Shown one piece after another: positions 1-64,000 of a DNA stretch of 64,000 bases. Each line of letters opens with the position of its first letter. Position 1 is the stretch's first letter. This stretch comes from Streptantibioticus ferralitis (GTDB lineage: Bacteria; Actinomycetota; Actinomycetes; Streptomycetales; Streptomycetaceae). A model generated the notes under the pieces. The model had not been told where the DNA came from. It was given only the letters and a program-made list of their open reading frames with translations, and searched no databases. The stretch spans positions 124,001 through 188,000 of the forward strand of contig NZ_JARHTQ010000012.1 in the NCBI RefSeq assembly GCF_029223525.1, given 5' to 3'. The position numbers were made by a program, and so were the translations under genes.

Positions 1-8
1 CACCGACA

Positions 9-52
9 GCCGCGGCCCCGAACCTCATTGACCTGAGGTTCGGGGCCGCGGC
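9..52. terminator. Strong intrinsic terminator hairpin
   Basis: A perfect 19-bp inverted repeat (9-27 and 34-52) surrounds a 6-base loop and is followed by a T-rich stretch. It most likely ends a gene lying before the window. The stem is symmetrical, so it could stop transcription from either side. Confidence 0.8.
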
Positions 53-249
53 TTCGTTCGTTACTGGCAGCGACTACTCCCCTTCATTTCAAGGATATTG
101 ACGGAGAGTCATTGCCCTGGCGGTCGCGGGTGCTGTAGTAATTCCTGCCGCAGGGCCCGTCTACGCGCGCTGCAGCAGGTTCGCGGTCCATACCAATGCC
201 CTGTCTTTGGCGTGCCCGCGTTTTCCCCCACGTTCGAAAGAGCCAACTC

Positions 250-1095
250 ATGCACGCTTCCCGCGTCTCCGTAGTGCGGAGAGCATTGGCGGCGGTCGCG
301 ACAGCCGCGGTCGCCGCCGGACTTCTGCTCAGTCTCGGCGGCCATGCCCAAGCCGATTCCCTGACCGGTACCGTCACCGGTGGCCAGGGCAACTACCGCA
401 CCGTCAACGAACGTCAGGCGCCCCGCCTTTCCGCGTCAATCGTCGGTCGGGCCACCGTCGGCAGCACCGTCACCATGACCTGCCAGGTGCAGGGCGACAC
501 CGTGGAGAACGACTCCCGCTGGATCTGGTCGGGACCAGGGTCCTTCTACATAGCCGACGCGTTCATCGTCGAGAACACCAACAGCCTGCCGTCCTGCTCG
601 TCGCAGCCCAGCGGGCGGGTCGCGCTCGGCATCTCCATGCAGAAGCAGGTCCAGGACGAATGGTGCTGGGACGCCTCGGGCCTGACGATCGCGAATTACT
701 GGGGCTACACCCAGTACAGCCAGAACGACTTCTGCCAACTGGCCGCCCAGAACAGCTCACTCAGCTGCAACGACCAACCCGCGACCCTCGACGACATGGC
801 CAACGCCCTGTCCAACATGGGCTTTTCAAACTCCGGCTACGACCTGTACCGCAATGCCTACTTCTCCGAAGTCCGCAACGAGATAAGCGGCGGGCGGCCG
901 TTCGCGGTGCGCATCGGGTGGCGTTCCGGCGGTGGCCATATGAATGTCATCTACGGGTACGACCCGTCGTCCGGAACGATCGCGGTCGGCGATCCCTGGC
1001 CGTCCACCCAGACCTACACCTGGTGGAACTACAACGACTACGTCAGCAACTCGTCGTTCCAGTGGACCCATTCCCGTATCGGGATCTACAGCTAA
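250..1095 (+). CDS. Secreted papain-like cysteine protease (AvrRpt2/C70-like)
   Basis: The 281-residue protein starts at the ATG after the AAAGAG-like site; an upstream in-frame ATG at 196 would put basic residues ahead of the signal peptide. Residues 1-35 form a signal peptide ending in AQA. Residues about 39-115 look like a bacterial SH3 domain. The catalytic part has Cys139 in DEWCWDASG, His230 in GGHMNVIYGYD and Asp248 in VGDPWP, the order expected of papain-like AvrRpt2/C39-type peptidases. It probably acts outside the cell. The 12-base gap to the next gene suggests co-transcription. The family call rests on motifs and the substrate is unknown. Confidence 0.8.
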   Translation: MHASRVSVVRRALAAVATAAVAAGLLLSLGGHAQADSLTGTVTGGQGNYRTVNERQAPRLSASIVGRATVGSTVTMTCQVQGDTVENDSRWIWSGPGSFYIADAFIVENTNSLPSCSSQPSGRVALGISMQKQVQDEWCWDASGLTIANYWGYTQYSQNDFCQLAAQNSSLSCNDQPATLDDMANALSNMGFSNSGYDLYRNAYFSEVRNEISGGRPFAVRIGWRSGGGHMNVIYGYDPSSGTIAVGDPWPSTQTYTWWNYNDYVSNSSFQWTHSRIGIYS

Positions 1096-1107
1096 GGCGG
1101 GCGGCAA

Positions 1108-1944
1108 ATGCGCAGCAAAAGAATTCCAGGCCTGGCCTGCGGTCTGTCACTCAGTGTGTCGGCGATCCTGCTCGCCGTATGCCCCCAGGCCCAGGCTGCC
1201 GACGGGCCCTCGGGCGTCCCTGACTACCAGGGCGCGCGCCAGGTGCTGCAGTCGGCTCAGGTCCATGACACCGTGTCCCGGTTCCTCGGTACCACGGCGA
1301 ACGTCGGCACCGACGGCGGCCAGCCGGAGGCGCCGATGAGCGCCGGGGCGCGCGACGCCCGGCAGTCGTTCAGCCTCAACGACCCGGTCGCGCTGTACGA
1401 GATCACGCCGGACTTCGTCAACGGCAAGACCCAGCCCACACCGGGCAGCGCGGTACGGCTGTCCTATCTGGCGTCCCTGGTGCACGGCGCCAACGGTCAC
1501 CAGGCCACCGTCCTGCTCTCCACCGGCCCGAAGGGCAACGCCTGGCATCTGGCCGGAGTACGCGACGGCGGCAGCGACGTCGGCTACGCCGACCAGTCCA
1601 CCCCCAGCTCGACGGTGTTCAGCGAGCCGCAGATCCACGCCTGGTACCGCCTCAAGGGCGGCAACGTCGAACCGCTCAACCAGGAGGCGGTCTCTGCCTT
1701 CGGCGGCAAGCGGACGATGTCGCTCAGCGCGTATCAGAAGCTGGTGCACGGCCGTTACGCCGACAAGCTGCCGGGTTCCGGATACGACCGGAAGGGCCTC
1801 GCAGGGGGGTACGGCCTCGCCGCCCCGGCGCACCAGCCCGCGTCGTCCTCGACCCCGCTGCTGCTCGGCGGTTCGGGCGCGGCCCTCGCCCTCGTACTGA
1901 CCGGCGGCACCCTCGCCGTACGCCGGCGGGCACAGTCCGGTTGA
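1108..1944 (+). CDS. Secreted protein with C-terminal membrane anchor, unknown function
   Basis: The 278-residue protein begins with a signal peptide (residues 1-31, ending AQA). It ends with a Ser-rich spacer, a hydrophobic helix (about 250-270) and a basic RRRAQSG tail, so it should be held in the membrane with its body outside. I see no LPXTG or LAXTG motif before the helix. It follows the protease gene by 12 bases and is probably made with it, so it could be a substrate, partner or inhibitor of that protease. I do not recognise the family. Confidence 0.7.
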   Translation: MRSKRIPGLACGLSLSVSAILLAVCPQAQAADGPSGVPDYQGARQVLQSAQVHDTVSRFLGTTANVGTDGGQPEAPMSAGARDARQSFSLNDPVALYEITPDFVNGKTQPTPGSAVRLSYLASLVHGANGHQATVLLSTGPKGNAWHLAGVRDGGSDVGYADQSTPSSTVFSEPQIHAWYRLKGGNVEPLNQEAVSAFGGKRTMSLSAYQKLVHGRYADKLPGSGYDRKGLAGGYGLAAPAHQPASSSTPLLLGGSGAALALVLTGGTLAVRRRAQSG

Positions 1945-1954
1945 CGCCCTGCAT

Positions 1955-1992
1955 GCCGTGCCCCGCCCCGCCGCGGCGCGGCGGGGCATGGC
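1955..1992. terminator. Bidirectional terminator hairpin
   Basis: A 13-bp GC-rich stem with one G-U pair (1955-1967 with 1980-1992) sits between two convergent genes. It can end both the secreted-protein transcript and the AhpD-like transcript. Confidence 0.6.
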
Positions 1993-2015
1993 GCCCGACC
2001 CCCGTGCCGGGCTGC

Positions 2016-2504
2016 TTACGCGTGCCGGTGGGCCGGGGTGAGACGGGTCGCCACGCCGATGCGGTTCCAGGCGTTGATGGTGATGGCCATCGCCAGCACC
2101 CGGCTCAGCTCCCGCTCGTCGAAGAGGCCGGCGGCCTCGTCGTAGACCTCGTCCGGAACGCCGTGCTCGCCGAGCCGGGTGACGGCCTCGGTGAGGGCGA
2201 GGGCGGCGCGCTCGCGGGCGGTGAAGAACGGGGTGTCCCGCCAGACCGCGACGCCGATCACCTTCTGCTCCGACATTCCCTGGCTGCGCGCGTCCCGGGT
2301 GTGCATGTCGAGGCAGTACGCGCAGCCGTTGAGCTGCGAGGCGCGGATCTTGATGAGCTCCCGGACGTCCGGGTCGAGGCCGTCCGACGCGGCGCGGTCG
2401 AGGGCGACCATCGCCTTGTAGAAGTCGGGGACCAGCTTCCCCAGCGCGATCCGCGGGGCGGGGGCGGGGACCAGGGCTTCTGCGGGGTTCACGGTTGTCG
2501 TCAT
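2016..2504 (-). CDS. AhpD-like carboxymuconolactone decarboxylase family protein
   Basis: The 162-residue protein has the CMD/AhpD signature: Cys61-x2-Cys64-x3-His68 in NGCAYCLDMH, followed by the helix that begins ARSQGMSEQK. Members with this CxxC...H site act as thiol-dependent alkylhydroperoxidases or peroxide-sensing reductases. A plain decarboxylase role is unlikely because the redox cysteines are kept. It is divergent from a MocR-type regulator beginning about 50 bases away. That arrangement is common in Streptomyces and suggests that the regulator controls this gene. Confidence 0.85.
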   Translation of the reverse strand: MTTTVNPAEALVPAPAPRIALGKLVPDFYKAMVALDRAASDGLDPDVRELIKIRASQLNGCAYCLDMHTRDARSQGMSEQKVIGVAVWRDTPFFTARERAALALTEAVTRLGEHGVPDEVYDEAAGLFDERELSRVLAMAITINAWNRIGVATRLTPAHRHA

Positions 2505-2554
2505 GACATCCACCGTAGGTGCGCGCTGGTCTGCGCGCATGGTCCACTTGCGGT

Positions 2555-4036
2555 GTGTGTGAACGGGCCAATCGACCGGACGGTACTGACCGGCGTGGCA
2601 GGCAGCATGACAGGGGAAGGCCCCATTCGGACCCCTCCAGTCATGGACTTGACCTGCATTTGGAACTCCGCTCCGGCGGCGGGTTGCGCAGCGGCCTGGA
2701 GGCGGCGCTACGTAGCGCGGTACGCGACGGGAGACTGGCGCCGGGCACCCGGCTGCCGTCGTCCAGAGCGCTCGCCCAGGACCTCGGCCTGGCCCGCAAC
2801 ACGGTCGCCGACGCGTACGGACAGCTGGTCGCCGAGGGGTGGTTGACGGCCCGTCAGGGATCCGGGACACGTGTGGCGCCGGGCGCCCGGCCGCAGACGC
2901 CGGTGTCGAGGTCGGTGGCGCTGGCGTTCCCCGGACTGGCGGCCGGTGACCATCTGCCGTACGACCTGCGGCCGGGTTCGCCGGACCTGTCGTCGTTCCC
3001 GCGCACCGCATGGGTCGCCGCCACCCGGCAGGCGATGGCCAAGGCACCGCACGACGCCTTCGGCTACACCGATCCGCGCGGCCGGGAGGAACTGCGCCAG
3101 GCGCTCGCCGAGTACCTGTCACGGGTGCGCGGGGTCCGGGCCGATCCGGACCTGATCATGGTCTGTACGGGATACGTGCAGGCCATAGGGCTGCTGGGGA
3201 AGGCACTGGTGGAACTGGGCGGCCAGCGGATCGCCGTGGAGGCGCTGGGCTTTCCCGACACCCTTACCGTGCTGCGCGCCTCCAGCCTGGCCACCACCCC
3301 GCTGCCGGTGGACGAGTACGGCGCCGACATCGGCGCGCTGGCCGGTCAGCCGGCGGACGCGGTCCTGCTGACGCCCGCGCACCAGTTCCCCTCCGGGGTG
3401 GCGCTCTCGCCGGAGCGCCGTACGGCCGCCGTGGCCTGGGCGCATGCGACGGGTGGCGTGGTGATCGAGGACGACTACGACGGCGAGTTCCGCTACGACC
3501 GGCAGCCGGTCGGGGCGCTCCAGGGTCTTGATCCGGCCAATGTCGTGTACGCGGGCACCGCCAGCAAGAGCCTGGCTCCGGGCGTACGACTGGCGTGGCT
3601 GGTGGTGCCTGAGCGGCTGATGGAACCCGTGGTGCGGCAGAAGCGGCTCGCCGACCGGCAGTCGCCGGTTATCGACCAGTTGACGCTTGCGGAGCTGATC
3701 GCGGGCGGGGCGTACGACCGCCATGTGCGGCGGATGCGGCTGCGGTACCGGCAGCGCCGGGACCGCCTCGTCACGGCGCTGGCGGCTGGGGCGCCGGACG
3801 TCCGGGTGTCCGGCATCGCGGCCGGACTGCACGCGGTGATCGAACTGCCCGACGGCTCGCCGTCGGAGGCCGAGTTGGTCAAACGGGCGGCTGGGCTCGG
3901 CCTCGCCGTAACCGGCATGGAGATGTACGGCGGCTCGGGCGCGGAGCGCCCCGCCCTCGTTGTGGGGTACGGCACGCCGCCGGAGCATTCCTTCGCGGGG
4001 GCGTTGCGTGCGCTGTGCGCCACGCTGGCCGCTTAG
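2555..4036 (+). CDS. MocR family PLP-dependent transcriptional regulator
   Basis: The 493-residue protein joins an N-terminal GntR-type winged helix (about residues 35-100, with LPSSRALAQDLGLARNTV) to a class I aminotransferase-like domain. The PLP-lysine region TASKSLAPGVRLAW is present, as is the DDYDGEFRYDR motif. Such proteins sense PLP or an amino compound and usually control a neighbouring gene, here the divergent AhpD-like gene. The start is uncertain. GTG 2555 gives a normal family length; GTG 2519 is also in frame but nearly abuts the divergent start. No clear ribosome site is visible, so a leaderless mRNA is possible. Confidence 0.85.
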   Translation: MCERANRPDGTDRRGRQHDRGRPHSDPSSHGLDLHLELRSGGGLRSGLEAALRSAVRDGRLAPGTRLPSSRALAQDLGLARNTVADAYGQLVAEGWLTARQGSGTRVAPGARPQTPVSRSVALAFPGLAAGDHLPYDLRPGSPDLSSFPRTAWVAATRQAMAKAPHDAFGYTDPRGREELRQALAEYLSRVRGVRADPDLIMVCTGYVQAIGLLGKALVELGGQRIAVEALGFPDTLTVLRASSLATTPLPVDEYGADIGALAGQPADAVLLTPAHQFPSGVALSPERRTAAVAWAHATGGVVIEDDYDGEFRYDRQPVGALQGLDPANVVYAGTASKSLAPGVRLAWLVVPERLMEPVVRQKRLADRQSPVIDQLTLAELIAGGAYDRHVRRMRLRYRQRRDRLVTALAAGAPDVRVSGIAAGLHAVIELPDGSPSEAELVKRAAGLGLAVTGMEMYGGSGAERPALVVGYGTPPEHSFAGALRALCATLAA

Positions 4037-4118
4037 GCGACCAGGGTTCTTTCCCGCCCGCCCACCCTTCTGCAGCGCAGCGAACCGCCGCAGGGGGTGT
4101 GGCGGGTGGGCAAAAAAC

Positions 4119-5084
4119 CTACTTGGGCAACCAGCTCCGCCAGACTTCCGGATGCTCCGAAACCCACTTCTTCGCCGCCGCCTCCGGCGACAACTTCTCC
4201 TCGGCGATCATCTGCGACACCTCGTTCTGCTGGTCCTTCGTCCAGTGGAAGTTCCGCAGGAACTGCGCGGCCTTCCCACCGTGCTTGGCGAAGTCGGCGT
4301 TCAGATACTTCTGCAGCGCCGTGGTGGGGTACGCACAGTCGATGTCCGCGGGCGCCTTGGCAGCGCACGCGTCCGTGTACGGCGGGAGCTTGACCTCGAC
4401 CATCGGTACCTCGTTGAACAGCCACTGAGGCATGTACCAGTAGGTCAGGAACGGCTTCTTCTGCTGCGCGAACTGCTTGATCTGGGTGATCTGCGCGGCC
4501 TCGGAACCCGCGAACACCGGCTGGTAGTCCAGGTGCAGATTGTTCACCAGCGCCTTGTCGTTGGTGACATAGGACGGCGAGCCGTCCAGCAGCTGGCCCT
4601 TGCTGCCGCTTTCCGCCGTGCGGAAGAGGCTCGCGTACTTGTTGAGGTTGTGCCAGTCCAGGATGTCCGGGTGCTCATCGGCCAGATACTTGGGCACCCA
4701 CCAGCCGATGTGGCCGGTGACGCCCTCGTCCCCGGCGGAGACGATGGTCTTCTTGTCGTGGACGTACCGCTTCTCCTGGTCCGGGTGACCCCAGTCCTCC
4801 AGGATCGCGTCGACGCGGTCCTGGCTGAGCGCGTCCCACGCGGGGACCTCGTCGACCTGGACGGTGTCCACCCGGTACCCGAGCTCGTGCTCCAACAGGT
4901 ACTGCGCGACGGCCACATTGGACTCGGCGCCCACCCACGACTGCACGGACAGGGTGACCGTCTTCGCGCCGGACACGTTCGCGTACGGCGACGTCTGCTT
5001 GGTCATGTCGGCCGCGCCGCAACCGGTGGCGGTGAGCAGCACACCAGCGGCGAGCAGGGCGCCGAGCAATTTTCTACGAGCCAT
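4119..5084 (-). CDS. Glycine betaine/choline ABC transporter substrate-binding lipoprotein
   Basis: The 321-residue protein carries a lipoprotein signal with the lipobox cysteine at residue 22 (TATGC). The mature part resembles the OpuAC/ProX class of quaternary-amine binding proteins, for example VDEVPAWDALSQDRVDAI and AILEDWGHPD, with Trp and Tyr residues that could form an aromatic cage around a trimethylammonium group. It follows the double permease by 4 bases and is the last gene of the betaine operon. The ligand is probably glycine betaine, with choline or a related amine as an alternative; the sequence alone does not decide. Confidence 0.85.
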   Translation of the reverse strand: MARRKLLGALLAAGVLLTATGCGAADMTKQTSPYANVSGAKTVTLSVQSWVGAESNVAVAQYLLEHELGYRVDTVQVDEVPAWDALSQDRVDAILEDWGHPDQEKRYVHDKKTIVSAGDEGVTGHIGWWVPKYLADEHPDILDWHNLNKYASLFRTAESGSKGQLLDGSPSYVTNDKALVNNLHLDYQPVFAGSEAAQITQIKQFAQQKKPFLTYWYMPQWLFNEVPMVEVKLPPYTDACAAKAPADIDCAYPTTALQKYLNADFAKHGGKAAQFLRNFHWTKDQQNEVSQMIAEEKLSPEAAAKKWVSEHPEVWRSWLPK

Positions 5085-5088
5085 GGGT

Positions 5089-7058
5089 TCAGCGCTCCTT
5101 GGTGGCGGCGGCGGGCTGCGTCACGCGGTCCAGCATCAGGCCGAGGCAGACGATGGCCGTACCGCCGATGAGGCCGGTCGCCAGATCGCCCTGTGCCAGG
5201 CCGAAGACCACGTTGTAGCCGAGGGCGCCGCCGCCGATCATGCCCGCGATGACGACGACCGCCAGCACCAGGACCACGCCCTGGTTGACCGCGAGCAGCA
5301 ACGCCGGTCGGGCGAGCGGAAGTTGGACCTGACGCAGCTGCTGGCGGCCGGTCGCGCCGAGCGAGCGCGCCGCCTCCATCGCGCCGGGGTCGACCTGCTG
5401 CAGGCCCTGGGTGGTGATACGTACGACGGCGGGCACCGCGTACGCCACGGCTGCCGCCGCTCCGGCCGCGCGGCCCGCGCCGAACAGCGCGACGACCGGG
5501 ATCAGGTACACGAACTGCGGCATGGTCTGGAAGACGTCCAGCACCGGTCGCAGCAGCGCCTCGACCCGGCGGCTGCGTGCCGCCACGATGCCGACCGCGA
5601 TGCCGACGACCAGGGTCACCGCCAGCGCGGCCAGCACCTGGGAGAGGGTGTCCAGCGACACGCTCCACACCCCGAGCACCCCGATCGCGGCCATCGCCAG
5701 CACGGCGGTGAGCGCCGTACGCCAGGTGCTGATCAGCCAGGCCAGCGCGCCGACGATGAGCAGCACGGACCACCACGGCAGGCCCTGCAGGCCGCCGCGC
5801 AGCGGGTCGAGGACCCAGGTGGTGAATCCGGCCGCCCAGTCCGCGGTACCGCCGATCACCGGGACACCGGAGTTGAGGTGGCCGGTGATCCAGCCCACCA
5901 CGCTGTTGACGGGAGCGGCGATGCTGACCGTCCAGCCCCCGGGCCAGGAGGCCGAGTTCAGCAGCCGGCCGATCAGCGCGAGGGCGGCGGTCAGGGCCGC
6001 GATCCCGGCCCACACGGGCCATCCGCGACCGGACCGTTCCACCGTGGCGGAGCCGAGCCGCGCCCCGGCCGCCGCCGTCGTACGGTCCAGTACGACGGCG
6101 AGCAGCACGATCGGGATGCCCGCGGCGAGCGCGTTGCCGACGTCCACGGTGGACAGCGCCTGGTAGACGCGGTCGCCGAGGCCGCCCGCGCCGATCACCG
6201 AGGCGATGACGGCCATCGAGAGCGCCATCATGATCGTCTGGTTGACGCCGAGCAGCAGTTGCTTGCGGGCCAGCGGCAGGCGGGCGGTCAGCAGCCGCTG
6301 GCGGCCGGTGGCGCCGAGCGAGGTGACCGCCTCCAGCACACCGGCGTCGGCGCCGCGCAGCCCGAGCGCGGTGAGCCGGGCCATCGGCGGAGCCGCGTAG
6401 ACGACGGTGGCCAGCACCGCGGGCGGCACCCCGATGCCGAAGATCCACACGAACGGCAGCAGATAGGCGAAGGCGGGCAGCACCTGCATGGTGTCCAGCA
6501 CCGGCCGCAGCGCCCGGAACATCCGGTCGGACAGCCCGCCCGCCAGCCCGAGCAGCGCGCCGACGACGACCGAGGCGAGCACCGCGACGACCATCAGCGC
6601 CAGCGTCTGCATCGTCGGCACCCACATGCCGAGCGCCCCGCAGAGCGCCAGCGACACCAGTGCGGTGACGGCCACCCGCAGCCCGGCGAACCGCCAGGCC
6701 AGCAGCGTCGCCGCGGCGGTCACCCCGGTCCAGCCGAGGGCCAGCAGCACCAGGTAGACGGCGCGGACCGCGTAGCCGACGCCGTAGCTGACGTAGCCGA
6801 AGAAGTAGAGGAAGACCGGGCTGCTGTCCCGGTTGTCGATGATCCAGTTGCTGGCCTTGCCCAGCGAGCCCGACGGGTCGACGGTGAGCGCGTGCGGCCA
6901 GCTGCCGCTTCCCCAGCGGGAGTTGACCATCGGCACCACGACAGCCGCGACGACGGCGAGCAGCACGAGCTTGGCCAGGCCGCGATGGCGCACCAGCAGT
7001 TGGCGTGCGGTGTGTACGGCGCCGGCGTCCGGCTTGGCCACCGCCGTGGTCACGGCAC

Positions 7059-7062
<4 letters not shown>
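5089..7062 (-). CDS. Betaine/proline ABC transporter permease, two fused permease domains
   Basis: The 657-residue membrane protein holds two BPD_transp_1 domains in one chain. Each has its own EAA-type loop: [16 protein letters not shown] in the first half and [16 protein letters not shown] in the second. The typical ProW or OpuAB subunit has one such domain and works as a dimer, so this is a tandem duplication that builds the whole pore in one polypeptide. GTG 7062 is chosen because it overlaps the stop of the ATPase gene (GTGA) and gives a sensible N-terminus. Confidence 0.88.
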
Positions 7063-8116
<1,054 letters not shown>

Positions 8117-8120
<4 letters not shown>

Positions 8121-9667
8121 CGCACATCACCGCCTTGTGTCGGGGCCGCGGCAAGCAGTTCGGCGGCCTTCTCCCCCACCATCAGGACGCCGATCATCGG
8201 GTTCACGGCGGGCATCGTCGGGAAGACGGACGCGTCGGCGATGCGGACGCCGTTCAGCCCGCGGATCCGCAACTGCGGGTCCACCACGGCCTGTTCGTCA
8301 TCGGCGGCGCCCATCCGGCAGGTTCCGGCCGGGTGGTAGACGGTGTGCGCGACCTTGCGGGCGTACTCGGAGAGGTCCTCGTCCGAGGTGACCTCCGGGC
8401 CCGGGCAGACCTCGCGCTTGAGCCAGCTGGCCAGCGGCTGGGTCTTGGCGATCTCGCGGGCGATGCGGATGCCGTCGACCAGGGTGCGGCCGTCGTAGTC
8501 CTCCGGATCGGTGAAGTACCGGAAGTCCAGGGCGGGCTTGACGGCCGGATCGGCGCTGGTCAGGTAGAGGCGGCCACGGCTGCGCGGCTTGGGGATGTTG
8601 GGTGTCATCGACACGCCGTGCGGGGGCTTTTCGTAGCCGAGGCGCTCAGGGTTGTCGGTGAACGGGATCTGGTAGAAGTGGAACATCAGGTCGGGGCCCG
8701 CGGAGTGCGGGTCGCGGCGGACGAACAGCCCGGCGTCGGAGTCCATCGCGGAGTTGTCCGGGATCGGTCCGTCGGTCTCCCAGACGATCACCGACTCGGG
8801 GTGGTCGAGCAGGTTCTCCCCCACTCCCGGCAGGTCGTGCACCACGGGTATGCCCAGCGCCTCCAGGTCCTGCTTCGGGCCGACGCCGGAGTGCAGCAGC
8901 AGCCGCGGGGTGTCCACCGCGCCCGCGCAGACCAGGACCTCGCGGGACGCCTCGACCAGGATCTCCACACCGTCCTTGGTGCGCACCCGGACGCCGGTGG
9001 CGCGCTTGTCGGCGTCGAGTTCCAGCTTGTACGCCCAGGTCTCCAGCATCAGATGGAGGTTGGGACGGTCCAGGAAGGGGTGCAGGTACGCGACGGAGGC
9101 GGAGGACCGCTTGTTGTTCTCCGGGTGGTACGCCAGGTCGAAGAAGCCCACGCCCTCGTGGAACGGCTTGGCGTTGAAGCCCTCCACCCGCGGCACGCCG
9201 ATCGCCGTCTGAGCGGCGTCGACGAAGTCGCGGGCGATGGCGTTCCGGTCCTTCTCGTCGACCGCCACGATGTTGTTGCGCAGCCGGTCGAAGTACGGGT
9301 CCATGGCCGCCGCGTCCCAGCCCTCGGCACCGGCCGCGGCCCACTCGTCCCAGTCGGACGGCAGCGGCCTGAAGCTGATCAGCGTGTTGTGCGAGGAGCA
9401 GCCGCCGAGCACCCTGGCGCGGCTGTGCCGGATGTGCGAGTTGCCGCGCGGCTGCTCGGTGGTCGGGTAGTCGTAGTCCAGGTCACCGCCGAGCAGTCCC
9501 AGCCAGCGGCGCAGGGTGAGCACGTCCGGGCGGTCGATGTCGGACGGGCCGCCCTCGATCACGGCGACACGGACGGCCGGGTCCTCGGTGAGCCGGGAGG
9601 CGATGACGGATCCTGCGGTGCCGCCGCCGATCACGACATAGTCGTAGACGTAGTCATTTACGGGCAT
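8117..9667 (-). CDS. betA: GMC oxidoreductase, probable choline dehydrogenase
   Basis: The 516-residue flavoenzyme starts with the FAD-binding motif [15 protein letters not shown] and has the GMC C-terminal catalytic His region ([11 protein letters not shown] and [17 protein letters not shown]). The family oxidises alcohols. Its neighbours, betaine aldehyde dehydrogenase and a betaine transporter, make choline to betaine aldehyde the likely reaction. ATG 9667 gives a normal GMC N-terminus; the frame runs further upstream but only as antisense to the aldehyde dehydrogenase. Confidence 0.85.
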
Positions 9668-9709
9668 GGGGGTGCTGCTCCTTTGGTGCATGTCCTCTGG
9701 TGCGGGGGC

Positions 9710-9726
9710 CTGGGGGTCTCCCCCAG
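9710..9726 (-). terminator. Short hairpin between betB and betA
   Basis: A 7-bp stem CTGGGGG/CCCCCAG with a 3-base loop lies just after the aldehyde dehydrogenase stop. It has no T-run, so it may only attenuate transcription or protect an mRNA 3' end inside the betaine operon. Confidence 0.4.
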
Positions 9727-9734
9727 AAGAGAAA

Positions 9735-11237
9735 TCAGCCCTTGAACCACCGCACCGGGCGTGGCGCCAGGTTCTGGTAGACGTGCTTGGCCTCGCGGTA
9801 CTCGTCCAGCCCGGAGGGCCCAAGCTCGCGGCCGATGCCGGACTTGCCGAAGCCGCCCCACTCGGCCTGCGGGAGGTACGGGTGGTAGTCGTTGATCCAC
9901 ACCGTGCCGTGCCGCATCCGTCCGGCGACCCGCCGGGCGCGGCCCGCGTCGGCGGTCCATACCGCGCCCGCCAGGCCGTACTCGGTGTCGTTGGCGAGCG
10001 CCACCGCCTCGTCCTCGGTGTGGAAGGTCTCCACGGTGAGGATCGGCCCGAAGGTCTCCTCGCGGACCACCCGCATCTCGCCGTGGCACAGGTCGAGGAC
10101 GGTGGGCGAGTAGAAGTAGCCGGTCGCCGGGCGGGTTTCGCTGGGCTCGGGGCGTGCGCCGCCGCAGCGCAGGACGGCGCCCTCGGCGAGCGCGGAGGCC
10201 ACATACGCTTCGGTCTTGGCGAGTTGCGCGGCGGAGACCAGCGGTCCGCACTCCACACCGGGCTCGGTGCCCCGGCCGAGCTTGATCCGCTCGGCGCGGC
10301 GGGCGAGTTCGGCCACGAAGCGGTCGCGCACCGGCTCCTCGATGATCAGCCGCGCACCGGCCGAGCAGACCTGGCCGCTGTGGATGAAGGCCGCGTTGAG
10401 CGCCTGGTCGACGGCGGTGTCGAAGCCCTCGTCGGTGGCGCAGGCGTCGGCGAAGACCACGTTCGGGTTCTTGCCGCCCAGTTCCAGGGCCACCTTCTTG
10501 ACGGTGGGCGCGGCGGCCTGCATGACCTTGGTGCCGCTGGCCAGTCCACCGGTGAAGGAGACCAGGTCCACGTCCGGGTGCTCGGCGAGCCGTGCGCCCA
10601 CCGGGTCGCCCGTGCCGGTGACCACATTGCCGACCCCGGTCGGCAGACCGGCCTCGACCAGCAGCTTCATCAGGTGGACGGTGGACAGCGGGGTGATCTC
10701 GCTGGGCTTGATCACGAAGGTGTTGCCCGCCACCAGCGCCGGAGCGATCTTCCAGCTGGCCTGCAGGAGGGGGTAGTTCCAGGGAGTGATCAGCGCGCAC
10801 ACGCCGACCGGCTCATGGACGACGACGCTGTGGATCTCCGGCGATCCCGCGTCGACGACCCGGCCGCCGCCCTCGTTCAGCGCGAGGTCGGCGAAGTAGC
10901 GGAAGGCGTTGGTCACGTCGTCCACGTCGACGCGGCCCTCTTCGAGGGTCTTTCCGGTGTCCCGGCTCTCGATCAGCGCGATCGCCTCGCGGTCGCGCTG
11001 CAGCAGGTCGGCGACGCGCCGCAGCAGCGCGGCCCGCTCGGCGACCGGCGTACGCGGCCAGGACCCGGCGTCGAACGCACGACGGGCGGCGGCCACCGCC
11101 GCGTCCGTGTCGGCCACGCCGCCCTCGGCCACCACGGCCAGCGTCTTGGCGTCGGCGGGGTCGAGGACCTCCCGCTGCGCGTTGGACGCGGCAGCGCGCC
11201 ACACCCCGTCCACATGAATGGTCTCGACTGCCGACAC
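9735..11237 (-). CDS. betB: Betaine aldehyde dehydrogenase (aldehyde dehydrogenase family)
   Basis: The 500-residue protein has the aldehyde dehydrogenase marks: the general base Glu in KVALELGGKNPNVV, the catalytic Cys in HSGQVCSAGARL, and the NAD-binding segment SFTGGLASGTKVMQ. It probably oxidises betaine aldehyde to glycine betaine, because a choline-dehydrogenase-like gene and a betaine transporter follow in the same direction. It is the first gene of the operon. I see no BetI-type repressor gene nearby. Other amino-aldehydes are possible substrates. Confidence 0.88.
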   Translation of the reverse strand: MSAVETIHVDGVWRAAASNAQREVLDPADAKTLAVVAEGGVADTDAAVAAARRAFDAGSWPRTPVAERAALLRRVADLLQRDREAIALIESRDTGKTLEEGRVDVDDVTNAFRYFADLALNEGGGRVVDAGSPEIHSVVVHEPVGVCALITPWNYPLLQASWKIAPALVAGNTFVIKPSEITPLSTVHLMKLLVEAGLPTGVGNVVTGTGDPVGARLAEHPDVDLVSFTGGLASGTKVMQAAAPTVKKVALELGGKNPNVVFADACATDEGFDTAVDQALNAAFIHSGQVCSAGARLIIEEPVRDRFVAELARRAERIKLGRGTEPGVECGPLVSAAQLAKTEAYVASALAEGAVLRCGGARPEPSETRPATGYFYSPTVLDLCHGEMRVVREETFGPILTVETFHTEDEAVALANDTEYGLAGAVWTADAGRARRVAGRMRHGTVWINDYHPYLPQAEWGGFGKSGIGRELGPSGLDEYREAKHVYQNLAPRPVRWFKG

Positions 11238-11338
11238 GTCTGTTCTGCCTTCCGATTTCCGATTCGCCCTGGCTGGCTCACCAGCGGCAGGGACCCCTAA
11301 CCGGAAGACGTATGGGTATGCGTGTTTGATTAAAAAGA

Positions 11339-11352
11339 GTGACGCTAGTCAC
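11339..11352. promoter_or_regulatory. Small palindrome upstream of the betaine operon
   Basis: GTGAC-GCTA-GTCAC lies about 100 bases upstream of betB, next to an AT-rich patch (11325-11336) that stands out in this GC-rich DNA. It may be the operator and promoter region of the betaine operon. No regulator can be named. Confidence 0.35.
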
Positions 11353-11385
11353 CTTTCGGCCATTGCGCGGCGCCTTGCCTGAGCC

Positions 11386-11424
11386 GGGGCGGCCGGAGCC
11401 GGACACGACGTCTCCGGCCGCCCC
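11386..11424 (-). terminator. Terminator hairpin after small secreted protein gene
   Basis: A perfect 13-bp stem (GGGGCGGCCGGAG at 11386-11398 with its complement at 11412-11424) lies 14 bases past the stop of the small secreted protein gene, as expected for a GC-rich actinobacterial terminator. Confidence 0.7.
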
Positions 11425-11438
11425 TCTGGGCGGGTGGC

Positions 11439-11738
11439 TCAGCGGTTGGTCCACAGGTTCCAGAAGACGGTTCCGTTGGCGCACTGGTACTGGTCCCAGG
11501 CGCCGCGCTGGACGCCCTGCTGCCCGTCGCTGTTGCAGCCGTCGAACGTCCAGTACTTGCCGCGGTCGATCCACCCCGCGGGCGCCTGGTCCGCGTGGTG
11601 CGTCGCCACGGCGTGGTGCGCGGCCACGGCGTGGTGCTGCGGTGCGGCCTGGGCGGCCGGTGCCATGAAGCCGATGCCCGCCGCGGCGGCCAGGGCCGCC
11701 GCCAGCACGGCGGCCTTCGTGATGAACGGAGATGTCAT
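11439..11738 (-). CDS. Small secreted protein, unknown function
   Basis: The 99-residue protein has a signal peptide (about residues 1-32, ending AQA), a short His/Ala-rich linker with repeated AxxHHA units, and a compact C-terminal part rich in Trp, Gly and Asn with two cysteines that may form a disulfide (GCNSDGQQG and YQCANGT). ATG 11738 is chosen over an ATG four codons upstream because GGGGAGAAAG lies directly before it. It stands alone between two terminators or divergent genes. The His-rich linker could bind metal; the function is not known. Confidence 0.65.
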   Translation of the reverse strand: MTSPFITKAAVLAAALAAAAGIGFMAPAAQAAPQHHAVAAHHAVATHHADQAPAGWIDRGKYWTFDGCNSDGQQGVQRGAWDQYQCANGTVFWNLWTNR

Positions 11739-11889
11739 CTTTCTCCCCATTTGTCGTGGGCTGGTTTGCCTCGGTCTTGTTTGTCGCGGTCTTGTTTGTC
11801 ATGGTCTGGGTGCTGCTGTGATGTTCACCAGGTACACGTCCGGGGGACCGCCGCCGTATGACACCGGCAACCATGATTTTTTTCGACCC

Positions 11890-12294
11890 TCAGGCCGTCA
11901 GCCGTTTGTGGTGCAGCAGCAACGCGCGGCAGGCGCACGCCAGTTGCTCCGCGTGTACGACGGCCGAGGCCAGCCCCGTACCCGCATCGCCGCGCAGTTT
12001 CCTGCGCGCCTCACCGATTCCGGCGAGCGCGAGGGCGCGTACGAGGTCGTCCTTCGGCTGGGCGCAGGCCAACGTCTCGACCTCCGGGATCAGCAGCATG
12101 ATGTGGCCGCGCAGGCAGAGGACCAGGTCCTCGATCTCCTCGTACCGGGGGTAGACGGCGCGTTCGCCGAGGACCGCATCGACGGTCTCGGCGATCGTCT
12201 GCACGTCCACGGGCGCCGCGTCTGTGAACGTCCGCTCTCCGCCAACTCGCCTTACGGGAACCGGCATTCGATCGGGTGGGCTTTCAGCGTTCAT
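11890..12294 (-). CDS. DUF6415 family protein
   Basis: This 134-residue, mostly helical protein resembles the small Streptomyces DUF6415 proteins often found beside XRE/DUF5753 regulators. It has no signal peptide or membrane segment. A central block, EIEDLVLCLRGHIMLLIPEV, and a C-terminal helix rich in Ala, Cys and Leu are typical. It is divergent from the XRE regulator that starts 148 bases away. A regulatory or accessory role with that regulator is a guess from position. Confidence 0.6.
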   Translation of the reverse strand: MNAESPPDRMPVPVRRVGGERTFTDAAPVDVQTIAETVDAVLGERAVYPRYEEIEDLVLCLRGHIMLLIPEVETLACAQPKDDLVRALALAGIGEARRKLRGDAGTGLASAVVHAEQLACACRALLLHHKRLTA

Positions 12295-12441
12295 GCCCCG
12301 ACAGTGCCCTGGTCAGGGCTAGCGTTTCGAGACTGACGCGGGGTACGGGTGCGCTGGCGCGGTGTGCGCTGGTTCTGTGCGGTGGTTGCGCTGTCGTTGC
12401 GCAGTGCGCGCTTCGTGCTCATCGGTGAGGGGAGAATCGAC

Positions 12442-13248
12442 GTGAGCGAAGCACCGGTCAGCCTGCGGCTCATTGGCGCGCAGGTCAAGGCCCTGAGGCA
12501 GCGGGCCGGACTGACGCAGGCAGAACTCGGCAAGAAAGTCGGGTACTCGGAGTCCCAGATCCGCAGCATCGAAGCGGGAAGAAGGACCCCTAAGCCCGAC
12601 CTTCTCGTTCGGTTCGAGGAGTTGTTCAAGGTGCCGGGGGTCTTCACGTCGGTAGCGGATGAGCTGCTGAAGGAACCGCACCCGTCGTGGTTCCAGCCGT
12701 TCGCGGTGTTGGAGGCGGAAGCGGTCGGGCTGTCCGCGTACGACAACCAACTCGTCAACGGCCTGCTGCAGACCGAGGCGTACGCACGCGCCGTACACAT
12801 CGAGCACCGCCCAGCCTTGGACGACCAGGAGATCGAACTCCGAGTCGACGCTCGACTAGCCCGACAGAAGCTGCTCACGCGCGTACCAGCCGCATCCCTG
12901 AGCTTCATTTTCGAAGAGGTCCTGCTACGCCGCTCCGTCGGTGGCCGGGAGGTCATGCGCGAGCAACTGGAGCGCCTGTTGGACGTAGCACAGATGCGGC
13001 ACGTCGAAATCCAAGTGATGCCGACCGAGCGCCCAGGCCACGCCGGGCTCGAAGGTCCACTGACCGTGGTCGAACCGCCTGAGAAAGAGTTGTGCGCGTA
13101 CCTAGAGGTCCAGAACATTGGCCGCCTGATCACGGACCGTCCAACCGTCAGCAAGATCGCCCAACGGTATGCGATCCTGCGGAGCCAGGCCCTTACACCC
13201 GATGAATCGGTCAGCTTCATCAAGCAGTTGGCAACGGGAGCGACATGA
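12442..13248 (+). CDS. XRE-family HTH regulator with DUF5753
   Basis: The 268-residue protein has an N-terminal Cro/C1-type HTH (about 10-65: LRQRAGLTQAELGKKVGYSE, then IRSIEAGRRTPKPDLL) and a DUF5753 domain (about 90-265) in which the EQLERLL...RHVEIQVMP pattern is clear. GTG 12442 is preceded by GGGGAGAA. The stop overlaps the DUF397 start as ATGA. Such pairs resemble the BldB/AbaA-type regulators of antibiotic production and sporulation, with DUF397 as the likely partner. A second such pair lies at 48876-49942. Confidence 0.9.
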   Translation: MSEAPVSLRLIGAQVKALRQRAGLTQAELGKKVGYSESQIRSIEAGRRTPKPDLLVRFEELFKVPGVFTSVADELLKEPHPSWFQPFAVLEAEAVGLSAYDNQLVNGLLQTEAYARAVHIEHRPALDDQEIELRVDARLARQKLLTRVPAASLSFIFEEVLLRRSVGGREVMREQLERLLDVAQMRHVEIQVMPTERPGHAGLEGPLTVVEPPEKELCAYLEVQNIGRLITDRPTVSKIAQRYAILRSQALTPDESVSFIKQLATGAT

Positions 13249-13499
13249 ACGAGCTCGTTTGGTTCAAGTCCAGTTACAGCGGCGGCGGAGGCGGCCAATG
13301 CGTCGAAGTCGCCTACAACTGGCGGAAGTCCACCCACAGCGGCGGAGGCGGCCAGGACTGCGTAGAGGTCGCCGCCCACCCCACCGCCGTCCACGTCCGG
13401 GACTCCAAGGACAAGACCGGTCCCGTCCTGGACTTCACCCCCGAACAGTGGTCGGCGTTCGTGGAGTTCGCCGCCGCGCAAGGCACCGGCACCCTCTGA
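13245..13499 (+). CDS. DUF397 protein with duplicated N-terminal half
   Basis: The 84-residue acidic protein carries the DUF397 pattern W(F/R)KS..S...G..CVEVA followed by VHVRDSKDKTGPVLDFTPEQW. The first half is doubled: WFKSSYSGGGGGQCVEVA is followed by WRKSTHSGGGGQDCVEVA. A single-copy DUF397 protein is usually about 60-65 residues, and the extra unit explains the length. It is translationally coupled to the XRE regulator and likely binds or restrains it. Confidence 0.88.
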   Translation: MNELVWFKSSYSGGGGGQCVEVAYNWRKSTHSGGGGQDCVEVAAHPTAVHVRDSKDKTGPVLDFTPEQWSAFVEFAAAQGTGTL

Positions 13500-13505
13500 C
13501 GCGGT

Positions 13506-13542
13506 GAAGTGGCCGCCAGCACCGCAAGGGGGCGGCCACTTC
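13506..13542. terminator. Bidirectional terminator hairpin
   Basis: A perfect 12-bp stem GAAGTGGCCGCC/GGCGGCCACTTC with a 13-base loop lies between the convergent DUF397 and monooxygenase genes and can serve both. Confidence 0.8.
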
Positions 13543-13545
13543 CCG

Positions 13546-14724
13546 TCAGTACGACTTCAGGGAGTACGACGTCACCACGTCGCGGAACTCCTCGTGGTCC
13601 GCGTTCTGGCCAATCGCTTGGGCTATCTCCTCCTCGGACATACCGGCGAAGGCCTCCTCCGCCGCGCCCCGCTGTTCGGCGTTGGCCAGGGCGATGCTCT
13701 GGTTCCGCTCCACGAAGCCCCGTAGCTCGTCCTCGTACGCGCCGAACGCCGCGACGTGGTCGCCGCCCGCCGCCTTGAGTTCGCCCGCGAGGACGTACGC
13801 GCCGATCAGCGCCATGCTCGTGCCCTGACCCGACATGGGCGAGCCGCAGTACCCGGCGTCGCCGAGCAGTACGACCCGGCCGTGCGACCAACTGTCCATG
13901 CGGATCTGGCTCATGGAGTCGAAGTGGAAGTCGGGGGCGTCCCACATGTACTTGAGCGCGTTGGGGAACTCCCAGCCGACGTTGGCCATCTTCTCGGCGA
14001 CCAGCCGCTTCTGCGCGGTGAGGTCGCGGAAGTCGTAGTCGATGGGTTCCTTGGCCTCGAAGCCCGTGTAGACGCGGAGTTCGCTGTTGTCGCGGAGGCT
14101 CATCATGATGCCGCCGGGTCGGTAGTAGACCTGCCAGTGGTCCAGGTCAGGGAAGTTGGGGGCGGTGAACACTGCCAGGTAGGAGCCGAGGTGGCGGATG
14201 AACTGGGACTCGGGGCCGAAGACCAGCTTGCGGACGTTGGAGTGCAGTCCGTCCGCGCCGACGACGATGTCGAAGTCGCGCGGGGCGCTGTTCTCGAAGG
14301 TGACGTGGGCGGTGTGCGCGTCCTGGGTGATGCTGGTGATCGAGTCGTCGAAGAGGTACTCGACGCCGTCGCCGGTCGCCTCGTAGATCAGACGGCACAG
14401 GTCGTCGCGGAGGATCTCGACGTCGGAGTTGGCGATCGGACCGCCGGTGAAGGTGTGTTCGGTGGTGCGGAACAGCTCCTTGCCGGTGCTGTCCACGATG
14501 GACATGCCGCGCAGGTCGGTCTTGAGACGGCGCACCTCGTCCAGGATGCCTGTCTGCTCGACCACGTCGAGCGCCGCGGCGCGCACGTCGATCGCCTGGC
14601 CGCCGGGACGTAGGTGGGGCGCGCGCTCGACGACGGTGACGTTGAAGCCGTGGCGGTTCAGGAAGTACGCCAGGGCGGGGCCGCCGATGCTGGCTCCGGA
14701 GATAAGGACATTGACGTTCTCCAT
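13546..14724 (-). CDS. FAD-dependent monooxygenase
   Basis: The 392-residue flavoprotein has the three class A hydroxylase motifs: GxGxxG-like LISGASIGGPALAYFL at the N-terminus, the DG motif VVGADGLHSNVRK, and the GD motif VVLLGDAGYCGSPMSGQGTS. It should use NAD(P)H and oxygen to hydroxylate an organic substrate; related proteins include Tet(X)-like and polyketide hydroxylases, so detoxification is possible. ATG 14724 has GAGGAG at a normal distance. No regulator gene is adjacent, but the upstream DNA has repeated TGTCAGC elements. Confidence 0.85.
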   Translation of the reverse strand: MENVNVLISGASIGGPALAYFLNRHGFNVTVVERAPHLRPGGQAIDVRAAALDVVEQTGILDEVRRLKTDLRGMSIVDSTGKELFRTTEHTFTGGPIANSDVEILRDDLCRLIYEATGDGVEYLFDDSITSITQDAHTAHVTFENSAPRDFDIVVGADGLHSNVRKLVFGPESQFIRHLGSYLAVFTAPNFPDLDHWQVYYRPGGIMMSLRDNSELRVYTGFEAKEPIDYDFRDLTAQKRLVAEKMANVGWEFPNALKYMWDAPDFHFDSMSQIRMDSWSHGRVVLLGDAGYCGSPMSGQGTSMALIGAYVLAGELKAAGGDHVAAFGAYEDELRGFVERNQSIALANAEQRGAAEEAFAGMSEEEIAQAIGQNADHEEFRDVVTSYSLKSY

Positions 14725-14810
14725 CTGTGGCTCCTCGACATCAGGTGGGATCTGTCCTGTTCGACGCGAGGCGTACCGCCTGGCGTTGCCATCGATCCTG
14801 GGCGTCCCAC

Positions 14811-14859
14811 CTGACAAGCCGCTGACAAGCCACCACCCCGGCTGTCAGCCCGCTGACAA
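14811..14859. promoter_or_regulatory. Cluster of CTGACA repeats with a 16-base palindrome
   Basis: Three copies of CTGACAA occur at 14811, 14822 and 14853. The last forms a perfect palindrome, TGTCAGC-CC-GCTGACA (14843-14858), with a fourth inverted half. It lies between the divergent monooxygenase and Uma2 genes, so it could be an operator for either or both. Confidence 0.5.
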
Positions 14860-14940
14860 AGGGCCTCGTGTCCTGGCCGCCGTGCGTATCGTTGAAGTGT
14901 GCGGCTGCATGCGATAAGCGGCAGCGGGGAGGAGCTCAAC

Positions 14941-15525
14941 GTGACCGCCGACCTGATGGACAGGACCGAGATGGCCGACAGCGACGGGCCGAGCTTGGAC
15001 GAACTGTTCGAGCGGCTGGAACACATGCCAGTCCCCGAGGGCTACAAGGTCGAGATCGTCGAGGGGGCCGTTCACATGTCGCCGCAGCGGGACGCGCACT
15101 GGGAGATCATCCGCAGGATCGTGCGGGCGGTGGAGGACCGGTTCGGCATGGAAACCCTGGTGAAGTCGGACGTGCGCATCGACTTCGGGTACAGGAACGG
15201 CTTCGCACCCGACGTGGCCAAGCTCGCGGATGATGCCAAGAAGGAGCAGGGCCGCTGGCGGTACCAGGACGTCGAGTTCGTCGCCGAGGTGATCTCCAAG
15301 GACACCGCCAGCAACGACTACGGGCCGAAGAAGGCCGCCTATGCGACGGCTGGCGTCCCTGTCTGCCTCATCGTCGACCCGTACACGGGCGAGTGCCACC
15401 TGTTCACCAACCCCAAGGACGGCACTTACCGAACGGAGACCACCACACCCTTCGGTGAACCCATCGACCTCACCGACACCGTCGTCGGACTGACCCTCGC
15501 CACCGACAAGTTCCCCCGCGACTGA
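14941..15525 (+). CDS. Uma2 (DUF820) family protein, restriction-endonuclease fold
   Basis: The 194-residue protein matches the Uma2 family: YKVEIVEGAVHMSPQRDAHW near the N-terminus, and the putative nuclease core with the PDVA acidic residue and a later E..S pair (VEFVAEVISKD) followed by KKAAYATAGVPVCLIVD. GTG 14941 is preceded by GGGGAGGAG. Uma2 proteins are abundant in Streptomyces, and their cellular role is not established. A second family member is at 57164-57760. The convergent mdh gene follows a terminator. Confidence 0.85.
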   Translation: MTADLMDRTEMADSDGPSLDELFERLEHMPVPEGYKVEIVEGAVHMSPQRDAHWEIIRRIVRAVEDRFGMETLVKSDVRIDFGYRNGFAPDVAKLADDAKKEQGRWRYQDVEFVAEVISKDTASNDYGPKKAAYATAGVPVCLIVDPYTGECHLFTNPKDGTYRTETTTPFGEPIDLTDTVVGLTLATDKFPRD

Positions 15526-15529
15526 AAAG

Positions 15530-15566
15530 GAGCCCCGCCACCGGCAACGTGCCAGCGGCGGGGCTC
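15530..15566. terminator. Bidirectional terminator hairpin
   Basis: A perfect 10-bp stem GAGCCCCGCC/GGCGGGGCTC separates the convergent Uma2 and mdh genes. An AAAAGG tract on the mdh-distal side gives a T-run for transcripts coming from mdh. Confidence 0.8.
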
Positions 15567-15582
15567 AGTTGGTGGCTGCGGC

Positions 15583-16680
<1,098 letters not shown>

Positions 16681-16727
16681 CTATCGGACCCCGGGCACAT
16701 CGATCCGTCGGGATGGTGTGGCTCGGG

Positions 16728-17324
16728 TCACCGCCTGCCCTTCGGCGTGGCGGGCCTGGCGCAGACCCGGCCTTCCCGCGCGGTGAGGCAGGCCTCGACC
16801 GCTTCGCCGCGGGCGGCCGGGATCATCGGGGTGAACACCCGGACCCCGTTGTACGGGGCGCTCTGCGGTTGTACGCGGTCGTGCGGGCCGCGCACTTCGA
16901 TGGTGTCACCCGCACGGGGTGCGGGGAGCAGTGCCCAGGCCGCCCGGCAGCGGGCGCTGATCCGCAACTCGACCTCGCGTCCGGCGAGCTGGGCGGAGGC
17001 CGTGGTCACGGCGTCGTCGGCGCACAGCGTCACATCGGGGGCGAAGCCATCGCAGGTCCGCCCCTGGCAGAACGGCGGTGCGACCTCGGTGGCGCTGGAT
17101 CCCGGCACCGCGCCGATCAGCAGCAGCACCGCCCCGACGGCCAGCGCCAGCACGCCCGCGCCCACGGCCGACCACAGCGCCACCTCGACCCCGGTACGGA
17201 CGGGCAGCGGCCAGGGCGCCTCGGAGAGCGGCTCCGGGGCGGGCTGACCGGATCCATGTCGCCCACACGGGTGATATCCCGTATGGGCGCCCGAATCGGC
17301 GGGGTTGTTGGCCAGGCGGCTCAT
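16728..17324 (-). CDS. DUF2690 membrane protein
   Basis: The 198-residue protein has one hydrophobic helix (about residues 45-70, SAVGAGVLALAVGAVLLLIG) followed by an extracellular DUF2690-like domain with paired cysteines (PPFCQGRTCDG, TLCADDA, SARCRAAWALL). ATG 17324 overlaps the stop of the upstream peptidoglycan-binding gene as ATGA, so the two form an operon. DUF2690 domains are common next to peptidoglycan-binding or HTH domains in Streptomyces; the function is not known. Confidence 0.75.
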   Translation of the reverse strand: MSRLANNPADSGAHTGYHPCGRHGSGQPAPEPLSEAPWPLPVRTGVEVALWSAVGAGVLALAVGAVLLLIGAVPGSSATEVAPPFCQGRTCDGFAPDVTLCADDAVTTASAQLAGREVELRISARCRAAWALLPAPRAGDTIEVRGPHDRVQPQSAPYNGVRVFTPMIPAARGEAVEACLTAREGRVCARPATPKGRR

Positions 17325-18037
17325 GTGCGCAACCACTGCCAGGTGTCCCTGCCCACCACACCGTCCGCCGGAAGGCGGTGGGCACGCTGGTAGGCCCTGA
17401 CGGCCGCCGCGGTGCGCCGCCCGAAGTGGCCGTCGACCGTACCGGCGTCAACCCGCTGCCGCTCCAACAGGCACTGTATTTCGGTGACTTGGGGGCCGTT
17501 GGCGCCCTCGCCGACGACATCGGTACTGGTCTGGACGTATCCGGCGTAGTGGCGGCCGTCCTGGACCTTGTCGTGGCACGGGAAGCCGGGCAGGGCGCCC
17601 GCCGCTCCCGGTCCGGTGTCGCGATGGGCGACCGGCAGCAGTTCGTAACCGCTCGCCAGGCCGCCGCCGAGCACCACGATCGCCACCGCCCCGGCGAGCA
17701 CCGCGCGCCGCTGGCGCGACCGGCGCTCCGAGATCAGCGGTGCGGTGAAGTCCTCGAAACCGACGAGGTGCTCGCCTCCGGCCCGCACCCGATTCGTCGG
17801 CGGCCCGGCGTCCCCGCTCACGACGTCCGGCGGGGTGTCCCGTGCCGGGTGCCGTCCGTGCGCCGCGGTCTCCCACAGCTCGACCAGTCGCAGCGCGTCG
17901 CCGCCGGCCAACGCGCCCTGCCGCGCGGCCACTTGGCGCGGCGGCCGGTCAGCACGCTCCTTGCTGCGGCGGGTGTGCAGTACCAGTTCGCGTAACTGGG
18001 CCTCCAGCCCGTCCGGCAACGGCTGCCAACGTGCCAT
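17321..18037 (-). CDS. Membrane protein with peptidoglycan-binding domain
   Basis: The 238-residue protein has a basic cytoplasmic N-terminus, one membrane helix (about 112-132, AVLAGAVAIVVLGGGLASGY) and a C-terminal PG_binding_1 repeat (about 183-236: ECLL, VDGHFGRRTAAAVRAYQ, DGVVGRDTWQWL). It should place its C-terminus at the cell wall. GGGGGAGAG precedes the ATG. The first part resembles DNA-binding-like N-termini seen in related Streptomyces proteins, but I cannot identify it as such. Confidence 0.78.
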   Translation of the reverse strand: MARWQPLPDGLEAQLRELVLHTRRSKERADRPPRQVAARQGALAGGDALRLVELWETAAHGRHPARDTPPDVVSGDAGPPTNRVRAGGEHLVGFEDFTAPLISERRSRQRRAVLAGAVAIVVLGGGLASGYELLPVAHRDTGPGAAGALPGFPCHDKVQDGRHYAGYVQTSTDVVGEGANGPQVTEIQCLLERQRVDAGTVDGHFGRRTAAAVRAYQRAHRLPADGVVGRDTWQWLRT

Positions 18038-18078
18038 GTCTCTCCCCCGCCCATCTATGCAACGCGTCCCCCGGTGGG

Positions 18079-18098
18079 AATCACCCCACACGGTGATT
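18079..18098. promoter_or_regulatory. Palindrome upstream of the peptidoglycan-binding gene
   Basis: A perfect AATCACC-CCACAC-GGTGATT inverted repeat lies 42 bases before the start of the minus-strand gene. It is a good candidate operator; the protein that binds it cannot be named. Confidence 0.45.
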
Positions 18099-18167
18099 AC
18101 CCCAAGCCATGCCTCTCAGGCAGCAGTCCGTTGCGTCGCGTTCCGTCAGCCGCAGCATTCCGGCCAA

Positions 18168-19388
18168 TCAGGCGGCGTCGAGCTTCCTCTTCAGGTTCTC
18201 GTCGACCGCGGTGAGGAACTCCTCGGTGGTCAGCCACGGCTGGTCCTTGGAGATCAGCAGCGCCAGGTCCTTGGTCATCTGGCCGCCCTCGACGGTCTCG
18301 ACGCAGACCCGCTCCAGGGTGTGGGCGAAGTCGCTGACCTCGGGGGTGTCGTCCAGATGGCCGCGATGGGCGAGGCCTCGGGTCCACGCGAAGACCGAGG
18401 CGATCGGGTTGGTGGAGGTCGGCTTGCCCCGCTGGTGCTGGCGGTAGTGCCGGGTGACGGTGCCGTGTGCGGCCTCGGCCTCGACGGTCCTGCCGTCCGG
18501 GGTCATCAGCACGGAGGTCATCAGACCGAGCGAGCCGAAGCCCTGCGCGACGATGTCGGACTGCACGTCGCCGTCGTAGTTCTTGCAGGCCCAGACGTAG
18601 CCGCCCGGCCACTTCAGGGCCGCCGCGACCATGTCGTCGATCAGGCGGTGCTCGTAGGTGAGCCCGGCCTTCTCGAAGTCCGCCCGGAACTCGGTGTCGA
18701 AGACCTGCTGGAAGATGTCCTTGAACCGCCCGTCGTACTTCTTCAGGATCGTGTTCTTCGTGGACATGTAGACCGGGTAGCCGCGGTCCAGGCCGTACCG
18801 GAACGACGCGCGGGCGAAGTCGCGGATCGAGGAGTCCAGGTTGTACATGGACAGCGCGACACCGGGGCCCGGGAAGTCGTAGACCTCCACCTCGATCGGC
18901 TCGGAGCCGTCCTTCGGGGTGAAGGTCATGGTGAGGGTGCCCTCGCCCGGGATCTTGAGGTCGGTGGCACGGTACTGGTCGCCGAAGGCGTGACGGCCGA
19001 CGACGATCGGCTTGGTCCAGCCGGGGACCAGCCGGGGCACGTTCGTGATGATGATCGGCTCGCGGAAGATCACCCCGCCGATGATGTTGCGGATGGTGCC
19101 GTTGGGAGACCGGTACATCTCCTTCAGGCCGAACTCCTCGACGCGGGCCTCGTCCGGGGTGATCGTGGCGCACTTGACGCCGACGCCGTACTTCTTGATG
19201 GCGTTGGCGGCGTCGATGGTGACCTGGTCGCTGGTGGCGTCGCGGTTCTCGATGCCCAGGTCGAAGTACTTCAGCTCGATGTCGAGATACGGCAGGATCA
19301 ACCTGTCCTTGATGAACCGCCAGATGATGCGGGTCATCTCGTCGCCGTCGAGCTCGACGACCGGGTTGGCTACCTTGATCTTGGCCAT
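18168..19388 (-). CDS. icd: NADP-dependent isocitrate dehydrogenase (dimeric type)
   Basis: The 406-residue enzyme converts isocitrate to 2-oxoglutarate. It has [19 protein letters not shown] at the N-terminus, the substrate Ser/Arg region [11 protein letters not shown] and the NADP site [18 protein letters not shown]. Length and motifs fit the homodimeric, eukaryote-like subgroup, unlike the roughly 740-residue monomeric enzyme also known in actinobacteria. Its place between mdh and folD groups citric acid cycle genes here; sucCD lie 8 kb further on. Confidence 0.95.
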
Positions 19389-19438
19389 GGACGGTTCGAC
19401 CCTTCACACGGACCGACTGCTTCACCGTCCATGGAACG

Positions 19439-20209
19439 TCAGCGCACCGCGAAGTGCACGATGTCGTCCAGGAACGGCAGGTGCAGGATCGGTTTCGGCT
19501 GGATCATCAACGCCAGCAGCACGATGGCCGTGCCCAGTGCGCCGTAGGTGATCAGGTCGGTGAAGCGGCTGCGGACGGCGAGCATGCCCACCGAGGGCAG
19601 CAGCCAGCGCAGCACCGCGCCCAGCAGCAGGCAGCCGCCCACCACGATCAGCCCGGCCCGGAAGCCGCCCCCCGCCGTGATGGCGAGGCCAAGGGCGACC
19701 CCGGCCAGCACGGTCAGCAGCGGCCACTGCCGGGCGGGCGCCGGAGCCGCCCCACCGGCGGCCCGGCCACCGCCTTCCGGCCGCGCGGTGTCCTGGGTGA
19801 CCTCGGGGAACCTACGGCTGCGCGGGGCGACGGGAGCCGTCCCGTTCGCCCCGGGCGCGGCGCCGTTCGCCTTCGCGGCGGTGGCGCCGTTGGGCTGGGC
19901 TGCGCTGCCCTTCGCCTTCGCGGCGGTGGCGCCGTTGGGCTCGGCGACCGAGCCGTTCGCCTTCGCGGCGGCGCTGCCGTTCGCCTTCGCGGCGGCGGTG
20001 CCGTGGGGCTGGGCTGCGCTGCCGTTCGCCTTCGCGGTGGTGGTGCTCGGCTTGGCGGTGGGGGCGGCCCCGCCCGGCTTCCCGGGCGCGGCGCCGTTCG
20101 CCTTGGCCTGTGCGGCGCCGTTCGCGGCCGGGGCCGCGCCGTTGGTTCGGGCGCTCGGCCCGCCGTCCGCGGCCGGGCCCCGGCGGTCTCCTGTGGTGTC
20201 AGCGGCCAT
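19439..20209 (-). CDS. DUF3017 membrane protein with long Ala/Asn/Gly-rich repeat
   Basis: The 256-residue protein has a C-terminal membrane part (about 165-250, three hydrophobic helices, with FTDLITYGALGTAIVLLALM) of the DUF3017 family that often follows folD. The N-terminal 150 residues are a low-complexity array of units like AKANGSAA, EPNGATAA and QPNGATAAKANG, which is far longer than the short disordered tail I would expect. It starts 15 bases after the folD stop, so it is in the folD operon. The repeats could vary in number between strains. Confidence 0.8.
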   Translation of the reverse strand: MAADTTGDRRGPAADGGPSARTNGAAPAANGAAQAKANGAAPGKPGGAAPTAKPSTTTAKANGSAAQPHGTAAAKANGSAAAKANGSVAEPNGATAAKAKGSAAQPNGATAAKANGAAPGANGTAPVAPRSRRFPEVTQDTARPEGGGRAAGGAAPAPARQWPLLTVLAGVALGLAITAGGGFRAGLIVVGGCLLLGAVLRWLLPSVGMLAVRSRFTDLITYGALGTAIVLLALMIQPKPILHLPFLDDIVHFAVR

Positions 20210-20224
20210 GAGGCGCCCTCTCCG

Positions 20225-21091
20225 TCAGCCGGTGGCGGCAGCCGCCGCGCGCTCGGCGGCCTCTACGACGTTCTGTACCAGCAGGGCGCGGGTCATCGGG
20301 CCCACGCCGCCCGGGTTCGGCGACAGCCAGGCCGCCACCTCCCGTACGCCCGGGTGCACATCGCCGACGATCTTGCCGTTCTCGTCCCGGCTGACGCCGA
20401 CGTCCAGAACGGCGGCGCCCGGCTTGACGTCCTCCGGCTTGACCAGGTGCGGCACGCCCGCCGCCGCCACGATGATGTCCGCCTGGCGCAGCAGGCCCGG
20501 CAGATCCCGGGTGCCGGTGTGGCACTGGGTGACGGTGGCGTTCTCCGAGCGACGGGTCAGCAGCAGGCCGATGGAACGGCCGACGGTGATGCCACGGCCG
20601 ACCACGACCACATGTGCCCCGTTGATCTCCACGCCGTGGCGGCGCAGCAGCTCGACGATGCCGTTGGGGGTGCACGGCAGCGGCGCCGTCTGGTTGAGCA
20701 CCAGGCGGCCGAGGTTCGTCGGGTGCAGGCCGTCCGCGTCCTTGGCCGGGTCCATCAGCTCCAGGACTCGGTTGGTGTCGATGCCCTTGGGGAGCGGGAG
20801 TTGGACGATGTAGCCGGTGCAGGCGGGGTCCTCGTTGAGCTCCCGTACGACCGCCTCGATCTCCTCCTGGGTGGCGCTCGCGGGCAGCTCGCGCTGGATG
20901 GAGGCGATGCCGACCTCCGCGCAGTCGCGGTGCTTGCCCGCGACGTAGATGTGGCTGCCCGGGTCGTCACCGACCAGCAGGGTGCCGAGGCCGGGCGTGA
21001 CGCCCTTGGCCTTGAGCGCCTTGACGCGCTCGGCGAGCTCGGACTTGATCTCGGCCGCAGTGGCCTTGCCATCGAGAATCTGGGCGGTCAT
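20225..21091 (-). CDS. folD: Bifunctional methylenetetrahydrofolate dehydrogenase/cyclohydrolase
   Basis: The 288-residue enzyme links 5,10-methylene- and 10-formyl-tetrahydrofolate, supplying formyl groups to PurN and PurH encoded nearby. The catalytic lysine lies in [15 protein letters not shown]. The motifs [24 protein letters not shown] and [17 protein letters not shown] (NADP site) are all present. The length is normal. The downstream DUF3017 gene is closely spaced. Confidence 0.96.
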
Positions 21092-21324
21092 GCTCCCATC
21101 CTCGCGGATGTGGCCCGCCGTGAACCAATCCGGACGAGTTCTGTCCGCTCATTCGCCACATTTCCCCCTATACCGGCTGGTCCGACGGGCGCTGTCTGGA
21201 CACGGCCCATGGGGTGCTAGAACCATGGGGAGTCGCTGGACCAACGGGGGATACAGGGTGCTCAACGATGCCTGGATCTTTCATGGTCCGATTCGTCCCC
21301 GCTTCTCGCTCTAAGGACTGTTAC

Positions 21325-22119
21325 GTGAGCTACCCGCCCGGACCCCAGGACCCGTACGGCCAGCAGCAGCAGCCGTATGGCTACCCGCAGCAGCCGGGTC
21401 AGCCGCAGTCCGGCTACCCGCAGCAGCCGCCGCAGGGTCAGCCGCAGTACGGCTATCCGCAGCAGCCGCCGCAGGGACAGCCGCAGTACGGCTATCCGCA
21501 GCAGCCGGGATACGACCCGAACGCGGCCCCGTACGGCTACCCGCAGCAGGCGCCGGGCACCATCCAGGCCAACAACGGCTACATCAACATCGCCTACCTG
21601 GGCACGGTCCAGGTCGCCACGATGGGCCAGCGCTTCCTGGCGCGGCTGATCGACGGCGTGGTCGCCGGCATCGTGATGGGCATCGCCATGGCCGCGGGTC
21701 TCGCGGGCGCGGTGGGCATCAGCAACAACGTCAAGGACTGCTCCGGCTACGACTACGGGTCCTCCGCGTACTCGCAGTGCCTCAACGACCAGGCCCACGC
21801 GAGCTCCAACATCGCCGTGGTCATGCTGGGCTTCATGGGCACGTTCGCGCTGTTCGCGCTGCTCTACGAGTGGCTGATGATCTCGTTCTTCGGCGCGACG
21901 CTGGGCAAGATGGCGATGGGCCTGAAGGTGGTCAGGGAGAGCAACGGCCAGGCGCCGGGCCTCGGTGGTGGTTTCATCCGCTACATCATCCCGATCGTCG
22001 GTGTCTTCCTGTGCTACATCGGCGCGTTGCTGGTCTACCTGTCCCCGTTCTTCGACAACTCCGGGAAGCTGCAGGGCTGGCACGACCGCGCGGCCGGCAC
22101 CGTGGTCATCAAGAAGTAA
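21325..22119 (+). CDS. RDD family membrane protein with YGYPQQP repeats
   Basis: The 264-residue protein begins with about 80 residues of Gln/Pro/Tyr-rich repeats (units such as [13 protein letters not shown]), predicted to be disordered and cytoplasmic. An RDD domain follows: [15 protein letters not shown] starts the first helix, and further helices include a long one at about 175-205 and [23 protein letters not shown] 21325 after AAGGA is preferred to upstream starts. RDD proteins are of uncertain function, with transport suggested for some. The repeat DNA is close to a tandem array. Confidence 0.8.
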
Positions 22120-22136
22120 CAGCGCGTACGAACGCC

Positions 22137-22168
22137 AAGGGGCGGCCCGCAGTTGCGGGCCGCCCCTT
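22137..22168. terminator. Strong bidirectional terminator
   Basis: A perfect 14-bp stem (22137-22150 with 22155-22168) and 4-base AGTT loop lie between the convergent RDD and purH genes. Confidence 0.85.
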
Positions 22169-22178
22169 TCGCGTTCCG

Positions 22179-23750
22179 TCAGTGGAAGAAGTGCCGCGTC
22201 CCGGTCAGGTACATCGTGACGCCCGCCTCGCGCGCCGCCTCGATCACCACGTCGTCGCGCACCGAACCGCCAGGCTGCACAACGGCCTTGACGCCCGCCT
22301 CGGTCAGCACCTCAAGGCCGTCGGGGAACGGGAAGAACGCGTCGGAGGCCGCGTAGGAGCCCGTCGCACGCTCCGCGCCCGCCCGCTGGACGGCGAGCCG
22401 CGCCGAGTCGACCCGGTTGACCTGGCCCATGCCGACGCCGACCGTCGCGCCGTCCTTGCCCAGCAGGATCGCGTTGGACTTCACCGAGCGGCAGGCCCGC
22501 CAGGCGAACGCCAGCTCCCGCAGACCCGCCTCGTCCAGCGGCTCACCGGTGGCCAGCGTCCAGTTGGCGGGGTTGTCGCCGTCGGCCTGCAGCCGGTCCT
22601 TGATCTGCACCAGCATGCCGCCCTCGATACGGCGGAACTCCCGCTTCTCGCACGGCTCGCCCGGGCAGCGCAGCACGCGGATGTTCTTCTTGCGGCTCAG
22701 CACCTCGACCGCGCCGTCCTCGAAGTCCGGGGCGACGATGACCTCGGTGAAGATGTCCGCGACCTGCTCGGCCATGGCCAGGCTCACCGGCCGGTTGACC
22801 GCGATGACACCGCCGTACGCGGACACCGGGTCGCAGGCGTGCGCCTTGCGGTGGGCCTCGGCCACATCCGAACCGACCGCGATACCGCACGGGTTGGCGT
22901 GCTTGATGATCGCGACGCACGGCTCGTCGTGGTCGTAGGCGGCACGGCGCGCGGCCTCGGTGTCGACGTAGTTGTTGTACGACATCTCCTTGCCGTGCAA
23001 CTGGTCGGCGGCGCCCAGGCCCCAGTCGCCGTCGCTGTAGAACGCGGCGGCCTGGTGCGGGTTCTCGCCGTAGCGCAGCGTGCTCCTGCGCTCCACGGCG
23101 GCGACGAAGGCGTCCGGGAAGCCGTTCTCGTCGGTGGGCGCATAGCCGTTGTTCGCGAACCAGTTGGCGACCGCGACGTCGTACGCGGCGGTGTGCTGGA
23201 ACGCCTCGGCGGCCAGCCGCTTGCGCTGCTCAAGGTCGAACCCGCCGTCCGCGAGGGCCTTCAGCACGTCCTCGTAGCGCCGCGGGTTGACGACCACCGC
23301 GACCGAAGGGTGGTTCTTGGCGGCGGCTCGGACCATCGACGGGCCGCCGATGTCGATCTGCTCCACGCACTCGTCCTCCGAGGCGCCGGAGGCGACGGTC
23401 TCCCGGAACGGGTACAGGTTGACCACCACGAGGTCGAACGGGGCCACGCCCAGCTCGGTGAGCTGCTCGCGGTGCGACTCCAGCCGCTGGTCGGCCAGGA
23501 TGCCCGCGTGGATCTTCGGGTGCAGCGTCTTGACCCGGCCGTCCAGGCACTCGGGGAAGCCGGTCAGCTCCTGGACCGGGGTGACCGGCACCCCGGCGTC
23601 GGCGATCTTCTTGGCGGTCGATCCGGTGGAGACCAGCTCGACCCCGGCCGCGTGCAGAGCGCGGGCGAGCTCCTCAAGACCGGTCTTGTCGTAGACGCTG
23701 ACCAGGGCCCGCCGGATGGGGCGCTTCGTACCTTCGGTACTGGTGCTCAC
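22179..23750 (-). CDS. purH: Bifunctional AICAR formyltransferase/IMP cyclohydrolase
   Basis: The 523-residue enzyme performs the last two steps of IMP synthesis. The N-terminal cyclohydrolase part has [19 protein letters not shown] and [10 protein letters not shown]. The C-terminal transformylase part has the catalytic Lys-His in [13 protein letters not shown] and the [10 protein letters not shown] loop. The GTG start overlaps the purN stop as GTGA, so purN-purH form an operon. The length is typical. Confidence 0.97.
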
Positions 23751-24385
23751 GGGACGATGACCTTTCTTCCCTCAATGCGGTAGCCGTCTCGGGCGAGCCG
23801 GCCCACGACCTCGACGAGCAGCCGTCGCTCGACTTCCTTGATGCGCTCGTGCAGCGCGTTCTCGTCGTCCTCGTTCCGGACCTCGACCACGCTCTGGGCG
23901 ATGATCGGGCCGGTGTCGACGCCGTCGTCGACGAAGTGGACGGTGCAGCCGGTGACCTTGGCGCCGTACGCGAGAGCGTCCCGGACACCGTGGGTGCCGG
24001 GGAAACTGGGCAGCAGTGCCGGGTGGGTGTTGATGACGCGGCCCCCGAAGCGGGTCAGGAACTCCTTGCCCAGGATCTTCATGAAGCCCGCCGAGACGAC
24101 CAGGTCCGGCTGGTATCCGGTCACCGCCTCGGCCAGCGCGAGGTCCCACGCGGCGCGGTCCTCGTGGTCCTTGACCCGGCAGACGAAGGTGGGCAGCCCG
24201 GCGCGCTCGGCCCGCTCCAGCCCGGCGATGCCGTCCCGGTCGGCGCCCACCGCCACGATGCTCGCCCCGAACCCGGGGTCGGCGGCGATGGCGTCGAGCA
24301 GCGCCTGAAGGTTCGTCCCGGAGCCGGAGACAAGGACGACCAGGCGGCAGGGGCGGGCGGGCTGCGGAGACTCGGCGGGGGCCAC
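23747..24385 (-). CDS. purN: Phosphoribosylglycinamide formyltransferase
   Basis: The 212-residue enzyme transfers a formyl group from 10-formyltetrahydrofolate to GAR in purine synthesis. [16 protein letters not shown] binds the ribose phosphate. Catalytic Asn and His occur in [14 protein letters not shown] and the catalytic Asp in [11 protein letters not shown]. It starts with GTG and overlaps purH by 4 bases. Confidence 0.96.
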
Positions 24386-24665
24386 GGCGGGGTTCTTTCT
24401 CGTGGGACCGTTCGTTTGTGTGGTCGTACAAACCGAAGGGGCCTCAAGATCCAGGGAACCCTACGAAGGCGCCGACCGTCAGCAACGATACCGGCACGGC
24501 GAGCGGCCCCCACGGGGACGGTGGCACCGCGGACGGGTAGCGTCTGAGTATCACCGGCTGAATACCATGCGGCCGGCCACCAACAGCAGTAGTCCGACGG
24601 CCGTGCACACGGCCTATCAAGCGCGACTGACGTGCGGCGACGTACAAGGAGTCGACGGCAAGGGG

Positions 24666-25448
24666 ATGGCGCAACCAACCATGAGCAGCGTCCGCATCAC
24701 CACCTATCGCGACCTGGGGTCCACCCCGTTCGCGAGCCCCGCGCTGCGTGAGCGACGAGCGCCGTCGGACGAGCAGGAGCACGATCCGTTCGCCCCGCCC
24801 CCCAAGGGCGCGCCCGACCGGCCGTGGCAGCCCCGCCGTCCGCCGCACGACTCCGACGGCAACGGCGGCGGGCAGGGCGGCGACCAGGGCGACCGCTGGA
24901 GCAGCCGGCAGCCGGAGCGGCACGATCCGTCCAGCGGCCCGTTCGGTACCCCGCCGGGCGGCCGTCCCGGGCAGGGTCCCGGCGGTCCGGGCCGGTCTCA
25001 GGGGCCGCGCTTCGACGTCACCGACCCGGCGCAGCGGCGGGCCCGCTACGCGCTGCTGGCGGGTATGTGGGGGTTGTTCTTCGGGCTGTTCAGCATGGAG
25101 CAGGTGGCGCTGCTACTCGGCGTGCTCGCGCTGTACTGGGGTGTCAGCTCGCTGCGCGCCAAGCCGAAGCCGAAGGCCGCGACGGACCCGGCCGCCGCGC
25201 CGCAGCCGACGCCGCCGGTCGATTCACCGTATCTGCGCGTACAGCAAAAGCCGCAGTTCACCGCGGCGTTGAGCGGGATCATCGCGGGCACGGTCGCGCT
25301 GGCGATCGTCGGCGCGACGTTCGCGTTCCAACTCGCCTACCGGGACTACTACTCGTGCGTCAACGACGCGCTGACCCAGCCCGCCCGCCAGGCGTGCAGC
25401 AACCTGCTGCCCCAGCAACTGCGGCCCATGCTGGGCGCTCAGAACTAG
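24666..25448 (+). CDS. Membrane protein with disordered Pro/Gly-rich N-terminus
   Basis: From ATG 24666 the protein has 260 residues. The first 115 are polar and rich in Pro, Gly, Asp and Arg. Then come helices at about 120-140 and 142-158 (ALLAGMWGLFFGLFSMEQVALLLG) and one at about 205-230 (LSGIIAGTVALAIVGATFAF), ending in a short extracellular part with two cysteines. It is divergent from purN and convergent with the next gene. The start is uncertain because AAGGGG lies directly against this ATG; ATG 24681 is an alternative. Function unknown. Confidence 0.68.
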   Translation: MAQPTMSSVRITTYRDLGSTPFASPALRERRAPSDEQEHDPFAPPPKGAPDRPWQPRRPPHDSDGNGGGQGGDQGDRWSSRQPERHDPSSGPFGTPPGGRPGQGPGGPGRSQGPRFDVTDPAQRRARYALLAGMWGLFFGLFSMEQVALLLGVLALYWGVSSLRAKPKPKAATDPAAAPQPTPPVDSPYLRVQQKPQFTAALSGIIAGTVALAIVGATFAFQLAYRDYYSCVNDALTQPARQACSNLLPQQLRPMLGAQN

Positions 25449-25567
25449 CGCCGGTTCCGGGCGCGTCGTGGTGCGGCTGGGGGGTTGCGGCTCGCTCCTG
25501 ACCGGCGGTCCGGCTGGTGGTCATAAGCGAACCGCACCCCCCGAAGCCAAGAGCCGCCGGAACGGCG

Positions 25568-26848
25568 CTACCCGCGCAGCAGCCACCAGCGCGCGCCGAG
25601 CGTTCCCGGCAGGCCGACCGCCAGCATCCAGCCGAGCGCCGCGCCCCCGGTCCGCCAGCCGACCGGGCCGAACCGCGACAGCGTGCCGGTCCCCATCGGC
25701 CCGGCCACCAGCACCGCGGCCAACGCCAACGCCACACCGCAGCACAGCGCCGCGAGCACCACCACCGCCGCCGTGCCCGGCACCGACCAGCCGTGCCGCA
25801 CCGCGGACCGGCTGACGTACCAGCTCAGCGCGGCGCCCGCGGCCACCGGAACCGCCAACACCAGCCACAGGAACGGCGAACCGCCGCCGCGTCCGGTCGG
25901 CGCGGGCAGCGCGGCCAGCAGCGGGAAGTGCGGCAGCACCCGCGGGTAGCCGTAGGCGCCCGCAGGCGACACCGCACCGCCGACCCCCAGCGCGAAGCCC
26001 GGCCCGAGCGCGTAAGCGGCGCCCCACAGCGCGACGTTGGGCACCAGCGCCACGATCAGCAGCAGTACCGCGAACCCTCCGGAGAGCGAGCCGGTGAGCT
26101 GGTGGAAGTCATCGCCCACCGCCCCCGCGTGCCATGCCAGCGCGCCGCCGCCGAGCAGCGCACCGCCCGCGGTCACCGCCCCGAACCCGACGGCGGCGGC
26201 CTGCAGCGCCACGCTCGGGCCGCTGCGCGGCAGCAACCGGGTCAGCTGGGGCGGCGCCCAGTTGGGCAGTGCGGACGTCGGTCGGCCGTACGCGGTCCAT
26301 GCTCCGCCGGCGGCCACCGGTGCGGCCACCAGCGGGACGTACAGCAGTGCGGTGAGGGGTGCGCTGCGCAGCGGGCCGTCGGCGGTGTAGAGCGCGGCGG
26401 CCATGGCGACCGACAGATAGCCGCCGACGAGGCACCCGGTCGCGGCGACCGGTCCCAACACCGGTGTGCCGCCCGGGCCTTCGGCGGCCGCGTCGTCCGG
26501 GGCGAGCGCCTGTGCGGCGATCCGGTGCAGCAGCCAGACGGGCAGCGCGGTCAGCAGCAGGGGCGTGACCCCGATCGGCACGGTCCCGCCGGTGAGCCCG
26601 TCACTGCGAGACAGCTCGGCGCCGTGGGCGAGCAGCCAGAGCGCGGCGGCGATGTGCAGGGCGGTGCCGGGTCCACCGCCCGAGTACGGCGAGATCGTCC
26701 ACAGGAACAGCACGAGCACCGCCAGCGCCGCGATCCCCAGTCCGGCGGCGATCGCCCCACCGAGCAGCGCCGTGATGGCCTTGGGAGAGCAACGAAGGGC
26801 GTGGTCATACCGGGACAACAACCGGATGCGGTGCAGCAATTGGATCAC
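25568..26848 (-). CDS. DUF6350 polytopic membrane protein
   Basis: The roughly 426-residue, Ala/Gly-rich protein has about ten hydrophobic helices and family landmarks such as LHIAAALWLLAHGAEL and SLSGGFAVLLLIVALVPNVALWGAAYALGPGF, as in DUF6350 (sometimes annotated cell division protein PerM). It lies next to purN and sucD as in other Streptomyces. GTG 26848 is only a working start. A better-looking N-terminus (MTTPFVALP, from 26808) is in another frame, so a small frameshift near the 5' end is possible. Confidence 0.72.
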   Translation of the reverse strand: MIQLLHRIRLLSRYDHALRCSPKAITALLGGAIAAGLGIAALAVLVLFLWTISPYSGGGPGTALHIAAALWLLAHGAELSRSDGLTGGTVPIGVTPLLLTALPVWLLHRIAAQALAPDDAAAEGPGGTPVLGPVAATGCLVGGYLSVAMAAALYTADGPLRSAPLTALLYVPLVAAPVAAGGAWTAYGRPTSALPNWAPPQLTRLLPRSGPSVALQAAAVGFGAVTAGGALLGGGALAWHAGAVGDDFHQLTGSLSGGFAVLLLIVALVPNVALWGAAYALGPGFALGVGGAVSPAGAYGYPRVLPHFPLLAALPAPTGRGGGSPFLWLVLAVPVAAGAALSWYVSRSAVRHGWSVPGTAAVVVLAALCCGVALALAAVLVAGPMGTGTLSRFGPVGWRTGGAALGWMLAVGLPGTLGARWWLLRG

Positions 26849-26895
26849 ATCGCCCAATGCTGCCAATAACCCGTGAATGCGCGCCGCACGGCACG

Positions 26896-26933
26896 AAAAA
26901 GACCGGGCCCGCCCCCCTTTCGGGGGCGGGCCC
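26896..26933 (-). terminator. Intrinsic terminator of sucCD
   Basis: A perfect 12-bp stem (26905-26916 with 26922-26933) is followed, in the sense of sucD, by TTTTT (complement of 26896-26900). This is a textbook rho-independent terminator 22 bases past the sucD stop. Confidence 0.88.
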
Positions 26934-26954
26934 ACTCTTTTGTTCAGGCAGCGG

Positions 26955-27839
26955 TCACGCGGTGAGAGCGGCCCGCGCGAGGCGCGCGGTCTCGGACGGC
27001 GTCTTGCCGACCTTGACACCGGCGGCCTCCAGGGCCTCCTTCTTCGCCTGGGCGGTGCCGGACGAACCGGAGACGATGGCGCCCGCGTGGCCCATCGTCT
27101 TGCCCTCGGGGGCGGTGAAGCCCGCGACGTAGCCGACGACCGGCTTGGTCACGTGCTCCTTGATGTAGGCCGCGGCACGCTCCTCGGCGTCGCCGCCGAT
27201 CTCACCGATCATCACGATCAGGTCGGTGTCGGGGTCGTCCTGGAACGCCTTGAGGCAGTCGATGTGGGTGGTGCCGATGATCGGGTCACCGCCGATGCCG
27301 ACCGCCGACGAGAAGCCGATGTCCCGCAGCTCGTACATCATCTGGTAGGTCAGCGTGCCGGACTTCGAGACCAGGCCGATGCGGCCCGGCTTGGTGATGT
27401 CCGACGGGATGATGCCCGCGTTGGACTGGCCGGGGGTGATCAGGCCGGGGCAGTTCGGGCCGATGATCCGGGTCTTGTTGCCCTTGGCACCCGCGTGCGC
27501 CCAGAAGGAGGCGGTGTCGTGCACCGCGATGCCCTCGGTGATCACGACGGCGAGCGGGATCTCGGCGTCGATCGCCTCGATGACCGCGTCCTTGGTGAAC
27601 TTCTCCGGGACGAAGATGACGGTGACGTCGGCGCCGGTGGCCTCGATGGCCTCCTTGACGCTACCGAAGACCGGGATCTCCTGGCCGTCGAAGTCGACCT
27701 TCTGGCCGGCCTTGCGCGGGTTCACACCGCCGACGATGTTGGTGCCAGAGGCGAGCATCCGGCGGGTGTGCTTCTGACCCTCGGAGCCGGTCATGCCCTG
27801 GACGATGACCTTGGATTCCTTGGTGAGGAAGATAGCCAT
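26955..27839 (-). CDS. sucD: Succinyl-CoA synthetase alpha subunit
   Basis: The 294-residue subunit binds CoA and carries the phosphohistidine in [18 protein letters not shown]. The N-terminal [20 protein letters not shown] motif is the CoA-binding region. With SucC it makes succinate, ATP (or GTP) and CoA in the citric acid cycle. It follows sucC by 20 bases and ends at a strong terminator. Confidence 0.97.
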
Positions 27840-27859
27840 GGTGTTGGTGACCTCGTCCC

Positions 27860-29032
27860 TTACTTCGCAGCCAGCTCGGCGGCCCGCTCCGCGGCGCCGT
27901 CCATGGTGTCCACCTGCTGAACAAGCGGGTGGTTAGCGTCGGTCAGGATCTTGCGACCCAGCTCGGCGTTGTTGCCGTCGAGACGGACGACCAGCGGCTT
28001 GTTGACGTTCTCGCCCTTGGACTTCAGCAGCTCCAGGGCCTGAACGATGCCGTTGGCGACCGCGTCGCACGCGGTGATGCCACCGAAGACGTTGACGAAG
28101 ACGGACTTGACGTCCGGGTCGCCGAGGATGATCTCCAGGCCGTTCGCCATCACCTCGGCGGAAGCGCCACCGCCGATGTCGAGGAAGTTGGCGGGCTTGA
28201 CGTTGCCGTGCCGCTCACCGGCGTAGGCGACCACGTCGAGGGTGCTCATCACGAGGCCCGCGCCGTTGCCGATGATGCCGACCTGGCCGTCGAGCTTGAC
28301 GTAGTTGAGGCCCTTGGCCTTGGCGGCGGCCTCCAGCGGGTTGGCGGACGCCTTGTCCTCAAGCGCCTCGTGCTCCGGCTGACGGAAGCGGGCGTTCTCG
28401 TCCAGCGAGACCTTGCCGTCGATCGCCAGAACCTTGCCCTCGGGGGTCTTGGCCAGCGGGTTGACCTCGACGAGCAGGGCGTCTTCCTTGATGAAGACGG
28501 TCCACAGGCTCTTGAGGACCTCGACGAGCTGGTCGTGCAGCTCGGCCGGGAAGTTGGCGGCCTCGATGATCTCGCGGGCCTTGGCGTCGGTGACACCCTC
28601 GTTGGCGTCGACCGGGACCTTGGCGAGCGCCTCGGGCTTGGTGGCCGCGACCTCTTCGATCTCCATGCCGCCCTCGACGGAGGCCATGGCGAGGAAGGTC
28701 CGGTTGGTGCGGTCCAGCAGGAAGGAGACGTAGTACTCCTCCGCGATGCTCGCGGTCTGGGCCAGCATCACCTTGTGGACCGTGTGGCCCTTGATGTCCA
28801 TGCCCAGGATGGCGCCGGCCTTCTCCACGGCGTCCGCCGGGTCGTCGGCCAGCTTCACGCCGCCGGCCTTGCCCCGGCCACCGGTCTTGACCTGGGCCTT
28901 GACGACCACGCGGCCACCGAGACGCTCGGTCACCTCGCGCGCGGCCTCAGGGGTGTCAATGACTTCACCTTCCAGCACCGGTACACCGTGCTTGGCGAAG
29001 AGATCCCTCGCTTGGTACTCGAACAGGTCCAC
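27860..29032 (-). CDS. sucC: Succinyl-CoA synthetase beta subunit
   Basis: The 390-residue subunit has the ATP-grasp fold: [19 protein letters not shown], the lysine in [19 protein letters not shown], and the Mg-binding [12 protein letters not shown]. The C-terminal part includes NIFGG-like [16 protein letters not shown], which contacts SucD. It is the first gene of sucCD. The length is normal. Confidence 0.97.
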
Positions 29033-29325
29033 GCGCGTCCGTCCCTTTGCTTCTCTAAATCGCAGTCTGGTGATCGCGGGTTAGTTGTCTGCGTGGGCGT
29101 GCCGTGACGTGACGGGCAGCGTGACTACGCGATCTGTTTTCAGGGCGCTCACGTCGACCAAGGTACGCGGCATGTCCGCCTCGCAGATTATCCCTGCCTG
29201 TGGCAACGGTCTAAATTCCAGACCACACCACAGCGGTGAGAACGGTCACAGACTCAGCGTCCGAACTGCTGTACCAAGCCACAGAAGAAAGGCGCAGGGG
29301 GCTAAAGGGCGTAAAAACGCAGGCC
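29033..29325. other. Intergenic region upstream of sucC
   Basis: No gene is evident here. The stretch should contain the sucC promoter, reading leftwards; AT-rich patches at 29185-29225 (including GATTAT and CTAAATTCC) are the likeliest place. I could not fit a convincing -35/-10 pair. Confidence 0.4.
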
Positions 29326-29371
29326 GGGCGACCCCGGACGAGTAAGGGGAGCTACTCGTCCGGGGCCGCCC
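29326..29371 (-). terminator. Terminator of the repeat-rich secreted protein gene
   Basis: A 13-bp perfect stem (29332-29344 with 29353-29365) is extended by GGGCG/CGCCC outside a one-base mismatch. In the minus direction it is followed by GTTTTTACG. It lies 55 bases past the gene's stop. Confidence 0.85.
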
Positions 29372-29425
29372 AGTCGGGTGGCGGTCAGCGTGCCGCCGGG
29401 ATCAGCCTGCGGGTCGCCGTCCGCG

Positions 29426-30637
29426 TCAGACGGCGGGCAGCGCCGGAACGGCCGGCAGACCGGGGATGGCGGCCGGGCCGGTCAGACCGGAGGCGGCGGC
29501 GCCCCCGGGAAGCGAGGCGACGACCAGCTTGACGTTGTAGACGGCGCCGGCGCCGATCACGGTGACATGGCTGGTGACGTTGCGGACGGTGTTCTGCGCG
29601 AACGGGGCCGCCTGACCGGCGACGCCCTGGGCCAGCGGGTTCACCCGCGCGACCACGTGCCCGGCGAACGGAACGGTGTCACCCGCCACGCCGGTCGCGA
29701 ACGGCTTCACCTGGTTGACCACACCGTTCGCGAACGGCGGCACCTCGGTGGCCTCGGTCTGCGCCAGCGTGCCGACACCGGTGACGGCGCCCTGGGCGAT
29801 CGGCAGCACGTGCGTCACCGCGCGCTGCGCCAGCGGCGGCAGCACGTCGGCGGTCACCTGCGCCACGGTGGGGGTCACCTCGGTGGTGGCGGCCTGGACG
29901 GCGCCCGGGACGGCGGGCACGGACGGCACGGCGGGCACGGCGGGCAGGCCCGCGGTCGGCAAACCGGTCGGCAGGCCCGACGGCACGCTCGGCACGGCGG
30001 GCAGGCCGGACGGGAGCTTGGCGGCCTTGGCCAGCTTGGCCAGGGCGTCCAGCCGGGAACCCATGGCCAGGACGCCGTTCGACAGGTCGGTGGCCTGGCC
30101 CGGGTTCGGCAGCGCGGGCAGCGACGGCACCGACGGGAGCCGACCGGCGTGCTTCAGCACACCGGTGGCGGCACCGGTCGGCAGGCCCTTGCCGGTCACG
30201 CCGTGCGCGGCGTGCGTCAGCGTGCTGACGGCGCCGGTGGGGGCGGCCGGAATGCCGACCGGCAGGCCCTTGACCTGGCCGAGGCCCTTGCCCTTGCCCT
30301 TGGCGGCCTGCTGCGCCTGCAGTGCGTGCACGGTGTGGCCGGAGCCGGTGAGGCCCTCGACGGACTGCGCGGTACCGGTGACGGTGCCGGTCACCGAGCC
30401 GGTGGCGGGCAGCTGGCCGGTCACCGAGCTGACGGCGCCGGTGGCGGTGCCGGTCAGGGAACCGGTGGCGGGCAGCTGGCCGGTCACCGAGCCAAGGGTG
30501 CCGGTGACGGCGCCTACCGGGTTGCCGGTGCCGGGAACGGCGGGCAGCACGGCCGCGTTGGCGGCGACGTTGCCCAGCGCCCAGATGCCGGAAGCGGCGG
30601 CGGCGACGATGACGGCACGACGGATGCTCGTACGCAT
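29426..30637 (-). CDS. Secreted low-complexity repeat protein
   Basis: The 403-residue protein has a signal peptide (residues 1-28, ending ANA). The rest is built almost entirely from Val, Ala, Gly, Pro, Thr and Leu. Residues about 35-85 repeat VTGQLPATGSxTGT; about 150-235 hold LPAVPSVPSGLPTG-like units; about 285-365 carry an imperfect repeat of about 11 residues, PFAxGVVxxVx. ATG 30637 has AAGGAG. There is no catalytic motif. Such composition suggests an extended or self-assembling surface protein. A neighbouring secreted gene (30929-31777) may work with it. Confidence 0.7.
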   Translation of the reverse strand: MRTSIRRAVIVAAAASGIWALGNVAANAAVLPAVPGTGNPVGAVTGTLGSVTGQLPATGSLTGTATGAVSSVTGQLPATGSVTGTVTGTAQSVEGLTGSGHTVHALQAQQAAKGKGKGLGQVKGLPVGIPAAPTGAVSTLTHAAHGVTGKGLPTGAATGVLKHAGRLPSVPSLPALPNPGQATDLSNGVLAMGSRLDALAKLAKAAKLPSGLPAVPSVPSGLPTGLPTAGLPAVPAVPSVPAVPGAVQAATTEVTPTVAQVTADVLPPLAQRAVTHVLPIAQGAVTGVGTLAQTEATEVPPFANGVVNQVKPFATGVAGDTVPFAGHVVARVNPLAQGVAGQAAPFAQNTVRNVTSHVTVIGAGAVYNVKLVVASLPGGAAASGLTGPAAIPGLPAVPALPAV

Positions 30638-30928
30638 GGGGAACTGCTCCTTGCGGATCATGGATCTGCGCATTGCCGATCAAGTCGGCGATGAGCGAAG
30701 GAAATTGACGGGACGTCACTCGCGAGAGGACGGGACGGCCCGCGGGTAAGCCGGACTTCGGCGAGCGGACTCGCCAGGGGATTCACGAGATGGCTCGACC
30801 ACGCGATGCGTTGGGAGCGAAGGGCGGGGCGCCCGTACGGGATCCGAGACCGGTGAAGATCGACCGGCGGCGGTCCGTCACAGGGGCGCGACCACCCGTG
30901 CCAACGCACCGGGTGGTGCCGGGACCGC

Positions 30929-31777
30929 CTAGTCCGGCTGGACGGAGACGCTCGTCGACCGACGCGTCGGCGACGAACCGTTCGCGGGACGCATCACGCC
31001 CGCGCTGAGGTGGAACTGCGCGCCGGCCGCGAACAGCGCGGCGTGCGCGTCACCCGTGTGGTGGGTGGGACCGTCACCCTCGCAGGGTTGGCCACAGTGG
31101 CCTGCCGGGACCGGCAGTTGGGCCGGGCCCTGCTGTACCTGCCGCTGCTGCGCGAGGTGCGCGAGCTGCGGTGCGGCGCCGTGTGCCGCCGCCGGGAAGC
31201 GGTCCGCCCGGGGTCCGCTGACCCGCGTGGCGGATGTGGCCGCACTGCTGGAGTGCGGGCGGCCGGCCTGGTGTCCTACCGGAGTTGGCGCGCTCGTGAC
31301 CGGGCTGCCGAGGCCGCCGTGCCCAGCGCCGGTGGCGCCGACGATGGGCGACGTGGCCTGTCCAGCCGCGTCTTGGACGGAACCGAGCAGGCCGACAACC
31401 GGCCGTACGGTCCTGGTGGCCGCCGCCACCGTGTCCTTGACGCCCCGGTCAGCCTGCTGCGCGCCAGCCTCGAACTGCTGCGCACCGGCCGTGAACTGCC
31501 GTGCGGCGCTCTGCGCGGCATCCCCGACCAGCGTCGGTCGCGGAGCCGCGTCAGCGGCACCCAGGGGTGCCCGCGCGGACGGCATGGACACAGCCTCAGG
31601 TGAGTCCGCGTGCGCCTGCCCGCTCAGGATGAAGGCGAGCGCCAGGAATCCCCCGAGCAGCAGTGCCACCTGCAGCGCACGCCGAGCAGCCGTGGCGCGC
31701 GGACGCACAACGGCAGCAGGCAGGGCAAGCGGAGCAGACAGCAAAGCGGGGGAACCTTCCCGTACGGAATGACACAC
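30929..31777 (-). CDS. Membrane-anchored or secreted protein, unknown function
   Basis: The 282-residue protein has a long basic N-terminus, a hydrophobic helix at about 35-56 (LQVALLLGGFLALAFILSG) ending in an AHADS cleavage-like site, and then a polar Ala/Gln/His-rich body. Residues about 92-112 repeat AGAQQFEAGAQQ. The distal half is rich in His and Pro. The preceding 291 bases (30638-30928) hold the promoter of the repeat protein and no gene. I recognise no family. It is followed at a distance by the repeat protein on the same strand, so the two may be co-regulated. Confidence 0.6.
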   Translation of the reverse strand: MCHSVREGSPALLSAPLALPAAVVRPRATAARRALQVALLLGGFLALAFILSGQAHADSPEAVSMPSARAPLGAADAAPRPTLVGDAAQSAARQFTAGAQQFEAGAQQADRGVKDTVAAATRTVRPVVGLLGSVQDAAGQATSPIVGATGAGHGGLGSPVTSAPTPVGHQAGRPHSSSAATSATRVSGPRADRFPAAAHGAAPQLAHLAQQRQVQQGPAQLPVPAGHCGQPCEGDGPTHHTGDAHAALFAAGAQFHLSAGVMRPANGSSPTRRSTSVSVQPD

Positions 31778-31843
31778 GTTCCGGGTGACGCGCTGATCCT
31801 TGCACGGTGTACGGGGGTGTGCGCAAGCTGTGTCTCCCGCTTG

Positions 31844-33019
31844 CTACTGATGCGGCATCATGTCCGTTATGGGCGGTGCGTCGTCCGGCATGGGCAGCGG
31901 TCGCTTCTCGATCGCGGCCGCCATCACCTCCGGGAACAGGTCCGGGGTGCAGGCGAAGGCGGGTGCGCCGAGCGCGGCGAGCCCGGCCGCGTGATCCCGG
32001 TCGTACGACGGCGCTCCCTCGTCGGACAGCGCGAGCAGCGCCACGAACTGCACGCCCGACGCCTTCATCGCCGCCACCCGCTTGAGCATCTCGTGGCGTA
32101 TGCCGCCCTCGTACAGGTCGCTGATCAGCACGACGACGGTCTCGCTCGGCCGGGTGATCAGCGACTGGCAGTAGGCGAGCGCCCGGTTGATGTCCGTGCC
32201 GCCGCCGAGCTGGGTGCCGAACAACACGTCGACGGGGTCGTCGAGTTGGTCGGTCAGATCGACCACGGAGGTGTCGAACACGACGAGCTTGGTGGCGATG
32301 GACCGCATCGAGGCCAGTACGGCGCCGAAGACGGAGGCGTAGACGACGGAGGCCGCCATCGACCCGGACTGGTCGACGCAGAGCACCACGTCCTTGCGCA
32401 CGCCCCGCGCGGCGCGCCCATAGCCGACCAGCCGCTCGGGGACGACCGTGCGGTGTTCGGGAAGGTAGTTCTTGAGGTTGCCGCGGATCGTGCGGTTCCA
32501 GTCGATGTCGCGGTGCCGCGGCCGTTGCACGCGGGCGGACCGGTCCAGGGCACCGGTCAGGGTCGCCCGGGTGCGGGTCGCCAGGCGCGCCTCCAGGTCC
32601 GCCACCACCTTGCGCACCACGGTCCGCGCCGTCTCCTTGGTGGTCTCCGGCATCGCCTGGTGCAGCGAGAGCAGGGTGCCGACCAGATGCACATCGGCCT
32701 CGACGGCCTCCAGCATCTCGGGCTCCAGCAGCAGCGCGGACAGGCCGAGCCGGTCGATGGCGTCGCGCTGCATCACCTGCACCACCGAGGTGGGGAAGTA
32801 CCTGCGGATGTCCCCCAGCCAGCGGGCCACCCGCGGCGCCGAGCCGCCGAGCCCCGCCGTCCGGCCGGAGCCGGAATGGCCGCCGATGCCGCCGCCGTAG
32901 AGCGCGGCCAGGGCGGCGTCCATCTTCGCGTCCTGCCCGGCCGGCGTCCGGCAGCTGCCGTCGGCCTCGCCACCCAGCACCAGCCGCCAGCGGCGCAGCC
33001 GTTCGTCATCCGTCGTCAT
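31844..33019 (-). CDS. VWA (CoxE-like) domain protein
   Basis: The 391-residue protein has a helical N-terminal half and a C-terminal von Willebrand A domain. The metal-binding MIDAS is intact: DQSGS at residues 216-220, a Thr in GGGTDINRA, and Asp in VLISDLYEGG. VWA proteins of this type partner MoxR AAA ATPases in remodelling or metal-insertion complexes. It is the last gene of the MoxR-DUF5682-VWA operon, with an ATGA overlap to DUF5682, which gives a fixed stoichiometry. It is likely cytoplasmic, since no signal peptide is seen. Confidence 0.88.
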   Translation of the reverse strand: MTTDDERLRRWRLVLGGEADGSCRTPAGQDAKMDAALAALYGGGIGGHSGSGRTAGLGGSAPRVARWLGDIRRYFPTSVVQVMQRDAIDRLGLSALLLEPEMLEAVEADVHLVGTLLSLHQAMPETTKETARTVVRKVVADLEARLATRTRATLTGALDRSARVQRPRHRDIDWNRTIRGNLKNYLPEHRTVVPERLVGYGRAARGVRKDVVLCVDQSGSMAASVVYASVFGAVLASMRSIATKLVVFDTSVVDLTDQLDDPVDVLFGTQLGGGTDINRALAYCQSLITRPSETVVVLISDLYEGGIRHEMLKRVAAMKASGVQFVALLALSDEGAPSYDRDHAAGLAALGAPAFACTPDLFPEVMAAAIEKRPLPMPDDAPPITDMMPHQ

Positions 33020-35364
33020 GCGCTGCTCCCCTCCGTGTGGCCCCCTGCCGCCTGATCGCCGTGCCCGTGCGGCCCCAACAGCAGCCGGAGCGTGGGCAGT
33101 ACGGCGTCGGCGCGGGCGGCGTCCAGTCCTTCGCCGAAGCCGGCCGCGCCCGCGGCGGCGGCCTGCCGTCCGGCCGCCTGCGGCCCGCGCCGCACCAACT
33201 CCCCGAGCGTGCGCCGCACACCGGGCTCGAACTCGGCGAACGTGCGCCGCACCAACGGCAGTACGTCGGTGAACGCCTCGTCCGGCACCGCCGACAGCCA
33301 GCCGTCGACCAGCGCCAGCAGCCGCTCGTCGTGGATGAGCAGCATCCCGCCGCCGGACAGGAAGCCGTCGATCCATCCGGCGGCGTCCCGGGGCGCGGTG
33401 CCGGGTGACAGGGCGAGCCCCATCAGCCACTCGGCCCGCGCCGCGTCCAACTGCCCGTCGTCCAGCAGCAGCCGGGCGGCGCGGCCGCGTATCGCCCCCG
33501 GGACCGCGCTGTCCCGGGTCGCGAGCGAGGTCAGTACGGCGGTCCAGCGCTCCCGTGGCGGTTCGGCCGCCAGCAGCCCGATCGCCGTGTGCACCGCGTC
33601 GAGATGGCCGCGCATCTCCACGGCACCCGCGTCGTCCAGGTGTGCGCAGGCGGGCGGCAGACCGACGCAGACGCGTAGCGCGACGCCCTCGGCGACCTCG
33701 CGCAGCGCACCCGCGTCGGTACCGCGTACGTCGCCGTACCGCACGGACCGCACCAGCGCGGGCAGCGCCTGCGCGAGATGGCCGACGTCGGCGTCGAGGG
33801 CGGCTCTGTCGGCCAGTACCCGCATCACGGTGGGCAGGGCGCCGGGCAACGCCGCCAGCAGACAGCGCTCGGCGAGCGTGGTGACCTCGGCGAGCTGGGC
33901 GGCGCCCATGGCGGTGTCCTCGGCCTTCGCCGTGGCGGCCGACTCCACCGTCGTGCCCCACACGCCTGCTTCGGCCACCCGTACCGCCAGCTCCGGCTCC
34001 CAGCGCAGTCGCCAACTCTCCCGGAACGTACCGGCGTTGGCGGTACGGGAGCGCGTCGGCTCGCCCCAGTGGACGCCGAGCAGGGCCAGCCGGTGCAGCA
34101 GTCGGCTGCGTCCGGCGTCGGTGTCCCTGCGCAGGTCGAGGTCCAACTCCCGCTCGGCCGCCTCGGGTTTGAGGCGCAGCGAACGCTGCTGGCGGGCCAG
34201 GTCCCGGGCGAGCGGTACGGCGGGGGCGGTGTCGGGGACCTCGCCGAGTTCGTCGCCCACCACAAGGCGGTCATGGATGAGCGCGAGCGGCACATCGGAG
34301 CCGTCGCACAGCACGGCCCGCACCGCGTCCATGGTCTCGCCCAGCCCGGCCAGCGGTCGGCCGCGCATCGCGGCCAGCGTCTCGGCGAGCCGGACCGCCT
34401 CGATGACATGGGCCGACGAGACCGGGCGGTCCTCGTCCCTGAGCAGTCCGGCGACCGTGGTCATCCAGCGCACCAGGGGGCGGTCCGGGGCGGTGAACAG
34501 ATGCCGGTACCAACCGGGCGAGTCGATTCCGGCGCCGTAGCCGCTGCGTCGGCTCAGCCTGCGGTGCGTCCACGGAACCCAGGTGATCTCGGCCTTCACC
34601 CTGGGCAGGCCCTTGAGCGCCTGGCGGTCGGCGGTCGCGGTGGCGGCACAGGCCAACGCCGGTACGTGCCAGGCGCCGCAGACCACGGCGGTGCGGTCGT
34701 ACTCGCGGGTGGCCTCGCGGATCCGCAGCCGCATGTGCGCTTCCCGTACCGGGTCGTCGCGGTGCCCGCCGTCCGCGTACGCCTCGCGCAGCGCGCCCAT
34801 GGCCTCGGCGAGCACGGCGAACGGGGCCAGCGCGCCGCCGCCCGCGCCGGTGTCCGTGCGGTGCTCGACGGCGTCCTCCCACCAGCGCTCCGGATCGTCG
34901 TATCCGGCGGCCCCGGCAAGCGCGGCCAGTGGATCGATCCGGGCGTCGCCCTCCTCGGCAGCCTGGTCGCGCAGGGCCAGGCTGTGCGCGGCGGGCAGGT
35001 CGACGAAGCGCACCGGTACGCCTCGCGAGACGGCCCAGCGGATCGCCACCCACTCCGGCGAGAACTCCGCGAAGGGCCAGAACGCGGCCCGCGCCGGATC
35101 GTCGACCGCGTGCGCCAGCAACGCCACCGGCGGCCGCAGCCCCTCCTGCGCCGCGATCCCCACCACCGCGTCGGCCTCGGGCGGTCCCTCGACCAGCACC
35201 ACCTGCGGCTCGTACCACTCCAGCGCACCCCGCACCGCCCGCGCCGACCCGGGCCCGTGGTGCCGCACCCCGAGCAGCTGAAGCCGCTCCGGGCAGGAGC
35301 CCGAGCCCCGCACGGGCCCAGGCTCCGCCGAAGCCGTGCGGTCCGCGCGCAGCGCGGTGCTCAT
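33016..35364 (-). CDS. DUF5682 protein, TraB/TIKI-like N-terminal domain
   Basis: The 782-residue protein is the middle gene of the MoxR operon. Residues 29-70 (QLLGVRHHGPGSARAV, then PQVVLVEGPPEAD) and 205-240 (MRLRIREATREYD, then AVVCGAWHVPAL with His233) follow the pattern of TraB/TIKI/EreA-like proteins: an early G-x-x-H, an acidic residue after a hydrophobic strand, and a late G-x-x-H. TIKI is a metalloprotease, so a hydrolase is conceivable; that is my inference. The C-terminal 500 residues are helical and may bind partners. It overlaps both neighbours by 4 bases. Confidence 0.8.
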   Translation of the reverse strand: MSTALRADRTASAEPGPVRGSGSCPERLQLLGVRHHGPGSARAVRGALEWYEPQVVLVEGPPEADAVVGIAAQEGLRPPVALLAHAVDDPARAAFWPFAEFSPEWVAIRWAVSRGVPVRFVDLPAAHSLALRDQAAEEGDARIDPLAALAGAAGYDDPERWWEDAVEHRTDTGAGGGALAPFAVLAEAMGALREAYADGGHRDDPVREAHMRLRIREATREYDRTAVVCGAWHVPALACAATATADRQALKGLPRVKAEITWVPWTHRRLSRRSGYGAGIDSPGWYRHLFTAPDRPLVRWMTTVAGLLRDEDRPVSSAHVIEAVRLAETLAAMRGRPLAGLGETMDAVRAVLCDGSDVPLALIHDRLVVGDELGEVPDTAPAVPLARDLARQQRSLRLKPEAAERELDLDLRRDTDAGRSRLLHRLALLGVHWGEPTRSRTANAGTFRESWRLRWEPELAVRVAEAGVWGTTVESAATAKAEDTAMGAAQLAEVTTLAERCLLAALPGALPTVMRVLADRAALDADVGHLAQALPALVRSVRYGDVRGTDAGALREVAEGVALRVCVGLPPACAHLDDAGAVEMRGHLDAVHTAIGLLAAEPPRERWTAVLTSLATRDSAVPGAIRGRAARLLLDDGQLDAARAEWLMGLALSPGTAPRDAAGWIDGFLSGGGMLLIHDERLLALVDGWLSAVPDEAFTDVLPLVRRTFAEFEPGVRRTLGELVRRGPQAAGRQAAAAGAAGFGEGLDAARADAVLPTLRLLLGPHGHGDQAAGGHTEGSSA

Positions 35365-36446
35365 ACGGTCACCTCCCGGCAGGCGCGGTAGAAGTCCTTC
35401 CAGCCGTCGCGTTCGCGCACCACGGACTCCAGGTACTCCTGCCAGATGACGCGGTCCGCGGCGGGGTCGCGTACCACCGCGCCCAGGATTCCGGCGGCGA
35501 CGTCGCTGGGGCGCAGCACACCGTCGCCGAAGTGGGCGGACAGCGCCAGGCCACCGGTGACCACGGAGATCGCCTCCGCGGTGGAGAGCGTGCCGGACGG
35601 GGACTTCACCTTGGTACGGCCATCGGCCGTGATGCCGTCGCGCAGTTCGCGGAAGACGGTGACGACGCGGCGGATCTCGTCGGTGCCCTCGGGCACCGAC
35701 GGCAGGTCGATGCCGCTGCCGATCTGGTCCACGCGCCGCGCGACGATGTCGACCTCGTCCTCGACGGTGGCGGGCAGCGGCAGCACGACCGTGTTGAAGC
35801 GGCGGCGCAGCGCGCTGGACAGGTCGTTGACCCCCCGGTCGCGGTCGTTGGCGGTGGCGATGAGGTTGAAGCCGCGTACGGCCATGACCTCCTCGCCCAA
35901 CTCCGGTATCGGCAGGGTCTTCTCGGACAGGATGGTGATGAGGGTGTCCTGGACGTCGGCCGGGATGCGGGTCAGTTCCTCGACCCGGGCGACGCGGCCA
36001 CCGGACATGGCGCGCATGACCGGACCGGGCACCAGCGCATCGCGGCTGGGGCCGTGCGCGAGCAGCTGGGAGTAGTTCCAGCCGTAGCGGATCGCCTCCT
36101 CCGGCGTGCCCGCCGTGCCCTGGACCAGCAGCGTGGAGTCACCGCTGACGGCCGCCGCCAGGTGCTCGGACACCCAGGTCTTGGCGGTGCCCGGCACGCC
36201 GAGCAGCAGCAGGGCGCGGTCGGTGGCGAGGGTGGAGACGGCGACCTCGACGATCCGCCGCGGGCCGACGTACTTCGGGCTGATCACCGTGCCGTCCGGC
36301 AGCGTGCCGCCCAGCAGGTACGTCGCCACGGCCCACGGCGAGAGGTTCCAACGGGCAGGGCGCGGGCGGTCGTCGGCGGCCGCCAGCGCCGCCAGCTCCT
36401 CGGCGAAGGCGTCCTCGGCGTGTGGCCGCAGGGCCTGTTCGGTCAT
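35361..36446 (-). CDS. MoxR-family AAA+ ATPase
   Basis: The 361-residue ATPase has Walker A GVPGTAKT (83-90), a divergent Walker B (RVARVEELTRIP, where Glu-Glu replaces the usual Asp-Glu), sensor 1 Asn200 in IATANDRDRG and the Arg region SALRRRFNTV. MoxR ATPases act as chaperone-like machines with VWA proteins, here encoded two genes downstream. It is the first gene of a three-gene operon. The start at 36446 is preceded by GGGGGAG and by a near-match to the DNA-damage promoter motif. Confidence 0.9.
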   Translation of the reverse strand: MTEQALRPHAEDAFAEELAALAAADDRPRPARWNLSPWAVATYLLGGTLPDGTVISPKYVGPRRIVEVAVSTLATDRALLLLGVPGTAKTWVSEHLAAAVSGDSTLLVQGTAGTPEEAIRYGWNYSQLLAHGPSRDALVPGPVMRAMSGGRVARVEELTRIPADVQDTLITILSEKTLPIPELGEEVMAVRGFNLIATANDRDRGVNDLSSALRRRFNTVVLPLPATVEDEVDIVARRVDQIGSGIDLPSVPEGTDEIRRVVTVFRELRDGITADGRTKVKSPSGTLSTAEAISVVTGGLALSAHFGDGVLRPSDVAAGILGAVVRDPAADRVIWQEYLESVVRERDGWKDFYRACREVTV

Positions 36447-36489
36447 GGCTCCCCCAACGATGAGTCCGTGCAAGAAGCTTGCGGATCCC

Positions 36490-36512
36490 ACACTGCACCA
36501 GGCCACTGACAA
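36490..36512 (-). promoter_or_regulatory. PafBC-type DNA-damage promoter motif (MoxR operon)
   Basis: Reading leftwards, TTGTCAGTG (36512-36504), 8 bases, then CAGTGT (36495-36490) fits TTGTCRGTG-N8-TAnnnT with one mismatch in the -10. It lies 43 bases before the MoxR start and forms the left arm of an 11-bp perfect inverted repeat. Confidence 0.7.
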
Positions 36513-36550
36513 TCCCTCACGACACATGGGAAACCCCAGGTCAGGGCGAA

Positions 36551-36573
36551 TTGTCAGTGGTCGCTCGTACCGT
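36551..36573 (+). promoter_or_regulatory. PafBC-type DNA-damage promoter motif (SWIM operon)
   Basis: TTGTCAGTG (36551-36559), 8 bases, then TACCGT (36568-36573) is a full match to TTGTCRGTG-N8-TAnnnT. The -10 ends 7 bases before ATG 36581, so the mRNA should begin at or next to the start codon. Confidence 0.8.
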
Positions 36574-36580
36574 CGTGGGC

Positions 36581-37981
36581 ATGGAGGACACCGAGCAGCG
36601 GTGGTCGGCGGAGCAGGTCCTCGCGCTTGCTCCTGACGCCGCGTCACAAAAGGCCGGTACCCGGCTCGCCGTGCCCGGCCCGTGGTCCGGCACGGGCACG
36701 GCGGGCGCGTCGGAGGACGGCGGCGGAGCGGTGGTGTGGGGGCTGTGCGCGGGCAGCGGCAGCAGGCCGTACCGCACGGCCGTCGACCTCACGGGTCCCG
36801 CGTTCAACTGCACCTGCCCGAGCCGCAAATTCCCGTGCAAGCACGCCGTGGGGCTGCTGCTGCTCTGGGCTCGGGGCGATGCGGCGACGGACGCGGACTC
36901 GGGGACGGGCATCGGCCCGGCGGAGCCGCCGGACTGGGTCGCCCAGTGGCAGGCCAAGCGCACGGCCGCGCGCGAGAAGTCCCCGGCCGGTGGCGGTGCG
37001 GGTGCGGCCGATCCGCAGGCCGCCCGCAGACGCGCCGAGCGGCGCGCCCAGCGGGTGGCGGCGGGCGCGGCCGAGCTGGAGCAGCGGCTGACCGACCAGT
37101 TGCGCACCGGGCTCGCCGCGGGCCGGGAGGACCAACGCGTCTGGGACACAGTGGCCGCCCGCATGATCGACGCCCAGGCGCCCGGACTCGCCGCGCGGGT
37201 CAGGGAGTTGGGCGGGATACCGGGATCCGGGGGCGACTGGCCCTCCCGGCTGCTGGAGGAGTACGGGATGCTGCACCTCCTCGCCCGCGGCTGCCTCGCC
37301 CTCGACGCCGGGCCCGACGCACTGCCCGGCGCCCTGTCCGACACGGTCCGCTCCCGGGTCGGCTACACCACCGCCGCCGCGGAGTTGCTGGCCGGTCCGA
37401 CCCTGCGGGACAGCTGGCTCGTCCTCGCCCAGCAGGACAGCACCGAGGGGACGATGACCACCCGCCGCATCTGGCTGCGCGGTGCGCGCAGCGGTCGCCC
37501 GGCCCTGCTGCTCTCGTTCGGTGCGGCGGGCCGGGCCCCCGAGGTGTCACTGCCGGTCGGCCGGTCCCTCGACGCGGAGCTGGCCTACCACCCCGGCGCG
37601 GTGCCGCTGCGGGCCGCACTGGGCCCACAGCACGGCTCGCCGACCCCCGGACACCTACCGCCCGGCGTGCCGGTCGGGGAGGCGCTGTCCGGGTACGGGG
37701 AGGCGCTGCGCGCCGACCCCTGGCTGGACGAGTGGCCGGTGGTGCTGTCCGGGGTGGTGCCGATACCGGATCCGGGCGGCTGGCAACTGGCCGACGTCGA
37801 CACGGATTCGGCGCTGCCGGTGGATCCGCGGCGGCTGGGGCGGCCTGGCCTGTGGCGTCTCGCCGCGGTCTCCGGCGGCCACCCGGTCACCGTCTTCGGC
37901 ACCGTGGGCCACCGCGGCTTCACCCCGCTGACCACCTGGCCGGCAGGCGACGGCCGGGCGGGAGAGGCAGTGGCGCTGTGA
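36581..37981 (+). CDS. SWIM zinc-finger protein
   Basis: The 466-residue protein has a SWIM zinc finger at residues 77-88, CTCPSRKFPCKH (Cys77, Cys79, Cys86, His88), a fold that binds DNA or protein. The rest is helical and Ala/Arg-rich with no enzymatic motif. ATG 36581 is chosen because a DNA-damage promoter places the transcript start there. DUF5691 follows 31 bases later. The pair is divergent from the MoxR-DUF5682-VWA operon and shares its regulatory gap, so the five proteins probably work together. Confidence 0.85.
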   Translation: MEDTEQRWSAEQVLALAPDAASQKAGTRLAVPGPWSGTGTAGASEDGGGAVVWGLCAGSGSRPYRTAVDLTGPAFNCTCPSRKFPCKHAVGLLLLWARGDAATDADSGTGIGPAEPPDWVAQWQAKRTAAREKSPAGGGAGAADPQAARRRAERRAQRVAAGAAELEQRLTDQLRTGLAAGREDQRVWDTVAARMIDAQAPGLAARVRELGGIPGSGGDWPSRLLEEYGMLHLLARGCLALDAGPDALPGALSDTVRSRVGYTTAAAELLAGPTLRDSWLVLAQQDSTEGTMTTRRIWLRGARSGRPALLLSFGAAGRAPEVSLPVGRSLDAELAYHPGAVPLRAALGPQHGSPTPGHLPPGVPVGEALSGYGEALRADPWLDEWPVVLSGVVPIPDPGGWQLADVDTDSALPVDPRRLGRPGLWRLAAVSGGHPVTVFGTVGHRGFTPLTTWPAGDGRAGEAVAL

Positions 37982-38012
37982 CAGGAGGAGAGGAACGAAC
38001 GGGAGGGGAACC

Positions 38013-39617
38013 GTGACCATCACCGAACACACGGCACCGGCCTGGGAGGAACTGGTCTCCGCCGCGCTGCTGGGTACCACCAGGCGCAGACCGCCGGTCG
38101 GAGTCGGCCATGAACACGATGACGCGGCGTTCGCGCTGCTGGACGCGGCCGCGGTCGCCACCGTGCGCCGCCGCGCCGGACTGCTACCGGCCCGCAGCGC
38201 GCCGCGCCCCGCCCCGGCACCCGACGACCCCCGCCCACTGCCACCACCGGCCGCCCAGGCCAGGCTGCGGGCACTGCTCAACGACCGTACGGGCAACGGC
38301 GCTTCGGCCGGCGGGCGACGCGGATCGACGCCCAGCCTAGGGGAGTTGCTGCCGCAGTGGCTGGCGGCGGCCGGGCAGCACGGCTACCGCGCCCCGGACG
38401 CGGCTCTTCCGGACCTCCTCGACGCCGCCAGAGCGCGCACCGACCTACGGCCGGACGCGCTCACCCTGGCCGGGCCGCGGGCTTTGTGGCTCGCCGAGTT
38501 GAACCCGGACTGGAAGTTCGCCCTCCGCTCGGGCAACCGCGGCGCGGCGGGAGATGCCGCCGCCGATCCGGAGGCGGCCCGGCGGCTGTGGGAGGAGGGC
38601 CTGTTCGCCGAGCGCGTCGCGCTGCTCACCAGTGTGCGGGAGCGCGATCCGGCGGCCGGGCTCGCACTGCTCGGCAGCAGTTGGGCACAGGAGCGGGCCG
38701 AGGACCGGCTGCTGTTCCTGGACGCGCTGCGCACCGGCCTGGGCCGGGACGACGAACCGTTCCTCGAACGGTCGCTGACCGACCGCAGCCGCAACGTGCG
38801 TGCCACCGCCGCCGAACTGCTCTCCGCGCTGCCCGGCTCGGCACTCGCCCACCGCATGGCGGAACGGGCCTTGTCCTGCGTCTCGTTGGACCGCACGGGG
38901 GTCGGTCCACGCATAGCAGTCGAGGCACCGTACGCCTGCGACCCGGCGATGGAACGGGACGGGGTCGCCGCCAGCCCGCCACCGGGTCGCGGTGAACGGG
39001 CCTGGTGGCTGGGCCAGTTGGCGGACAGCTCACCGCTCGGGGTCTGGCCTGCCCAGTTCGGCGGCCGTACCCCGGGGCAGATAGTGGCGCTACCCGTGGC
39101 CGACGACTGGCAGCCGGACCTGCACGCAGCGTGGTGCCGCGCGGCGGTGCGGCAGCGGGACGCCGAATGGGCACGCGCCCTGCTGGGGCCGCCGCCGGTA
39201 CCGGCCGGGGCGGTCACGACCGCCGGGGACCCGGCGAAACTGCTCTCCGTACTGCCCGAGGGCGAACGGGCCGTCTGGGTGGCCGAGTTCATCGCCGGGC
39301 ACGGCCTGTCCGAGGCGTTCCAGTTGCTCGGCGCCTGCGCCGTGCCGTGGGCCGAGCCGCTCGGCCGAGCGGTGGTGGACGCGCTCGACATCGCCCGCGA
39401 GGCGGGCAGCTACCCCTGGAGCTTCAGCGGCGTGATGGGCCTGGCCGAACGCTGCCTGGACCCGGCCCTCGCAGACCGCCTGGAACCTCTCACCACCACC
39501 CAGGAAGACCCAGGTGACGCGTCCCCCGGCGCCGGAAGCTACTGGTCCGAGGCATTCCAACGCCTCATCACCACCCTCCGCCTGAGAGCAACGATGCGGA
39601 CCGAACTACAGCAATAG
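38013..39617 (+). CDS. DUF5691 family protein
   Basis: The 534-residue protein begins WEELVSAALLGTTRRRPP, a family hallmark, and has helical repeat-like segments in the middle (RNVRATAAELLSALPGS resembles a HEAT repeat). It has no signal peptide, membrane helix or catalytic motif. GTG 38013 follows GGGAGGGG. It sits directly behind the SWIM gene. I infer a scaffold or adaptor in the MoxR/VWA system; the biochemical role is unknown. Confidence 0.82.
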   Translation: MTITEHTAPAWEELVSAALLGTTRRRPPVGVGHEHDDAAFALLDAAAVATVRRRAGLLPARSAPRPAPAPDDPRPLPPPAAQARLRALLNDRTGNGASAGGRRGSTPSLGELLPQWLAAAGQHGYRAPDAALPDLLDAARARTDLRPDALTLAGPRALWLAELNPDWKFALRSGNRGAAGDAAADPEAARRLWEEGLFAERVALLTSVRERDPAAGLALLGSSWAQERAEDRLLFLDALRTGLGRDDEPFLERSLTDRSRNVRATAAELLSALPGSALAHRMAERALSCVSLDRTGVGPRIAVEAPYACDPAMERDGVAASPPPGRGERAWWLGQLADSSPLGVWPAQFGGRTPGQIVALPVADDWQPDLHAAWCRAAVRQRDAEWARALLGPPPVPAGAVTTAGDPAKLLSVLPEGERAVWVAEFIAGHGLSEAFQLLGACAVPWAEPLGRAVVDALDIAREAGSYPWSFSGVMGLAERCLDPALADRLEPLTTTQEDPGDASPGAGSYWSEAFQRLITTLRLRATMRTELQQ

Positions 39618-39777
39618 CCCACCCCCGCCCCGCAGGCGCCCGTGCGCAACGACAAGATGCGGACCACGGCAAACGGGCTGGAGGGAGGGCAATCACCCCA
39701 AAACGCCAACGCAAGCGCACCGGCAGCGGACGAAGACAGCGGAGCAGCCCCTACCCGGAACCGCCCAGCGCGAGCGC

Positions 39778-40185
39778 CTACGCTGCTACCCGCACGTTCC
39801 CCCGCACCCAGCTGACGACGTCACCCGTGGGCGTACCAGGCGTGAAGATCGCCGAGACCCCCAGCTCCTTGAGCGGAGCGATATCCGCCTCGGGGATGAT
39901 CCCGCCCCCGAAGACCTTGATGTCGCTCGCGTCCCGCTCGCCGAGCAGCTCGATCACCTTGGCGAAGAGTGTCATGTGCGCGCCCGAGAGGATGGACAGG
40001 CCGATCGCGTCGGCGTCCTCCTGGATCGCGGTGTCCACGATCTGCTCCGGGGTCTGGTGCAGACCGGTGTAGATGACCTCCATGCCCGCGTCGCGCAGCG
40101 CCCGCGCGATGACCTTGGCCCCGCGGTCGTGGCCGTCGAGACCCGGCTTGGCCACCACCACGCGGATCGGACCGGACACACCCAT
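39778..40185 (-). CDS. icmB: Cobalamin-binding small subunit of isobutyryl-CoA mutase type
   Basis: The 135-residue protein is a stand-alone B12-binding domain. [18 protein letters not shown] carries the DxHxxG motif, whose His replaces the lower ligand of cobalamin, and LSILSGAHM and [10 protein letters not shown] complete the site. It needs a large mutase subunit encoded elsewhere. Size and Streptomyces gene order fit IcmB, which interconverts isobutyryl- and butyryl-CoA with IcmA; a subunit for another acyl-CoA mutase is possible. ATG 40185 is chosen for its GGAGG site. Confidence 0.85.
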
Positions 40186-40599
40186 CACTGCCTCCATGCC
40201 ATGCCATCGCTGCCATCGAGCGCCATTCGGCCCCAGCGTGAACGAACGTTATCTACAGCATTGCGCACACCGCAGTTTCGCGGTGCGGAGGGAGGGGGAA
40301 ATCACACGTGGGACACGTTCGCACCGCGATCGGCCCGCATCTGCGCCCTCGTCGTCCGTAGCGCCTCGTCCGTAGCGCGCCACCCGTAGCGACCGGGTGG
40401 TGGCAGGCGGGCCGCTCGCATACCTGGGTAGCCGCAGCCAGGTCGCCGTACCCCCGCGCCGTCAGCCGCACGGCGCGGCGGTACGGCTTTGCCCGCCGAC
40501 ACCGTCCACGCGGGCGGACCACAGGCGTCATCCGGCGACCCGCAAGGGCCGCGGGGGGCCAGGCCTGTCTTCCCTGCGCCGAAACGGGGAGGTAGGGCC
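40186..40599. other. Intergenic region between icmB and hydrolase gene
   Basis: About 410 bases separate these divergent genes. I find no supported ORF. The stretch GAACGTTATCTACAG (40243-40257) is AT-rich and may hold the icmB promoter. GGGGAGGTAG before 40600 is the hydrolase ribosome site. Nothing else is clear. Confidence 0.35.
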
Positions 40600-41439
40600 A
40601 TGGTTGATCTGTCCTTCACCAGCGGCTGGCGCAGGCTGCTGCGCTCGATGACGCTGATCCGGGCCACCGGTGTGGAGCTCGCGGTCCTGGCCGGGCACCT
40701 TCTCCTCTACCCCACCGGCGTCTTCCAGGAGCTCGGCGCCGGGCCGGACGCCGCCGCCAGGGGCGGTGCCGGTGGCGCGCTCGCGGAGCGCCGGATATCC
40801 GCGGCGCCCTGCGGGTCCCCACCGGTGCTGCTGCTGCACGGCTTCGTGGACAACCGGTCGGTCTTCGCACTGCTGGCCCGGAACCTGCGGCGGAACGGTT
40901 GGCGGTGCGTGCAGTCGCTCAACTACTCACTGCTGACCTGCGACGTGCGGGACGCGGCGGCGTTACTGGGCCAGCACGTGGAGCGGGCCTGCGAGCAAAG
41001 CGGTCACCAGCGGGTCGACATCGTCGGGCACAGCCTGGGCGGCCTGATCGCCCGCTACTACGTGCAGCGGCTGGGTGGCGACGCACGGGTGCGCACGCTC
41101 ATCACCCTCGGTACGCCGCACTCCGGAACCCGCGCCATACGGTTTGCCAATCCGCACCCGCTCATCCGGCAAATGCGACCGAATTCCGAACTCCTGCGCG
41201 AACTCGGGAAACCGGCAATCGGCTGCACCACGCACTTCGTCGCCTTCTGGAGCGACCTCGACGAATTCATGGTGCCAGCCGAAACCGCCCGGCTCGACCA
41301 TCCGGATTTGGCCGTCCGCAATGTCGGGGTACCCGGCATCGGCCATCTGACGTTCCCGGTCAACGGCGCCGTGGCGGTAGCGATTCGGCAGACGCTCACC
41401 GACGAGGAGGAGTTGGGCGGCGCGGTGGACGCCGCATGA
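40600..41439 (+). CDS. Alpha/beta hydrolase, lipase/esterase-like
   Basis: The 279-residue protein has the alpha/beta hydrolase layout: oxyanion region VLLLHGFVDNRSVFALL, nucleophile elbow GHSLGGLIARYY with the catalytic Ser, and a late His in GIGHLTF. It resembles triacylglycerol lipases and PGAP1-like esterases. The N-terminus has one hydrophobic stretch (ATGVELAVLAGHLLLYP) that could anchor it in the membrane. ATG 40600 follows GGGGAGGTAG. An M23 peptidase gene follows 117 bases later; a link to the cell envelope is plausible but unproven. Confidence 0.85.
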   Translation: MVDLSFTSGWRRLLRSMTLIRATGVELAVLAGHLLLYPTGVFQELGAGPDAAARGGAGGALAERRISAAPCGSPPVLLLHGFVDNRSVFALLARNLRRNGWRCVQSLNYSLLTCDVRDAAALLGQHVERACEQSGHQRVDIVGHSLGGLIARYYVQRLGGDARVRTLITLGTPHSGTRAIRFANPHPLIRQMRPNSELLRELGKPAIGCTTHFVAFWSDLDEFMVPAETARLDHPDLAVRNVGVPGIGHLTFPVNGAVAVAIRQTLTDEEELGGAVDAA

Positions 41440-41556
41440 CGCCCGGCGGGCGAATGTTCTTCGTGCGCATGCCCGAATCCGCGCGGAGATTGTCGTCATC
41501 CGGCAGGGCGGGATACAGTCGCCGCTAATTCTTCCGATGCTGAGGCGAAAGCGAAG

Positions 41557-42732
41557 TTGGCGGTGGACGAGTACGGCACGTACGGCTACGACGGGTATTC
41601 CACCGGGGCGTACGAAACCGGCACCCATGTGAACTTCGACAGCACAACTGTCGCATATGCCCCGGGCATCGCATACGACGCGTACGAAACCCAGTCCCAC
41701 AACGCCCAGCAGGCCTACGGTGCCTACGACATGCCCGCCGGGTACGACATGCACGCCGGGTACGACACCGGCGGCTACCCCGTTTTCCACACATACGACA
41801 CCGGAACCTATGAGACCGGAACGTATGTCCTCGGCGCCCAGGACACCGGCGTCTACGCGACCGTGCCGGTGGCGTCAGATGCCCCGGAAGCCGCCTGCGA
41901 AGCCGCGGAATGCCTCGTGGCAGGGGTCGACGAGGCGATCGAGGACCGGGGCGAGGACGTCACCTCGGGCCCCCAACCGGACGCCGTCGTACGGCAGTCC
42001 ACCCGGTCCGGCCGTCGGCGGCGGACCGTCCGGCGCTCCAGGCGGTCCACGATGCTCACCGTCGGCGTGCCGTCGATGGCCGTCATGGGTGTGACCGCCG
42101 CTGCCGTGAGCAGTGTCGCCGCCGGGCACCATGACGGCGCGACCACCCAGGCGGGGCCCACCCCGACGCAGGCCCGGCCCACCAAGCTCGACCAGCAGCT
42201 GTCCGATGTCAGCCGCAACGCCGATGACTTCGCGGACCGGGCCGGCCGCGCCCAGCAACGCCTCGACCTCAAGAAGCGGCAGGCCGAGGAGGCCAAGCGC
42301 AAGCAGGCCCAGGTCGCCCGCAAGGAGGCGATGCGGCCGAAATTCGTACTGCCGGTCTCCCAGCGGGGGTTGAGCGCCTACTTCGGCCAGGCGGGCATCA
42401 ACTGGATGTCGGTGCACACGGGTATCGACTTCCCGGTGAGCGAGGGCACCCCGGTCATGGCGGCCACCGACGGCACGGTCCGCACCCTGTGGAACCCGTC
42501 CTACGGCAACATGGCCATAGTCACCGCACCCGACGGCACCGAGACCTGGTACTGCCATCTGAGCAGCACCAAGGTACGGGCGGGAGCCGTACAGGCGGGC
42601 ACCGTCATCGCGTACTCGGGCAACACCGGCAACACCACCGGGCCGCACCTGCACTTCGAGGTACGGCCGCAGGGCGGCGAGCCCATCGACCCGCTGCCCT
42701 GGCTCACCGAGCACGGTCTGGACCCCCGCTGA
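41557..42732 (+). CDS. M23 peptidase with Tyr-rich repetitive N-terminus
   Basis: The 391-residue protein ends in an M23 (LytM) endopeptidase domain (about 270-390) with zinc ligands in HTGIDFPV and GPHLHFEV; it should cut peptidoglycan cross-bridges. Before it come an Arg-rich patch, a hydrophobic segment (about 165-190) and a charged coiled coil (about 215-255). The first 110 residues are unusual: repeats of YDTGTYETGTY, YGAYD and AGYD. The start is uncertain between TTG 41557 and GTG 41563. Confidence 0.82.
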   Translation: MAVDEYGTYGYDGYSTGAYETGTHVNFDSTTVAYAPGIAYDAYETQSHNAQQAYGAYDMPAGYDMHAGYDTGGYPVFHTYDTGTYETGTYVLGAQDTGVYATVPVASDAPEAACEAAECLVAGVDEAIEDRGEDVTSGPQPDAVVRQSTRSGRRRRTVRRSRRSTMLTVGVPSMAVMGVTAAAVSSVAAGHHDGATTQAGPTPTQARPTKLDQQLSDVSRNADDFADRAGRAQQRLDLKKRQAEEAKRKQAQVARKEAMRPKFVLPVSQRGLSAYFGQAGINWMSVHTGIDFPVSEGTPVMAATDGTVRTLWNPSYGNMAIVTAPDGTETWYCHLSSTKVRAGAVQAGTVIAYSGNTGNTTGPHLHFEVRPQGGEPIDPLPWLTEHGLDPR

Positions 42733-42805
42733 ACGGCCCCAAGGGCGCAGGCGCAGCCCAGGCGGGGCCCCAGTGGGGGTCCGGGAGCGAAGTCCCGAGG
42801 TATGC

Positions 42806-45244
42806 CTAGAGCTTCTCGACCGGCGCGTACCGCAGCAGCAGCCGCTTCGGCTTCTCCTCGCCGAAGTCGACCGTGGCCTCGGCGTTGTCCCCGCTGCCCT
42901 TGACGGCGACCACCGTGCCGAGCCCGAACGAGTCATGCGTGACCCGGTCACCGACCGTCAGCGCGACGACCTGCCGTTCCTTCGCCCGCCGGGTGGCGAA
43001 GCCGGAGGGACCTGCCTTGGCCCCCAGCCCACCACCGCGGCCGGCGCCCAGGGCCGCGGAGGCGGCGGACACCGACGGCGCCGAACCACCCGTCCGCTTC
43101 CACTCGATGAGCTTGTCCGGGATCTCCTCCAGGAACCGCGACGGCGGGTTGTACGACGGCTGGCCCCAGGCGCTGCGCATCGCGGACCGCGTCACATACA
43201 GCCGCTCGCGGGCACGGGTGATGCCGACGTACGCCAGCCGCCGCTCCTCCTCCAGCTCCTTGGTCTGGCCGAGCGCGCGCATGTGCGGGAAGACGCCGTC
43301 CTCCATGCCGGTCAGGAACACCACCGGGAATTCCAGCCCCTTGGCGGTGTGCAGCGTCATCAGCGTGATCACGCCGCCGTTGTCCTCCTCGTCCGGGATC
43401 TGGTCCGAGTCGGCGACCAGCGCGACCTGCTCGAGGAAGTCCGAGAGCACACCCTCCGGCTGCTCCTGCTCGAACTCCAGGGCCACCGCGGCGAGTTCCT
43501 GGAGGTTCTCGATCCGGGTCTCGTCCTGCGGATCGGACGAGGCCTGCAACTCGGCGAGATAGCCGGTCTGCTCCAGCACGGCCTCCAGTACGGTCGCGGG
43601 TCCGGCACCGGACTCCACGATCGTCCGCAGCTCCTCCATCAGCTCGTTGAACCGCCGGACGGCGTTGGCGGAGCGGGCCGCCATGCCGTACGCGTCGTCG
43701 ACCCGGCGCAGCGCCTGCGGGAACGTGATCTTCTCGCGCAGCGCCAGCGCGTCGATCATCGCCTCCGCGCGCTCGCCGATGCCGCGCTTGGGCACGTTGA
43801 GGATCCGGCGCAGCGGAACGCTGTCCTCCGGATTGGCCAGGACCCGCAGGTACGCCAGTACGTCCCGGACCTCCTTGCGCTCGTAGAAGCGCACACCGCC
43901 GACGACCTTGTACGGCAGGCCGACCCGGATGAAGATCTCTTCGAAGACACGGGATTGGGCGTTGGTCCGGTAGAAAACCGCCACATCGGAGGGTTTGGCA
44001 TCGCCCGCGTCGCTGAGGCGGTCTATCTCCTCGGCGACGAACTGCGCCTCGTCGTGCTCGGTGTCGGCGACATAGCCGGTGATCACCGGTCCGGCGCCCG
44101 CCTCGGTCCACAGGTTCTTCGGGCGACGGCTGGTGTTGCGCTCGATGACGGCGTTGGCGGCGGTCAGGATGGTCTGCGTGGAGCGGTAGTTCTGCTCCAG
44201 CAGGATCGTGGTCGCCGTCGGGTAGTCCTCCTCGAACTGGAGGATGTTGCGGATCGTCGCACCCCGGAACGCGTAGATCGACTGGTCCGCGTCACCCACG
44301 ACGCACAGCTCGGCGGTGTCCTCGCCGGTGCCGACCAGCTCGCGCACCAGCGTGTACTGCGCGTGGTTGGTGTCCTGGTACTCGTCCACCAGCACGTGCC
44401 GGAAGCGCCGCCGGTAGTGCTCGGAGACGTCAGGGAACGCCTGGAGCAGGTGGACGGTGGTCATGATGATGTCGTCGAAGTCCAGCGCGTTGGCCTCGCG
44501 CAGCCGCGCCTGGTAGAGCGCGTAGGCCTCGGCCAGCTTCTTCTCGAAGGGGTTCTCCGCCTGGGCGGCGAACCCCTCCTCGTCGATCAGCTCGTTCTTC
44601 AGGTTCGAGACCTTGGCGCTGAACGACTTCGGCGGGAACTGCTTGGGGTCCAGGTCGAGATCGCGGCACACCAGCGCCATCAGGCGCTTGGAGTCGGCGG
44701 CGTCGTAGATCGAGAAGCTGGAGGTGAAGCCGAGCTTCTTGGACTCGCGGCGCAGGATGCGCACACACGCGCTGTGGAAGGTGGAGACCCACATCGCGGC
44801 GGACCGCGGTCCCACCAGCTGCTCCACCCGCTCCTTCATCTCGCCCGCGGCCTTGTTGGTGAACGTGATCGCGAGGATCTGGCCGGGGTGGACATTGCGC
44901 GCCGCGAGCAGGTGCGCGATGCGGTGGGTCAGTACTCGGGTCTTGCCCGAGCCCGCACCGGCGACGATGAGCAAGGGGGAGCCGGAGTGGACGACGGCGG
45001 CGCGCTGCTGCTCGTTCAGCCCCTCCAGCAGAGCCGCGGGGTCGACGACGGGCCGCGCGGCACCATCCCGGTAGTGCGTGTCGCGCAGCGTGCCGAGGGC
45101 GTGCGGCGGCGCGTCGAACCGGCCGCCGAACAGATCGTCCGGCAGGTCTTCCGGTCCGTGCTCGTCCGGCGGCGGAGGGTGTTCCTCGCTCGGCTCCGTG
45201 GAGCCCATGTCGGCCAGGAAACTGTCATCGAAGAGGCTGCTCAT
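42806..45244 (-). CDS. pcrA: UvrD/PcrA-type ATP-dependent DNA helicase
   Basis: The 812-residue helicase shows all superfamily 1A motifs: LNEQQRAAV, Walker A GAGSGKTRVLTHRI, VDEYQDTN, GDADQSIYAFRGA, LMTLHTAKGLEFPVVFLTG and VGITRARERLYV. It unwinds DNA in excision repair and at stalled forks. The C-terminal 60 residues resemble the RNA-polymerase-binding tail of PcrA (VGDRVTHDSFGLGTVV). ATG 45244 lies 9 bases after a promoter of the DNA-damage type. Confidence 0.96.
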   Translation of the reverse strand: MSSLFDDSFLADMGSTEPSEEHPPPPDEHGPEDLPDDLFGGRFDAPPHALGTLRDTHYRDGAARPVVDPAALLEGLNEQQRAAVVHSGSPLLIVAGAGSGKTRVLTHRIAHLLAARNVHPGQILAITFTNKAAGEMKERVEQLVGPRSAAMWVSTFHSACVRILRRESKKLGFTSSFSIYDAADSKRLMALVCRDLDLDPKQFPPKSFSAKVSNLKNELIDEEGFAAQAENPFEKKLAEAYALYQARLREANALDFDDIIMTTVHLLQAFPDVSEHYRRRFRHVLVDEYQDTNHAQYTLVRELVGTGEDTAELCVVGDADQSIYAFRGATIRNILQFEEDYPTATTILLEQNYRSTQTILTAANAVIERNTSRRPKNLWTEAGAGPVITGYVADTEHDEAQFVAEEIDRLSDAGDAKPSDVAVFYRTNAQSRVFEEIFIRVGLPYKVVGGVRFYERKEVRDVLAYLRVLANPEDSVPLRRILNVPKRGIGERAEAMIDALALREKITFPQALRRVDDAYGMAARSANAVRRFNELMEELRTIVESGAGPATVLEAVLEQTGYLAELQASSDPQDETRIENLQELAAVALEFEQEQPEGVLSDFLEQVALVADSDQIPDEEDNGGVITLMTLHTAKGLEFPVVFLTGMEDGVFPHMRALGQTKELEEERRLAYVGITRARERLYVTRSAMRSAWGQPSYNPPSRFLEEIPDKLIEWKRTGGSAPSVSAASAALGAGRGGGLGAKAGPSGFATRRAKERQVVALTVGDRVTHDSFGLGTVVAVKGSGDNAEATVDFGEEKPKRLLLRYAPVEKL

Positions 45245-45253
45245 CGTCCACCG

Positions 45254-45276
45254 AGTCTAGGCCGCCGCACTGACAG
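45254..45276 (-). promoter_or_regulatory. PafBC-type DNA-damage promoter of pcrA
   Basis: Reading leftwards, CTGTCAGTG (45276-45268), 8 bases, then TAGACT (45259-45254) matches TTGTCRGTG-N8-TAnnnT except for its first base. Transcription would begin about 3 bases before the pcrA ATG. Confidence 0.75.
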
Positions 45277-45391
45277 CCCGGGCCGGGTCCGCCGAACGCA
45301 CCCGCGGCGCGCCGGAAGTGAGGTCGCCCACAGGATCACGGAATGGTTGCGGACAAAACTCGCCACGGGCTTCACACCAGCCACACACGTT

Positions 45392-45590
45392 CGCTAGCGT
45401 GCTCGACCAGGCGTCCGTCCCCCAGCTCGGCGACCGTGCCGAAACGTACGCCTCCGCTGAGTCCGGCCTGGCCGGAACCGGGGACCCACCCGCACCAACT
45501 GGGGTGAATCGGCGCGTGCGTACGTGCACATGCCGTAGGGCAACCTTCCGACCGCCCGAACCCGACAGCTAACCCGGTAAGCGGTCCACG
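45392..45590 (+). ncRNA. c-di-AMP riboswitch (ydaO-yuaA type)
   Basis: The leader of the first NlpC/P60 gene carries the conserved pieces of the ydaO-yuaA class in order: GGAACCGGGGACCCA (45473-45487), GGGGTGAATCGG (45501-45512), AGGGCAACCTTCC (45537-45549), then CGAACCCGACAGCTAACC (45557-45574) and GGTAAGCGG. This class binds c-di-AMP, usually lowers expression, and in actinobacteria precedes cell-wall hydrolase genes. Limits are approximate. Confidence 0.9.
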
Positions 45591-45606
45591 GAAGGAGCGC
45601 CCCGCG

Positions 45607-46770
45607 TTGGCGTCGCATCGCAAGCCCCGCAAACCGCTGACCCTTGCCCTGGCGACACCGGGCACGCGTTCGGCCATAGGTCTGACCTCGGCCGCGCTCG
45701 CCACCGTCACCCTGCTGAGCGAAACGGCCTCGGCCGCCCCCGCGCAGCCCGCCGCACAGCCGTCGATCGCCGACGTGCAGCGGCAGGTGGACCAGCTCAA
45801 CCACGACGCCGAGGTCGCCACCATGAAGTACGACCAGGCGCAGCAGAACACGGAAGCGCAGCGCAAGAAGGCGGACGCGCTGCTCGCCCAACTCGCGAGC
45901 GGGGCCAGCAAGCTCAACGAGACCCGGCGCACCCTCGGGCAGTACGCCGCGGCCCAGTACCGCACCGGCGGACTCGGCAAGACCGCGCAGTTCTTCCTGG
46001 CCACCGACCCGCAGCAGTACTTCGACCAGTCGCACCTGATGAACCGCGCTTCCGGCAAGGAGCAGCAGGTACTGGCGGATTACGAGACCCAGCAGGCGCA
46101 GGCCGCCAAGCAGCGCGGAACGGCGGCGAAGACCCTGCAGTCGCTCACCGACTCGCAGCAGCAGTTGGCGGCCGACAAGGAAACCGTCCAGAAGAAGCTC
46201 ACCCAGGCTCAGAACCTGCTCAACAGCCTCAACGCCCAGCAGAAGGCGCGGCTGGCGGCGCTGCAGAAGCAGAAGGAAGAGCAGGCGCGCCAGGAGGCGG
46301 AGCGGCTCGCCGCCGCCCAGCGGCAGAAGCAACAGCAGCAACAACAGGCGCAGGGCTCGGGGTCGTCCAGCGGCTCGGGTTCATCGAGCGGTTCGGGGTC
46401 GTCCAGCGGCGGGTCGTACGCGGCCAAGGCGGCGCAGGCGATCGCGTTCGCCAAGGCGCAGCTCGGCAAGCCGTACGTGTGGGGGGCGACCGGGCCCAAC
46501 TCCTACGACTGCTCCGGCCTCACCCAGGCCGCCTGGTCCGCCGCCGGGGTCTCCCTCCCCCGGACCACCTGGGACCAGGTCAACGCCGGGCAGCGCGTCT
46601 CGATCTCCGATCTTCAGCCCGGCGATCTGGTCTTCTACTACAGCGACATCAGCCATGTCGCGATGTACATCGGCAACGGCCAGATGATCCAGGCTCCGCA
46701 CACGGGAGCCGTCATCGACATTCAGCCCGTTACCGAAATGCCCATTTACGGGGCTACGCGCCCCGCATAG
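45607..46770 (+). CDS. NlpC/P60 (C40) peptidoglycan hydrolase, riboswitch-controlled
   Basis: The 387-residue protein starts with TTG after AAGGAG. It has a signal-like N-terminus, a long coiled coil (about 55-240, Gln/Ala/Lys-rich), a Gln-rich and Ser/Gly linker, and a C-terminal NlpC/P60 domain with the catalytic Cys in NSYDCSGLTQAAW and His in SHVAMYIG. This layout matches RipA-type D,L-endopeptidases that split peptidoglycan stems during division or germination. It is controlled by the c-di-AMP riboswitch upstream. A paralogue is encoded at 47791-48816. Confidence 0.9.
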   Translation: MASHRKPRKPLTLALATPGTRSAIGLTSAALATVTLLSETASAAPAQPAAQPSIADVQRQVDQLNHDAEVATMKYDQAQQNTEAQRKKADALLAQLASGASKLNETRRTLGQYAAAQYRTGGLGKTAQFFLATDPQQYFDQSHLMNRASGKEQQVLADYETQQAQAAKQRGTAAKTLQSLTDSQQQLAADKETVQKKLTQAQNLLNSLNAQQKARLAALQKQKEEQARQEAERLAAAQRQKQQQQQQAQGSGSSSGSGSSSGSGSSSGGSYAAKAAQAIAFAKAQLGKPYVWGATGPNSYDCSGLTQAAWSAAGVSLPRTTWDQVNAGQRVSISDLQPGDLVFYYSDISHVAMYIGNGQMIQAPHTGAVIDIQPVTEMPIYGATRPA

Positions 46771-46779
46771 TGAGGGGGG

Positions 46780-47105
46780 GTTTGTCCGGGGCCCCGCCCC
46801 CGGACCCCTCTGGGGGCTGCGCCCCCCCGTTTCGGGGGCTGCGCCCCCCGGCACCTGTTCGGGGGGGCTGCGCCCCGGCCACTTCTCGGGGGCTTCACGT
46901 CCTGCAGCCTGACGGGCTGGTTCGAGGGCCCCGCCGCTTCTGGGGGCTCCGCCCCCTGGCCCCCGTTCGGGGGCTGCGCCTCCTGGCCCCCATTGCGGGG
47001 TTCGCGCCGCAGCAATGCTGCGGGTTCGGGGGCCCGGCGCCCCTGGGGCTGGGCCCCCTGATCCCTCTTCCGGGGGCTACGTCCCTCGGAAGGGCTCGCG
47101 TCCTC
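46780..47105. repeat. GC-rich imperfect hairpin repeats
   Basis: About eight imperfect copies of GGGGGCTGCGCCCC-like units, each able to fold back on itself, fill the gap after the first NlpC/P60 gene. Such degenerate repeats are common between Streptomyces genes. The neighbouring genes are convergent, so the array may also stop transcription. Confidence 0.6.
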
Positions 47106-47120
47106 GCCTCCCCTGTGGGG

Positions 47121-47474
47121 TTACGTCCACAGGACGGCGATGAAGATGTTGGCCGTGGTCAGGGCGCCGACCGTGGTGACGAGGCTCTTTTCCACCTTCT
47201 CCTCGTCGCGCTTGACGTAGACCAAGCCGAGGATCACCACCAGCAGCGCCAGCTTGATGCCGATCTTGATGGTGTTCACGTGGTGGTGCTGGGCCTCGTT
47301 GAGGCCCACCAGCACGATGCCGGTGACGAGCATGGTCAGCGCACCGTGCAGCATCGCGGGGACCATCCGCGCCTCGCCACGGCCCATCGCCTTCATCTGG
47401 GTCAGGAAGCCGCCGAGCAGCGCGGCGATGCCGATGATGTGCAGGCCGACGAAGAGATGAATCAGCACGTCCAT
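47121..47474 (-). CDS. Small membrane protein of four helices
   Basis: The 117-residue protein has four hydrophobic helices: LIHLFVGLHIIGIAALLGGF, MVPAMLHGALTMLVTGIVLV, IKIGIKLALLVVILGLVYV and VGALTTANIFIAVLW. Between the third and fourth is a charged loop (KRDEEKVEKS), and EAQHHHV follows the second. It resembles uncharacterised integral membrane proteins of Streptomyces; heme binding is suggested by His residues in helices but not shown. ATG 47474 gives the cleanest N-terminus. No operon partner is evident. Confidence 0.7.
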   Translation of the reverse strand: MDVLIHLFVGLHIIGIAALLGGFLTQMKAMGRGEARMVPAMLHGALTMLVTGIVLVGLNEAQHHHVNTIKIGIKLALLVVILGLVYVKRDEEKVEKSLVTTVGALTTANIFIAVLWT

Positions 47475-47790
47475 GGCCGTGAGCCTAATCTCGGCCATAG
47501 CACCCGCACTCACCCGGGGGCGCCCCAATCACCGCATCGATCGCCGCCGCCCGCGAAGCATGTCGCACGCATAAAGGCGGTGATCGCCTTCGATCAACGC
47601 ATGATCGTTTGACGCCAGTCCCGATCCATGCGCCGCATCTCCGTAACCACCCGGTCTAGCGTCCCTCAGCAGAACCGAAGCGCTCCCTCGGCCACTCGTT
47701 CGTGAACCGCCGGGACATGCCCTGGGAGACGAGGGGACAAGTGCGCCCTCTCAACGAGTGCGCCCTCGCGGAGACGGAGAAGTTTGCCCC
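47475..47790. other. Intergenic region before second NlpC/P60 gene
   Basis: This 316-base gap between divergent genes holds no supported ORF. GGAGACGGAGAAG (47770-47782) is the ribosome site of the following GTG start. The c-di-AMP riboswitch found before the paralogue is absent here. An imperfect repeat GGCGGTGATCGCCTTCGATC (47576-47595) may be regulatory. Confidence 0.4.
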
Positions 47791-48816
47791 GTGGCCTCGC
47801 ACCGAAAACCCAAGCAGCGCGCCCTCACCGGAGCCACCGCCCGCACCGCCGCGACGTTCGTGATCGCGGGAGCGGCATCGGCCACCGCCTTCACCGACAC
47901 CGGCCACGCGGACCCGAAACCCGCCCCGGACCAGGTCAAGTCGCAAGTGGACGCGCTCTACCAGCAGGCCGAGCAGGCCACCCAGAAGTACGACGCCGTC
48001 AAGGCGCTGGCCGACTCCGCGCGCACCCAGCTCACGTCGTTGCAGGACCAACTGGCCCGCCGCACCCAGGAGATCAACAAGTCGCGGGACCGTCTCGGCT
48101 CGGTCGCCGCCGCCCAGTACCGCTCCGGCGAGCCCGACCCCGCCATGCGGCTGATGCTCTCCTCCCGGCCCGACCAGTACCTCGAACGGGCCAGCATGCT
48201 GCAGCAGGTGGGCACCAACCAGGCGGCTACCCTCGGCGGCCTCACCACCCAGGAACGGCAGGCGCAGGCACTCCGCGACCAAGCGGGCCGCAGGCTCACG
48301 CTACTTGAGGCCAGCGAGCGTGAACTCGCCACCGCCAAGGAGGCGGTGACATCCGAGCTCGACCATGCCCGCGATCTCCTCGGCCAACTCACCGGGAGCC
48401 AGGACACCGCGCCGCACGCCCCCGCACCAGCCCCCGGCACCGCCCACCCGCAGGTCCAGGCCCCCAACTCCCGGGCCGCCCAAGCGGTCTCCTTCGCCCA
48501 CGCGCAACTCGGCAAGCCGTACGTGTGGGGCGCGACCGGGCCCAACTCCTACGACTGCTCAGGCCTCACCCAGGCCGCCTGGTCCGCCGCCGGAGTCTCC
48601 CTCCCCCGGACCACCTACAGCCAGATCAACTCCGGCGCCCGCGTTCCGGCGAGTCAACTCCAGCCTGGCGACCTCGTGTTCTTCTACTCAAGCGTCAGCC
48701 ATGTCGGCCTCTACATCGGTGACGGGCAGATGATCCACGCCCCGCACCCGGGCGCACCCGTCCGCATCTCCCCGGTCGCCGAGATGCCGTTCGCCGGGGC
48801 GACGCGCCCCGCCTGA
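47791..48816 (+). CDS. NlpC/P60 (C40) peptidoglycan hydrolase, second copy
   Basis: The 341-residue protein parallels the gene at 45607: N-terminus ASHRKPKQ, signal-like segment ending at GHADP, a coiled coil (about 45-200) and an NlpC/P60 domain with Cys in NSYDCSGLTQAAW and His in SHVGLYIG. The Gln-rich linker of the first copy is missing. The two genes are nearly identical in DNA over the active-site Cys region but diverged elsewhere. It should cleave D-Glu-DAP bonds in cell-wall peptides. Confidence 0.9.
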   Translation: MASHRKPKQRALTGATARTAATFVIAGAASATAFTDTGHADPKPAPDQVKSQVDALYQQAEQATQKYDAVKALADSARTQLTSLQDQLARRTQEINKSRDRLGSVAAAQYRSGEPDPAMRLMLSSRPDQYLERASMLQQVGTNQAATLGGLTTQERQAQALRDQAGRRLTLLEASERELATAKEAVTSELDHARDLLGQLTGSQDTAPHAPAPAPGTAHPQVQAPNSRAAQAVSFAHAQLGKPYVWGATGPNSYDCSGLTQAAWSAAGVSLPRTTYSQINSGARVPASQLQPGDLVFFYSSVSHVGLYIGDGQMIHAPHPGAPVRISPVAEMPFAGATRPA

Positions 48817-48875
48817 GTACAACGAATTGCCGGGCGGCTCTCTGCGGGGTGCGGGGCGCACTCCGACGCCTGGGG

Positions 48876-49127
48876 TCAGGTGGGTTGCGCTGCCGCGAAG
48901 GATATGAACTCCGCCCAGGCGGCGGCCGTGAAGGACAGTTGGGGTCCGGTCTTGTCCTTCGAGTCCCGGACATGGACGGTGTCTTGGAGGCAGGCGGCGA
49001 CCTCGACGCAGTTGCCACCCTCCGAATCGCTGTAGCTGGACTTGTGCCAGGAGATGGCGACTTCGACGCAGTTCGCGCCTTGGTCGTCGCTGTAGCTGGA
49101 CTTGAACCATGCCAGCTCGGTGCTCAT
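48876..49127 (-). CDS. DUF397 protein with duplicated N-terminal half
   Basis: The 83-residue protein repeats the DUF397 motif: WFKSSYSDDQGANCVEVA followed at once by WHKSSYSDSEGGNCVEVA, then VHVRDSKDKTGPQLSF. Its architecture equals that of the DUF397 gene at 13245, including the extra half. Its start overlaps the stop of the XRE regulator (ATGA). It probably binds that regulator. Confidence 0.88.
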   Translation of the reverse strand: MSTELAWFKSSYSDDQGANCVEVAISWHKSSYSDSEGGNCVEVAACLQDTVHVRDSKDKTGPQLSFTAAAWAEFISFAAAQPT

Positions 49128-49942
49128 AGCTCCTCCGCCGCCTTCTCGATGAACCGCGCCGACTCCTCAGCGCTGAGCGCCTGCATGCGGATCATGCCAT
49201 GCCGCTGAGCTAGTGCACTGATCCGCTCCGGGTCAGCGTGCAGCATGCTCGTCTCCTGTCCTTCCACCAACGCGTAGCGGTCGTGTTCGACGGTCTCCAG
49301 CAGCACCAGCGAACCGCTGAGCCCGGCGTAGGCGCCTCGGCCGACAGGCAGCACCTGGATGGAGACGTTGCGCAACTCGCCGACTTCCAGCAGCCGGTTC
49401 AACTGCCGCCTCATTACCTCCGGACCGCCCACCAACGTGCGGAGCGCGGCCTCGTAAATCACGAATCCGAATGCCATCTTGGGCTTGTCTCGCAGCTTCT
49501 CCTGGCGCTGCATCCGGGCTGCCACACGTTCCGCGAGGGTCTCGTCATCCAGCGGCGGGCAACTGTCACTCATCAGCTCCCGGGCGTACTCCTCTGTCTG
49601 CAACAGGCCCGGGATCAACAAGGGTTCGAACGAGTAAAAGGCGATCGCTTCGCTCTCCAGTTGCATGAAGGCCAGCGTCCGCGCAGGAAACCGCTCCGGC
49701 TTCAAATACTCCCGTGCCGCGAGCAGAAGCCCCTGTGCCCCGCACATCTCGTCGGCGACCTCCAGGAGTCGGAGGCTGGGCCTCCGACGACCCTGTTCCA
49801 TGGACTTGACGCTCTCGTACTCGTAGCCCGCCGTCTCGCCGAGGCTCTCGCGGCTCACGCCCGCGCGAATGCGCCACAGCTTGACCTGGTTGCCGCAGTA
49901 GCGCCAGGCCATCGGCGGCTGAGCCGCCGTCCCGTTCGTCAC
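49124..49942 (-). CDS. XRE-family HTH regulator with DUF5753
   Basis: The 272-residue regulator has an HTH (about 18-70: KLWRIRAGVSRESLGETAGY, then VKSMEQGRRRPSLRLL) and a DUF5753 domain (about 95-265; NRLLEVGELRNVSIQVLP). It is paralogous to the regulator at 12442 but clearly diverged. It is divergent from an anti-sigma-type ATPase gene, giving the XRE/DUF397/ATPase set typical of Streptomyces developmental or secondary-metabolism control loci. Confidence 0.9.
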   Translation of the reverse strand: MTNGTAAQPPMAWRYCGNQVKLWRIRAGVSRESLGETAGYEYESVKSMEQGRRRPSLRLLEVADEMCGAQGLLLAAREYLKPERFPARTLAFMQLESEAIAFYSFEPLLIPGLLQTEEYARELMSDSCPPLDDETLAERVAARMQRQEKLRDKPKMAFGFVIYEAALRTLVGGPEVMRRQLNRLLEVGELRNVSIQVLPVGRGAYAGLSGSLVLLETVEHDRYALVEGQETSMLHADPERISALAQRHGMIRMQALSAEESARFIEKAAEEL

Positions 49943-50036
49943 CGTCCCGCCTCCCCTGTCACGTGACGGGTACAGCAGCGCTCCGTACCCGTACCGTCAC
50001 TCCAAACGCTATTCCCCGCGCAGCACGGTATGACCC

Positions 50037-50435
50037 GTGAACGACATTGAACGGCGCTTTCCGCGCCATCCGCGCAGCGTGGGGAGGGCCCGAACATGGC
50101 TGCGGGAGCAGGTCAGTTCGTGGCGGATTCCGGATGAGACCGCGGAGACCGCCGTCCTACTTCTGAGCGAGCTGATGACGAACGCCTGCCGCCACGCGCA
50201 CGTCTCGCCGGGGCGGCAGATCGGTGCCCGCTGCGCGCTGCACGAGGGCGCGCTCCGCGTCGAGGTCTCGGACGCCAGCAGCGAGTGGCCGAAGCTCACC
50301 AGCGCGTCGGCGGAGGACGAGTCCGGCCGGGGTATGGCGCTGGTCGCCGAGTTGGCCACGTCCTGGGACGTACGGCCCCGCCCGTACGGGATCGGCAAAA
50401 CGGTGTGGTTCGAGCTGTCGGTGAAGTACGGGTAA
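50037..50435 (+). CDS. RsbW-like ATP-binding protein (anti-sigma factor type)
   Basis: The 132-residue protein is a stand-alone HATPase_c domain. The N box is LLSELMTNACRHAH, the G1-like box EVSDASSEWP, and the G2 box DESGRGMALV. Such proteins act as serine kinases and anti-sigma factors, or bind regulators. GTG 50037 is used because an ATG at 50030 is in a frame that closes quickly. The divergent XRE/DUF397 pair is a likely functional partner. Confidence 0.85.
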   Translation: MNDIERRFPRHPRSVGRARTWLREQVSSWRIPDETAETAVLLLSELMTNACRHAHVSPGRQIGARCALHEGALRVEVSDASSEWPKLTSASAEDESGRGMALVAELATSWDVRPRPYGIGKTVWFELSVKYG

Positions 50436-50552
50436 AGCGGCGCCCGCTCCCTGGGAGTCGGATTCCGTCGCGGTACCCGGGATAATGTCGGATCTGTTCA
50501 GAGTACGGCGCCTGGATGGATCCGCCCCCGGGCGGCGGAACACGATGCGGCC

Positions 50553-52151
50553 ATGAACGTCGAACCGCAGATACCAGCGAAGCGCAGCACCGTCCTGATC
50601 GTGGGCGGCAGCATCGTGGGGGCCTCGGCCGCGTTGTTCCTCGCGGCCCGCGGCATCACCCCCGTCCTCGTCGAGAAGCACCGAGCGGTGTCGACCAGAC
50701 TGCGTGCCAAGCTGTTCTACCCGCGCACCATGGAGGCGTACCGCTCCGTCGGGGCCGACCAGGATGTCTACGCCGTCCAGCACGGCCTCTTACCGGCCGA
50801 TCACGCCGCGGTGGTCACATCGCTCGCCGGGCCGGAACTGCGGCGCTGGCGCCTGCCGGCCGCGGCGGACTTCAGCGACGTCTCGCCGTGTCCCAGCGCC
50901 TTCGTCAAGCAGGCCGACCTGGAGGAGGTCGTCCGCGCGCACGCCCGCGCCGCCGGCGCCGACCTGCGTTTCGGCCACCGCCTTGTCGAACTGCGTCAGC
51001 ACGAAGACCACGTCGTCGCCCGAGTGCTCGACGCCGACGGCGACGCGTACACCGTGCAGGCCGACTACCTGCTGGCCGCGGACGGCAACGGCAGCGCCAT
51101 ACGGGAGGCGTTGGGGATCGGCCGCAGCGGCAGCGAGGTCGTCTCGCACATCATGGAGATCGGCTTCGCGGCCGATCTGCGCCAGGCCCTCGACGGCCGT
51201 CGGCTCGCCCTGGCCTGGACCGACCTGCCCGAGCGCGCGTTCATCTCCTGGGGCACGGCACACGACCATGGGGCGGTGTCGGTGACGTACGACCCCGCGG
51301 CCACCGATCCAGCGACCGCGTTCGACGCCGAGCGCTGCCGTGAGATCGTCTCGCGCGTGCTCGGACTGCCCGCGTCGCGTTTCACGGTCACCGGGAGCCG
51401 GCCGTGGCACATGGGCGGCTGGGTGGCCGACTCCTACCGTGCGGGCCGGGTCTTCCTGCTCGGAGACGCGGTGCACGTCACCCCGCCGACCGGTGGATTC
51501 GGCGCCAACACCGGGATTCAGGACGCCTGGAACCTCACCGCCAAGCTGGTCTCCGTACTGCGCGGTGACGCCGATCCGCGGCTGCTGGACGACTACGAGC
51601 CCGAGCGCCGAGCGGTGGGCGGGTTGACGGTGGATCAGGCGCTGCTGCGCGTGCGTGACCGTGCCGGGGGGCCGAGCGAGGACCGTCCGCTGCTCAGCGA
51701 GGCGGCGGTGGCGATCGGCTACCGCTACCGCATGACCGGGGACGAACCCGGTCTGCCGGAGGCCGATGAGCCGGGCCGCTGGCGCGGCGAGCCCGGCACC
51801 CGGCTGCCGCACCTGCCGCTGGGCGGCGCGGAGGACGGCGTCTCGACGCTCGACCTGGTCCGCGACGGCCGCTACCTGCTGCTCGCCGGGTCCGAAGGGC
51901 ACCCCTGGGCACGAGCCGCGCGCGCGTTGGATCCGCGAGGTGCCTTCCTCGACGTGGCGCTGCTGCCCCGTCAGGCCGGTTCCGGAACGGCACGGCCCGC
52001 CGACGTCTGCGGCATCGGCGACCGTGGCGCCCTGCTGGTCCGCCCGGACCATGTGGTCGTTTGGCGTGCCACCCGTGCCGCGAACGCCACCGCGGCCCTG
52101 GCCGACGCCACCCGGCGGGCGCTGGGCCGCGACCGCGTCCCGGCGGCCTAG
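50553..52151 (+). CDS. FAD-dependent aromatic hydroxylase (PgaE/RdmE-like)
   Basis: The 532-residue flavoprotein has VLIVGGSIVGASAALFLA for FAD, a DG-type motif YLLAADGNGSAIREALG, and the GD motif VFLLGDAVHVTPPTGGFGANTGIQDA. A C-terminal thioredoxin-like segment (about 400-530) is typical of polyketide and aromatic hydroxylases of this group. It should hydroxylate a phenolic or polyketide substrate using NADPH. No biosynthetic cluster surrounds it, so catabolism or detoxification is equally possible. It ends overlapping the convergent response regulator gene by 4 bases. Confidence 0.87.
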   Translation: MNVEPQIPAKRSTVLIVGGSIVGASAALFLAARGITPVLVEKHRAVSTRLRAKLFYPRTMEAYRSVGADQDVYAVQHGLLPADHAAVVTSLAGPELRRWRLPAAADFSDVSPCPSAFVKQADLEEVVRAHARAAGADLRFGHRLVELRQHEDHVVARVLDADGDAYTVQADYLLAADGNGSAIREALGIGRSGSEVVSHIMEIGFAADLRQALDGRRLALAWTDLPERAFISWGTAHDHGAVSVTYDPAATDPATAFDAERCREIVSRVLGLPASRFTVTGSRPWHMGGWVADSYRAGRVFLLGDAVHVTPPTGGFGANTGIQDAWNLTAKLVSVLRGDADPRLLDDYEPERRAVGGLTVDQALLRVRDRAGGPSEDRPLLSEAAVAIGYRYRMTGDEPGLPEADEPGRWRGEPGTRLPHLPLGGAEDGVSTLDLVRDGRYLLLAGSEGHPWARAARALDPRGAFLDVALLPRQAGSGTARPADVCGIGDRGALLVRPDHVVVWRATRAANATAALADATRRALGRDRVPAA

Positions 52152-52831
52152 ACCAACCTGCGGGCCGTCGCCCAGCGGGTGAGTTCATGGCGGTTGGACA
52201 ACTGCAACTTCCGCAGTACCGCCGAGACATGGGACTCGACCGTCTTGACGGAGATGAACAGCTGCTTGGCGATCTCCTTGTACGCGTAGCCGCGGGCGAT
52301 CAGCCGCAGCACCTCGCGCTCGCGTTGGGTGAGCCGGTCCAGGTCCTCGTCGACCGGCGGGGCGTCCGAGGAGGCGAAGGCGTCCAGCACGAAACCGGCC
52401 AGCCGTGGCGAGAAGACCGCGTCGCCGTCCGCGACCCGGAAGATGGAGTTGACCAGATCGGGACCGGTGATGGTCTTCGTCACGTAGCCGCGGGCGCCGC
52501 CGCGGATGACGCCGATGACGTCCTCGGCCGCGTCGGACACGGACAGCGCGAGGAAGCGCACCGGCTGCTCCACATCGCCCATCAGCGGTGCGCAGCGGCG
52601 CAGCACCTCCACCCCGCCGCCGCCCGGCAGGTGGACGTCCAGCAGGACGACGTCCGGGCGGGTGGCGGTCACCACCGTCACCGCCTGGTCGACGTCGGCG
52701 GCCTCGCCGACCACGTCGACGCCGGTGCGCTCGGTGTCGCCGATCTCGGCCTGTACGCCGGTGCGGAACATCCTGTGGTCGTCGACGAGCACCACCCGTA
52801 CCTGACGTGCCGCAGACGTCTCTTCGCTCAT
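52148..52831 (-). CDS. LuxR/NarL-family response regulator
   Basis: The 227-residue regulator has a receiver domain with the phosphoacceptor Asp in DVVLLDVHLPGGGG and a C-terminal LuxR HTH (LTQREREVLRLIARGYAYKE, then SVKTVESHVSAVLRKL). It overlaps the histidine kinase gene by 4 bases and forms a two-component system with it. The targets may include the divergent PspC-domain gene at 54244. Confidence 0.93.
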   Translation of the reverse strand: MSEETSAARQVRVVLVDDHRMFRTGVQAEIGDTERTGVDVVGEAADVDQAVTVVTATRPDVVLLDVHLPGGGGVEVLRRCAPLMGDVEQPVRFLALSVSDAAEDVIGVIRGGARGYVTKTITGPDLVNSIFRVADGDAVFSPRLAGFVLDAFASSDAPPVDEDLDRLTQREREVLRLIARGYAYKEIAKQLFISVKTVESHVSAVLRKLQLSNRHELTRWATARRLV

Positions 52832-54093
52832 GCCGCCGACCTCTCCATTTCCAGTTCCACTTCGGTGCCGCCGCCCGGTGCGGCATGCAGCCGTGCCTCG
52901 CCGCCGTTGCGCTTCATCCGGCCGATGATCGATTCCCGGACGCCCATCCGGTCGTCCGGCACCTGGTCGATGTCGAAGCCGGGGCCGCGGTCCCGTACGG
53001 ACACGAAGACCCGGGTGTCCTCGACCTCCGCGTACACCTGGACCGCTTCGTCGCCACCGTACTTGGCGGCGTTGACCATTGCCTCACGCGCGGCCTGCAT
53101 CAACGCGCCGAGGTTGCCGTCCAGCGGGCAGTCGCCGACGCAGACCACCTCCACCGGAACGCCGTGGTAGTCCTCGACCTCGGCGGCCGTCGCGCGCACG
53201 GCGTCGGCGAGGGTGGTCGGTTCGTCCTCCTTGCCGGTGCCCTCCGGCCGGTACAGCCAGGCGCGCAGCTCGCGTTCCTGCGCGCGGGCCAGCCGGGCCA
53301 CCTCGCGGGAGTCGTCGGCGTGCCGCTGGATGAGAGTCAGGGTGTGCAGCACGGAGTCGTGGACGTGCGCGGCGACCTCGGCGCGCTCCTGGGCGCGGAT
53401 GCGCATCATGCGCTCGGTGGACAGGTCCTGGGTCATCCGCACCACGTAAGGACCGGCGAGCAGGGCGATGCCGACCAGCACGGCCAGCGAGGCCTGCAGC
53501 ACGGCGCCGAGGTCGCGCGCGGAGCTGCGCAGCACAAGGAAGCCGGTGACTCCGGCGGCGACCAGGATCACTCCGGCCGCTCCGCGGGCCACCGGAAGGA
53601 ACCGCTTGCCGCGGCTCATCTCGACCCAGCGGGCCCGGCGGGCGTTGTCCGCCTGCCGCCAGACCAGCGCCACGCCCGCGGCGATCAGCAGCACCGGCCA
53701 GATGTAGTGGTTGGCGGCGCCGAGATTGAGGTTCTTCACCAGTACCGCGAAGCCCGCGATCATCGCGACCATCGCGATGATCTGGCCGCGGTCGGGCCTG
53801 CGGCCGGTCAGCCAGCCGCGGGGGCCCGTCGACCGCGCCGCCTGGTCGACACCGCCGACACCGAGTGGCACCACGAACCAGAACGCGGCGTAGAGCGGAA
53901 TGCCGAGGCCGCCGATGGTCGACAGCACCGCGAAGGCGATGCGCACCCAGGGCGTCGGCAGTCCGAGGTGTCCGGCGAGCCCTCGCGCCACACCGCCGAT
54001 CATGCGGCCCTCCGAGCTGCGGTACAGCCTGGGCGGCGGCTCGTCGTCGAAGTCGGCGCGGGCGGACCCGGCGGGCGCGGACATGGCTGGCAT
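52828..54093 (-). CDS. Histidine kinase with N-terminal PspC domain
   Basis: The roughly 421-residue kinase begins with a PspC domain (about 20-80, RSSEGRMIGGVARGLAGHLG) whose helices sit in the membrane. More helices follow (about 105-215). The HisKA_3 dimerisation helix has its phosphoacceptor in AAHVHDSVLHTLTLIQRHA, and the HATPase part has REAMVNAAKYGG and VRDRGPGFD. PspC suggests sensing of membrane stress. Several starts are possible (54108, 54093, 54084) and none has a strong ribosome site. Confidence 0.9.
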   Translation of the reverse strand: MPAMSAPAGSARADFDDEPPPRLYRSSEGRMIGGVARGLAGHLGLPTPWVRIAFAVLSTIGGLGIPLYAAFWFVVPLGVGGVDQAARSTGPRGWLTGRRPDRGQIIAMVAMIAGFAVLVKNLNLGAANHYIWPVLLIAAGVALVWRQADNARRARWVEMSRGKRFLPVARGAAGVILVAAGVTGFLVLRSSARDLGAVLQASLAVLVGIALLAGPYVVRMTQDLSTERMMRIRAQERAEVAAHVHDSVLHTLTLIQRHADDSREVARLARAQERELRAWLYRPEGTGKEDEPTTLADAVRATAAEVEDYHGVPVEVVCVGDCPLDGNLGALMQAAREAMVNAAKYGGDEAVQVYAEVEDTRVFVSVRDRGPGFDIDQVPDDRMGVRESIIGRMKRNGGEARLHAAPGGGTEVELEMERSAA

Positions 54094-54243
54094 GCATCCG
54101 ATGGTCACATGTCCGGGCCGCCCCCGGCATCAGGGTTGCCCCCGAGGTCTTCCCTGACCTGGGCATCCCTGAGTCAGGAATCAGGGTCGGACCAGGGGCG
54201 TCACGGATTCCGGCAGTCCCGCGCAGCCCGCACCATGGAGCGC

Positions 54244-55548
54244 ATGACAGACGACGACCCGCGGGACGAGGCGCCCGACGCGCTCGGGCGGGGCCTGCGC
54301 AAGGGGCTGACGCGCAGCCGCCGCCAGAAAGTCATCGGCGGAGTGTGCGGCGGCCTCGGCCGGTACTTCCGCATGGACCCGGTGATCTTCCGGGTGGTGT
54401 TCACCGTGCTCGCCCTGACCGGCGGCGTCGGCCTGATCGCGTACGGCATCGGGTGGCTGCTGATCCCGACGCAGGGTGAGGACGAGACCGAGCTGCACCG
54501 GCTGCTCTCCGGCCGGATCGAGGGGACCGCGCTGACCGCGCTGCTGTTCGCGCTGGTCGGCTCGGGGTTGTTCCTGTCCACCATGGACAACGGGGACAGC
54601 CAGGCGTTCTCCATCTGCCTGGTGGCCGCGCTGGTGGGGGCGGTCTACTGGTCGACCCGGCGGCGAGCGACGCTGGCCCGGGCCGGAGCGGACGGCGAGG
54701 CCTTCGCGGCCGCCTCCGGCCAGGTGTCCGACGCCCCGCCCGCGGCGCAGCCGCCGCCCGCCCAGACGCCGTCGTGGTGGCGTGAGTCGAGGGCCTACGC
54801 CGCCGGTGCCACCGGTTATCTGTGGGGTCCGGACGACGGGGACCACGGGGGGTACGAGAAGTGGTCGGCGCCCTCGGCGAAGGGCGCGTCCCGGGCACCC
54901 GGGGAGCGGCGCGAGCGGTCAGGGTTCGGCCTGGGGGCGTTCTGCCTCGCCGCCCTCGCGGCCACCGCCGGTACCGCGCTGTCCTGGCGGCACCATCCAC
55001 TGGGCACGATCATGGAGATCGGTCTGGTCAGCGCGCTCGGCGTGTTCGGCCTCTGCCTGGTGATCGGCGCCTTCCGAGGGCACCCGGGCCGCGGCACGAT
55101 CTTCTGGGCGACGCTCAGCTGCGTACTGCTGGTGGGCGCGGCCTCGCTGCCGAAGTCGGTCGGAACGGACTGGCACCGCGAGAACTGGCGCCCGGCGACG
55201 GCCGCGCAGGTGCGGCCCAGCTACCAACTCGGCGCGGGCCAGGGGACCTTGGACCTGACCGGGCTCAACCTCAAGGGCGGTACGACCGCGACGTCGCTGG
55301 ACATCGGCGCCGGGCAGCTGCGGGTACGGGTGCCCGAGGACGCCACGGTGGACGTGCACGCCAATGTGGGACTGGGCGACATCCGGTTCCCCGACGAGCC
55401 CGGCCCGCACAATGTGGACGTGCACCCCGGCATGAACCGTTCGGTGACACTGGGCCCGCTCGCGGGCAGGACGTCGAGCGGGAAGATCACGCTCAACCTG
55501 AAGGTCGGCGTGGGAGAGGCGGTGGTGCTGCGTGGCACGGAATCGTGA
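54244..55548 (+). CDS. PspC-domain membrane protein with C-terminal adhesin-like domain
   Basis: The 434-residue protein has a PspC domain (about 25-80, QKVIGGVCGGLGRYF), membrane helices, a Pro/Ala-rich loop, more helices (about 230-300), and a C-terminal beta-rich domain (about 320-430) like the LiaF or toast-rack DUF4097-type fold (LDIGAGQLRVRVPEDATVDV). ATG 54244 follows GGAGCGC. It is divergent from a PspC-containing kinase, so sensor and target share a module. It is likely part of an envelope-stress response. Confidence 0.88.
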   Translation: MTDDDPRDEAPDALGRGLRKGLTRSRRQKVIGGVCGGLGRYFRMDPVIFRVVFTVLALTGGVGLIAYGIGWLLIPTQGEDETELHRLLSGRIEGTALTALLFALVGSGLFLSTMDNGDSQAFSICLVAALVGAVYWSTRRRATLARAGADGEAFAAASGQVSDAPPAAQPPPAQTPSWWRESRAYAAGATGYLWGPDDGDHGGYEKWSAPSAKGASRAPGERRERSGFGLGAFCLAALAATAGTALSWRHHPLGTIMEIGLVSALGVFGLCLVIGAFRGHPGRGTIFWATLSCVLLVGAASLPKSVGTDWHRENWRPATAAQVRPSYQLGAGQGTLDLTGLNLKGGTTATSLDIGAGQLRVRVPEDATVDVHANVGLGDIRFPDEPGPHNVDVHPGMNRSVTLGPLAGRTSSGKITLNLKVGVGEAVVLRGTES

Positions 55549-55756
55549 ACGGCGCTTCGAACCGGCGACGCTGGTGGCGGGCCTGGTCTGCCTCGGGATC
55601 GCGACCGGGTTCGGACTGGACGCGGCCGGGGCCTGGCATCCGCGGCCGGTACTGGCGCTGCCCGCGCTGGGGATCGGGCTGCTGTTGACCGGGTTGACGC
55701 GGGCGGTGACCCGATCGGTCAGGAGGCGGTCCGCCGGTTCCGGCGCCGTGCGATGA
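55532..55756 (+). CDS. Small membrane protein
   Basis: The 74-residue protein has a basic start and two hydrophobic helices (LVAGLVCLGIATGFGLDAAG and PVLALPALGIGLLLTGLT), ending in an Arg-rich tail. GTG 55532 overlaps the end of the PspC gene by 17 bases, so translation is coupled. Its 3' end overlaps the convergent DoxX gene by 38 bases. Function unknown; a small partner of the PspC protein is plausible. Confidence 0.72.
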   Translation: MARNRERRFEPATLVAGLVCLGIATGFGLDAAGAWHPRPVLALPALGIGLLLTGLTRAVTRSVRRRSAGSGAVR

Positions 55757-56228
55757 GCGCGTCCAGAGACAGCACCGGCGCCCCGGCCAGCACCAGCGGC
55801 AGCCACGCCATGAGATACGGAAGATCGTTGCCGTAGTAGTACGGCGTGCTCGACCAGCTCACCGTCAGCCACAGGCTCAGCGAGATCAACGCACCGCCCA
55901 CCGCGGCGATCCGGGCCAGCAGGCCGAACAACATACCCAGTCCGACGGCGAGTTCACCGAAGGCGATGGCATGGCCGAATCCGCTCGGGTTCCTCAGCGC
56001 CAGGTCCACCAGCGCCGGTATCGCGGAGCTGTCGCGCACCGCGTGCAGCGTGGTCACCAGGGAGTTGGGGCCGCCGACGGAGAAGAACGACGGATGGGCG
56101 AGCTTGTCGAAGCCTGCGTAGATGAAGGTCACGCCCAGGAAGACCCGTAGCGGTAGCAGCGCGTGGCGGGCCAGATTGGCCCGCCACGCCCCGTACGACC
56201 CGAGCGTCGTCGCATCCGCACCAGACAT
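55719..56228 (-). CDS. DoxX family membrane protein
   Basis: The 169-residue protein has four hydrophobic helices and the DoxX start LPLRVFLGVTFIYAGFDKLAHPSFF, followed by the GELAVGLGMLFGLLARIAAVGG block. DoxX proteins are membrane components linked in some actinobacteria to thiol redox balance. ATG 56228 follows a GGCGGGAAAG site. The 3' end overlaps the small membrane protein gene on the other strand. Confidence 0.88.
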   Translation of the reverse strand: MSGADATTLGSYGAWRANLARHALLPLRVFLGVTFIYAGFDKLAHPSFFSVGGPNSLVTTLHAVRDSSAIPALVDLALRNPSGFGHAIAFGELAVGLGMLFGLLARIAAVGGALISLSLWLTVSWSSTPYYYGNDLPYLMAWLPLVLAGAPVLSLDALIARRRNRRTAS

Positions 56229-56327
56229 CGCTTTCCCGCCTCTCCGTCGGTTCCCACACACAGGTACGCGGGCCGGACGGCTCGCGCTCAACACCGCGTC
56301 GAGTTCCTGTGCGGGCCCGTCGAGGAC

Positions 56328-57122
56328 TCAGCCGAACAGATCGGGCTCGCTGCGGGTGATCTGCTGGTACAGCGGCTGGTAGTTGATCCAGGCGACGAGA
56401 TCGTTGCCGAGCTGTTCGCGGGTGCGTACCGCGTTCTCATGGCTGATCGGCACCGGCTTGCCCGCCGCCTTCGCGGTGAGCTGCACCTGGCAGGAGCGCT
56501 CCATGGTGATGAACCACCAGGCGGCCGCGTCCACCGAGTCGCCCACGGTCAACAGCCCGTGGTTGCGCAGGATCACCGCCTTGTGCGGGCCGAGCGCCGC
56601 CGCGATCCGGCGGCCCTCCTCCTCGTCAACGACCACGCCCGTGTAGTCGTCGAACAGCGTGTGGTCCTCGAAGAAGGCGCAGACGTCCTGGGTGATCGGC
56701 TCCAGCAGCTCACCGAGCGCGGACAGCGTCCGGCCGTAGGTGGAGTGGCTGTGCGCGGCCGCGACGACGTCCGGGCGCGCCTGGTGGACCTGCGAATGGA
56801 TCGCGAACGCGGCCTGGTTGACGTGGTGGCGGCCCTCGACGACCTGCCCGGAGTGGTTGACCAGGATCAGGTCGCTGACCGTGATGTGCTTGAAGGACAT
56901 CGCGAACGGGTTGACCCAGAAGTGATCGGTGAACTCCGGGTCCCGGGCGGTGATGTGACCGGCTACGCCTTCCTCGAAACCGAACCGCCCGAAGAGCCGC
57001 AGCGCGGCGGCGAGCCGCTCCTTGCGGTACTGGCGCTCGTCCTCGACGTTGTCGAACGTCGGCGGAAGCGCGAACTGGAGCTGGTCCGTGGGTATGGGCT
57101 GCGGCGGCGTCTTTTCGCTCAT
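56328..57122 (-). CDS. Class II aldolase/adducin family protein
   Basis: The 264-residue protein has the class II aldolase zinc site: GVAGHITARDPEFTD, His residues in VAAAHSHSTYGRTLSALG, and the later His in VILRNHGLLTVGDSVD. The catalytic acid candidate Glu lies in CAFFEDHTLFDDY. The substrate is unclear; fuculose-phosphate aldolase, related sugar aldolases and decarboxylases are all in the family. It stands alone on the minus strand between DoxX and Uma2. Confidence 0.85.
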   Translation of the reverse strand: MSEKTPPQPIPTDQLQFALPPTFDNVEDERQYRKERLAAALRLFGRFGFEEGVAGHITARDPEFTDHFWVNPFAMSFKHITVSDLILVNHSGQVVEGRHHVNQAAFAIHSQVHQARPDVVAAAHSHSTYGRTLSALGELLEPITQDVCAFFEDHTLFDDYTGVVVDEEEGRRIAAALGPHKAVILRNHGLLTVGDSVDAAAWWFITMERSCQVQLTAKAAGKPVPISHENAVRTREQLGNDLVAWINYQPLYQQITRSEPDLFG

Positions 57123-57163
57123 GGGGCGGAAGTTACCGCGAGGTACAGCGCATGGCCAGGGTC

Positions 57164-57760
57164 TTACAGGTGGTCGATCTCGGTGAGGTCGATGTCGATG
57201 GTGAAGGGGACACCGACCTTGAGGTGGTCGTGGTGGATGCCGGTGACGACGTAGGTCCTGGTAACCGGGTCCAGTTCGTAGACGTAGACCACCGGGAGGT
57301 CCTTCTCGCCAGTCATCTCCACCCGCCAGAAGTGCGGGATGCCCGCCTGCGCGTACTTGTGCGGCTTGGTGTCCCGGTCCCGCTCCTCCGAGTCCGGTGA
57401 GACGACCTCGACCGCGAGCACGACGTCCTTCGCCTCGTAGCGGGTCTGCCGCCGCCCAGTGACAGCTTCGGCCTTCAGCACCAGCACATCGGGTTCGGGA
57501 GCGGTGCGGTTGCTCAGCACGATGGCCATCTCCCGCCGCACCCGCAGGTGCTCAGGGACCGTCCTGCGCAGGCCATTCTCCAGCAAGGTCAACATCAGGG
57601 AATGAAAATCCCGCTGCGGGCTCACGAAGACCAGGCTCCCGTCGATCAACTCGGTGTGCGGCGGGAGGTCGGGCAGAGTGAACAGGTCATCCACGGTGTA
57701 GCCGTCACGCGGCGGCTCAGGCCACGACGAGGCGGTGGCGGGCAGCGGTTCGGCGGTCAT
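57164..57760 (-). CDS. Uma2 (DUF820) family protein, restriction-endonuclease fold
   Basis: The 198-residue protein follows the Uma2 pattern: PPHTELIDGSLVFVSPQRDFH, APEPDVLVLKAE with the acidic PDV, and the core VVLAVEVVSPDSEERDRDTKPHKYAQAGIPHFWRV. ATG 57760 is preceded by GGGAGGAA. It is about 45% shorter in spacing to guaA than a typical promoter gap and begins just past the guaA terminator. The cellular role of Uma2 proteins is not known. Confidence 0.87.
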   Translation of the reverse strand: MTAEPLPATASSWPEPPRDGYTVDDLFTLPDLPPHTELIDGSLVFVSPQRDFHSLMLTLLENGLRRTVPEHLRVRREMAIVLSNRTAPEPDVLVLKAEAVTGRRQTRYEAKDVVLAVEVVSPDSEERDRDTKPHKYAQAGIPHFWRVEMTGEKDLPVVYVYELDPVTRTYVVTGIHHDHLKVGVPFTIDIDLTEIDHL

Positions 57761-57812
57761 GGTTCCTCCCATGGACGGGATCCTGCACCGTACGGACAGC
57801 GTACCGAGCGGA

Positions 57813-57859
57813 AACGACGGTGCCGCCACTCATACGTATGAGCGGCGGCACGCGTCGTT
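57813..57859. terminator. Long hairpin terminator of guaA
   Basis: A 32-base palindrome (57820-57851: CTCATACGTATGAG core, an A-C mismatch, then GTGCCGCC/GGCGGCAC) is extended by AACGAC/GTCGTT after small bulges. It starts 25 bases past the guaA stop. The same DNA lies 53 bases before the Uma2 start, so the palindrome could also act there. Confidence 0.7.
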
Positions 57860-57883
57860 GACGTGTTCGAGTGGGCGGTGAGG

Positions 57884-59473
57884 TCACTCCCACTCGATGG
57901 TGCCCGGGGGCTTGCTGGTCACGTCGAGGACGACGCGGTTGACATCGCGTACCTCGTTGGTGATCCGGGTGGAGATCTTCGCCAGTACGTCGTACGGCAG
58001 CCGCGACCAGTCGGCGGTCATCGCGTCCTCGGAGGACACCGGGCGCAGCACGACCGGGTGGCCGTAGGTGCGGCCGTCGCCCTGGACGCCGACGGAGCGG
58101 ACGTCCGCCAGCAGGACCACCGGGCACTGCCAGATGTCGCGGTCGAGACCGGCGGCGGTCAGCTCCTCGCGGGCGATCGCGTCGGCGTCGCGCAGCAGGT
58201 CCAGACGGTCGCGGGTGACCTCGCCGATGATCCGGATGCCCAGGCCGGGGCCGGGGAACGGCTGGCGCCAGACGATCTCGGACGGCAGGCCGAGCTCCTC
58301 GCCGACCTTGCGGACCTCGTCCTTGAACAGCTTGCGCAGCGGCTCGACCAACCGGAACTGCAGGTCCTCGGGCAGGCCGCCGACGTTGTGGTGCGACTTG
58401 ATGTTGGCGGTGCCGGTGCCGCCGCCGGACTCCACGACGTCCGGGTAGAGCGTGCCCTGGACCAGGAACTCCACGGCCTCGCCGTGCGCGCCCGCGTCGG
58501 CGACGACCTCGGAGGCGGCCTGCTCGAAGACCCGGATGAACTCCCGGCCGATGATCTTGCGCTTCTCCTCCGGGTCGGTCTTCCCGGCGAGCGCGATCAG
58601 GAAGCGCTCCTGTGCGTCGACCACCTTCAGCTGGACGCCGGTGGCGGCCACGAAGTCCTTCTCGACCTGCTCGGCCTCGCCCTTGCGCAGCAGGCCGTGG
58701 TCGACGAAGACACAGGTGAGCTGGGAGCCGACGGCCTTCTGCACCAGGGCGGCGGCGACCGCGGAGTCCACACCGCCGGACAGCCCGCAGATGACCCGCT
58801 TGTCGCCGACCTGCTCGCGGATGGTGGCGATCTGCTCCTCGACGACGTTGTGCGTCGTCCAGGTGGGCTCCAGGCCCGCGCCGCGGTAGAGGAAGTGCTC
58901 AAGCACCTGCTGGCCGTGCGTGGAGTGCATGACCTCGGGGTGGTACTGGACGCCGTACAGCCTGCGCTCGTCGTCCTCGAAGGCGGCGACCGGGACGCCG
59001 TCGGTGGAGCCGGTGACGGTGAAGCCCTCCGGCGCGGCGGAGCAGGCGTCGCCGTGCGACATCCACACCGACTGCTCGGCGGGCGTGCCCTCGAACAGGG
59101 TGGAGTTGGCGCCGTGCCGGTTGACGTGCAGCGGGGTGCCGCCGTACTCGCGGCGGCCGTTGTTGTCGACCGTGCCGCCGAGGGTGACGGCCATCAGCTG
59201 GAAGCCGTAGCACATGCCGAAGACCGGGACGCCCGCCTCGAACAGGGCGCCGTCGATGGACGGCGCGCCCTCCTCGTAGACGGACGACGGTCCGCCGGAC
59301 AGGATGATCGCCTTCGGCTTCTTCGCCAGCATCTCGCTGACCGGCATCGTGCTGGGCACGATCTCGCTGTAGACCCGGGCCTCGCGGACGCGTCGGGCGA
59401 TGAGCTGGGCGTACTGCGCCCCGAAGTCGACTACCAGGACAGTGTCGGCAGGGGCTGGGCTAGCTGATGCCAC
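57884..59473 (-). CDS. guaA: GMP synthase (glutamine-hydrolysing)
   Basis: The 529-residue enzyme converts XMP to GMP. The N-terminal class I amidotransferase has Cys in [10 protein letters not shown] and His-x-Glu near QYHPEVMH. The ATP pyrophosphatase part has [18 protein letters not shown], and the C-terminal dimerisation part ends [11 protein letters not shown]. The start is GTG 59473. It is the last step of guanine nucleotide synthesis, complementing purN and purH elsewhere in the window. Confidence 0.97.
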
Positions 59474-59559
59474 GGGCGGCCTTCCGGCGGTTTCTACAAG
59501 GGATCGGTTTCCGATTCTACCGTCGCCACGAGCAACGCCTCCCGCTGTGGGAACGAACG

Positions 59560-59760
59560 CCCCCAGGGGGCTCCCCCCTGCACCCCATCGGGGGCCGCGC
59601 CCCTTGGGCTGCGCGCCGGTGCGGGATTCAGGGGGCTGCGCCCGGCCCCCCTCAGGGCTTCGCCCCGGCCCCCTTGGGGCTTACGCCCCCGGCGCCCTCA
59701 GGGCTTCACCCCGGCCCGCTCAAGGCTGCGTCCCCGGCCCGCTTGGGGGTGCGCGCTGCA
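59560..59760. repeat. GC-rich imperfect repeats upstream of the chorismate mutase leader
   Basis: About ten short units of GGGGGC-GCGCCCC or GGGCTTCGCCCC type follow one another. They resemble the array at 46780-47105 and lie between divergent guaA and the leader ORF. They have no coding support in any frame. Confidence 0.55.
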
Positions 59761-59798
59761 GGAGTGCGGTCCGGGTGCGTGGGGGGCGGGGGGCGGGC

Positions 59799-59804
59799 AT
59801 AATG
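59799..59804 (+). promoter_or_regulatory. -10 element of the chorismate mutase leader
   Basis: CATAAT, an excellent -10 hexamer in DNA this rich in GC, ends 5 bases before ATG 59810. Transcripts would start at or next to that ATG, giving a leaderless leader ORF. No good -35 box is visible. Confidence 0.6.
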
Positions 59805-59809
59805 GTTCT

Positions 59810-59881
59810 ATGCACAGCAGTACGCACTTCGCGTTTACCTATGGCACCGGCTGGTCCGGCTGCCATGGTCGTGCTGTCTGA
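59810..59881 (+). CDS. Aromatic leader peptide of chorismate mutase
   Basis: A 23-codon ORF, MHSSTHFAFTYGTGWSGCHG then RAV and stop, has two Phe, one Tyr and one Trp codon. These are exactly the end products of the pathway that begins with chorismate. It sits between a strong -10 box and a terminator-like hairpin whose right arm repeats GGTCCGG from the Trp-codon region (59853-59859). This is the layout of amino-acid attenuation leaders. It is too short to have been listed as an ordinary gene. Confidence 0.7.
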   Translation: MHSSTHFAFTYGTGWSGCHGRAV

Positions 59882-59898
59882 GCGAATCACAGACACCA

Positions 59899-59936
59899 AC
59901 AGGCGCCCCGGACCGGTTTCGGTCCGGGGCGCCTGT
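59899..59936 (+). terminator. Attenuator hairpin before chorismate mutase
   Basis: A 16-bp perfect stem (59899-59914 with 59921-59936) and 6-base loop begin 18 bases after the leader stop codon and are followed by TCGTTTCCG. The left arm can pair instead with GGTCCGG at 59853-59859, giving a possible antiterminator. Confidence 0.75.
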
Positions 59937-59990
59937 CGTTTCCGTACCGGTTCCGAACTCCGGGGCACTCGCCCGAGGAGCGAAACGGAC

Positions 59991-60278
59991 ATGAGCACAC
60001 GGCACACAGTGGACACCGGAGCCGCGAGCGACCATGCGGCGGAGCTGATCAGCGACGCGCGGGAGCGGATCGACGCGCTGGACCACCGCATCATCGGCCT
60101 GCTGGCCGAGCGCATCACCATGTCGGAGCAGATCCAACGGGCCCGTATCGCCTCGGGCGGACGACGGGTGCATCTGTCCCGCGAGATGGAGGTCATCAAC
60201 CACTACAGCGGCGCCCTGGGCAAGCCGGGCACCGCACTGGCGATGACGGTGCTGGAACTGTGCCGGGGCCGCGCCTGA
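59991..60278 (+). CDS. Chorismate mutase (AroQ type)
   Basis: The 95-residue enzyme converts chorismate to prephenate, the branch point to Phe and Tyr. It is all-helical with the AroQ pattern RERIDALDHRIIGLLAERI, MSEQIQRARIASGG and a late REMEVINHYSG. ATG 59991 follows GAGGAG. It is cytoplasmic; no signal peptide is seen. The preceding leader peptide and hairpin suggest control by charged aromatic tRNAs. Confidence 0.92.
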   Translation: MSTRHTVDTGAASDHAAELISDARERIDALDHRIIGLLAERITMSEQIQRARIASGGRRVHLSREMEVINHYSGALGKPGTALAMTVLELCRGRA

Positions 60279-60949
60279 CGCGCCTTCGCGGGGCGCGCCT
60301 CAGGCGTGGGGGCGGGAGAACAGCCCCGGCGCGCCCGCGCACGAACAGCGCACCCGGAGCACGCAGGAAGCCCAGGCCGAAAGGACGCGCCGCGCCCTTT
60401 CGGACATCACCCGTACGGCGCGTGACCGCCCACGGGGCGGTTCGTTGGACCCGGTGTCCGTTCCAGCCAGGTGCGGTCGGGAGTAGTAGTTACCACGCGT
60501 GGAGACCGCCCAGGCGCAGCTGGGTGGATTCACCGGGGCGATGAGACGTACCTGGGTTGTACGTCGTGGGACCTCGCCCCGGTACCGGTGACCGGTCAGC
60601 AGGGGACAGCAGCCCGGTTGCCTAACTGAAAAACAGGCGGTCGGTCCCGAGGACGCTTGGGGCCGACCGCTCTGCGGAGCAGGAAAAACGCTCCGCTGGG
60701 CGGTACGCGATGCACCCTACCGCAAGCGCCCCACTGTGACGTTGATCACTGAAAAAGCATCACGGGTGTGGGCAACTGCCCGGATTCCATCACTTACGCC
60801 ATCCCCACCCCGGAAGCGGCTGTGCACCGGCTGTGAAATCCCCGGCCACACGGCCTCCACACGGCCTTACGATCAGCGCCTGCCGCACCGCGAGCCACCC
60901 CCCACCACCGCGACGGCCTCTCATCTCTTTCTGACCTAGACGAGGTCTC
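60279..60949 (+). other. Long gene-free region with structured segment
   Basis: No ORF here has coding support. The first part (60279-60455) is merely GC-rich. The middle (60460-60700) folds strongly and is listed separately. The last part (60715-60949) is richer in A and T and holds the promoter of the sortase-substrate gene; GTGACGTTGATCACTG (60736-60751) is a possible operator. Confidence 0.5.
60460..60700 (+). ncRNA. Candidate structured RNA
   Basis: Several stems follow each other: ACCGGGGCGA/TCGCCCCGGT (60532-60541 with 60574-60583) encloses GACGTAC/GTACGTC (60545-60551 with 60559-60565); GCGGTCGGTCCC pairs with its complement at 60659-60670; then GCGGAGC/GCTCCGC (60674-60696). The last two could be terminators. 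I cannot place it in a known RNA family; a 6S-like RNA was considered but not recognised. Strand is assumed. Confidence 0.4.
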
Positions 60950-61957
60950 ATGAAGCTTCGCCGCGCCCTGGTGGCGGTTGCCACGACCGCAGCCATCGCC
61001 CCCGCCGCGCTCATGTCCGCGCCGTCCGCGTTCGCCGCCGACACCGCCGCGCCCGCCTCAAGCGCCCCTGGCGCCTCCTCGACGAGCTCCGCGCCGTCGA
61101 CCACTGCGACCACCTCCGGTACGCCGTCCACCGCCCCCTCCGCGGCCGTCCCGACGCCGAGCACCGGCTCCGGCTCCGTGCCGACGAGCACCCAGGGCAC
61201 GAAGCCGCCGACCCCGGGCGTGTGCGTGGTCGAGAACCCGAAGTACCAGGCCGCCGTCCACACCGCGATCACCGGCCTGCCGGGCAAGATCGCGACGGGC
61301 AGCGGCTGGCACACCTTCACGCTGAAGGTGGACAACCCGTCGTCGACCGATGTCGCGCGGATCAACCTCTTCGCGGGCGTCGGCCCGGTCGCGAAGGAAG
61401 CCAAGGCGTTCTCCACCAGCCAGGTCGAGCTGCAGGCGTACCACCCGAGCAGCAAGCAGTGGAAGGACGTCTCGGACGGCTCCGGCCACTCCGTCGGCTA
61501 CTTCGGCTGGGGCACGCTGCCCGCGCACACCCACTTCAACGTGCCGATGCGCATCGAGGTCAAGAAGAACGCCCCGATCGGCAAGGGCCTGACCCTCGGC
61601 GCCGGGTTCTACCTCGACAAGCAGTACAACTGCGTGGCCACCAGCGCCGCCGCCTACAAGATCCAGATCGTGGCGCCGGGCACCGACACCACCGGCTCCA
61701 CGCCGCAGCCGCAGACCGGCGGCGAGGCCCCGGTCCCGGCCCCGAAGACCGCCCCGGACAACTCGCAGAAGGACAGCGCCAACCAGGTGGTGCCCGCCTC
61801 GGCGACGTCCACGGACAGCACGACCGGCGGCACGCTGGCGCACACCGGTGCGTCGTCCGCGCTGCCCGCGCTCGCCGGAGCCGGTGCGGCCGCCGTGGCG
61901 CTCGGTGCGGGTGCGGTGTTCGTCGTACGGCGCCGTAAGAGCGGCTCGACCGTCTGA
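60950..61957 (+). CDS. Sortase-anchored (LAXTG) surface protein
   Basis: The 335-residue protein has a signal peptide (1-29, ending AFA), a Ser/Thr/Pro/Ala linker, a globular domain (about 90-245) with two cysteines (GVCVVENP and YNCVAT), a second linker, and a C-terminal sorting signal LAHTG, hydrophobic helix, RRRKSGSTV. LAXTG is the signal of class E sortases, so the protein is probably joined to peptidoglycan. GAGG lies before the ATG. The role of the domain is unknown. A strong terminator follows. Confidence 0.85.
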   Translation: MKLRRALVAVATTAAIAPAALMSAPSAFAADTAAPASSAPGASSTSSAPSTTATTSGTPSTAPSAAVPTPSTGSGSVPTSTQGTKPPTPGVCVVENPKYQAAVHTAITGLPGKIATGSGWHTFTLKVDNPSSTDVARINLFAGVGPVAKEAKAFSTSQVELQAYHPSSKQWKDVSDGSGHSVGYFGWGTLPAHTHFNVPMRIEVKKNAPIGKGLTLGAGFYLDKQYNCVATSAAAYKIQIVAPGTDTTGSTPQPQTGGEAPVPAPKTAPDNSQKDSANQVVPASATSTDSTTGGTLAHTGASSALPALAGAGAAAVALGAGAVFVVRRRKSGSTV

Positions 61958-61972
61958 CGGACCGTCACACAC

Positions 61973-62007
61973 CAGGACCCGCACCTCGCCGGGAGGTGCG
62001 GGTCCTG
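61973..62007. terminator. Strong bidirectional terminator
   Basis: A perfect 15-bp stem (61973-61987 with 61993-62007) and 5-base loop separate two convergent genes. Confidence 0.88.
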
Positions 62008-62015
62008 CCGCGTCT

Positions 62016-63812
62016 TCAGGGCTTCGAGGACTTCGGCGGCACCTGCGGCACCGGGAGCACGGGCAGCACCAGCGCCGCGAACGCGTCCTTCGGCACGGCC
62101 GGTTGGCACGGCGCCACCGGCGAGAGGCGCACATAGCCCTCGCACTGCGCCGGACGCGGGTCCGGCTCTCCCTTGTTGGGCCACAGCGACATCGCGCGCT
62201 CGGCCTGCGCGGTGATGGTCAGCGAGGGGTTCACCCCGAGGTTCGCGGACACCGCCGAGCCGTCCACCACATGGATGCCCGGGTAGCCGTACAGCCGGTG
62301 GTACGCGTCGATCACGCCGTGCTCCGGGTCCGCGCCGATCGGGCAGCCGCCGAGGAAGTGCGCGGTCATCGGGGTGTCCATGATCTCCCCGACGCTGCTG
62401 CCCGCGAAGCCGTTGATCTCCGCGGCAAGCACCCGGGCTGCCTGCGCGCCCTCGGGGATGTACGTGGGGTTGGGCGTGCCATGGCCCTGCCGTGCCGTCA
62501 GCAGCCCCTTCCCCAGGCCCTTCCGCTTCCGGTACGTCGTCAGGGAGTTGTCGTGGGTCTGCATCACCAGGCCGATGATGGTCCGTTCCGACCAGCGGCG
62601 GTTGGACAGCGAACGCACGGTCAGCGTCGGATGCTTGACGCTGTTGGTCAAGTAGGACAGCCAACGCGGCAGTCGGCCCCCGTACGGCACCTGGAGCACG
62701 GAGAGCGCGCCCATCGCGTTCGATCCCTTGCCGTAGCGGACCGGTTCGATGTGGGTGGTGTCGTTCGGGTGGATCGAGGAGGTGATGGCCACGCCCTGGG
62801 TGAAGTCCGCGCGTTCGGCGGCGTGCGCCGTGCGGTACCGGCGGTCGGTGGTCTGGGCGCCCACCAGCGCCTCGGAGTTGGTGCGGGTCAGCTCGCCCAA
62901 CCTGGTGGATATCCGGGGCAGTTCACCGCGGTCACGCATGGTGTGCAGCAGGGTCTGTGTGCCGTAGGTACCGGCGGCGAGGACGACCTGCGGGGCCCGC
63001 AGCACTTGCGGTGCGGCGTTGCGCCGCTGGTCGGTGGGTACGGTGGCGACCCGGTAGCCGCCGTGGTCGGGGTCCTCGGACAGGCCGACGACGGTGGTCA
63101 TCGGGTGGATGACGGCACCGGACTTCTCGGCCAGGTGGAGATAGTTCTCGGTGAGCATGTTCTTGGCCCCGTGGCGGCAGCCGGTCATGCACTCCCCGCA
63201 CTCCACACACGCCCGGCGGGACGGCCCCGCACCGCCGAAGTACGGATCGGAGACCTCCTCCCCCGGCCGTACCGGCGCCATGCCCCCGGCGTCCGCACCG
63301 TCCCCGAAGAACACCCCGACCGGCGCCAGGTGGAAGGTGTCCGCCACGCCCATCTTCTCGGCGGTGGCCTTCAGATGGACGTCGGAGGGGGTGAGCGTGG
63401 GGTTCAGCCGCACCCCCAGCATCTTCTTGGCCTGGTCGTAGTAGGGCGCCAACTCCTGCTGCCAGTCGGTGATGTGGGCCCACTGGCGGTCGGCGAAGAA
63501 CGGCTCCGGCGGTACGTAGAGGGTGTTGGCGTAGTTCAGCGAACCGCCGCCGACCCCGGCGCCCGCCAGCACCAGCACGCTGCCCAGCAGATGGATGCGC
63601 TGGATGCCGTAGAGGCCCAGGGCCGGGGCCCACAGGTAGTCACGGACGGACCAGGACGTCTTCGGCAGCGTCTCCCGGGTGAAGCGGCGCCCCGCTTCGA
63701 GGACGCCCACCCGATACCCCTTCTCGGTCAGCCTCAGCGCGGCCACGGACCCGCCGAATCCGGATCCGACCACGATCACGTCGTAGGAGTGAGGGTCCTC
63801 GCTCACGCTCAC
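62016..63812 (-). CDS. GMC oxidoreductase, cholesterol-oxidase-like (ChoD-type)
   Basis: The 598-residue flavoenzyme has VIVVGSGFGGSVAALRLTEK for FAD and the GMC_oxred_C His region (FLGGCPIGADPEHGVID). A segment CVECGECMTGCRHGAKN at about residues 197-213 holds four cysteines in a ferredoxin-like spacing; ChoD-type members also have it. It lacks a signal peptide. The substrate could be a sterol or other secondary alcohol. Its position close to guaA and the chorismate mutase gene is conserved in actinobacteria as I recall. GTG 63812 is the start. Confidence 0.87.
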   Translation of the reverse strand: MSVSEDPHSYDVIVVGSGFGGSVAALRLTEKGYRVGVLEAGRRFTRETLPKTSWSVRDYLWAPALGLYGIQRIHLLGSVLVLAGAGVGGGSLNYANTLYVPPEPFFADRQWAHITDWQQELAPYYDQAKKMLGVRLNPTLTPSDVHLKATAEKMGVADTFHLAPVGVFFGDGADAGGMAPVRPGEEVSDPYFGGAGPSRRACVECGECMTGCRHGAKNMLTENYLHLAEKSGAVIHPMTTVVGLSEDPDHGGYRVATVPTDQRRNAAPQVLRAPQVVLAAGTYGTQTLLHTMRDRGELPRISTRLGELTRTNSEALVGAQTTDRRYRTAHAAERADFTQGVAITSSIHPNDTTHIEPVRYGKGSNAMGALSVLQVPYGGRLPRWLSYLTNSVKHPTLTVRSLSNRRWSERTIIGLVMQTHDNSLTTYRKRKGLGKGLLTARQGHGTPNPTYIPEGAQAARVLAAEINGFAGSSVGEIMDTPMTAHFLGGCPIGADPEHGVIDAYHRLYGYPGIHVVDGSAVSANLGVNPSLTITAQAERAMSLWPNKGEPDPRPAQCEGYVRLSPVAPCQPAVPKDAFAALVLPVLPVPQVPPKSSKP

Positions 63813-63858
63813 CCGAACCGTCCTTCCAGAATGGTGATTTGAGGCAAAGCAGCGGGGG

Positions 63859-63881
63859 TTCGGGGGCCGCAGGCCCCCGAA
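63859..63881 (-). terminator. Terminator hairpin of the window-end gene
   Basis: TTCGGGGGCC-GCA-GGCCCCCGAA, a perfect 10-bp stem, lies 25 bases past the stop of the partial gene on the minus strand. Confidence 0.65.
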
Positions 63882-63905
63882 GGAGAAGCCGCGTCCCGCT
63901 CCCCC

Positions 63906-64000
63906 TCAGCGCAGCCGCAGGCGTTTCATCACGGCCAAGCTGCGGTTCATGAACGCCGCGTACTTCTCGTCGTCCATACCGAAGGACGGGCCCATCGGCA
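63906..64000 (-). CDS. C-terminal end of a protein cut by the window
   Basis: The frame is open from the window edge to the stop at 63906. The visible tail is MGPSFGMDDEKYAAFMNR then SLAVMKRLRLR. It looks like the C-terminus of a succinate-semialdehyde-type aldehyde dehydrogenase, with a helix ending in basic residues, but 30 residues are too few to be sure. It is on the same strand as the GMC gene, which follows it in the opposite sense of coordinates. Confidence 0.55.
   Translation of the reverse strand, partial: PMGPSFGMDDEKYAAFMNRSLAVMKRLRLR

Follow-up and report, generated by a model that had tools for sequence, protein, structure and literature searches.

The window analysed here is a 64,000-nt stretch of the Streptantibioticus ferralitis genome, and the locus under study occupies positions 31844–39617. 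It contains five open reading frames, open and intact and with correct bounds. An earlier note made from the letters alone had described an AAA+/MoxR gene, a DUF5682 gene and a VWA gene joined by 4-base overlaps and diverging from a SWIM gene and a DUF5691 gene; the ORFs, Pfam matches and coordinates agree with this. The genes and the promoter sites between them are as follows.

31844–33019, minus strand: VWA protein of the CoxE/YehP type (Pfam VWA_CoxE, E=7e-61)
33016–35364, minus strand: DUF5682 protein, YehM family (Pfam DUF5682, E=2.9e-291)
35361–36446, minus strand: MoxR AAA+ ATPase, YehL subfamily (Pfam AAA_5, E=3e-37)
36490–36512, minus strand: RecA-NDp (PafBC-type) site of the MoxR arm, TTGTCAGTG-GCCTGGTG-CAGTGT, 43 nt before the moxR ATG
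36551–36573, plus strand: RecA-NDp site of the SWIM arm, TTGTCAGTG-GTCGCTCG-TACCGT, 7 nt before the SWIM ATG
36581–37981, plus strand: SWIM zinc-finger protein (Pfam SWIM, E=2.7e-5)
38013–39617, plus strand: DUF5691 protein (Pfam DUF5691, E=7e-177)

The MoxR, DUF5682 and VWA genes lie on the minus strand and the SWIM and DUF5691 genes on the plus strand, with 134 bp between the two divergent arms. Consecutive minus-strand genes share exactly 4 bp, at 33016–33019 and at 35361–35364. Four of the families score far above the Pfam cut-off and SWIM just above it (24.0 bits versus 19.6). The S. ferralitis genome has one DUF5682 gene. Adjoining the module are two minus-strand genes (29426–30673 and 30929–31777) for secreted-looking low-complexity proteins rich in Ala, Val, Pro and Gly; the protein encoded at 30929–31777 has no Pfam match.

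The MoxR protein has a Walker A motif (83–90), a Walker B-like VEE, sensor 1 and an RRR finger. The VWA protein, in which the earlier note had read a MIDAS, has the full set of MIDAS residues in its sequence (D216-x-S-x-S, T275, D301). The DUF5682 protein has an N-terminal alpha/beta region followed by a helical solenoid (predicted structure m129c85a49eb5, mean pLDDT 70). Within the N-terminal region, R34-H35-H36, E59, D122, R207-E208 and H233 are invariant in an alignment of eight diverse sequences (A2), so a catalytic role is possible; the protein may be a scaffold or a hydrolase. The label ‘TraB/TIKI-like’, which the earlier note gave this protein, was not confirmed. The resemblance consists of the RHHxP / E / GxxH pattern alone: Pfam ChaN (Tiki superfamily) matches weakly in one of eight members (E=0.12), and hhalign matches the TraB-family protein YbaP without significance. 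A fold search returned mostly alpha-solenoids, none of them significant, and was dominated by the solenoid part of the protein.

The SWIM protein carries its CxC..CxH motif at residues 77–88, then a helical middle and a C-terminal beta domain (model m464bd010772c, mean pLDDT 77). The zinc ligands are invariant among its Deinococcus and Methylosinus relatives. The structure search found no PDB match with E<0.001 for either the DUF5682 or the SWIM model. Many of the weak matches to the SWIM model are OB-fold or ssDNA-binding proteins (SSB, RPA, LEF-3, HIN-200, RecO), all with E>0.05, and we take this predicted likeness as only a hint. The DUF5691 protein is probably a HEAT-like alpha-helical repeat; its HEAT match is sub-threshold (E=0.037).

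The RecA-NDp promoter consensus, which we take to be TTGTCRGTG-N8-TANNNT, fits the divergent gap in motif and spacing before both transcripts, and the fit is conserved. This bears out the suggestion in the earlier note of a damage-type control region. RecA-NDp promoters are present at Streptomyces recA and SCO6735 (PMC5087735) and are used by PafBC in mycobacteria (PMC6789036; PMC8223512). The genome holds 22 perfect matches to the motif, the SWIM-side site among them, against 0 for the reversed-pattern control, so the sites are more than chance. Genes behind them include recA, ruvC, uracil-DNA glycosylase (ung), uvrB, an AlkZ-like glycosylase, dnaX, a PD-(D/E)XK nuclease and a WGR protein divergent from uvrB; about half of the 22 have no evident repair gene downstream. 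Nearly all of 41 Streptomycetaceae genomes show an excess of such sites, and some genera have only 2–6. The best match to a LexA box (GAAC-N4-GTTC) in the window's gap has 2 mismatches of 8.

Both sites are conserved in the Streptomycetaceae: of 64 loci with the divergent layout, 63 keep the MoxR-side site. The SWIM-side site is strict in 54, and nine of the other ten have 1–2 mismatches. Information content in the core is 2.2 bits per base, compared with 0.4–0.5 upstream. In 43 of the 54 strict loci the SWIM-side site stands exactly 7 nt from the start codon, and from this spacing a leaderless SWIM mRNA is predicted. Among actinobacterial loci that are more distant or arranged differently, six of nine have a site with 1–2 mismatches within 130 bp upstream of SWIM, compared with 0.4–0.9% of random windows; two of the six are from the same genus. 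The MoxR-side site differs from the consensus by a single base in the -10 element. All 63 kept MoxR-side sites read CANNNT, never TANNNT, with a conserved TG preceding, and they are perhaps a promoter of different strength.

The genome also encodes PafB and PafC, as tandem WYL genes at the pup-proteasome locus beside pafA, prcAB, pup, dop and mpa-like genes; these names were assigned by reading the sequences. Damage control of the module is thus well supported at the level of sequence. Both arms are very likely damage-inducible, and the promoters would presumably act via PafBC. A study of S. venezuelae reported that its initial search had not found the M. smegmatis PafBC motif to be conserved there (PMC9380542). 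None of the papers found names the module as a member of the RecA-NDp/PafBC regulon.

The earlier note had proposed a search for co-occurrence. In an even set of 149 actinobacterial genomes, scored at Pfam cut-offs, DUF5682 occurs in 10 genomes and DUF5691 in nine; nine are shared, one has DUF5682 only and none has DUF5691 only (hypergeometric P=1.3e-13). The two genes are within a few kb of each other in every shared genome. The sole DUF5682-only genome has an E. coli-like gene set. Within the Streptomycetaceae, DUF5682 is found in 118 of 121 genomes, and DUF5691-SWIM diverging from MoxR-DUF5682-VWA is the order kept in most genera sampled; a few genera differ.

Outside the family the five genes form a one-directional operon, SWIM-DUF5691-MoxR-DUF5682-VWA, in other Actinomycetota, Deinococcus taeanensis and Rhizobium. 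Nocardia and Phytohabitans are counted here as five-gene operons although the overlap filter listed no MoxR match in them. In Methylosinus, four of the five are annotated, in the order SWIM-DUF5691-MoxR-DUF5682. The adjacency of MoxR, DUF5682 and VWA is thus syntenic in Streptomycetaceae and three other phyla. Since elsewhere the five genes are one operon, the window's divergent layout is probably derived. In the annotation of Hymenobacter sp. HDW8 one ORF spans both the SWIM region and DUF5691, and this fusion suggests that the two make direct contact; they are separate in H. radiodurans. Co-inheritance and adjacency strongly support the five families as a true module. Some copies, in Methylosinus and Iodobacter, are plasmid-borne and have transposases or a type I restriction system next to them; outside Streptomycetaceae the module may therefore move horizontally.

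The earlier note called the system undescribed, which does not hold for its core. YehL is one of seven named subfamilies of MoxR proteins, chaperone-like factors with VWA partners (PMC3893208). By sequence, the MoxR/DUF5682/VWA core is the YehL subfamily system, known as genes but functionally blank. E. coli YehL is 40% identical to the window MoxR over 356 aa (E=1e-75, pairwise with YehL alone), YehM is 26% identical to the DUF5682 protein over 744 aa and YehP is 36% identical to the VWA protein over 365 aa. The E. coli genes yehL-yehM-yehP-yehQ keep the core order of the window with a SWIM protein gene, yehQ, adjoining. The yeh cluster differs in lacking DUF5691, with yehI (DUF4132) and yehF (WGR) nearby instead, and in lacking the divergent layout and the PafBC-type promoters. 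We considered the window SWIM protein and YehQ as distant homologues and rejected this, since hhalign support is restricted to the zinc motif; the short CxC..CxH stretch aligns and full-length homology was not found. DUF5691 and DUF4132 were likewise rejected as distant homologues, with no hhalign support. None of the papers searched mentions DUF5682 or DUF5691.

Other MoxR systems are less similar. RavA-ViaA likewise pairs a MoxR ATPase with a VWA partner, but belongs to another MoxR subfamily and lacks DUF5682 and SWIM; the ViaA model matches only with E=6e-4, far below the cut-off. CoxD-CoxE shares the VWA_CoxE domain and MoxR partner with the window, whose module differs in having no CO dehydrogenase or Mo/Cu enzyme and in its DNA-repair-type promoter.

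The relatives fall into two architectures: type I, as in the window, combines the core with SWIM and DUF5691, and type II combines it with DUF4132, sometimes with WGR, and a larger SWIM protein. DUF4132 proteins, one with a WGR domain, lie inside or beside YehL-type operons; the window's module has none. Besides E. coli, Sinorhizobium and Iodobacter, type II takes in a second family of loci in Streptomyces, where DUF5682 and VWA are fused. The Streptomycetaceae type II operon (loci L057–L068 and L190) encodes a short DUF4132 protein, a ~1,640-aa protein annotated only as DNA-binding, MoxR, the fused DUF5682-VWA protein and a ~620-aa SWIM protein. A perfect RecA-NDp site precedes the first gene in 7 of 13 Streptomyces type II operons, compared with 0.3% of random windows. 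Because type I and type II are separate loci, the type II promoters are an independent repeat of the association with damage promoters.

Damage regulators also appear near related genes in other phyla. Directly upstream of E. coli yehF, the WGR gene heading the yeh cluster, is the LexA-box-like sequence CTGGATAAAATTACAG. This box precedes yehF and not yehL, which has a terminator-like sequence and no recognisable LexA box before it. The name molR presumably refers to yehF and its neighbours. Listed LexA-regulated genes include molR (PMC11039860; PMC3978071). In D. radiodurans, DdrO has DRA0166 (DUF4132) and DR2173 (WGR) among its targets, and both depend on IrrE for their rise after mitomycin C (PMC8533742). 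Upstream of the Deinococcus, Rhizobium and Methylosinus operons we found no convincing damage motif of three types (RDRM, alphaproteobacterial LexA, E. coli LexA), and isolated GTTC-N7-GTTC matches upstream of the module elsewhere are at chance level.

MoxR rings work with VWA/MIDAS partners on specific complexes. With this background, we propose that the module is a damage-induced YehL-class AAA+ remodelling machine with a nucleoprotein target. After DNA damage, the two divergent RecA-NDp promoters would start both arms, presumably via PafBC. Judging from the families, the YehL-type MoxR ATPase would form a ring, coupled to its target through the VWA MIDAS and the large DUF5682 scaffold. More tentatively, the SWIM-DUF5691 pair, a zinc finger and a probable helical repeat, could serve for recognition and guide the ATPase to nucleoprotein complexes. 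The machine might then remodel or strip proteins at damaged or stalled DNA, and repair could proceed. The five products in all likelihood work together. The explanation as a whole has, in our judgement, an even chance of being right. Nucleoprotein remodelling as the activity is a tentative assignment that falls somewhat short of an even call, and the molecular target of the machine is likewise suggested rather than observed. The role proposed in the earlier note, a complex that would sense or process damaged DNA-protein structures, is conjectural to a similar degree.

The same genes and promoters could serve proteostasis: a machine, working with the pup-proteasome and not acting on DNA, that unfolds or sorts proteins hurt by genotoxic or oxidative stress. 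MoxR proteins are chaperone-like (PMC3893208), PafBC and the proteasome share one locus, and two components resemble helical scaffolds. However, a SWIM zinc finger is present in nearly all versions and WGR-DUF4132 in sister operons, which would point to nucleic acid, and we consider proteostasis rather unlikely. Less probable again is a damage-induced maturase, in which the MoxR/VWA pair would load a metal into, or build a cofactor for, an enzyme needed after damage. The window VWA protein is CoxE-type, CoxD-CoxE act in metal-cluster insertion for CO dehydrogenase (PMC7159879) and the name molR hints at molybdate. But the conserved set includes no metalloenzyme; the gene for a B12-binding mutase subunit that adjoins the module in Streptomycetaceae is its chromosomal neighbour nowhere else. 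The co-regulated genes are DNA repair genes, and the molybdate genes of D. radiodurans are unresponsive alongside its MolR-like genes (PMC8533742).

The self-defence or conflict role raised in the earlier note, akin to the ternary MoxR-vWA systems described by Kaur et al. 2020, is very improbable: the MoxR-VWA pair with a large third component is common to both, the bpMoxR match is weak and sub-threshold and some relatives sit on plasmids near restriction or transposon genes, but the five proteins include no VMAP, iSTAND, beta-propeller or effector component by Pfam and PADLOC, PADLOC and IMG/VR give no match, nearly all Streptomycetaceae carry the module at a conserved position in the chromosome, and PMC7159879 does not contain the terms SWIM, DUF5682, DUF5691 or YehL. 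The only viral relative found is a DUF5682 relative (29% identity) at 10629–12755 of phage record MT835988.1. This record, a 14-kb contig from human faeces that is named ‘Bacteriophage sp.’ and has no annotation, may be bacterial DNA under the wrong label.

For the proposed damage-induced remodelling machine, what is new is the regulation: damage promoters on a YehL-type module of blank function. No function is known for the yehLMPQ genes or the YehL subfamily, even though E. coli K-12 carries them. A recA-type promoter on two paralogous Streptomyces forms, together with LexA or DdrO control of linked or related molR/DUF4132/WGR genes, therefore gives them a specific, cheaply testable role. 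This also speaks for a PafBC-type regulon in Streptomyces, a point left open by a 2022 study. A broader reading, which we hold as possible but doubt more than we believe, is that YehL-type systems are widespread unrecognised DNA-damage effectors, carrying out ATP-driven nucleoprotein remodelling in several phyla. If true, three damage regulators would have gained control of these genes or their partner genes independently: LexA of molR in E. coli, DdrO of DUF4132 in D. radiodurans and PafBC of the two paralogous Streptomyces systems. The effector would then exist in two architectures, SWIM with DUF5691 or SWIM with DUF4132/WGR.

Perfect RecA-NDp sites in S. ferralitis also mark genes beyond the module. 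A WGR-beta-propeller gene diverges from uvrB, each with its own perfect site (loci L022/L023, G000:C99:134966-135657). Two similar-looking proteins of ~210–230 aa with no Pfam match (L005, 1530–2165; L012, 801–1502) are each encoded a few nt behind a perfect site and are candidate new damage-response genes.
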